DNA from: Candidatus Woesebacteria bacterium GW2011_GWB1_39_12
GTDB taxonomy: Bacteria > Patescibacteriota > Microgenomatia > UBA8517
Reading direction: 5' to 3'
DNA: 37,776 nt
Assembly: GCA_000993405.1 (NCBI GenBank)
Contig: LBWB01000012.1
Span: 1-37,776, forward strand
Position numbers and translations under genes: made by a program. Under the pieces are notes generated by a model. It saw only the letters and a program-made list of their open reading frames with translations, did not search any database and was not told where the DNA came from. This document shows positions 1-37,776 of the stretch, piece by piece. Position 1 is the stretch's first letter. Each line of letters begins with the position of its first letter.

Positions 1-420
1 TTTGAGCCGGCCGATATAGAAACCCCATTACGTCGTGGATACTATACAGACTTAACAAGAAATGAAGTGATGAATTTCTACATCTCTCAGGTTAATAAGT
101 CTCCCTTTAAAAATATTCCAATTCCTACTTATAAACTTAATTATCCGCCGGAAGAAGCCCAAACGCTTATTCGTGATCAGGCAAGAAGTACTTTTTTAGA
201 GGAGATCGCACACCCAATGAGAGAGTCATTTTTTGTAAATGGATTCGAGCCAAAACAAGATAAAGATATGATAGAGATAGAAGGAAAAAAGTGGAGGCAA
301 AAAATAATAGTAAGATATCTTCCAAGTAGTCTTTACCATAGACTTTTAGTTGGTATCCTTACGCTTTCGATAATTCCGATTTTATACATTTATTGGACTA
401 AATGTCTTAGAATTTTATAA
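1..420 (+). CDS. C-terminal part of a hypothetical protein with a C-terminal hydrophobic segment (5' truncated by window edge)
   Basis: Frame 1 is open from base 1 (FEPADIETPLRRGYYTDLTRNEVMNFY...) to TAA at 418-420; hydrophobic LLVGILTLSIIPILYIYW near the C-terminus; no family recognised. Confidence 0.6.
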   Translation, partial: FEPADIETPLRRGYYTDLTRNEVMNFYISQVNKSPFKNIPIPTYKLNYPPEEAQTLIRDQARSTFLEEIAHPMRESFFVNGFEPKQDKDMIEIEGKKWRQKIIVRYLPSSLYHRLLVGILTLSIIPILYIYWTKCLRIL

Positions 421-435
421 CAGATTTCAAGAAAA

Positions 436-525
436 CCACGGGCGTGAGCCCGTGGATGAATTGAACTCTGATATGTCGTCCTCTTTAGGAAGGAAACCCC
501 GCCTGGTAAGGCGGGGAGGACGTCA
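436..525 (+). ncRNA. omegaRNA-like / IS200-IS605 right-end-like structured element without an adjacent transposase
   Basis: Perfect 8-bp stem CCACGGGC-GTGA-GCCCGTGG (436-455); second perfect 7-bp stem CCCCGCC-TGGTAA-GGCGGGG (497-516) followed by AGGACGTCA; CGTCCT (477-482) can pair with AGGACG (517-522), enclosing hairpin 2. The layout resembles IS200/IS605 tnpB right ends. Confidence 0.55.
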
Positions 526-552
526 TTGAAGGAAACGAAGCACTAATAAATC

Positions 553-1476
553 ATGACTGACCTTTCAATAGTTATTGTAAGCTACAATACCAAGAAGTTA
601 TTAAACTCATGTCTTTTTTCTGTTTTTCAAAATACAGTAGGCTTGGATTACGAAATCATAGTTGTTGACAACGCATCCAGCGATGGCAGCGTAAAGTTAC
701 TTCTTAGACTAGCCAAAAAGGGAACAAATTTAAAACCGATATTCAATAGAGCGAACGTAGGTTTTGGAAAAGCGAATAATCAGGGTATAAAAAAGGCGAT
801 AGGTAAGTATATTCTTTTTTTAAATTCAGATACTTTGATTAAAGATAATATCCTGGGTGAAATGGTTCGATGGATGGAGGAGCACCCAGAGGTTGGTGCT
901 GCTACTTGTGCATTGAAAAATAAAGATGGCAGTTTACAGGGTACGGGAGGTTACTTTCCAAATCTATTGCGGGTTCTAACATGGATGTTTTTTATCGATG
1001 ACATTCCTTATCTTGACTTGCTAATAAAACCTTTTCACCCGATGCATTCAAGTTCTCCCTTTTACAAAAACGTAGGCCATTTTAAAAAGACAAAAGAAGT
1101 CGATTGGATAACCGGTGCGTTTATACTTGCACGGGCTGAAGCTCTAAATAAAATCGGAGGATTTGACGAAGGATATTTTATGTACACGGAAGACGTTGAT
1201 TTGTGTTATCGAATAAAAAAACTAGGCTGGAAGATTTGGTATCTTCCAAATTGGAGTATTATTCATTTAGGCGGATCGAGCAGTAATAAAGAATATCCTT
1301 TAATCAAAGAGTATGAAGGAATCAAGATATTTTATAGAAAACATAAACAAAATTGGCAATATCCGATTTTAAGAATATTACTCAAAGTTGGAGCATTAGG
1401 AAGAGTTGTTCTTTTCGGAGTAATGAAAGGAAAGGAGGCAGCAATAATTTATGCAAAAGCTTATAAAGTCGCCTGA
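553..1476 (+). CDS. Glycosyltransferase family 2 (rhamnosyltransferase-like)
   Basis: LSIVIVSYNTKKLLNSCL, VVDNASSDGS, FLNSDT, TEDVDLCYRIKKLGWKI motifs. Confidence 0.9.
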   Translation: MTDLSIVIVSYNTKKLLNSCLFSVFQNTVGLDYEIIVVDNASSDGSVKLLLRLAKKGTNLKPIFNRANVGFGKANNQGIKKAIGKYILFLNSDTLIKDNILGEMVRWMEEHPEVGAATCALKNKDGSLQGTGGYFPNLLRVLTWMFFIDDIPYLDLLIKPFHPMHSSSPFYKNVGHFKKTKEVDWITGAFILARAEALNKIGGFDEGYFMYTEDVDLCYRIKKLGWKIWYLPNWSIIHLGGSSSNKEYPLIKEYEGIKIFYRKHKQNWQYPILRILLKVGALGRVVLFGVMKGKEAAIIYAKAYKVA

Positions 1477-2824
1477 GACGCTTTTGAAATATTTAGTTGC
1501 AGGAATACTTATTGCAGTCCCTCTATATCCGAAATTCCCCTTTATTAGGATTCCCGGAACGTTTGTTTCGGTAAGGTTAGAAGACCTCTTACTAATTCTG
1601 AGTTTCATTTTCTGGTTGATCTTCTTTTTTCCCGGAATAAAGAACTTTTTCAAAAACGATATTCTTAGAGCAATTATTATATTTTTGGGCGTCGGTGTAA
1701 TTTCGCTCTTTTCTGCAATATTTGTAACCCAGACCATTACCCCCCATATTGGAATTTTGCATTGGTTTCGTCGTATAGAGTATTTTGTACCTCTGGTTTT
1801 GGGTATGACGGTTATTAAAAAACTTGCTGGAAATTTAAACTTTTTTTTTAAAATAATTCTTTTGATTATTTTCTTTGCTTTTATTTACGGTTTTGGACAA
1901 AGATATCTGTCGTGGCCGATAATAATAACCCAAAATCAGGAATATTCTAAGGGTGTTGCGTTAAGATGGATGTCTGGAAGCCATATAAATTCAACGTTCG
2001 CAGGACATTACGATCTCGCGACCTTTCTTGTATTAGTATTACCGTTAGTGATAACTAGTCTTTTTATTCTCAAGGGTAAACTTACAAAGGTATTTTTGGC
2101 GGGCACTTGGCTTATCTCACTTTGGCTTTTAGTCAATACAGCCTCACGTATATCTCTGGTCTCCTATCTTATAGCCAGTACTTTTTCTTTAGTCCTTATA
2201 AAAAAATATAAGGCAATACCGATTGTTATCTTGATATCTATTGGCTTTATTGGTTTTTCATCAAACTTGCAAGAACGCTACGGACGCCTTTGGAATGTTG
2301 TGAGAGAAAGAGTTTTGGAAATTAAGATTTTGGACAATTTGGTAGCCGATGATGTTTATGCTCAAGATAGCGAGGAATTTTTATTCAAGAAAGATAAACC
2401 TTCTCCCACACCTACTCCTGTCCCCGTTTTTGAAGACAGGTCAAGCTCGATCAGACTAAACGTAGAATGGCCACGAGCATTACGCGCTTTTTCTAAAAAT
2501 CCGCTTCTGGGAACCGGTTATTCATCGATTACTTTAGCAACGGATAACGACTTTCTAAGATTGTTGGGAGAAGTGGGACTGTTGGGTTTTTTGGCTTTCT
2601 TACTCATTTTCGTCAATTTTTGCACAGCTTTGTTAAAAGTTTGGCCATTTCCCAAGAATTTCGAAGGTTTAGAGTTAGCATTTGTGGCAGGAATTAGCGG
2701 AAGTTTACCAGGGCTTTTCTTAAATGCAGTTTTTATAGATATCTTTGAGGCCTCAAAATTTGCTATCATCTTCTGGCTATTAATCGGAATGACGATTTCC
2801 CTTATTGATAAAAATCATGAATAG
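1451..2824 (+). CDS. O-antigen ligase/polymerase-like multi-pass membrane protein
   Basis: Many hydrophobic segments; Wzy_C-like ASRISLVSYLIA and NPLLGTGYSS...DNDFLRLLGEVGLLGFLAFL. Confidence 0.7.
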   Translation: MQKLIKSPETLLKYLVAGILIAVPLYPKFPFIRIPGTFVSVRLEDLLLILSFIFWLIFFFPGIKNFFKNDILRAIIIFLGVGVISLFSAIFVTQTITPHIGILHWFRRIEYFVPLVLGMTVIKKLAGNLNFFFKIILLIIFFAFIYGFGQRYLSWPIIITQNQEYSKGVALRWMSGSHINSTFAGHYDLATFLVLVLPLVITSLFILKGKLTKVFLAGTWLISLWLLVNTASRISLVSYLIASTFSLVLIKKYKAIPIVILISIGFIGFSSNLQERYGRLWNVVRERVLEIKILDNLVADDVYAQDSEEFLFKKDKPSPTPTPVPVFEDRSSSIRLNVEWPRALRAFSKNPLLGTGYSSITLATDNDFLRLLGEVGLLGFLAFLLIFVNFCTALLKVWPFPKNFEGLELAFVAGISGSLPGLFLNAVFIDIFEASKFAIIFWLLIGMTISLIDKNHE

Positions 2825-4388
2825 TTTGGCCATAAAACTCTTTGTCATTAGATATTACGATTATATATTTTTATTTTTTCTATTAGTCGTAGTTTCATTT
2901 GTCGTTCTTTATCAAAAAGTTCTCAAAAAGAAAAAGATCTTAATAAAACTGAACAAAATTATTGATCGAGGTCCATCAGAGAGGATGGGTAACTTAGTTT
3001 TAGTCTTTATTTTAGTATTGGGGTTTTTGGTAAGGCTTTACGGAATCACGAACCCTTTGGCCGACTGGCATTCTTTCAGACAAGCGGATACGGCTTCTGT
3101 TACCAGAGTTTATCTGGAGGAAGGTTTGAATCTTTTATATCCCCGATATCACGATTATTCGACAACCCAAAGCGGTATGTTTAATCTCAAAGGTTACAGG
3201 TTTGTAGAGTTTCCTGTTTACAATGTAGTTCATCTTTTAATGGTTAAAATTTTTCCGGTATTTTCACTTGAGGTTTGGGGAAGGCTTGTATCCGTCTTTT
3301 CAGCCCTTGTCTCGGCATATATTATTTATTTGATAGGAAGAAAGTTTATTTCAAGATGGGGAGGACTATTTTCGGCTTTTTTCTTTCTTTTTATACCTTT
3401 TAATATTTACTTCACGCGTGTTATTTTGCCGGAGCCGATAATGGTTGCTTTTGCACTTTTGGCCCTATGGACATTCATAAAATTTAGTGAGAATGATGAA
3501 ACTTTGTATCTTCTTGGTACAGTAGTTTTTATGGCTCTAGCACTTCTAATAAAACCTTACGCCTTTTTTTATACACCCCCTATTTTTTATTTGGCTTGGC
3601 AAAAATATGGGATAAAGAAAATCTTTGCACAAAAAAAACTACTCGCCGCAGGACTTGTCGCAACGTTGCCATTCATACTCTGGCGAATTTGGATGCAAAA
3701 CTTTCCAGAAGGCATCCCCTTTTGGCAATGGACGCTTAACGGGGATGGAATTAGATTTAAGCCCGCTTTTTGGTATTGGTTATTTGGAGAAAGAATTACA
3801 AAGTTGATCTTGGGATATTGGGGACTTATTCCCCTCGCATTCGGAGTAATGGCATATAAGAAAACAAGAGCTTTTTTTTATTTTCTACTTGTTGGAATGC
3901 TTCTTTATATGGGTGTGATTGCCACGGCAAATGTAAGACATGATTATTACCAAACACTTTTAATTCCGGCAACTTCATTATTTCTTGGAGTAGGCGTTAT
4001 TGAGATGTGGAATTTGAAAGTTTTTAATAAAATGGCAGTAAGAGGAATCTTGATATTTTCGCTTCTTATGTTTTTTCTTGTTGGGTCTTTTCAAGTTAAG
4101 GAATTTTATAAAATAAATCACCCGGAGATTATCGCTGCTGGGAAAGCAGTTGACAGGTTAACTCCGAAGGACGCGGTAATTATTGCGGCTTATAACGGCG
4201 ATACTGCTTTTTTATATCAAACAAGACGTAAAGGCTGGCCGGTTGTAGACAGGCCGATTAATGAGCTTATTGAAAGAGGTGTCCAGTATTATGTATCTGT
4301 AAACTTGGACCATCCTCAGACTAAGGAGTTTATGGAAAAATTTGAGGTAGTAGAGAGAACTAGTCAGTATGTGATAGTGAAATTATGA
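2817..4388 (+). CDS. GT39/ArnT-like dolichyl-phosphate-mannose-type glycosyltransferase, integral membrane
   Basis: Multi-pass membrane protein with LADWHSFRQADTASVTR in the first loop and C-terminal soluble part; ATG at 2817 overlaps the upstream stop. Confidence 0.7.
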   Translation: MNSLAIKLFVIRYYDYIFLFFLLVVVSFVVLYQKVLKKKKILIKLNKIIDRGPSERMGNLVLVFILVLGFLVRLYGITNPLADWHSFRQADTASVTRVYLEEGLNLLYPRYHDYSTTQSGMFNLKGYRFVEFPVYNVVHLLMVKIFPVFSLEVWGRLVSVFSALVSAYIIYLIGRKFISRWGGLFSAFFFLFIPFNIYFTRVILPEPIMVAFALLALWTFIKFSENDETLYLLGTVVFMALALLIKPYAFFYTPPIFYLAWQKYGIKKIFAQKKLLAAGLVATLPFILWRIWMQNFPEGIPFWQWTLNGDGIRFKPAFWYWLFGERITKLILGYWGLIPLAFGVMAYKKTRAFFYFLLVGMLLYMGVIATANVRHDYYQTLLIPATSLFLGVGVIEMWNLKVFNKMAVRGILIFSLLMFFLVGSFQVKEFYKINHPEIIAAGKAVDRLTPKDAVIIAAYNGDTAFLYQTRRKGWPVVDRPINELIERGVQYYVSVNLDHPQTKEFMEKFEVVERTSQYVIVKL

Positions 4389-5581
4389 AAATATTAATGT
4401 TGGTGCCATATTTACCTACAATAACCATGAGCGGCGGACAAACTCGTTGGTATAACATTATTAAGTATTTAGCTAAAAAGCATGATATTACTCTTTTTTC
4501 TTTAATTAAAGATGAAAGCGAAAGGCAGTTTATACCGGAACTCAAGAAATATTGCAAAAAGGTTGAAGTATTTTATAGACCTAAAAAACCTTGGACAGTG
4601 CGTAATATCCTGCTATCGGTTTTTGGTCCTTTCCCGCTTCTTGTAGTTAGGAATTCGTCACTCGAGGAAAGAAGGGCAATAAAGAAAGAACTCTTAAAAG
4701 AAAAATATGATTTAATCCATGCTGAAACTTTCTATGTAATGCCGCATTTGGGTAAGACTAATGTTCCGACTATCTTAGTTGAGCAGACTATTTGGCATGA
4801 TGTTTATAAGCATCATGTTGTAAATGAAATCCCGTTTTTTTTGCGGCCATTTTTTATGCAGGACGTTTTAAAAGTTAAGTTTTGGGAGAAATATTATTGG
4901 AGTAAAGCAGATAGACTATTTGCTGTATCGGAAGAAGATAGAGACGCCATGCTGGCTCTTGTTCCCAAAAAAGAAGTTGGGATTATCCCAAACGGAGTCG
5001 ACTGCCATTTTTTTACGGAGAAAAGAAGGGAAAAGAGGTTACCTCCCAGGATTTTATATGGCGTGACTAATTTTGAGTGGTTACAGAATCAGGAGGCTAC
5101 AAAGATATTGATTGAGGAGGTTTGGCCCAGAATAAAAAAGGTTAATCCTAATGCTAAAGTTTGGATTGTTGGGAGAAAAATGCCGTATTGGTTAAAGAAT
5201 CTTTCTAAAAATGAGGATATTGAAGTAACTGAAAACATTCCTGATGCAAGAGATGCATATAGGCGCGCAAGCGTTATGGTGGCACCAATAAAAGGAGCCG
5301 GGGGTACAAGGTTAAAAATTCTCGAAGCTATGGCAGCAGGGCTTCCTGTAATATCGACGAGCGTTGGGGTGGCAGGTTTAAAGTTGACGGATAAAGTAAA
5401 TGTATTAATTGCCGACACCCCTGAGGAAATTGCAGAGCGCACAATAATGCTTTTGAAAGACGAAAGGTTGTCTGAAATCATTGGAGAAGCTGGTCGTAAA
5501 CATGTTCAGAAGAATTTTGATTGGGAATCTATAGTTAAACTTCACGATCCTGTTTACAGAGAGTTAGCAAAAAGAAAATGA
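4385..5581 (+). CDS. Glycosyltransferase family 4
   Basis: GT-B fold motifs: GVTNFEWLQNQEA, VMVAPIKGAGGTRLKILEAMAAGLPVISTSVG; ATGA overlap with upstream gene. Confidence 0.88.
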   Translation: MKILMLVPYLPTITMSGGQTRWYNIIKYLAKKHDITLFSLIKDESERQFIPELKKYCKKVEVFYRPKKPWTVRNILLSVFGPFPLLVVRNSSLEERRAIKKELLKEKYDLIHAETFYVMPHLGKTNVPTILVEQTIWHDVYKHHVVNEIPFFLRPFFMQDVLKVKFWEKYYWSKADRLFAVSEEDRDAMLALVPKKEVGIIPNGVDCHFFTEKRREKRLPPRILYGVTNFEWLQNQEATKILIEEVWPRIKKVNPNAKVWIVGRKMPYWLKNLSKNEDIEVTENIPDARDAYRRASVMVAPIKGAGGTRLKILEAMAAGLPVISTSVGVAGLKLTDKVNVLIADTPEEIAERTIMLLKDERLSEIIGEAGRKHVQKNFDWESIVKLHDPVYRELAKRK

Positions 5582-6474
5582 AACCGAAGCTTTCAATTGT
5601 AATTTTAAGCTATAACACTAAAGATTTATTACGGGATTGCCTACTTTCATTAAAGAAAGTGAAAACAGAGGCCGATTTTGATGTAATAGTTCCCGATAAT
5701 GGTTCAACTGACAGCTCTCCTGAAATGGTGGAGAAAGAGTTTCCGTGGATTAAAAAGATTATTAGAATCGGTAAAAATATTGGTTTTGCTGCAGGTAACA
5801 ACAGGGCTTTAAAGGCAGTCAAAAGTGAATTTGTACTTCTTTTAAATCCAGATACAATAGTTTATCCGAATACAATCAGAAGAGTACTAAACTATATGGA
5901 AGATAACGCTGATGTCGGGGCCGCGACGTGTCGGGTGGAGTTACCAAACGGTAAACTTGATTATTCTTGTCATCGTGGATTTCCAACACCTTGGAATGCT
6001 TTGTGTTATTTTTCAGGATTGTCAAATATATTCCCTGGCTCTAAGTTTTTTAGCGGATATACCGCTACCTATAAAGATTTAAATAGTATTCACGAAGTCG
6101 ACGCTTTAACAGGTGCCTTCGCTATGATTAGGACAAAAGCCGGTAGGCAGGTGGGATGGTTTGATGAGGATTATTTTTGGAATGGTGAGGATATAGACTT
6201 TTGCTACAAGTTAAAGGAAAGGAAGTGGAAGATTATTTACATTCCGGATGTCAAAATCACACATTTTAAAGGATCTGCATCCGGACTTAGAAAAACAGGG
6301 GTATTAAAACCTGCAAAATTTGTAAAAAAGAAAGCGGCTCTTTCGAGTACGCAAGTAATGCGTTTGTTTTATAAAAAACATCTTGCTCAAAATTACCCCT
6401 TCTATGTTAACTGGATGGTTTATCTGGGAATTAGTTTACTGGAAAGTTTTAGAGTTTCGAAATCGTCAATTTAA
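5578..6474 (+). CDS. Glycosyltransferase family 2 (rhamnosyltransferase-like)
   Basis: LSIVILSYNTKDLLRDCL, PDNGSTDSS, LLNPDT, NGEDIDFCYKLKERKWKI. Confidence 0.9.
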   Translation: MKPKLSIVILSYNTKDLLRDCLLSLKKVKTEADFDVIVPDNGSTDSSPEMVEKEFPWIKKIIRIGKNIGFAAGNNRALKAVKSEFVLLLNPDTIVYPNTIRRVLNYMEDNADVGAATCRVELPNGKLDYSCHRGFPTPWNALCYFSGLSNIFPGSKFFSGYTATYKDLNSIHEVDALTGAFAMIRTKAGRQVGWFDEDYFWNGEDIDFCYKLKERKWKIIYIPDVKITHFKGSASGLRKTGVLKPAKFVKKKAALSSTQVMRLFYKKHLAQNYPFYVNWMVYLGISLLESFRVSKSSI

Positions 6475-6477
6475 CTT

Positions 6478-7620
6478 ATGAAATTATTGATTGATGCAAG
6501 AATGTATGGATTGGAACACTCTGGGATTGGAAGATACATTATTAATTTAATTGAAGGATTAAAAAAATTAGGAAATAAAGAACAGTTTGTGGTTCTTCTC
6601 AGAAAAAAGTACTTCGATCAATTAAACTTACCCTCAAATTGGAAAAAAGTACTGGCAAATTTTAGGCATTATACTTTTGAGGAACAGTTTAAAATTCCAG
6701 GAATAATAAAAAAAGAGAGACCTGATTTGGTTCATTTTCCTCACATTAATTTTCCGATTTTATATCGAGGTATGCATGTTATCACTGTTCACGACTTAAC
6801 TATGCAGCGACAAGGAATTAGTGCAACAACGCTTCCCTTGCCTGTTTACTATCTTAAAAGGCTTCCATTTCTACTGGCCTCGAGAATTGGTATAAAATCC
6901 GCGGTCGCAATAATAACCCCGTCAGATACAGTTAAAAATGATGTTTCCGAGTACTATAACATCGATAAAAATAATATTTTTGTAACCTATGAGGGAGTAG
7001 ATTTTGGCAAGTTCGAAAATCACCTCCGAGGTGACCCGGAGGGGCTCCTCGGACGGTGGAATCTGCAAACCGCAAAATATTTCTTGTATGTAGGAAATGC
7101 ATATCCTCACAAGAATCTTGGAATAGTTGTAAAAGCAATTAAAAAATTGAATGCAGAAAAAGACTTGAATATTAAGTTAGCCATCGCCGGTTCAAAAGAC
7201 GTATTTAAAGAAAGATTACAAAATTTAGTTAGACAAGAAAATGCCGAGAAGTATGTAAAAACATTAGGCTATGCTTCGGATGAAGAGCTTTCGGTTCTGT
7301 ACAAAAGTTCAATAGCTTTTGTTTATCCTTCTTTATCTGAAGGCTTCGGCCTGCAGGGTTTGGAAGCGATAGCTTCCGGATCATTGGTTATAGCATCTGA
7401 CATTCCCGTATTTAAGGAAATATATGAAGAAAATGTTCTGTATTTTAACCCAAATGATGTAAACTCTCTGGTTGAAGCTATGAAAAAGGTCATGAAAATC
7501 TCTGGAGAAGAAAAAACGCAGATGATAAGTAGAGCAAAAGACTTTATTAAAAAATATTCCTGGCAAGAAATGGCTAAAGAAACTCTAGAAATTTACAAGC
7601 AGATTTTAGAAAAGAAGTAA
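6478..7620 (+). CDS. Glycosyltransferase family 4
   Basis: HSGIGRYIINLIEGL, FLYVGNAYPHKNL, VYPSLSEGFGLQGLEAIASGSLVIASD. Confidence 0.9.
   Translation: MKLLIDARMYGLEHSGIGRYIINLIEGLKKLGNKEQFVVLLRKKYFDQLNLPSNWKKVLANFRHYTFEEQFKIPGIIKKERPDLVHFPHINFPILYRGMHVITVHDLTMQRQGISATTLPLPVYYLKRLPFLLASRIGIKSAVAIITPSDTVKNDVSEYYNIDKNNIFVTYEGVDFGKFENHLRGDPEGLLGRWNLQTAKYFLYVGNAYPHKNLGIVVKAIKKLNAEKDLNIKLAIAGSKDVFKERLQNLVRQENAEKYVKTLGYASDEELSVLYKSSIAFVYPSLSEGFGLQGLEAIASGSLVIASDIPVFKEIYEENVLYFNPNDVNSLVEAMKKVMKISGEEKTQMISRAKDFIKKYSWQEMAKETLEIYKQILEKK
7021..7059. repeat. Palindromic repeat (family A, copy 1) inside a glycosyltransferase gene
   Basis: TCCGAGG (7025-7031) / CCTCGGA (7047-7053) stem; 13-nt CACCTCCGAGGTG and 9-nt CTCCTCGGA shared with 24420-24451. 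Confidence 0.6.
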
Positions 7621-7651
7621 CGGGTGTCAATATAATCCACCCGACGGGTGG
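7621..7651 (+). promoter_or_regulatory. Intergenic segment with two mutually exclusive hairpins
   Basis: CGGGTG (7621-7626) can pair with CACCCG (7638-7643), or CCACCC (7637-7642) with GGGTGG (7646-7651). Confidence 0.4.
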
Positions 7652-7690
7652 TTTAGTTTCGTACCTGTTACTTTTACCAGCTCATACTGT

Positions 7691-8338
7691 ATGAAAAAGA
7701 TGAAATTAGGTAATACTTTTCTTATTATCTTGATAACTGTCATTTTTATTATTGGATACGCATTTTTCATTAAAACTTCTTATTTTCATCGTCTTTCAAG
7801 TTGGGTCGAAACCAACAGACTAAGCTTTATTGTTTACTTGCTTGTTTGGAAGATAGTTGCAACCGTCTGGCCACCCTTGACTGGAGGTCTTGTGACGCTT
7901 GGTTCGATTCCTTTAATAGGATGGGAAGCAGCATATTTTGTCGATTTTTCAGGTAGTCTAATTGCCGGAGTGATCGATTACCATCTTGGCAGAAAATATG
8001 GTTTATGGATTTTAAATAAATTGTTTGATGAAAGTGTTGTGAGAAAAATCCAGAAGGTTAAAGTGAAGGAGAATAAAGAGATTGAAACTGTTTTTCTATA
8101 TCGCCTATTTTTGGGTATGTCGTTACTAGAAGGCGTATATTATAGTGCAGGTTTTTTGCGTATAACATTTAGAAATTTTTTAATTGGGGCCGCTCTTTCT
8201 CATATTGCTATAGGGGTGCCTACTTTTTATTTTATCCGTAGTGTATTCGATACTAAAAATATTATTTTTACAGTTGTATTGCTGGTTATCGGGATTCCAA
8301 TAATTTATCTTTTAAGAAAGAGACATTTTGAGTTTTAA
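7691..8338 (+). CDS. VTT/SNARE-associated (DedA/TVP38-like) membrane protein
   Basis: Hydrophobic, with VWPPLTGGLVTLGSIPLIGWEAAYFVDFSGSLIAGVIDYHLGRKYG resembling the VTT domain signature. Confidence 0.65.
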   Translation: MKKMKLGNTFLIILITVIFIIGYAFFIKTSYFHRLSSWVETNRLSFIVYLLVWKIVATVWPPLTGGLVTLGSIPLIGWEAAYFVDFSGSLIAGVIDYHLGRKYGLWILNKLFDESVVRKIQKVKVKENKEIETVFLYRLFLGMSLLEGVYYSAGFLRITFRNFLIGAALSHIAIGVPTFYFIRSVFDTKNIIFTVVLLVIGIPIIYLLRKRHFEF

Positions 8339-8401
8339 ATCTTGGTATTATACTTGTAACGGAACCTGTGAATATGGGGATTTGGTCGAAGTTGATGCGG
8401 A

Positions 8402-8426
8402 CCCCAGCACCGCGGAGGGTGTGGGG
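8402..8426. repeat. GC-rich intergenic hairpin
   Basis: CCCCA-(G)-CACC / GGTG-TGGGG, 9 bp with one bulged base, 6-nt loop, in an AT-rich spacer. Confidence 0.45.
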
Positions 8427-8500
8427 CAGGGAAAGGGGATTGTAAGAAAACTAGGAACTGGTCATTGATTTAGAATACAAACAATTTTATTATCTTATTA

Positions 8501-8776
8501 ATGAGCAATAAGCAGAAAGAAGAACAATATAAATTCTTTACAGATGCATTTCACGAAGTAGTTATTCCCGTACTTGAGGATATGGATGCAAAGATGGTTA
8601 CCAAACAGGATATTAAGAGATTAGAGGGAGAATCGGGAGGACTCGATAAAAGGTTAGATAATGTTGAAATGAAGCTGGAGAAAATTGACGGTAGACTTGA
8701 AAGGTATGGAAATAGAATTGACAATCACGGAAAAAGAATTAAGGGGTTAGAAACGAAAGCTTTTGTGACTTCCTAA
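8501..8776 (+). CDS. Small coiled-coil hypothetical protein
   Basis: Heptad-like repetition LEGESGGLDKRLDNVEMKLEKIDGRLERYGNRIDNHGKRIKGLE; TATTAT -10-like hexamer 7 nt before the ATG. Confidence 0.7.
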   Translation: MSNKQKEEQYKFFTDAFHEVVIPVLEDMDAKMVTKQDIKRLEGESGGLDKRLDNVEMKLEKIDGRLERYGNRIDNHGKRIKGLETKAFVTS

Positions 8777-8830
8777 ATAAACTTCAACAAATTTAGATTT
8801 GCGTAATCTAATTCTGTTACAATCACCTTA

Positions 8831-9916
8831 ATGAAAGTTGCACTGGTTTATGACCGGGTGAATAAGTGGGGAGGGGCGGAAAGAGTACTTCTAGCCTTGC
8901 ACGAAATGTTTCCTGATGCTCCTCTTTATACCTCGGTCTATGATGAAAAGCGTGCTCCCTGGGCGAAAGTTTTTCCTAGAGTAATCCCCTCTTTTTTGCA
9001 GAAAATTCCTGGCGCAAATTCGAGACACGAATGGCTTGCGGCAATGATGCCTATCGCGTTTGAGACTCTAGATTTTACAGGGTACGACCTTGTAATTTCC
9101 GTAACTAGCGAGGCAGCAAAGGGAGTTATTACAAGACCGCCGGCAAAGCATGTCTGTTACTGTCTAACCCCCACCCGATATCTCTGGAGCCACCGTGATG
9201 AGTATTTTAAGGGTACGACCCTGAAAACCATCTCAAAACCCGTTGTTAGTTATCTAAGGTATTGGGATAGGATTGCAGCTCAAAGACCGGATATAATAAT
9301 TTCGATCTCAACTGCCGTTAAAGATAGAGTCAGGAAATATTATGAAAGAGAGTCTGAGGTTATTTTCCCTCCGGTTGAGATCGAAAAATTCCAAATTCCA
9401 AATTCCCCTCCTTCGCCAAGGCTTCGGCGGGCAAGTAAATTCCAAATTGAAGATAAGGACTATTTTTTGATTGTTTCGAGACTGGTTCCATACAAGAAGG
9501 TTGATTTGGCGATCGAGGCTTTTAATGAACTTGGTTATTCTTTAGTAGTTGTTGGAACAGGAAGCGAGGAAAATAAGCTGAAGTCTATGTCCAAGAATAA
9601 CATTACTTTTAGAGAAGAAGATTTCGGAATAGTTGCGGTTGAAGCCCAAGCGGTAGGAGCTCCAGTTATCGCTTACAAAAAAGGTGGAGCGTTAGATACG
9701 GTGATAGATCCTTCGGTGGGCTCAGGACGCTTCGCGACAGGAATATTTTTTAAGGAGCAGACAAAGGAGTCTTTAATCAAAGCGGTTAAACACTACGATG
9801 ATTCGAATCAACGTAGTGAAATGAGTAGAGAATGTATTAAAAATGCAAAAAAGTTTTCGAAGGAACGATTTAAGAAGGAGTTTGCAAAACTTGTTGAAAA
9901 ATATGTAAGTGGTTAG
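8831..9916 (+). CDS. Glycosyltransferase family 4 (contains a repeat insertion and an apparent internal deletion)
   Basis: VYDRVNKWGGAERVLLALHEMFPDAPLYTS, CYCLTPTRYLWSH, YFLIVSRLVPYKKVDLAIEAF, EEDFGIVAVEAQAVGAPVIAYKKGGALDTV. Confidence 0.88.
   Translation: MKVALVYDRVNKWGGAERVLLALHEMFPDAPLYTSVYDEKRAPWAKVFPRVIPSFLQKIPGANSRHEWLAAMMPIAFETLDFTGYDLVISVTSEAAKGVITRPPAKHVCYCLTPTRYLWSHRDEYFKGTTLKTISKPVVSYLRYWDRIAAQRPDIIISISTAVKDRVRKYYERESEVIFPPVEIEKFQIPNSPPSPRLRRASKFQIEDKDYFLIVSRLVPYKKVDLAIEAFNELGYSLVVVGTGSEENKLKSMSKNNITFREEDFGIVAVEAQAVGAPVIAYKKGGALDTVIDPSVGSGRFATGIFFKEQTKESLIKAVKHYDDSNQRSEMSRECIKNAKKFSKERFKKEFAKLVEKYVSG
9386..9448. repeat. Palindromic repeat insertion flanked by 12-nt direct repeats
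   Basis: AAATTCCAAATT at 9386-9397/9393-9404 and 9437-9448 flank CCCCTCCTTCGCCAAGGCTTCGGCGGGCAAGT; adds SPPSPRLRRASKFQI-type peptide in frame. Confidence 0.65.
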
Positions 9917-9969
9917 TTATAATAATATCTGCTACACTTTTCGCACTGATATATAACTAATATGAATAT

Positions 9970-11055
9970 ATGAAGATAGTAATATTTTGCGGTGGATATG
10001 GCACAAGGATGTGGCCGGTAAGTCGTAAGACACGTCCAAAACAGTTTAGTAAAATAGTTAGAGGCAGATCTTTTTATGAACGAACAGTAGCACGTTTTAA
10101 AAACGGGTTTAACCCTGAAGATATATACGTTTCTACCGAAGAAGCTTATGTTCATTTTGTAAGAGAACAAACACCTGAAATTCCTAAGGAAAATATAATT
10201 GTTGAACCAGAGAGAAGAGATTTATTAGGTGCTATCGGATTAGTTTCGGTAGTTATTGAAAAAAAATCGCCCGGGGAAGTAATGTTTTTTTCTTGGTCTG
10301 ATCATTTTATTACTGATAACAATGAATTTATAAAGGCAGTAAAAGCTGCTGGGGAGTATACACTAAAAACTGGTAAACCAACTTCGATAAACGAGAAGCC
10401 TACGTTTCCCTCGGTGCATAACGGTTGGCTCCAATTAGGTAAAAAAATTGACAAACAAGGTAAATATCCGATTTATGAAATTAAAAGACACGTGGAAAAG
10501 CCCGATGAACCAACGGCCAAAAAGTACTTGAATTCCGGTGATTATCTCATTCACACGGGTTATGGTGCATGGAGATCTGATTTGATGCTTTCCTATTACA
10601 AAGAATACAGACCGAAAGAATATTCTGGCCTTATGAAAATTATGACGGCTTGGGGAACGAAATCCCAAGATGCAGTTCTAAGAAGAGAATACAAAAAACT
10701 TGAAAAGATATCTGTGGAATTTGGATTATATGAAAAATTACCTCAAGACTTGAGAGTTACTATCCCTGTTGAAACTGGGTGGGAGGATGCCGGAACATGG
10801 CAGCTTTTTTATGATGCTATGGTTGAGAAGGGGGAAGTAGATGTTGTCGAAGGAGACATTAAAACAAAGTTTATTGATTCTCACAAAAACTTAATTCTTG
10901 GGGGTAATAGAAAGCTAATTGCACTAATTGGACTTAAAAATATAGCCGTTATCGATACGGACGATGTGCTTTTGATTTGCGATATCGACGAGACACAAAA
11001 AGTCAAAGAAATGTTTAAGATTTTAGAGGGTGAAAATCCTGAGTTTGTAAAATAA
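9970..11055 (+). CDS. manC: Mannose-1-phosphate guanylyltransferase
   Basis: FCGGYGTRMWPVSRKTRPKQF nucleotidyltransferase signature; VEKPDEPTAKKYL; TGWEDAGTW. Confidence 0.85.
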   Translation: MKIVIFCGGYGTRMWPVSRKTRPKQFSKIVRGRSFYERTVARFKNGFNPEDIYVSTEEAYVHFVREQTPEIPKENIIVEPERRDLLGAIGLVSVVIEKKSPGEVMFFSWSDHFITDNNEFIKAVKAAGEYTLKTGKPTSINEKPTFPSVHNGWLQLGKKIDKQGKYPIYEIKRHVEKPDEPTAKKYLNSGDYLIHTGYGAWRSDLMLSYYKEYRPKEYSGLMKIMTAWGTKSQDAVLRREYKKLEKISVEFGLYEKLPQDLRVTIPVETGWEDAGTWQLFYDAMVEKGEVDVVEGDIKTKFIDSHKNLILGGNRKLIALIGLKNIAVIDTDDVLLICDIDETQKVKEMFKILEGENPEFVK

Positions 11056-11079
11056 ATTTTTCTTTACAATACTTTCTTT

Positions 11080-11109
11080 TTGTAAAAGAAGGTGTAAATA
11101 AGTTATAAT
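11080..11109 (+). promoter_or_regulatory. Putative sigma70-type promoter for the sugar transferase gene
   Basis: TTGTAA (11080-11085), 18-nt spacer, TATAAT (11104-11109), 11 nt to ATG at 11121. Confidence 0.5.
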
Positions 11110-11120
11110 CCTGCCCGGGT

Positions 11121-11774
11121 ATGTATTACGATACCATAAAAAGAACGATCGATATTGCTGGTTCAATATTCCTTCTTATATTTTTTTCTCCTGTAATGTT
11201 AATAACCGCAGTTCTTATTGCAATAACCTCACCCGGACCGATTTTGGTCGAAAAAGAGAATTTGCATATGAAGCGCGTAGGTAAGAATGGAAAAATATTT
11301 AGGCTCTACAAATTCCGTTCCATGATGGTTAACGCAGACGTGCTTGAGAAAACAGATCCCAGGTTTAGAAGCGTATATATCGAAAAAAGGACAAGCGGAA
11401 GTTATAAGTCTTTTAAAGACACCAGAGTTACAAAGTTGGGTAAAATTATCCGCAAGTTTTCTATTGATGAGACACCGCAACTGGTGAATGTATTAAAAGG
11501 AGAAATGAGCATAGTAGGTCCGAGACCATATTTGCCTGATGAACTAAAAGAACAGCAGCAAAAGTATCAGGGCACCGAAAAGTATGTGAAGGAAGTGCAT
11601 ACTGTTAAACCCGGCGTAACCGGTTACTGGCAGGTTTCGGGTCGAAGTGAGGTGAATTTTGACAAAAGAATTGAAATGGATGCCTATTATGCGAGGAAAA
11701 AGTCAATTTTATTTGATATACTGATTCTTCTTAAAACTCCTTGGGCAATGATTTCAGGAAAAGGGGCCGTTTAG
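11121..11774 (+). CDS. Undecaprenyl-phosphate sugar-1-phosphate transferase (bacterial sugar transferase family)
   Basis: YDTIKRTIDIAGSIFLLIFFSPVMLITAVLI, KFRSM, DETPQLVNVLKGEMSIVGPRPYLPDEL, VKPGVTGYWQVSGRS. Confidence 0.92.
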   Translation: MYYDTIKRTIDIAGSIFLLIFFSPVMLITAVLIAITSPGPILVEKENLHMKRVGKNGKIFRLYKFRSMMVNADVLEKTDPRFRSVYIEKRTSGSYKSFKDTRVTKLGKIIRKFSIDETPQLVNVLKGEMSIVGPRPYLPDELKEQQQKYQGTEKYVKEVHTVKPGVTGYWQVSGRSEVNFDKRIEMDAYYARKKSILFDILILLKTPWAMISGKGAV

Positions 11775-11789
11775 TGTAATATATTTAGT

Positions 11790-13813
11790 ATGTCTGAAAA
11801 TTTTAATACAGAAGATAGTGGATCCATTTTAATTCCTAAAATTTCTCTATCCGAACATTCCGAGAAAGAGTTCGACGTGGCGATTAAAAGGATGAGACGT
11901 TTTTCGATAAATTTTCCAAAAGGCAAATGGGTTAAGTTTGTGGGTCTTTTACTTTTGGCTTTAATTATTATTGTAAGCCTTTTGGGTTTCTTAACTTTTA
12001 GGGTATATACAAAAGCACAGGCTTTTAGGAAATCCTTGGAGAATGTAAAACAGGCAGTTAGCCAGCAGGATTTGGAAAAGATTAAAAAAGAACTTAAAAC
12101 TTCACAAACATCTTTAAGAGATCTTGATTCAACTTATAAAGGGATTTCTTGGCTTGGAATAGTTCCTTTTTTGGGGTCATATGTAAGAGATGGGCAAAAT
12201 GCTATTTCTGCTGCTAAATATGGATTTGAAGCAGCAAATATGGATTTGAAGCAGCCGACGTTGTTATTGAAACCATTGAGCCGTATGCTGACATAATTGG
12301 CTTTTCTTCCGATGTAAAGCAGTCCGGTAGTCCCGAAGAGACAACTCAGGATAGAATTGATTTTGTCATAAAGACGATTCCTGATCTTATTCCAAAGATT
12401 GATTTACTTTCCGAAAAGGCAGAGTTGATAAAAAAAGAAGTAGATTTGATTGATGCGGAGCGCTATCCCGAAAATGCTTTTGGTTTTGCGGTAAGAGAAA
12501 AACTTAAGGAAGGAAAAGACCTGGTTGACGTAGCCAGCGAGTTGGTCGCAAACTCTAAGCCTTTAATGGAGGTTGCCCCGGATCTTTTAGGAATCAAGGA
12601 TGAAAAAAGATACTTGGTGATTTTTCAGAACGACAAGGAGCTTAGACCCACTGGCGGATTTATAACGGCTTACTCTATTGCCAAAGTCAATAAAGGCAGG
12701 TTCGAACCCGTATTATCGGATGATATTTATAATTTGGATAATAAATATAAGCCCAAAGTTGAGGCTCCCGGTCCCCTCATCAAATATATTAAGGGGCCAT
12801 ACCTTTTATCAACAAATTTACGTCTCAGAGACATGAACTGGTCGCCTGATTTTGGCGAGGCGATGAAACTTTTCGGCAAAGAGGTGGAGAGTGTCGGCAT
12901 CAAAAATATAGACGGAATAATTGCCGTTGATACTCAGGTTTTGGTTAACATCCTTGATGTAATTGGACCAATTGGCGTTTCCGGTTTTGGTGAATACTCA
13001 ACAAAAGAAGTTCCTGACTGTAAATGCCCGCAGGTAATTTATGAGCTTGAAAGCTTTGCGGATATAGAAGGTCCCATTGTCTGGAGTGAAAACGAGCCCG
13101 GTAAAATTGTCTATGCGCCTCCTAATTATGACAATAGGAAAAAGATAATCGGTCCATTGATGAATTCAATTTTGGCCAATGCTTTGGGGCAACCCAAAGA
13201 AAAGTTGGCTCCCCTTTTTGAAGCTGTTTTTAAGTCATTTATTGAAAAACACGTCCTTTTTTATGCTTCGAATGCTAAAGCCCAGGAGGCGCTTGATGCT
13301 TTTGGAATTGCCGGAACCCTTAAAGACTATGAAGGTGATTATCTTCACATAAATAATGCAAACCTTGGAGGCAGAAAATCAAACCTTTATATTAAAGAAG
13401 AAATTTCACAAGAAATGGAAGTTGGGAAAGACGGTAGTATTGTAAAAACCGTCATAATTACTTACAAAAATCCCGAAAAACACGACGGCTGGCTCAATTC
13501 TGTTCTTCCGAACTGGGTAAGGATTTATGTTCCGAAAGGAAGCGAACTCATAGACTTTGCGGGCGTTGAAGAGAAGGTAGATCCATATGAAGAATTGGGT
13601 AAAACGGTTTTTGCAGGCTTTTTCAAATTAAGACCCGAGGGAATTGCGAAAGTAACACTCAAGTATAAGTTGCCTTTCAAGACAAGTAAGGAGTATAAAT
13701 TATTTATTCAAAAACAGCCCGGCAGTGATACTCCTTTATATTCTGTCAGTCTTAAAAAACACAAGGAGGAATTTTTCTTAAGGGTAGACAAGGAACTAAA
13801 GTTCACTATTTAG
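11790..13813 (+). pseudogene. DUF4012-type membrane-anchored protein, frameshifted by a 20-bp tandem duplication (ORFs 11790-12296 and 12425-13813)
   Basis: Removing one 20-bp unit restores ...AAKYGFEAADVVIETIEPYADIIGFSSDVKQSG... into the downstream ORF; downstream DUF4012 features LVIFQNDKELRPTGGFITAYSIAKV. Confidence 0.75.
12216..12255. repeat. Perfect 2 x 20-bp tandem duplication
   Basis: AAATATGGATTTGAAGCAGC at 12216-12235 and 12236-12255. Confidence 0.97.
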
Positions 13814-14365
13814 ATGAAACCCCGAAATTATTCTTCAGAGGGAATTGTTCTTGCCAGAAAAAATTACGGTGAGGCAGACAGGATTGTTGTTATCTACAGC
13901 AAACATTTTGGAAAACTTAGACTTTTGGCAAAAGGCGTAAGAAGACCAAAAAGTCGTAAAAGAGGACACATAGAAGTTTTTAGCAGACTTAAATTCCAAG
14001 TATCTCGGGGGAAGGGAATGGATTTGATAACAGAGGCCGAGATAATTCAGAATTTTTCCGAAATTCGAAAAAGCCTCAAAAAAGTAACAGTTGCATATTT
14101 TTTTATGGAAGCTACGGGAAGAGTTACTCATGATGAAGAAAAAAACGAACCTCTTTATGAGCTTATTCTTTTGTATATGGGAAAACTTCAGTTCCTACAA
14201 GGAGTATCCTTGAAGAAATTAAGAAGCGATTTTGTCTACGATTGTTTGGTGCTTTTGGGCTTTTGGCCGAAGGGAAAAATTATGACTGATTCAGACAGAA
14301 TTTTAGCTGAGATTGCCGAGCGAGACATATCGACCATTCGTGTTGGTAAGAAACTCCTAACCTAG
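13814..14365 (+). CDS. recO: DNA repair protein RecO (short form)
   Basis: SSEGIVLARKNYGEADRIVVIYSKHFGKLRLLAKGVRRPKSR N-terminal OB-fold signature. Confidence 0.85.
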   Translation: MKPRNYSSEGIVLARKNYGEADRIVVIYSKHFGKLRLLAKGVRRPKSRKRGHIEVFSRLKFQVSRGKGMDLITEAEIIQNFSEIRKSLKKVTVAYFFMEATGRVTHDEEKNEPLYELILLYMGKLQFLQGVSLKKLRSDFVYDCLVLLGFWPKGKIMTDSDRILAEIAERDISTIRVGKKLLT

Positions 14366-14395
14366 AAATGAAATTGATGGTAAAATCACTGAAGT

Positions 14396-15526
14396 ATGAC
14401 AACAACCTTTAAATGTCCGCATTGCGGCGAGCAAATTGAGATTTCCGAAGCTTTGACTCATCAGATAGAAGAGCAGGTTCTTGAGTCTTTAAAAGTGCAG
14501 CATCAAAAGGAATTGCTAGAGGTTTCAAAAAAAGCTGAAGACGAGGCTTTCGAAAAACTAAGAAAAGATTTTGATCTTCAAATTGGGCGTTTGGAAAAAG
14601 AAAAAGAAGAAGAGGTTATAAGAAACAATAAATTATTAAAGGAATTGGAACAAATGAACGATCAAATGAGGATGCTACGAAGACGGGATGAGGAAAGAGA
14701 ATTGGATATGAAGAGAAAACTTGCAGAGGACGAAGAAAAAATTAGAAAAGAGGCTTCCAAACAAGAACGCGAAGCAGTTTCTCTCGAAATTGCCGAACTA
14801 AAGAAGAAAAACGATGATATGCAGAGAGCTCTGGAAGAAGCTAAAGCCAAAGGAACACAAAAATCTCAGCAACTCCAGGGTGAAGTGCTTGAACTTGACT
14901 TGGAGGAAAAACTGAAAAACGCGTTTGTTTACGATGAAATAACTCCGATCGGGAAAGGTGTACAAGGAGCCGATATTTTGCAAAATGTCAGAAATCAAAA
15001 TGGAAAATTGGCTGGCGTAATTTTATGGGAAACTAAAAGGGCAAAATGGACAAAGTCATGGATTCCGAAATTGAAAGAGGACGGGCGGAAAAATGATGCA
15101 ACTATGATTGTTCTGGTCTGCGAAAACCCGCCCGCTGAAATCGATAATTTTAAGGTAATTGAAGGAGTAATTGTTACGTCTATAACATATTGTTTGTCTA
15201 TTGCCAGCGTGTTAAGACGTAATTTAATGCTTATTGCTCAGGCAAAATCAGCATCCGTAAATAAGGACGAGAAATTAGAAATGCTTTACGAATATATCCA
15301 AAGTGATGCTTTCAGACACCGCTTTGAAGCCTTTGCGGACGGGGTTAAAGCAATGGAGGAGGATTTACTGACGGAAAGAAGATCAATGGAGAGGATTTGG
15401 AAAAAACGAGAAACGGAACTTAAAAGGATGCAACTTAATACTTCGAGAATGTTTGGTGAATTGCAGGGAGTCATGGATAACAAACTTCCAGATATTAAAA
15501 CTCTCGAGTTAGATAGCGGAGAATAA
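14396..15526 (+). CDS. DUF2130 domain protein with N-terminal zinc-ribbon-like CPHCG and long coiled coil
   Basis: FKCPHCGEQIE; coiled coil; LWETKRAKWTKSWIPKLKEDGRKNDATMIVLV ... MLYEYIQSDAFRHRFEA. Confidence 0.8.
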   Translation: MTTTFKCPHCGEQIEISEALTHQIEEQVLESLKVQHQKELLEVSKKAEDEAFEKLRKDFDLQIGRLEKEKEEEVIRNNKLLKELEQMNDQMRMLRRRDEERELDMKRKLAEDEEKIRKEASKQEREAVSLEIAELKKKNDDMQRALEEAKAKGTQKSQQLQGEVLELDLEEKLKNAFVYDEITPIGKGVQGADILQNVRNQNGKLAGVILWETKRAKWTKSWIPKLKEDGRKNDATMIVLVCENPPAEIDNFKVIEGVIVTSITYCLSIASVLRRNLMLIAQAKSASVNKDEKLEMLYEYIQSDAFRHRFEAFADGVKAMEEDLLTERRSMERIWKKRETELKRMQLNTSRMFGELQGVMDNKLPDIKTLELDSGE

Positions 15527-15591
15527 GAGTGCTACTACCCCCTACAAAGAACATCCTTACAAAGTGTGAAGGTGAGTTTTTAAGGATAACT

Positions 15592-15852
15592 CTAGGATCT
15601 TGGCTGGATTATACCTTTATTTCCACTACTGTATATCGTAACTTCTGCGCCCGGCAATTCTTCAGCGTTTTGGTCTATAGTTACTGTAACCGGTTTCAAA
15701 CCAAACGCTTTATCTATCAATCTTCCAACTCGACTTCTTCGGGGAGAACTATCTGTAACTGTGGCCTTGAGCCAAGCTGGATCAATATTTGATTTCAAGT
15801 TTACTATAACCTCTTGTCCTTCAATATATTGTGGATTTTCTGTTAGTCCCAT
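15592..15852 (-). CDS. Small hypothetical protein
   Basis: 86-aa ORF MGLTENPQYIEGQEVIVNLKSNIDPAWLKATV...; start overlaps the 3' end of another minus ORF (coupling). Confidence 0.6.
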   Translation of the reverse strand: MGLTENPQYIEGQEVIVNLKSNIDPAWLKATVTDSSPRRSRVGRLIDKAFGLKPVTVTIDQNAEELPGAEVTIYSSGNKGIIQPRS

Positions 15853-15986
15853 AATTTAACGATTTTGTCTAGTTTATCAAAATACTCACTCTTGTACTCC
15901 GTAAATTCCTCTTTTGTAACAAAGGTGTCTTTCAAACGCTCCTCTATTAAATCTAGATCCTTTTCTGTAAGAATTTGCTTTGGCAT
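15843..15986 (-). CDS. Very small hypothetical protein (47 aa), absent from the supplied ORF track
   Basis: Minus-strand reading: MPKQILTEKDLDLIEERLKDTFVTKEEFTEYKSEYFDKLDKIVKLWD*; overlaps the start of the 86-aa ORF by 10 nt. Confidence 0.55.
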   Translation of the reverse strand: MPKQILTEKDLDLIEERLKDTFVTKEEFTEYKSEYFDKLDKIVKLWD

Positions 15987-16041
15987 AACTCATTAAAACA
16001 AATGATAGCTTCTAAATCAATAAGTACAATTGTTTATCTTC

Positions 16042-16070
16042 TTGGATTCTTTTGTATATTGAGATAAAAT
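16042..16070 (+). promoter_or_regulatory. Putative leaderless promoter of glyS
   Basis: TTGGAT (16042-16047), 17-nt spacer, TAAAAT (16065-16070), 7 nt to ATG at 16078. Confidence 0.55.
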
Positions 16071-16077
16071 CTGAAGT

Positions 16078-17466
16078 ATGGATATGATGGAGAAAATTAC
16101 GGCTTTAGCTAAGAGGCGGGGGTTTATTTATCCCGGAAGTGAAATTTATGGCGGATTGGCGAATACTTACGATTATGGACCTCTTGGTGTTGAGCTTCTG
16201 AGAAATATAAAAAACCTCTGGTGGAATTATTTTGTGACGACCAGAGGAGATATCTACGGTCTTGATACCAATATCTTGATGAGTCCGAAAGTTTGGGAAG
16301 CTTCAGGCCATGTTGCTCATTTTGCCGAAGTAATGATTGATTGCAGGAGCTGTCAATATAGAGCAAGGGGGGATTATCTGGTGGAGGAATATTACGAGGG
16401 AAAAGGTGAAAAGAAATCAGTTGAAGGTTTTACGAACGAAGAAATTGAAAAAATTATTAACGAAGAAAAAATATCTTGCCCGAATTGTGGGAAATTCAAT
16501 TGGACAAAACCTCGGATGTTTAATAATTTATTTGAAACTCATATTGGAATTATTCCGGGAGAGAAATCTTTGGCATATTTACGTGGTGAAATTGCCCAGG
16601 GAATGTTTGTTAATTTTAAGAATGTATTGGATTCTATGTCACCCAGACTCCCATTTGGTTTAGCCCAGTCAGGTGCAGCTTTCAGAAACGAGATTACGAA
16701 AGGGAAACTTACCTTTAGAACTTTGCAGTTTAATTTGAGCGAATTTGAATACTTTTTTGATCCCGAGACAAAAAAATGGGAAGACGTTTACAACTTCTGG
16801 AAAGGTGAGATATGGAATTTTGCGACAAAAATACTTGGTCTTGATGAGAAGAAGTTAAGGTGGAGGGAACATACGGACAAAGAACGTGCTCATTACTCAA
16901 AAAAAACCGAAGACTTGGACTTTGAGTACCCTTGGGGATTCAAAGAGATGTTTGCAATTGCATATAGAACTGATTTTGACATTAAAAACCACATGGAAAA
17001 GTCGGGGGTGGATTTACGATATACGGATCCAGATACTGGCAAAAAGTTTATTCCGCATGTTATAGAACCCACTTTTGGTATGGACAGGCCACTTTTGGCC
17101 GTTCTTTTTAATGGTTACGAGGAAGATAGTGAGAAAAAAAGAGTTGTTATTAAAATTAAGTCCCAGTTGTCGCCTTATAAAATTGCAGTTTTCCCGCTTC
17201 TTGCGAATAAGACACAACTTGTTGAGAAGGCACGAAAGGTTTTCGACAAGCTCAGACTCTCGCTAAGCTCGACTTGGGATGAACGCGGAAATATAGGGAA
17301 GCGTTACTTCGCGCAAGACGAAATAGGAACTCCGTGGTGTGTGACAATTGATTTTCAAACGCTGGAAGATGATTCAGTGACGGTGAGAGATCGGGATACG
17401 GCAAAACAGGAGAGAGTGTCGGTTGACAAGTTAGTGGAATACTTCCAAAATAGATTGAAAGAATGA
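16078..17466 (+). CDS. glyS: Glycyl-tRNA synthetase (dimeric class II type)
   Basis: RRGFIYPGSEIYGGLANTYDYGPLGVELLRNIKNLWW; RPETAQG-like LRGEIAQGMFVNFKN; NIGKRYFAQDEIGTPWCVTIDF. Confidence 0.95.
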   Translation: MDMMEKITALAKRRGFIYPGSEIYGGLANTYDYGPLGVELLRNIKNLWWNYFVTTRGDIYGLDTNILMSPKVWEASGHVAHFAEVMIDCRSCQYRARGDYLVEEYYEGKGEKKSVEGFTNEEIEKIINEEKISCPNCGKFNWTKPRMFNNLFETHIGIIPGEKSLAYLRGEIAQGMFVNFKNVLDSMSPRLPFGLAQSGAAFRNEITKGKLTFRTLQFNLSEFEYFFDPETKKWEDVYNFWKGEIWNFATKILGLDEKKLRWREHTDKERAHYSKKTEDLDFEYPWGFKEMFAIAYRTDFDIKNHMEKSGVDLRYTDPDTGKKFIPHVIEPTFGMDRPLLAVLFNGYEEDSEKKRVVIKIKSQLSPYKIAVFPLLANKTQLVEKARKVFDKLRLSLSSTWDERGNIGKRYFAQDEIGTPWCVTIDFQTLEDDSVTVRDRDTAKQERVSVDKLVEYFQNRLKE

Positions 17467-18321
17467 AACGTTTACTGCCAATAATATTACTGGGTGTAGG
17501 AATTTTGGTCGTTGTTGGTGCCTTTTTGTTCGTTAAGGGAAAAAGACAAGGAGAATCTGAAGAACCTGAAGAAGAGATTGCACTTTTGGACGTTGCCCTG
17601 CCGGAAAGGCCGGTTGTTTCTCTTACACCCACGACTGACGGGCACTATTTAAATCTCAAGATTGAAAAGATAGTGATCGATGCAAAAAACCTTGACTATG
17701 AACTTTTATATAAGACTAAAGACGGTGTACTTCAGGGAGTTCCGGGAAGTGTAGATTTGGAAGGGGAAGATAGTTTTGAAGCAGAACTTCTATTGGGAAG
17801 CGAGTCTTCAGGTAAATTTAGATATGACGAGGGAGTGGAAGAAGGAACAATCGGTCTAAAATTTAGAAATTCCGAAGGAAAACTACTGGCAAAATTCGTA
17901 AGCGAGTTTCACTTTCAATCTTCCACCGATCTTTTAACCTCGATTGATAAAGTGTTTAATTACGAGCTTCCCGAAGAATCAGAGGAGTTTTTTGTAACAA
18001 TGAATACGATTGGATATCTTGGAGAAACGTCTACCGATATTGAGACAGGCCCCTATGGAATTTTTTCTTCTTCTCCCAAAAAAGTTTCGGGAGTTGTTGA
18101 CTTAGGATTTGATAATGTTTACTGGTGGGATGGTGATAAATGGCAAAGGCTTACGGAGAATAAAGCTTCTGATATAGGAATTTTCTTCGGTGCTACTCAA
18201 TAACTTACCGTTTTTACACAGATTCAAGCGAGCTTCAAGTTTCGGGTAATTTTGGCCTTGACACCGTCGTGAAAACATATCAAAATGGTAAAGATTGGTG
18301 ATTACTGGTGAAATATATAAC
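17463..18321 (+). CDS. Membrane-anchored extracytoplasmic hypothetical protein; annotated ORF ends at 18203 but a shifted-frame tail continues to ~18301
   Basis: N-terminal TM LLPIILLGVGILVVVGAFLFV; after the TAA at 18201-18203 the frame starting at 18203 reads TYRFYTDSSELQVSGNFGLDTVVKTYQNGKDW*. The end coordinate is approximate. Confidence 0.55.
18286..18310 (+). promoter_or_regulatory. Putative MraZ operator (three TGGTR direct repeats, 10-bp period)
   Basis: TGGTA(18286)-AAGAT-TGGTG(18296)-ATTAC-TGGTG(18306), 5-nt spacers, 37 bp upstream of the mraZ start. Confidence 0.6.
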
Positions 18322-18346
18322 ATTTTAGATACTGCCCAATATTTAG

Positions 18347-18781
18347 ATGTTAATAGGGCAGTACATAAGCAAATTAACAGAAGGAAATAGAGTCGCCGTA
18401 CCAAAAAAAATTAGAGAAGAATTAGGTGTTGAGATGGTCGTTGCCAAGTGGTACGAAAGTTGCCTGGTATTGGTCTCAATAGTAAATTGGCAGAAACTAA
18501 TCACTCGTCTTATCGGTAACACGGAACTAATAATCTCACCCGTAAGAGATATTGACAGGTTTATTTTGGCATCGGCATTTGAAGTCAGTCTTGACGGCCA
18601 GGGAAGATTTGTTCTTCCCGAAAGCCTGATTGATTACGCCTCTTTCGAGAATGATCTTATCTTTGTGGGATTGGGCGAGAGAGTAGAAATATGGCAACTG
18701 GCAAGGTGGCGTGATTTGGAGAAACTTTCCGAGGAGAAAGCTGCAAAAGCTATTGAAAAAATTGCCAAAAGAGAGAAGTAA
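18347..18781 (+). CDS. mraZ: Transcriptional regulator MraZ
   Basis: Two SpoVT/AbrB-like half motifs NRVAVPKKIREELG and DGQGRFVLPESL; directly precedes rsmH. Confidence 0.92.
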   Translation: MLIGQYISKLTEGNRVAVPKKIREELGVEMVVAKWYESCLVLVSIVNWQKLITRLIGNTELIISPVRDIDRFILASAFEVSLDGQGRFVLPESLIDYASFENDLIFVGLGERVEIWQLARWRDLEKLSEEKAAKAIEKIAKREK

Positions 18782-18791
18782 AGAATTAAAT

Positions 18792-19730
18792 ATGCCAGGT
18801 CAGGATGGATTGGAGAAAATACATGAACCCGTTCTTTTAGGTGAAGTTGTTGATGCCTTAAGAGTTAAAGATTTAGCACATTTAAAAAAAGCTCATTTTA
18901 TTGACGCAACACTTGGTTTAGGAGGTCACAGTCTGGAAATTTGTAAAGCCGGTGGAAATGTTCTTGGCATTGAAGCGGATGAAGAATCTTTGGAGATTGC
19001 CAGAAAGAGATTAATGAAAGTTTGCCCTCCCACGTTCAGTTCACATGAACGTGGGTCATTTACTCTCGTTCATGGAAACTTCAGAGATTTAAAAGAAATC
19101 GCATTAAAGGAAAGATTTGATCGGGTTGACGGAATACTTTTTGACCTGGGAATTTCCAGTTATCAGTTGGCCACAAAGGTTAAGGGATTTTCTTTTCAGG
19201 ATCTGGATGCGTATTTGGACATGAGGTTTGATAGAATTTCCCAAGAAGTTACTGCACAGGACCTGTTAAAAGTTCTTAACGTAGGTCAGCTCATCGAACT
19301 TTTTAGGGTAACCATGCCCAAAGGTGTCGCAAGAGCTTTGTCAAAAAGGATTGTTGAAGCCAGAAAGATAAGGGAAATAAAAACTGTTGGAGATTTTTTG
19401 GAGATCATTAAGCCAAAATTTAGGTCTAAGCCAAAACTTAATCCGTCGACCTTACCATTTTTGGCGCTTAGGATTGCCGTCAACAGCGAGCTTGATAATT
19501 TAAGACAAGCACTTCCCCAAGCTTTGGAACTACTTAAAGCAGGCGGAAGACTTGTCGTAATTAGTTTTCATTCAGGAGAAGACGGACTGGTAAAAAACTT
19601 TTTTAAAGAATCTCAGGATTCAGAACGGGGTTTGATTATAACTAAAAAGCCTATCTTTCCAGAAAAAAAAGAGATTGCAACAAACCCGAGAGCAAGAAGC
19701 GCAAAAATGAGAATTTTACAAAAAAAATGA
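18792..19730 (+). CDS. rsmH: 16S rRNA (cytosine1402-N4)-methyltransferase RsmH
   Basis: HEPVLLGEVVDAL, FIDATLGLGGHS, VDGILFDLGISSYQL, FLALRIAVNSELDNL, VVISFHSGEDGLVK; internal ATG 18792 preferred over the track start 18711. Confidence 0.95.
   Translation: MPGQDGLEKIHEPVLLGEVVDALRVKDLAHLKKAHFIDATLGLGGHSLEICKAGGNVLGIEADEESLEIARKRLMKVCPPTFSSHERGSFTLVHGNFRDLKEIALKERFDRVDGILFDLGISSYQLATKVKGFSFQDLDAYLDMRFDRISQEVTAQDLLKVLNVGQLIELFRVTMPKGVARALSKRIVEARKIREIKTVGDFLEIIKPKFRSKPKLNPSTLPFLALRIAVNSELDNLRQALPQALELLKAGGRLVVISFHSGEDGLVKNFFKESQDSERGLIITKKPIFPEKKEIATNPRARSAKMRILQKK
19029..19055. repeat. Perfect 10-bp-stem palindrome inside rsmH
   Basis: CCCACGTTCA (19029-19038) / TGAACGTGGG (19046-19055), 7-nt loop GTTCACA. 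Confidence 0.85.
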
Positions 19731-20047
19731 AAAGAAATTATTTCAAAATAAAAAACAATCAAAAAAGAATAAGACTCGGAGCTAGATCTCTATTGTTCTT
19801 GCTGGGTTTATTTCTATTCATGCAAGTATTGTTCAGCGTTCAGCAGGGAACTTTTGGTGCTGAATTTTCTGATTTAGAAGCCCAATCTAATGAACTTCTT
19901 GATGAAAACAGAAAGCTGGGAGACGATTTGGTCAGATCTACTTCACTTCTTTCCCTTAACGAGAAAGTCGAGGCCCTAGGTTATTCAAAAAGCAGTGAGA
20001 CGCTTTACATAAAAATTGGAGAATCGTTTGCACAAGTCTTACGATGA
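19727..20047 (+). CDS. FtsL/DivIC-like septum protein
   Basis: Short single-TM protein with coiled-coil tail between rsmH and ftsI; call rests on synteny and architecture. Confidence 0.65.
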   Translation: MKRNYFKIKNNQKRIRLGARSLLFLLGLFLFMQVLFSVQQGTFGAEFSDLEAQSNELLDENRKLGDDLVRSTSLLSLNEKVEALGYSKSSETLYIKIGESFAQVLR

Positions 20048-20050
20048 CAA

Positions 20051-21763
20051 ATGGTTATTCGGCTAAAAATAATATTTTTCTTGTTTTTAATCGCCTTTTT
20101 GACCCTTCTTGGAAAGCTTTTTTACTGGCAAATTTTAAAAGGAAAGGAGCTTTCAATACAGGCGCGCAGTCAACACCAAAGCCAATCACTCTTTGAGGCT
20201 ACAAGAGGAGATATCCTAGCAACGGACGGCAGTTGGCTTGCCGCAAGTAGCGAGGCCTATCTTGTTTTTGCCAATCCCTCCGATATTAAATTAGAACCGA
20301 AAAAACTTTCCGAAAAACTTGCACCTTTTTTTATAGAGAACCCGGACGATAAAAAGGAAATTTTAATCGAGATTGATAGGCTTACTCTGCTTTTGGCTAA
20401 AGAGGATCTTATTTGGGTGCCTCTAAAGCATAAAGTTGAAAGAGATATAAAAGAAAAAATAGAAAGTTTAGGCCTCGAAGGAATCGGATTTGAGAAAGAA
20501 GAAAAGCGCGTATATCCGGAAGCCTCTACGGCAGCACATCTTCTGGGATTTGTTGGCAAGGACAAGGAAGGTAGCGACGTCGGTTACTTCGGATTAGAGG
20601 GTTTTTACGACGTTACATTATCAGGAAGACCCGGATATTCTCTTCAGGAAAAAGATGCGGGTGGTCTTCCAATCCTTATTGAAACCGCCCGTGAATCAAG
20701 TGCTATCAAAGGAGTAAGTTTGTTGACTCACATAGACAAGTTTATTCAGATTACTCTGGATAGAGAACTTCAGAATGGTCTTGATAAATACCAAGCAGAA
20801 AGCGGTATTGGAATTGTAGTTAACCCGGAAAACGGTGCTATTCTGGCAATTAGTTCGTATCCTTCTTACGACCCTGCAAAATACTGGGATTTCGGCAATG
20901 AATTTTTTACAAATCCGGCGATTTCGCAAACTTTTGAACCCGGGTCCATTTTTAAGGTTTTGGTGATGGCATCAGCACTTGACGCGGGAGTTGTGAAACC
21001 GGAAACACAGTGTGATAAGTGTAGCGGCCCTGTAAATATAGACAAATACGTTATCGAAACTTGGAATCAGGTTTATTACCCTAATACTTCAATGGTTGAT
21101 GTTATTGTTCACTCGGATAATGTGGGCATGGTATACGTTGCTCAAAAACTTGGAAGCGATAAGTTGTATGACTACCTTTCTGGTTTTGGGATAGGAGAGG
21201 GAACTGGTATAGATCTTCAGGGAGAAGCCAATCCGGGCTTAAGAGATAAGGGTAAATGGGGTTTAATCGACTTAGCAACTTCCGCCTTTGGTCAAGGAGT
21301 AGCAGTAACGCCGATTCAAATGATTACAGCAGTTTCGGTAATTGCGAATAAAGGATTAAAGGTTTCACCACAGGTTGTTGACAAAATTAGACAGGATGCT
21401 TGGGAAGAGGATATAAAGCCGGTAATTGGAAAACGGGTGATTTCCGAAAAAGCTGCAGGTGAAATCACGGGAATGATGGTTGAGGCAGCAAAAAATGGTG
21501 AAGCGAAATGGACATATAAAAGGGGATTTAAAGTAGCAGGAAAAACAGGAACAGCTCAAATTCCGATTGAGGGACATTATGACGAAGAGAAGACCATTGC
21601 CTCATATGTTGGCTTTGCCCCTTATGATGATCCAAAATTTGTGATGCTTATAAGTTTGAGAGAACCGAAATCGTCACCTTGGGCGTCTGAAACAGCGGCT
21701 CCTCTTTGGTATGAAATTGCGAGTGATCTGTTTGTCTATTTCGGAATTCAACCTGAAAACTAG
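20051..21763 (+). CDS. ftsI: Peptidoglycan transpeptidase FtsI (class B PBP)
   Basis: SxxK in FEPGSIFKV, SxN in VHSDNVGM, KTG in AGKTGTAQIP; N-terminal TM. Confidence 0.93.
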   Translation: MVIRLKIIFFLFLIAFLTLLGKLFYWQILKGKELSIQARSQHQSQSLFEATRGDILATDGSWLAASSEAYLVFANPSDIKLEPKKLSEKLAPFFIENPDDKKEILIEIDRLTLLLAKEDLIWVPLKHKVERDIKEKIESLGLEGIGFEKEEKRVYPEASTAAHLLGFVGKDKEGSDVGYFGLEGFYDVTLSGRPGYSLQEKDAGGLPILIETARESSAIKGVSLLTHIDKFIQITLDRELQNGLDKYQAESGIGIVVNPENGAILAISSYPSYDPAKYWDFGNEFFTNPAISQTFEPGSIFKVLVMASALDAGVVKPETQCDKCSGPVNIDKYVIETWNQVYYPNTSMVDVIVHSDNVGMVYVAQKLGSDKLYDYLSGFGIGEGTGIDLQGEANPGLRDKGKWGLIDLATSAFGQGVAVTPIQMITAVSVIANKGLKVSPQVVDKIRQDAWEEDIKPVIGKRVISEKAAGEITGMMVEAAKNGEAKWTYKRGFKVAGKTGTAQIPIEGHYDEEKTIASYVGFAPYDDPKFVMLISLREPKSSPWASETAAPLWYEIASDLFVYFGIQPEN

Positions 21764-21791
21764 CGTATTAGTGGTAGAATATAGTGCGAGT

Positions 21792-23081
21792 ATGAATATA
21801 AAAGTCAAGGGAAAACAGGTTCTCACTGGAGAAATTACTCCATCCGGAAGCAAAAATTCCGCAGTCGCCCTTCTTCCTTCTACTCTTCTTTTTGACAAAC
21901 CGGTTGTCCTAAAAAATGTTCCCGAAATAACTGATGTCACAAAACTTATGAATATAATGACCAAACTTGGAAGCAAAATTACCTGGGATAGAAGTAAGCG
22001 CGAGATGAAAATTGATAATTCCAAGTTATCGTTTAATCAAGTAGAAAGGGAAGATTGGAATACAATGAGAGGAACTTCGCTTTTGTGGGGACCGATGCTT
22101 GCTCGTTTCGGAAAAGTTGATTTTGGAGGACTACCCGGAGGATGTACTCTGGGATTTAGGACTCTTTCTCCTCACTACAATGCCTTTCGCGCCATGGGAG
22201 TCGAAATTAGCGATAACGAGAAGGGAATTAAGATGGATGCGAAGAGTGCTCATGCGAGTGAATTTTGGCTGACCGAGATGAGTCCAACAGCTACTGAAAA
22301 TGCAGTAATGCTGGCAACATCCATTAACGGCATAACTAAAATTGTGGGCGCTGCATCAGAACCACAGGTACAGGACTTGTGTAACTTTCTTAACGGAGCC
22401 GGTGCCAGTATAGAGGGCGTTGGTTCATCAATTCTGACCATTAATGGAGGTAAATATCTGTCTTCCCACGAACATAGCCTTTTTAGTGATCATTATGAAA
22501 TAGCCACATTTTTGGCGATGGGTGCGATAACCGGCGGTGGGATGAAAGTTTACCACGCCCAAGCCGATCTTTTTGTCAAAGTAAACGAAATTTTCCGAAA
22601 TTTTGGCATAGAGATTAATTATGAGGGGGATACCGCAATCGTTGCGAAAAATCAGAAAATACGGTTGACGTGCGAGGAGGAAAGAAATCTTTTGACAATT
22701 AAAGCTCAGCCCTGGCCAGGCCTTCCTGTTGACATGTTACCCCTTTTTATTGCCATATCATTGGCTGCAAAAGACGGCCAGGTTCTTTTTCACAACTGGA
22801 TGTACGAGGCGGGACTTTTCTGGACATCGGAACTAGCCAAGCTTGGTGCAAATATTGTAATGTGCGATCCTCACAGAATTATTGTTTTAGCCGGAAATAA
22901 GTTAAAAGGCGACACCCTAGAAGCTCCTTTTATAATTCGCGCAACGGTTGCCATGGTCATGGCAGCCATGATTTCAGAAGGAGAGACAGTGATACTAAAT
23001 GCCGATTCTTTGTATCGTGGGCACCCTGACTTTGCTGAGAATCTTCGTCGCTTGGGAGCAAAGATTGAAGAAATAAAATAA
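21792..23081 (+). CDS. murA: UDP-N-acetylglucosamine 1-carboxyvinyltransferase (MurA), Cys-type
   Basis: SGSKNSAVALLPSTLL; MRGTSLLWGPMLARFGKVDFGGLPGGCTLGFR with catalytic-loop Cys; ATG 21792 preferred. Confidence 0.88.
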   Translation: MNIKVKGKQVLTGEITPSGSKNSAVALLPSTLLFDKPVVLKNVPEITDVTKLMNIMTKLGSKITWDRSKREMKIDNSKLSFNQVEREDWNTMRGTSLLWGPMLARFGKVDFGGLPGGCTLGFRTLSPHYNAFRAMGVEISDNEKGIKMDAKSAHASEFWLTEMSPTATENAVMLATSINGITKIVGAASEPQVQDLCNFLNGAGASIEGVGSSILTINGGKYLSSHEHSLFSDHYEIATFLAMGAITGGGMKVYHAQADLFVKVNEIFRNFGIEINYEGDTAIVAKNQKIRLTCEEERNLLTIKAQPWPGLPVDMLPLFIAISLAAKDGQVLFHNWMYEAGLFWTSELAKLGANIVMCDPHRIIVLAGNKLKGDTLEAPFIIRATVAMVMAAMISEGETVILNADSLYRGHPDFAENLRRLGAKIEEIK

Positions 23082-23100
23082 TTTGGGCACAATTAAAATA

Positions 23101-24681
23101 ATGAATCTTACCCGACTTCTTGAAGGTTTACTCGACTACAAAATTTATGGAAATAGAGATGTTAACATAGCTTCAATAACTGAGGATTCAAGACAAGTTA
23201 AAAAGAGAAATTTGTTTGTTGCCGTAAGGGGGCTAACAGTAGACGGCCATAAATTTATTCCTCAAGCGATCGAAAATGGGGCCTCGGTAATTGTTGGAGA
23301 AATTGATAAAACAAAAGTTAAAATTCCAAGAAGGGTAACTTACGTAAAAGTTGAAAGCTCCCGAAAGGCATTAGGCCATTTGGCTTCTAAATTTTACGGA
23401 GACCCTTCAGAAAAACTAAAAGTTATTGGAGTAACGGGAACCGACGGAAAAACAACCACGGCTTTCTTGATCTATCATATTTTGGCAACAGCCGGCAAGA
23501 AAGTGGGATTAGTAAGCACGGTTGCCGCGAAAATAGGTAGTAAAGAGGTCGATACTGGGTTACATGTCACTAATCCTGATCCGATGACTTTGCAGTTGTT
23601 CCTTGTAGATATGACAAAAGCAGGCTGTGAATTTGCTGTAGTTGAAGTTACTTCTCATGGACTTGATCAGGAAAGAGTTTCAGGAGTCAATTTTGATTCC
23701 GCTGTTCTTACCAATATTACCCACGAACACCTTGATTACCATAAAAATTTTGAAGAATACCGAGACACAAAAACGAAGCTTTTTCAGTCAGCAAAGAATT
23801 TTATCGTTCTCAATAAAGACGATGAATCTTCCGACTATATCTTAAAAGCAACTACCGTGCGAAATATTTTTTATAGTCTAAAAGATAGATCCTCTGATTT
23901 TTGTGCACAAAATATTCGAGAGGAAGGTGGTAATACCATTTTCGAAGTAATCAGCGGTGTAAATTCATTTAGTGTTCAGACTAAGCTGCCTGGAGAATAT
24001 AATGTTTCCAATAGCCTTGCTGCCATTGCTGTTGGTTTAGAATATGGTATAGAAGTAGATTCGATTAAAAAGGCACTTCAATTATTTAAAGCACCAAAAG
24101 GTCGTTTGGAGAAGATAGAGAATAACAAAGGATTTGAAATTTACATAGACTTTGCACATACGCCGAATTCTTTAGAACAGGTATTGAGTCTTTTAAAAAA
24201 GCGTATAGACCTAAGAGAAAAAAAAGGAAAACTAATAACTATATTCGGTTGTGCCGGAGAACGAGATAAAGTAAAAAGGCCGATAATGGGGGAAATTTCG
24301 TCTACCATTGCAGATATTTCGATTTTTACTGCTGAGGATCCAAGAAGCGAGGAATTGGAAAAGATTATCGGCCAAATGGTTATTGGCGCAAAGAGGTCGA
24401 AAGCTAAAGGAGTTAAATACACCTCCGAGGTGGCCGAATGGACTCCTCGGATAGTGGAAAATTTAAAAAAAGGCCACGTATTTTTCAGAATTCCTGAACG
24501 CGGTGAGGCAATATCTTTTGCCTTACAAAAACTTGCCCGAAAAGGCGATACGATTGTTATTTGCGGCAAAGGGCACGAAAAAAGCATGGCTTATAACGGT
24601 GTCGAATACGACTGGTCCGACGAAGAAGCTGTAAAGTTAGCTTTAAAGGGCGATGTTAAAGAAATAACTCGATCAAATTGA
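23101..24681 (+). CDS. murE: UDP-N-acetylmuramyl-tripeptide synthetase MurE
   Basis: GVTGTDGKTTTAFLIYHIL, EVTSHGLDQERV, DFAHTPNSLEQVL, EDPRSEE, ICGKGHEKSM. Confidence 0.93.
   Translation: MNLTRLLEGLLDYKIYGNRDVNIASITEDSRQVKKRNLFVAVRGLTVDGHKFIPQAIENGASVIVGEIDKTKVKIPRRVTYVKVESSRKALGHLASKFYGDPSEKLKVIGVTGTDGKTTTAFLIYHILATAGKKVGLVSTVAAKIGSKEVDTGLHVTNPDPMTLQLFLVDMTKAGCEFAVVEVTSHGLDQERVSGVNFDSAVLTNITHEHLDYHKNFEEYRDTKTKLFQSAKNFIVLNKDDESSDYILKATTVRNIFYSLKDRSSDFCAQNIREEGGNTIFEVISGVNSFSVQTKLPGEYNVSNSLAAIAVGLEYGIEVDSIKKALQLFKAPKGRLEKIENNKGFEIYIDFAHTPNSLEQVLSLLKKRIDLREKKGKLITIFGCAGERDKVKRPIMGEISSTIADISIFTAEDPRSEELEKIIGQMVIGAKRSKAKGVKYTSEVAEWTPRIVENLKKGHVFFRIPERGEAISFALQKLARKGDTIVICGKGHEKSMAYNGVEYDWSDEEAVKLALKGDVKEITRSN
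24420..24458. repeat. Palindromic repeat (family A, copy 2) inside murE
   Basis: TCCGAGG (24424-24430) / CCTCGGA (24445-24451); shared CACCTCCGAGGTG and CTCCTCGGA with 7021-7053, in another reading frame. Confidence 0.6.
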
Positions 24682-24695
24682 AGGGTACGACCCTG
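24681..24695. repeat. 15-nt palindromic repeat AAGGGTACGACCCTG (copy 2) between murE and murC
   Basis: Identical 15-mer at 9209-9223; AGGGT-ACG-ACCCT inverted repeat. Confidence 0.6.
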
Positions 24696-24707
24696 CAAGA
24701 TAGATCA

Positions 24708-26123
24708 ATGGATATAACAAAATTAAAACACATTCATTTTACCGGCGTAAAAGGTGTCGGAATGACTGCATTGGCATTATGCTTGCGTGACTTGGGAATT
24801 AAAGTAACGGGAAGTGATGTTGATGAGATTTTTGTAACAGACGAAGTTCTTAAAGAAAATAGTATAGAATGGAAGATTGGATTTGGAGAAAAAAATTTAA
24901 ACCCTAGGCCAGATTTAGTTGTTACAACTGCAGCCCATGGTGGACTTTTAAACCCCGAGGTTCAAAGGGCAAAAAATCTAGGTATTCAAATAACAACTTT
25001 TGCAGAGTTTTTAGCCGAACTTGCAAATACGAAGGAAGTTATTGGAGTTTGCGGAGTGGGAGGTAAAACAACTACGGCATCAATGATAACAGTTTTATTG
25101 AATGAAGCGGGGCTACATCCTTCCTTTGCAATAGGTGTTGGTAATATTTATCCCATCGGTGTTTCAGGAAGATTTGACAAGAAGGGGAAAAACTACGTTT
25201 GTGAGGCTGATGACTATGTAGTTTCTCCGGGAGTAGATAATACGCCGAAATTTATGCTTCTCGATCCTAAAGTCCTCGTTGTTACAAATATTGAATACGA
25301 CCATCCGGACATTTACTCCTCGTTCAAAGAAACAAAAAAAACGTTTAGAGAATTATTTGAGAAACTCCCGGATGGTGGCTTGCTTATCGCCTGCATTGAT
25401 AATTCCAACGTTTCCGACACAATCAAAGGGTTAAGAAAACCGGTGATAACTTATGGTTTTAATAAAGAGGCTGACTGGCAAATAAAGGACATTAAATTTA
25501 AAGATGAGAAAACATTTTTCTCTTTATATTCCAAGAAAGAAAACAGAACTTATGACAATTTAGAATTGGAAATTCCCGGTAGATTCAATGTACAAAATGC
25601 AACAGCCGCATTCATAGTTGGAAACTATTTAGGCATAAATGAGTTAGGTTTAAGGAAAGGGTTATCATCTTACTTGGGGTGTAGGAGGAGATTTGAAAAA
25701 ATGGGTATTTATAAAAATGCTTTGTTTTATGATGATTACGCACATCATCCAAAAGAAATTAAGTCTGTACTGATGGCAGCTAGGGAATGGTTTCCTAAAA
25801 AAAGAATTGTGTCTATTTTTCAACCCCATACCTATTCGAGAACAAAGGCTTTGTTTAAGGAATTTTCAGAAGCCTTTGATGACGCAGACATAGTTGGTTT
25901 TATGGATATCTACTCTTCTGCCCGAGAATCAAAAGATTCTTCTGTCTCATCTGAACTACTTGCAAAGGAAACTAGAAAAAACAATCCTGAAGTTTACTAT
26001 CTTGGAAGTCATAAAAGAACTTTAGAGTGGATGAACAAAAATGTTAAAAAAGGTGACATTGTCCTGACGTTGGGAGCGGGCGATATATTCCATATATATA
26101 ATCAGCTATTCAAAGATAGTTAA
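24708..26123 (+). CDS. murC: UDP-N-acetylmuramate--L-alanine ligase MurC
   Basis: HIHFTGVKGVGMTALAL, GVCGVGGKTTTASM, YDDYAHHPKEIKSVLMAAR, FQPHTYSRTKAL; ATG 24708 preferred to TTG 24678. Confidence 0.92.
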   Translation: MDITKLKHIHFTGVKGVGMTALALCLRDLGIKVTGSDVDEIFVTDEVLKENSIEWKIGFGEKNLNPRPDLVVTTAAHGGLLNPEVQRAKNLGIQITTFAEFLAELANTKEVIGVCGVGGKTTTASMITVLLNEAGLHPSFAIGVGNIYPIGVSGRFDKKGKNYVCEADDYVVSPGVDNTPKFMLLDPKVLVVTNIEYDHPDIYSSFKETKKTFRELFEKLPDGGLLIACIDNSNVSDTIKGLRKPVITYGFNKEADWQIKDIKFKDEKTFFSLYSKKENRTYDNLELEIPGRFNVQNATAAFIVGNYLGINELGLRKGLSSYLGCRRRFEKMGIYKNALFYDDYAHHPKEIKSVLMAAREWFPKKRIVSIFQPHTYSRTKALFKEFSEAFDDADIVGFMDIYSSARESKDSSVSSELLAKETRKNNPEVYYLGSHKRTLEWMNKNVKKGDIVLTLGAGDIFHIYNQLFKDS

Positions 26124-27423
26124 TATTTGCGCCCAAGGATTTTAGTCTTTCTACTAAATTCTCATAACCTCTTTCAATGTGTTCTGTATTTGTGATTTCG
26201 GTTTTTCCTTTTGCAGCTAATCCTGCAATAACGAGTGCGGCACCAGTTCGAACGTCTCGCGCATCAACTTTAGCGCCGTAGAGTTTTTGAGGACCGGTAA
26301 CTTTCACAGCACGCGGATTATCATCTACCTCAGGATATTTAGGATCTTTGAAAAATTCAAACTTGACACCCATTTTTGCCATTTCATTCCAATGCTGCAT
26401 TCTGTTGGCGAATATTGTTTCGATAACCTCCGATTTTCCTTGAATTTGGGTCAATAAGGGTGAAATAAGGACTTGCCATTCGGAAGTAAATAATGGATAT
26501 TGTCCGGCGTAAATGTTTAAAGGTTTGATGCTCGTTAGCTGTGGATTAAGTCTAGCTGTGAATTTGTGCAAATCCATACCTATATTCATTTTATCAAAGG
26601 TTCTCTCAAGAGTTTGTAATTTCATTTTTTCATATTCAATTCCTTCAATTGTTAATTTAGAATTTGTTGTTAGCGCTGCAGAGATCCAAGTTACAAGGTC
26701 GTGTGGGTCATACATATTTTTGTAAGTAATGCCTTTTATTTGAACCGGGCCGAATACTTGTAAGAGCTTTTCTGCTTTTGTTATTTTCGCGCCTGCAGCA
26801 ATTAGGAATTCAACAATATCATCAAATTCGGGAATTAATGTAAAATTTGAGATTTGACTTTTACCTTTCTTAAATAGCGCACTGAAAAGTGCGAGGACGC
26901 TGATTGTGAAAGAAGAAACAGGAGATTTGTATTTGAAAGGTCTTTTGGAATTAAGATAAAATTCAATCAATCGGGAGTTTTTATACTTTGCTCCGATTCC
27001 AAATTCCTTTAATGTTGGAATGATTTCATTAAATCGCCTTGAACCTATTTGATCTCCGCCCCGATCAGATCTCTCCGGGTCGATTTCGACCAAACATTTT
27101 CCAAATTTGGAAGCAAGGATTGGTATTACTTTATTGGCATCACTTGTGAAATATAAAAGTTCTTTTGGAACTGTTTGGGGTTTTATAACATTTTTCGTAT
27201 TTATTATTAATGTATTTCTGCCCGACCACTCTAATTTAGCGCCTTGCATTTTTAATATATCGGTGTGCTTTTCAGTGCTTCCTATCCTAGGGATATTTTC
27301 AAGAACGAAGGTATCGTTTGTTATAAGCGGTATAAAAATATGCTTCATCGCGGAATTTTTGGCCCCTTGAGCTTTCACCTTTCCACTTAGCTTCGAAGGT
27401 CCTTTTATCAAGATATTTTTCAC
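26110..27423 (-). CDS. MurA-family enolpyruvyl transferase paralog, Asp-type active-site loop
   Basis: GAKNSAMKHIFIPL, RGGDQIGSRRFNEIIPTL, ETIFANRMQHWNEMAKMG, DARDVRTGAALVIAGLAAKG, HIERGYENLVERLKSLGA; GTG start at 27423 with TATACT 6 nt upstream. Confidence 0.85.
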   Translation of the reverse strand: MKNILIKGPSKLSGKVKAQGAKNSAMKHIFIPLITNDTFVLENIPRIGSTEKHTDILKMQGAKLEWSGRNTLIINTKNVIKPQTVPKELLYFTSDANKVIPILASKFGKCLVEIDPERSDRGGDQIGSRRFNEIIPTLKEFGIGAKYKNSRLIEFYLNSKRPFKYKSPVSSFTISVLALFSALFKKGKSQISNFTLIPEFDDIVEFLIAAGAKITKAEKLLQVFGPVQIKGITYKNMYDPHDLVTWISAALTTNSKLTIEGIEYEKMKLQTLERTFDKMNIGMDLHKFTARLNPQLTSIKPLNIYAGQYPLFTSEWQVLISPLLTQIQGKSEVIETIFANRMQHWNEMAKMGVKFEFFKDPKYPEVDDNPRAVKVTGPQKLYGAKVDARDVRTGAALVIAGLAAKGKTEITNTEHIERGYENLVERLKSLGANINYL

Positions 27424-27450
27424 AATGTAAGTATATAACTTTTCTTGAGC

Positions 27451-27480
27451 ATGACATTTTATGAATTGATATGAGATAAT
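27451..27480 (+). promoter_or_regulatory. Putative leaderless promoter of murB
   Basis: ATGACA (27451-27456), 18-nt spacer, GATAAT (27475-27480), 7 nt to GTG at 27488. Confidence 0.45.
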
Positions 27481-27487
27481 ATACCTA

Positions 27488-28648
27488 GTGGGTGATATTA
27501 ATAAACTTAGGGACATATTAGGTAAGAAAGCCCGGTTGGGTGAACCTCTTTCTGGCCACACCTTCTTAAAAATCGGTGGGACTTCGGATATTTTTTACGA
27601 AGCGGAAACGACGGATGATTTTAAAAAGGCAGTTGTTGAAGCTAGGAAGCTTGAGATTCCAATAACCATACTTGGAGATGGAAGCAATGTATTAATTTCG
27701 GACAATGGAATCAAGGGACTAGTCCTAATTGATCGTTCGGATAAGATCGAAATTTTGGATGAAGACAAGGAGGGAATTAATCTAAAAAAAATAAAAAAGC
27801 CAATATATCGCTGGGAGTCTGACAAAAAGCAAGGAACCTTTAAATATGAATTTAAGGATCTGGACTATGATGAAAGCGAGAAATCCCGGGTCCGGGTTCA
27901 AATGGATAGCGGCGTTAACCTTCCAAAAGCAATCGACTTTCTTTTGGACAAAGGTATAACGGGATTGCAATGGTACGCCGGAATTCCGGGAACAATTGGG
28001 GGAGCTATTTTTAATAACATCCATGGTGGGACTCACTTTATGAGTGAAGTATTGGATAGCGTTACCGTTCTTGATTTACAAGGAGGCAGTAACACATTAA
28101 GAATTGAGGATCTTGGAGTAGATTACGATAAAAGTCGTTTTCAGGATACCGGTGAAATAATACTTGACGCCACTTTTTTGCTTTTCAAGGGGGACGTTGA
28201 TAAAGCTAAATATGTCCGCTTTGAATGGGCTAAAAGAAAAAGCTTGCAACCCCGAAACGCTCCCGGTTGTGCTTTTCATAATTTAACTCAGGAACAAAAA
28301 GAAAAATTGGGAATTCCGACAACCAGTGCAGGTTTTGTAATTGAGCACCTTTTGAAAATGACAGGTTTTAAAATTGGAGATGCAGCTATTTCCAAAGACC
28401 ACCATAACTTTATTGTCAATGAGGGCAAAGCGACTGCCAAAAATTATCTTGAAGTAATGAAGACTATTTACAATAAAGCCAAGAAGGAATTGGGGATAGA
28501 GTTGGTGCCGGAAATTTTCTTACTTGGGTTTAGTGAAGATGAAATTAAAGAGTTCAGACACCCAAGACAACTCGAACTCCGTAAAAAAAGATTATACGAA
28601 ATAAGAACTATTTACAAAGACAGTAAGAAATTATTTTCCCCCAAGTGA
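27488..28648 (+). CDS. murB: UDP-N-acetylenolpyruvoylglucosamine reductase MurB
   Basis: HTFLKIGGTSDIFYEAET, ILGDGSNVLISD, GLQWYAGIPGTIGGAIFNN, APGCAFHNL, SAGFVIEHLLKMTGFKIGDAAIS. Confidence 0.92.
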   Translation: MGDINKLRDILGKKARLGEPLSGHTFLKIGGTSDIFYEAETTDDFKKAVVEARKLEIPITILGDGSNVLISDNGIKGLVLIDRSDKIEILDEDKEGINLKKIKKPIYRWESDKKQGTFKYEFKDLDYDESEKSRVRVQMDSGVNLPKAIDFLLDKGITGLQWYAGIPGTIGGAIFNNIHGGTHFMSEVLDSVTVLDLQGGSNTLRIEDLGVDYDKSRFQDTGEIILDATFLLFKGDVDKAKYVRFEWAKRKSLQPRNAPGCAFHNLTQEQKEKLGIPTTSAGFVIEHLLKMTGFKIGDAAISKDHHNFIVNEGKATAKNYLEVMKTIYNKAKKELGIELVPEIFLLGFSEDEIKEFRHPRQLELRKKRLYEIRTIYKDSKKLFSPK

Positions 28649-29954
28649 TTGTGATTACGAAAGATTTCAAAGACAAGAAGGTAGCAGTTATTGGTCTAGG
28701 AATAGAAGGCTCAAGCGTTGTAAGATTTTTACAAGATAAGGATGCCCAGATAACAATATTTGATAGGAAAAAGGAAAGCGAGTTGGACTTCAAGGGCATT
28801 GACAAAAGTAAAATAAAAACAGTTTGTGGAGAAAAGTACTTGTCTCGGGGGTTTAAGGAGTTTGATATCATTTTCCGTTCCCAAGGAGTAAAGCGGAATC
28901 TGCTCCAAATTTTGGAAGCAGAGGAAGTTGGTGTTGAGATATCGAGCGAAATCAAACTTTTTTTTGATTTATCACCATCAAAGATAATCGGCGTTACAGG
29001 TACTAAAGGTAAGGGGACAACAAGCACCTTAATTTCTAATATATATTACCGCGATTGAAATCAACTAGCTGGGTTGTATTAGAATTATCTTCCACTCAAC
29101 TTACAGACTTACACAAAAGCCCGCACATCGCAGTTGTTTTAAATATAACCACAGATCATCTAGACTGGCATAAGGATAGAGAAGAGTATCTTGAGGCTAA
29201 GACACAGATTATTCGTCATCAAAAATCCAATGATATTGCAGTGCTAGCATACGATTATGAAGACGTTAGAGGTTTTTTGAAGTTGACACGAGGAAAGGTA
29301 TTCTATTTTAGTAATGCACAAAAAGTAAACGGATCGTATGTTAAGGATGGAAGAATATTACTTGAAGTTAGAAACAAGAAGATAGAGATTGGAAGAGCAG
29401 AGAAATTGTTGCTTAAAGGCCGACATAATTGGGAAAATGTGTGTGCGGCAGTTTGTGCATCCTACCTTGTAGGAGCAAGCATAGATTCAATTAAAGAAAC
29501 TGTATTTTCCTTCAAAGGATTGGAACATAGACTTGAACTTGTTGGAGAAGTTGGCGGTGTTAAGTTTTATAATGACTCGTTTTCCACAAACCCCCAGACC
29601 ACCATTGCAGCAATTAAATCATTTTCAGAGCCGATTACCCTTATCTTGGGTGGATCTGATAAGGGTTTAAATTATGACGAGATGGCAAGAGAAATTACAA
29701 AATCAACTGTTCTGAATAGTATTATAATAGGTGATATTTCTAAAAAAATAAAAAGATCACTTCAAAAATCTGGTTACAAACAAAACATAACCGAGCTTGG
29801 TTATCCAAAAACAAAAAAGATAATAGAAGAAGCGGTTAAAGTAACTCCCAAGGGTGGAATAGTGTTATTATCCCCCGCCGCAGCCTCATTTGACATGTTT
29901 AAAGATTATAAAGACAGAGGAAATCAGTTTAAAGAAGCCGTTAAGGTGTTATAA
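28645..29954 (+). pseudogene. murD: MurD (UDP-N-acetylmuramoyl-L-alanine--D-glutamate ligase), split/disrupted (ORFs 28645-29058 and 29055-29954)
   Basis: N part VAVIGLGIEGSSVVRFL...GVTGTKGKGTTSTLISN; C part SWVVLELSSTQLTDLHKSPHIAVVLNITTDHLDWH...HRLELVGEVGGVKFYNDSFSTNPQTTIAAI; the segment between P-loop and WVVLELSS is missing. Confidence 0.8.
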
Positions 29955-29960
29955 TCTCCA

Positions 29961-29981
29961 AGGTGTGAATCTGTTTCACCT
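29961..29981. repeat. Imperfect hairpin between the convergent murD and aminotransferase genes
   Basis: AGGTGTGAATCTGTTTCACCT; no T-tract. Confidence 0.4.
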
Positions 29982-30009
29982 CTAAGGTGCACAAAGGTAC
30001 AGAAGAGAT

Positions 30010-30864
30010 TTACCAACGTCCGCTTTCTACAAACTTTCTAAACTCGCTCATTATTTGCTTTGTAATATCACCCGGTTTACCATTCCCGATAACTTTATTG
30101 TCAACCTTTACAACCGGAAGGATCTCTTTGTTACTGGCTGAAAGAAAAACTTCATCGGCATTAAAAAGCTCATCAATTTTAACCTCTTTCATAAATGTTG
30201 GGTAGAACTTTTTACAGATATTATTGATTAGTTCGCGGGTGATGCCTGGAAGTGTTTCGCCGTCGGGTGTAAAAATAGTCCCCTTTTTGATTATAAACAA
30301 GCTACTTTGTGTTCCCTCATATACCTTATCAAGATTCTTATAGACGTATACTGCTTCAGCTGCCTTTTTCTTTTTCGCAATATTCATCGCCTTTACTGCT
30401 TGAATATAATTAAGACTTTTTGCCTGAGGAGACTCACGATTATAATTGAAAGTTATTACGTTGACGCCTCTTTTGTATAATGACGCGGGGTAACGTTTTC
30501 TGTCATAAACCATAATCGCAAGAGTCGGCTTGGAACCCAAACTAATTCCATCCATAGTTTCCCCGCCGGTTACAATAATTCTGATAATTTTTTCTTTTCC
30601 GTTTTTATTTTTAAATAGAGTTTTGACAATTAATTTTTCTAATGTATTCGAGCTCCATGGTATTTTCAATCCAATAATTTTCGCTGAATTATTGAGTCTT
30701 TTCAGATGTTTTTTGAGTAAAAACGGCTTTCCACCTTTATAGGTTACTATATAGTCAAAAACACCATAACCTCGGAGAAATCCTAAATCCCATAAACTTA
30801 TTTTTGCTTTGCTTTTGGCAACAAACTTGCCGTTTAAGTAGTAAATAGGTTCCTGCTTTTTCAT
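30010..30864 (-). CDS. Aminotransferase class IV (D-amino acid / branched-chain aminotransferase-like)
   Basis: ISLWDLGFLRGYGVFDYI, KSLNYIQAVKAMNIAKKKKAAEAVYV, VYEGTQSSLFIIKKGTIFTPDGETLPGITRE. Confidence 0.88.
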   Translation of the reverse strand: MKKQEPIYYLNGKFVAKSKAKISLWDLGFLRGYGVFDYIVTYKGGKPFLLKKHLKRLNNSAKIIGLKIPWSSNTLEKLIVKTLFKNKNGKEKIIRIIVTGGETMDGISLGSKPTLAIMVYDRKRYPASLYKRGVNVITFNYNRESPQAKSLNYIQAVKAMNIAKKKKAAEAVYVYKNLDKVYEGTQSSLFIIKKGTIFTPDGETLPGITRELINNICKKFYPTFMKEVKIDELFNADEVFLSASNKEILPVVKVDNKVIGNGKPGDITKQIMSEFRKFVESGRW

Positions 30865-30937
30865 ACAAGATTTTTGAATTGTATAGGAAATGAAGCAAAT
30901 TTACAAAATATAGCTATTTTGATGGTAAAATTAACTA

Positions 30938-31654
30938 ATGTCAGGAAAAAGAATTGTTCTCTTGCATGGCTGGGGTGCGGAAACGAAAAAACTTGAACCT
31001 TTGAAAAAAGAACTCGAAAAATTGGGGTGGCAAGTTTTGCTACCCAAACTTGCAGGTTTTGAGAAACCTGCACCAAAAGATGTGTGGGGGATAAAAGAAT
31101 TTTCTGATTATGTGTACGAAGAAATAAGAAGAAATTTCGGAAATAGCACATATTATGTATTTGGTCATTCATTCGGCGGTGGAATAGCCATTAAGCTTGC
31201 AGTGAGTTCTCCTGGGAATCTTGAAGCGCTTATTCTTTGTGCTTCTCGGGGTATTTCTCGCAGCAAGACTCTTAAACGATTGGTTTTTAGTATGCTAGCA
31301 AAAACAGGGAAAGTGCTTCTTATTACTCCACAGTTAGCCCAAGGTTTTCGAAAACTTCTGTATAAAGCTGCCCGCGAACATGATTATGAAAAAACCCAAG
31401 GGGTTATGAAAGATGTTTTCAAAAAGGTGATTGCGGAAGATTTAAAACCATTGTTACCCAAAATAAAAGTTCCTACCCTAATTTTGTGGGGAGAAGAAGA
31501 CAAAATGACGCCAGTTAAAGACGCCTATTTTATAAAATCTGTTCTTCCGGAAAGTAAGCTAGTTACATATAAAAACCAAGGACACAGACTTCCTTACGAA
31601 AAACCAAAAGAATTAGCTAAGGAAATTAATTTATGGTCGACTTTACAACAATAA
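30938..31654 (+). CDS. Alpha/beta hydrolase
   Basis: LLHGWGAETKKL, nucleophile elbow FGHSFGGGIAIKLA, LILWGEEDKMTPV, NQGHRLPYEKP. Confidence 0.88.
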   Translation: MSGKRIVLLHGWGAETKKLEPLKKELEKLGWQVLLPKLAGFEKPAPKDVWGIKEFSDYVYEEIRRNFGNSTYYVFGHSFGGGIAIKLAVSSPGNLEALILCASRGISRSKTLKRLVFSMLAKTGKVLLITPQLAQGFRKLLYKAAREHDYEKTQGVMKDVFKKVIAEDLKPLLPKIKVPTLILWGEEDKMTPVKDAYFIKSVLPESKLVTYKNQGHRLPYEKPKELAKEINLWSTLQQ

Positions 31655-33249
31655 TAATTATCTATTTGATAATCATTCTTTTGTGGCTGCCTCAGGCAGT
31701 GTATCAAATCTTAACCTGGACATATTGGTGGCAAATTAAAGAATATAGATTTGACAGATTTTGGGTATTTCTCAAAACGTCCTATGGCAGAGAGAAATTA
31801 GGTTTATACTCAATTTGCCTTAAATTCTTGGCGTTGATTTTAGGAGTATTTTATCTCCCCATCCCCTTCTTCATTTTTGCATTTCAAGACATCCTTTTTT
31901 TAAGAAACGTGTTTCTTAGGCGTGTAAGAATACCGGTTGTAACAGAAAGAGTCGAAAAAATTTTTGTGACAAGTTTCTTCGCTATGGTGATAACAATTTT
32001 TGTCTTACTAGATCCTCGAAAAGTTTTAGGTTCACTTTTATTTGGCGAAATGTTGCTGCTTATTACTCCTTATGTTGGAATATTGTGGACCATTCCTATC
32101 GTAAATAAAATCAAAAGAAAAGAGATTGAAAAAGCTAAGAAGGTTTTATCTTTAGTAAACCCAACAGTAGTTGGAATTACCGGTAGTTATGGTAAAACAA
32201 CGACCAAAGAATTTGTAGCCCATCTTTTATCGCAGAAATATACCACCGCCAAAACGGAAGGAAGTGAGAATACGGAGTTTGGAATTGCAAGGAAAACTTT
32301 CAAAAATGTTGTAAAAGGAACCAAATTTTTTGTGGTAGAAATGGGTGCATATAAAGCTGGCGAAATTAAAAAGCTTGCAGGGATAGTTCGTCCTACAATA
32401 GGAATAATAACAGGCATAGAGGAACAACATCTTTCTTTATTTGGAAGTTTAGAAAATATTAAGAAAGCAAAGTTTGAATTAATCGAGAGCCTGCCTAAAG
32501 GAGGAGTTGCAATATTTAATTATTCCAATAAGTATTGTAGAGAACTTGCCGGCTGGGCTACAAAACTACCGACAAAATTAGAGGTCTTGGGATATTATGT
32601 AAAAAATAAAGGTAATAAAGAAGATATAAATACCGATATTTTTTCGGAAGTGCTGTCGGTTAATCGCGAAAAAATTTCTTTCAAAGTCGCTCTCGGAGAG
32701 GAACAGAAAAAACTATCAGCTAACCTCCCTGGTTTGCACTTTCTAGAAAACTTGACCTGCGCAGTTTTAGTCGCAAAATTTTTGGGAGTTTCCTGGAAAG
32801 ATATTGAGAAAGGGTGCAAAAGTATTGCCGTTCCTGAAAATACGATGGATGTTTATAAGTTAAAATCAGGTAGTATAATCATTGACGACACTCATAACTC
32901 GACTCCTTTGGCTTTCGAATCAGCCCTAAAATATTTGTCTTATTTTAAAGACAAAAAGAAAGTCGTTATTACAAGCGGTATTATAGAATTGGGGGTTACA
33001 AGTGAGTCGGTTCATGAACGTATTGGAAATATTATGTCTGAAAATATTGATAAAATAATTCTTACTAACTCCGATTTTTACGAGAGTATAAAGTCAGGTT
33101 TGGGAGATAAGTCAAATAGACTTATATTAGGTAATGATAGGTCTTTAGATTCTGAGATTGCAAAAATAATTACTTCTGAGAAATCCGTTATTTTACTGGA
33201 AGGTCGCTTACCGACCATAATACTTGAGGTGATACAAAAACAAAAATGA
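31633..33249 (+). CDS. murF: MurF-like Mur ligase with N-terminal multi-pass membrane region
   Basis: Several hydrophobic segments in the first ~165 aa; VVGITGSYGKTTTKEFVAHLL at ~residue 181; VEMGAYKAGEIKKLAGIVRPTIGIITGIEEQHLSLFGS; DDTHNSTPLAFESAL. Confidence 0.85.
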   Translation: MVDFTTIIIIYLIIILLWLPQAVYQILTWTYWWQIKEYRFDRFWVFLKTSYGREKLGLYSICLKFLALILGVFYLPIPFFIFAFQDILFLRNVFLRRVRIPVVTERVEKIFVTSFFAMVITIFVLLDPRKVLGSLLFGEMLLLITPYVGILWTIPIVNKIKRKEIEKAKKVLSLVNPTVVGITGSYGKTTTKEFVAHLLSQKYTTAKTEGSENTEFGIARKTFKNVVKGTKFFVVEMGAYKAGEIKKLAGIVRPTIGIITGIEEQHLSLFGSLENIKKAKFELIESLPKGGVAIFNYSNKYCRELAGWATKLPTKLEVLGYYVKNKGNKEDINTDIFSEVLSVNREKISFKVALGEEQKKLSANLPGLHFLENLTCAVLVAKFLGVSWKDIEKGCKSIAVPENTMDVYKLKSGSIIIDDTHNSTPLAFESALKYLSYFKDKKKVVITSGIIELGVTSESVHERIGNIMSENIDKIILTNSDFYESIKSGLGDKSNRLILGNDRSLDSEIAKIITSEKSVILLEGRLPTIILEVIQKQK

Positions 33250-34493
33250 AAAGACCTATTGCAATTTCACTATCACCAAATAGTGAAAAAGATGATGTAA
33301 TTTTGGCTTTAAAATTACTATTTTCTCCGATCCAATGGTTTAATTTTAGGAAAACAGAGGATCTAGAGAAACAGCTTTCTAAAATTTTCGGATCGGATTA
33401 TAAAGCCATTGCAGTCAATAGTGGTCGAAGCGCGTTATACCTTATTTTAAAAACGCTTGGCATTGGTCAAGGGGATGAAGTTTGTCTTCAAGCTCTTACT
33501 TGTGTAGCAGTTCCAAACTCAATACTTTGGTTGAAAGCTAAACCTGTCTATATCGACGTCGATAATTCTTTTAATCTGGAGCCAAAAGATCTTAGTGAAA
33601 AGCTCAGTGAAAATACGAGGGCAATTATTGTTCAACATTCTTTTGGAATTCCGGCAGACTTAGATAAGATTAAAAAATTTACTCAAGGAAGAAAGATTAC
33701 TTTAATTGAAGATTGTGCTTTATCCTTAGGCGGAAAGTTTAACAATAAATTACTTGGTACTATCGGAGATGTGTCCTTTTTTAGTTTCGGGCGCGACAAA
33801 GTAATTTCGAGTATTTTTGGCGGGTTTATTCTTTGCAAAGATAAAAAATTATGTAAGAAGTTGTTGGAGGAAAGAGATAAACTCAATTATCCCGGTGCAC
33901 GGTGGGTCATTCAGCAGCTTTTACACCCAATTCTTTTCAGTATAATTTTACCGCTTTACAACTTTGGCCTTGGTAAAACAACTTTTGGTAAAATGATGCT
34001 TTTTCTTTTTCAAAAATTTGGGCTTCTTTCAAAGTCTGTTTATAGACAAGAAGAAATTGGAAAGCAGCCTAAGGTTTTTCCCACAAAACTTCCGGGTGCA
34101 CTTTCAATTTTAGCCTTGAACCAACTCTACAAGCTCGATAAGTTCAATAATCATAGAAAGGAAATTGCCAATTTTTATTTTAAAAAACTTAAAGTCCCTA
34201 ATATCAAATTACCGAATAAAAGGGAAGGAGCCGTTTGGGTAAGATTTCCTATCATAAGTGAAAAAGCGATGAAAATTTTCGAATGTCTGAAGAAAAACGG
34301 AGTGCTTGTGGGTGATTGGTACAAAGATATCGTTGTTCCTGTTAAGAATTTGTCTATGGTTGGTTATGAGAGGGGAAGCTGTCCTAACGCCCAAAAACTT
34401 GTTGGTAAAATATTAAATCTTCCAACATATCCGTCTTTAAGTAAAAAAGATGCAGAGAAAGTAGTTCATTTAATTGAATCATGTCTAAATTAG
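33246..34493 (+). CDS. DegT/DnrJ/EryC1-family PLP aminotransferase
   Basis: AVNSGRSALYLILKTLGIGQGDEVCLQALTCVAVPN, LIEDCALSLGGKFNNKLLGTIGDVSFFSFGRDKVIS. Confidence 0.88.
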   Translation: MKRPIAISLSPNSEKDDVILALKLLFSPIQWFNFRKTEDLEKQLSKIFGSDYKAIAVNSGRSALYLILKTLGIGQGDEVCLQALTCVAVPNSILWLKAKPVYIDVDNSFNLEPKDLSEKLSENTRAIIVQHSFGIPADLDKIKKFTQGRKITLIEDCALSLGGKFNNKLLGTIGDVSFFSFGRDKVISSIFGGFILCKDKKLCKKLLEERDKLNYPGARWVIQQLLHPILFSIILPLYNFGLGKTTFGKMMLFLFQKFGLLSKSVYRQEEIGKQPKVFPTKLPGALSILALNQLYKLDKFNNHRKEIANFYFKKLKVPNIKLPNKREGAVWVRFPIISEKAMKIFECLKKNGVLVGDWYKDIVVPVKNLSMVGYERGSCPNAQKLVGKILNLPTYPSLSKKDAEKVVHLIESCLN

Positions 34494-35503
34494 CATTAAG
34501 AGAGATATCGGATAAGTCCGTATGGGAAAGTTTTTTACTTTCTCAAAATCCAGGAACATTTTTGCAATCTTGGAATTGGGGGGAAGCCAATAGATTGGTT
34601 GGGTTCAAAGTTAAAAGATTTGGAATTTACGATGGAAGTAAATTAGTCGGAGCAGTCCAACTTATACATCAACCTGCAAAAAGGGGTCAACACTATCTTA
34701 TTCCTGGAGGGCCGGTTATAGACTATGAAAATAAAAGACTTTTGAAATTTACGATTGATTCTATCAAAGAAATTGCACGAAAAGAAAATATTTGGTTTAT
34801 AAGGATTAGACCTGATGTTATTGATTCCGAAAAATTAAGACTCTCTTTTTCTGAACTTGGACTCTTTTCGGCTCCAATGCACCTGCACGGCGAACATACT
34901 CTTATTTTGGACGTTTCGAAGGATGAAGAGGAAATCCTAAAAAATATGAGAAAGACTACTAGATATTTGATAAAAAAGAGTTTGAACGAAGGATACAAAA
35001 TCAGAATTTCAACAAACCCTAAAGATACCCAAATTCTTTTTGATCTTCAAAAAGAAACCGTAAAGAGACATAGATTTGTTGGCTTTACACCACGACTATT
35101 TGAGGCACAACTTGAAACTTTCGGAAAAAACGATCAGTCCTTACTTTTTGTCTGCGAGAAAAACGGAAAACCTCTAGTTGCAGCGATTGTAATATTTTAC
35201 GGCGAAAAGGCATTTTATCATCATAGCGGTTCAGCGAATGTAGCAAGGGAAACAAACGCATCATACTTTACACAATGGCAGATTATAAGAAAAGCCAAAG
35301 AGCTGGGATATAAATATTATGATTTTTGGGGAATTGCACCAACGGATGATCCAAAACACCGTTTCTCGGGAGTTACAATATTCAAAAAAGGCTTTGGGGG
35401 AGAAAAAGTTGATTGGGTACACGCACAAGATTTAGCGATTAGCCCTTTTTATTGGTTAACATTTATTTTTGAAACAGTAAGAAGAGTTGTAAGGCGATTG
35501 TGA
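34481..35503 (+). CDS. FemAB/FemX-like peptidyltransferase (GNAT-like fold)
   Basis: GTFLQSWNWGEANRLVGF, ILKNMRKTTRYLIKKSLNEG, YHHSGSANVARETNASYFTQWQIIRKAKELGYKYYDFWGIAP. Confidence 0.9.
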   Translation: MSKLALREISDKSVWESFLLSQNPGTFLQSWNWGEANRLVGFKVKRFGIYDGSKLVGAVQLIHQPAKRGQHYLIPGGPVIDYENKRLLKFTIDSIKEIARKENIWFIRIRPDVIDSEKLRLSFSELGLFSAPMHLHGEHTLILDVSKDEEEILKNMRKTTRYLIKKSLNEGYKIRISTNPKDTQILFDLQKETVKRHRFVGFTPRLFEAQLETFGKNDQSLLFVCEKNGKPLVAAIVIFYGEKAFYHHSGSANVARETNASYFTQWQIIRKAKELGYKYYDFWGIAPTDDPKHRFSGVTIFKKGFGGEKVDWVHAQDLAISPFYWLTFIFETVRRVVRRL

Positions 35504-35537
35504 AAACTCAGCTATATTATTATAATACATCTACTAT

Positions 35538-36593
35538 ATGAATATGCCGAATATTCTGCCCTTGGCTTTGGGTCTCCTACTTTTCTCTTTTTCCGTCACA
35601 AGTCTTTTGGTAGTTCCTTTTATAGATTTGTTATATCGTTTAAGGTTTACCAGGAGAAAGGAGGCTCCAAAATCCGGCAAAGTTCCTCTTTTTGATAAAT
35701 TGCACGATATAAAAGCCGGAACTCCGGTTGGTGGAGGAATTTTAATAATCTTAGTAGTAACTGTCCTTTTTACATTTCTTTTCCCATTTGCATCGAGAAT
35801 GGGCGTCTACATCAGAAGCTCTTATGATTTCACAACAGAACTTTTCGTAATATATTTTGCATTTTTATCCTTCGGCTTACTGGGATTGTATGACGACCTT
35901 ATTAAAATATTGGTTAAACCAAAGCCTGGGTTTTTGGGCCAATGGTTTGGACTTACCAGAAGACATAAATTTGTATTGCAGTGGATTTTAGGATTTATTA
36001 TAGGTTTTGTTTTATTTAAGAAATTAGGAATAGAAATTGTTCACATTCCACTTTTTGAAAAGACTTTATATTTGGGTTATTGGTATATTCCTTTTGCGGC
36101 TTTTGTAGTCGTTGCTTTTTCAAACGCATTTAACATAACTGATGGGCTCGACGGTTTGGCAAGTGGCCTTCTGGTTATCTGTTTAGTTGCTTTCGGAGCA
36201 ATTGCGGCAGGAAGTCTTGATACACCACTTTCACTTTTTATTACTCTTTGGTTGGGATCACTTCTGGCGTTTGGCTATTTTAATATCTGGCCGGCAAGAA
36301 TTCATCTCGGAGACGTGGGGGCACTTTCTTTCGGAGCAATGCTTGCTGTTATTGGTTTGGTTACGGGAAGTATTGCAGCTCTTGTCATTATCGGCGGCCT
36401 TTTTGTACTTGAAGCTTCTTCATCTTTTTTGCAAATCGTCGGTTGGAAAATTCTCAAAAAACCTATTCTGCCTTTAGCTCCTCTTCATAACACATTTCTT
36501 GCAATTGGTTGGGAAGAACCTAAGATTGTAATGCGTGCATGGCTGGCCGGACTTATGCTTGCCATATTTGGTCTATGGCTAGCTACAATTTGA
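35538..36593 (+). CDS. mraY: Phospho-N-acetylmuramoyl-pentapeptide-transferase MraY
   Basis: Multi-pass; KAGTPVGGGILI, LGLYDDLIK, NAFNITDGLDGLASGL, HLGDVGALSFGAML, PLHNTF. Confidence 0.92.
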   Translation: MNMPNILPLALGLLLFSFSVTSLLVVPFIDLLYRLRFTRRKEAPKSGKVPLFDKLHDIKAGTPVGGGILIILVVTVLFTFLFPFASRMGVYIRSSYDFTTELFVIYFAFLSFGLLGLYDDLIKILVKPKPGFLGQWFGLTRRHKFVLQWILGFIIGFVLFKKLGIEIVHIPLFEKTLYLGYWYIPFAAFVVVAFSNAFNITDGLDGLASGLLVICLVAFGAIAAGSLDTPLSLFITLWLGSLLAFGYFNIWPARIHLGDVGALSFGAMLAVIGLVTGSIAALVIIGGLFVLEASSSFLQIVGWKILKKPILPLAPLHNTFLAIGWEEPKIVMRAWLAGLMLAIFGLWLATI

Positions 36594-36605
36594 AATGTCA
36601 TAAAT

Positions 36606-37700
36606 GTGCAAAAATATAAAGCGCAAAAAGATAAGGTTACTTTTGATAAGAAATTTCTAGTTCTGACTCTTCTTTTGACGTTGGTTGGGTTGATTGCTTT
36701 GACTGACGCTTCGGCCCCACTTGCTCAAAGGAGTTTCTCCGATAAATTTTTTTTCATAAAGCAGCAGCTCGTCTGGGCATTTTTCGGCGTAGTCTCACTT
36801 TTTGTTATCAGTAAAGTAAATTATAAATTCTGGGAAAAAATTGCAAGCCTACTTTTTTTTGCAAGTCTCTTTGGACTTTTATTAGTTTTTGTACCAAATA
36901 TCGGAGCAAAATTTTTGGGAGCAAGAAGGTGGGTTATTTTAGGTCCTCTAACTTTTCAACCTTCCGAATTTATAAAGTTAACTCTTGCCGTCTATATTGC
37001 CAAACTCGCGACGCGAGATAAAAAGCTCTTTGCCTATCTTTTGCCGATTATTCTTTCTTCTTTTCTTATCATGCTTCAACCGGATTTGGGCACGACAATA
37101 GTTGTAGTAGGTATGGCAATGGTACAGATTTTTGTCAGTGGAATACCTTTAGCCTTTTTTGCGTTGACTCTCGCCGGGGGGCTGATTCTCGGAATAGTTT
37201 TAATTATTTTTTCGGACTACAGGAGAGAACGGCTTCTTACTTTTTTTTATGAAACAAGAGATCCCTTGGATAAATCCTATCACATTAGACAAATCTTACT
37301 TGCACTGGGGTCGGGAGGTTTGTTTGGCGTTGGATTAGGTCATTCAAGGCAAAAATACCTTTTTTTACCAGAAACAGCGACTGATTCCATATTTGCGGTA
37401 ATTTCGGAAGAAGTAGGTTTTCTTGGTGCAGCACTTTTGATCTTGGTTTTTATCTATTTTATAATTAGAGGACTTAAGATTGCCAGGCGTGCACCCGATA
37501 GATTTTCTCAAATACTTGCCATAGGCATCGTTTCCTGGATAGGCGGCCAGACTTTTTTAAATATTTCCTCAATGCTTGCACTCGTTCCCCTGACGGGAAT
37601 ACCTTTGCCGTTTTTTTCATACGGAGGGAGCTCTTTGGTAACAATTCTCATTGCCTGCGGTATACTTTTAAATATTTCTCGCTATGGTAAAGAAAAATGA
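36606..37700 (+). CDS. ftsW: SEDS peptidoglycan glycosyltransferase FtsW/RodA
   Basis: Multi-pass; LGARRWVILGPLTFQPSEFIKL, LQPDLGTTIVV, SYHIRQILLALGSGGLFGVGLGHSRQKYLFLPETATDSIFAVISEEVGFLG, GIPLPFFSYGGSSL. Confidence 0.92.
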   Translation: MQKYKAQKDKVTFDKKFLVLTLLLTLVGLIALTDASAPLAQRSFSDKFFFIKQQLVWAFFGVVSLFVISKVNYKFWEKIASLLFFASLFGLLLVFVPNIGAKFLGARRWVILGPLTFQPSEFIKLTLAVYIAKLATRDKKLFAYLLPIILSSFLIMLQPDLGTTIVVVGMAMVQIFVSGIPLAFFALTLAGGLILGIVLIIFSDYRRERLLTFFYETRDPLDKSYHIRQILLALGSGGLFGVGLGHSRQKYLFLPETATDSIFAVISEEVGFLGAALLILVFIYFIIRGLKIARRAPDRFSQILAIGIVSWIGGQTFLNISSMLALVPLTGIPLPFFSYGGSSLVTILIACGILLNISRYGKEK

Positions 37701-37776
37701 AAAAGTAAAAATTGTACTTAGTGGTGGTCATGCCGGTTCTACAGCCTTTGTTGTTATCGAGGAAATAAGAAGACAA
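37697..37776 (+). CDS. murG: N-terminus of a MurG-like glycosyltransferase (3' truncated by window edge)
   Basis: MKKVKIVLSGGHAGSTAFVVIEEIRRQ; glycine-rich N-terminal loop, follows ftsW with ATGA overlap. Confidence 0.6.

Follow-up and report, generated by a model that had tools for sequence, protein, structure and literature searches.

A 61-nucleotide gap that splits the murD of a Woesebacteria-type draft genome is probably a local assembly error

The only murD found in the draft genome of a Woesebacteria-type Patescibacterium is broken into two reading frames by a single gap of 61 nucleotides. We consider this gap very probably a local assembly error, because at least seven further genes of this assembly, conserved and unrelated to murD, bear matching lesions of 20-66 nt; judged from these sequence comparisons, an ordinary, unbroken murD is most likely present in the murein/division cluster of the organism itself. 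Taken at face value, the break would make it seem that a CPR bacterium had lost an essential cell-wall enzyme. With such lesions recurring, gene absences in this and similar drafts need read checks before metabolic conclusions are drawn from them. The genome (1.51 Mb in 56 contigs, 99% complete) is the sole member of its genus and has its nearest relatives among the Candidatus Woesebacteria assemblies; the stretch analyzed, called the window in the following, comprises the first 37,776 bases of its 143.5-kb contig C12.

The N-terminal murD fragment (positions 28645-29058, plus strand; PF21799; TIGR01087 positions 1-125) starts with GTG, contains the P-loop as GTKGKGTT, in agreement with the pattern G-T-x-GK-x-TT, and closes with out-of-frame residues before a TGA stop (last residues GVTGTKGKGTTSTLISNIYYRD). 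The C-terminal fragment (29055-29954, plus strand; TIGR01087 positions 152-440) carries the rest of the middle domain and the C-terminal domain. Its TTG start overlaps the TGA of the first fragment (29055-29058), and its frame is already open from 29040, 5' of the TTG, where 29043-29057 translates to I-LPRL, corresponding to LLPKL in relatives. Both the place of the split and the TTG/TGA overlap are as given in a preliminary description of this DNA. The C-terminal fragment alone scores 262 bits against TIGR01087 and the N-terminal fragment 86 (curated cut-off 212), and the N-terminal, middle and C-terminal domains are spread over two fragments in two frames rather than lying in one. In comparison with known MurD proteins (TIGR01087; PDB 3lk7, 2jff and others), model positions 1-125 and 152-440 align and the other regions are present; what sets the window murD apart is a frameshift and the loss of about 20-21 residues, among them the GNIG loop.

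When the DNA is aligned with that of six syntenic relatives, a single gap of 61 nt appears at about 29044 (junction ATATATTA, 29041-29048, plus strand, the breakpoint being uncertain by a few bases), and HSP arithmetic likewise gives a net change of -61. The lesion is thus a deletion of 20-21 codons plus a frameshift and no simple 1-2 nt indel, as had been recognized before; the earlier estimate of its size (25-30 residues or 80-90 bp) was too large. The lost segment comes directly after the P-loop helix. The stretch from GVTG to SSxQL comprises 58 amino acids in 27 of 32 comparators and 113 nt in the window murD, and the motif GN[IVL]G, present in all 32 comparators (each with a recognizable P-loop-to-SSxQL stretch), is missing from it, which bears out the claimed loss of a conserved loop. 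From motif alignment and general knowledge we take this loop to be the site of the equivalent of Asn138 in Escherichia coli MurD. In the E. coli enzyme, ligands in the active site contact Asn138, which belongs to the central domain (PMC3527612). The missing piece was found neither in another frame, as had been stated, nor on the other contigs. A search for RNA elements gave no Rfam match at the junction, and a scan for promoters and terminators around it was unremarkable.

The overlap of stop and start at 29055-29058 had raised the question of translational coupling, by which the two fragments might be made together and reassemble into a working MurD without the GNIG strand-loop. The overlap and the absence of the loop both stand, but a functional split enzyme is extremely unlikely, because neither fragment can supply the missing core loop, which is conserved in every comparator and would hold the Asn138 equivalent (PMC3527612). 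In addition, the N-terminal fragment finishes out of frame, inspection by eye revealed no Shine-Dalgarno-like sequence before the TTG of the C-terminal fragment, and no relative has such a split.

A search for a second or intact murD in the 56-contig, 99%-complete genome gave none, so that the window MurD is the only one found. Together with the clean appearance of the assembled deletion, this would fit a real and recent null mutation, in which the dominant genotype lost murD through the 61-nt deletion, the cells either taking up peptidoglycan precursors beyond the MurD step or lacking them, or in which a minor or doomed genotype of the population was recovered. We regard such a mutation as unlikely. 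The region is a murein/division cluster syntenic with that of Woesebacteria relatives, and its remaining genes are present and open (two murA, murB, murC, murE, a murF-like gene, mraY, ftsW, ftsI and rsmH); MurC, MurE and the MurF-like ligase are full-length, as previously noted. Outside the gap, both parts of murD are well conserved, and unrelated genes (ftsH, the DUF4012 gene and a glycosyltransferase gene) bear the same type of lesion.

These other lesions emerged from comparison of the window against five to six relatives, and of 1.15 Mb out of the 1.51-Mb genome against 1.0 Mb of G018, the closest relative; antisense shadow ORFs were excluded from the set of split genes. Among about 655 comparable genes in the 1.15 Mb there are eight lesions, murD included, all of 20-66 nt and all in otherwise open genes. 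Within the window, a GT4-type glycosyltransferase gene (8831-9916, plus strand) lacks 66 nt in frame between codons 9608-9610 and 9611-9613, corresponding to 22 residues conserved in five of five syntenic orthologues, and a DUF4012 gene (11790-13813), intact in five relatives, goes out of frame at a perfect tandem duplication of 20 bp (12216-12255, plus strand; AAATATGGATTTGAAGCAGC twice). Elsewhere, the only ftsH of the assembly has lost 65 nt with a frameshift (C14, about 29109), a pilM-like gene 44 nt (C4, about 22045) and a second ileS 25 nt directly before a KMSKS-like motif (C12, about 63320), and two uncharacterized genes carry perfect tandem duplications of 44 bp (C8:69639) and 53 bp (C8:105175). 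The relatives with which ileS, the pilM-like gene and the gene with the 44-bp duplication were compared have only 30-55% identity. An apparent split on C5, of low identity and net +802, was discounted as natural gene variation. An argument from damage to an essential tRNA synthetase was likewise dropped, since an intact ileS is present on C19; because of this second copy, the broken ileS could also tolerate real damage.

Several properties of this set argue for assembly error. Each damaged gene bears a single lesion within long conserved open frames, and the only ftsH of the assembly is among them. The three tandem duplications, including that in the DUF4012 gene, fall exactly at the gene splits, and three of the four aperiodic perfect tandem duplications of at least 19 nt in the assembly are gene-breaking. 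Ordinary gene decay or base-calling errors would yield frameshifts of 1-2 nt, whereas the size of the lesions here is that of the dropouts and duplicated flanks left by misjoins when short reads are assembled or gaps closed. Frameshifts of 1-2 nt are absent from the split genes found. The splits found in G018 range from -2 to +16 nt; on these alignments, lesions of 20-66 nt set this assembly apart from G018, which further favors an error of assembly. With bacterial pseudogenes formed by short deletions, the murD lesion shares a deletion and frameshift within one gene; decay is expected to bring many 1-2 nt frameshifts and stops, whereas here a class of 20-66 nt affects unrelated conserved genes. 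A point against an assembly error is the clustering of three of the eight lesions in a 20-kb part of the window, a pattern that a locally decaying region could also produce.

Errors of this kind are documented for metagenome assemblies: Chen et al. (2020) described, for metagenome-assembled genomes, errors of local assembly and joins with duplicated flanks, and counted 13 local assembly errors in one CPR genome of 1.13 Mb (PMC7111523). Common to both are drafts of good overall quality in which short, isolated dropouts and duplicated flanks break genes, and the frequency is of similar order (13 in 1.13 Mb versus 8 detected in 1.15 Mb here); the published errors were proved by read mapping, whereas the present ones are known from comparison with relatives alone. 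In a metagenome-assembled or similar short-read genome, as this draft would be, the assembler or gap-closer would have misjoined the two sides of the P-loop region of murD, losing 61 bases, and elsewhere the same process would have dropped 25-66 bases or written 20-53 bases twice. The assembled murD junction would then, we infer, go unsupported by reads. Consensus sequences from metagenomes can also be chimeric (PMC7111523) and minor contigs may be missing from a bin, and thus cells with deleted and with intact murD might coexist, the assembler having retained the deleted path. Such strain heterogeneity is highly improbable, as it requires the same coincidence at eight genes, and the genome bin contains no variant copy of murD.

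In G009, another metagenome assembly, the orthologue of the DegT-like aminotransferase gene at 33246-34493 of the window (L101-L103 region) lacks 30 aa from a conserved stretch, a loss unique to this genome. This may be an assembly error of like kind in a different draft, and as such it is a further argument for one here. Where the preliminary description had left the murD deletion as real or artefactual, the matching lesions in unrelated genes thus favor the artefact; its statement that the only MurD in view would be non-functional holds with respect to the only copy found, whereas the non-functionality is probably wrong in the light of the lesion pattern.

Across the family, a MurD above the cut-off almost always lies in a single open frame, which also argues for an assembly error in the window; the exceptions are G044, with an in-frame TAA, and G063, with a fragment at the edge of a contig. 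The same survey lends something to a real null mutation: in several genomes no MurD reaches the model cut-off, and some of these keep MurE- or MurC-like ligases. MurD is therefore not universal in the family, and from the sequences its loss there would not be unthinkable. A real deletion, with a Patescibacterium that has the rest of the murein cluster and lives MurD-free, for example on host-derived precursors, nevertheless appears very improbable. A search of the literature on murD loss in Patescibacteria yielded nothing useful.

Some observations on neighboring genes and on relatives may be added. The MurC of the window (24678-26123) is 62% identical to that of G012 and 58% to that of G014, versus only 33% to those of G018 and G009, elsewhere its closest relatives. 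These identities suggest that murC was replaced within the cluster by a version from a different lineage. In the murD of G044 (C1, L208), the TAA lies between GSVDKL and HNWENV, replacing the residues that precede HNWENV in relatives. G016, G038, G040, G042, G043, G049 and G052 have MurE- or MurC-like ligases but no MurD that reaches the TIGR01087 cut-off; this could be due to a diverged MurD, to its loss or to a different role of the ligases present. In G021 (C40, L107), one open frame of 849 amino acids spans murB and murD, apparently a MurB-MurD fusion.
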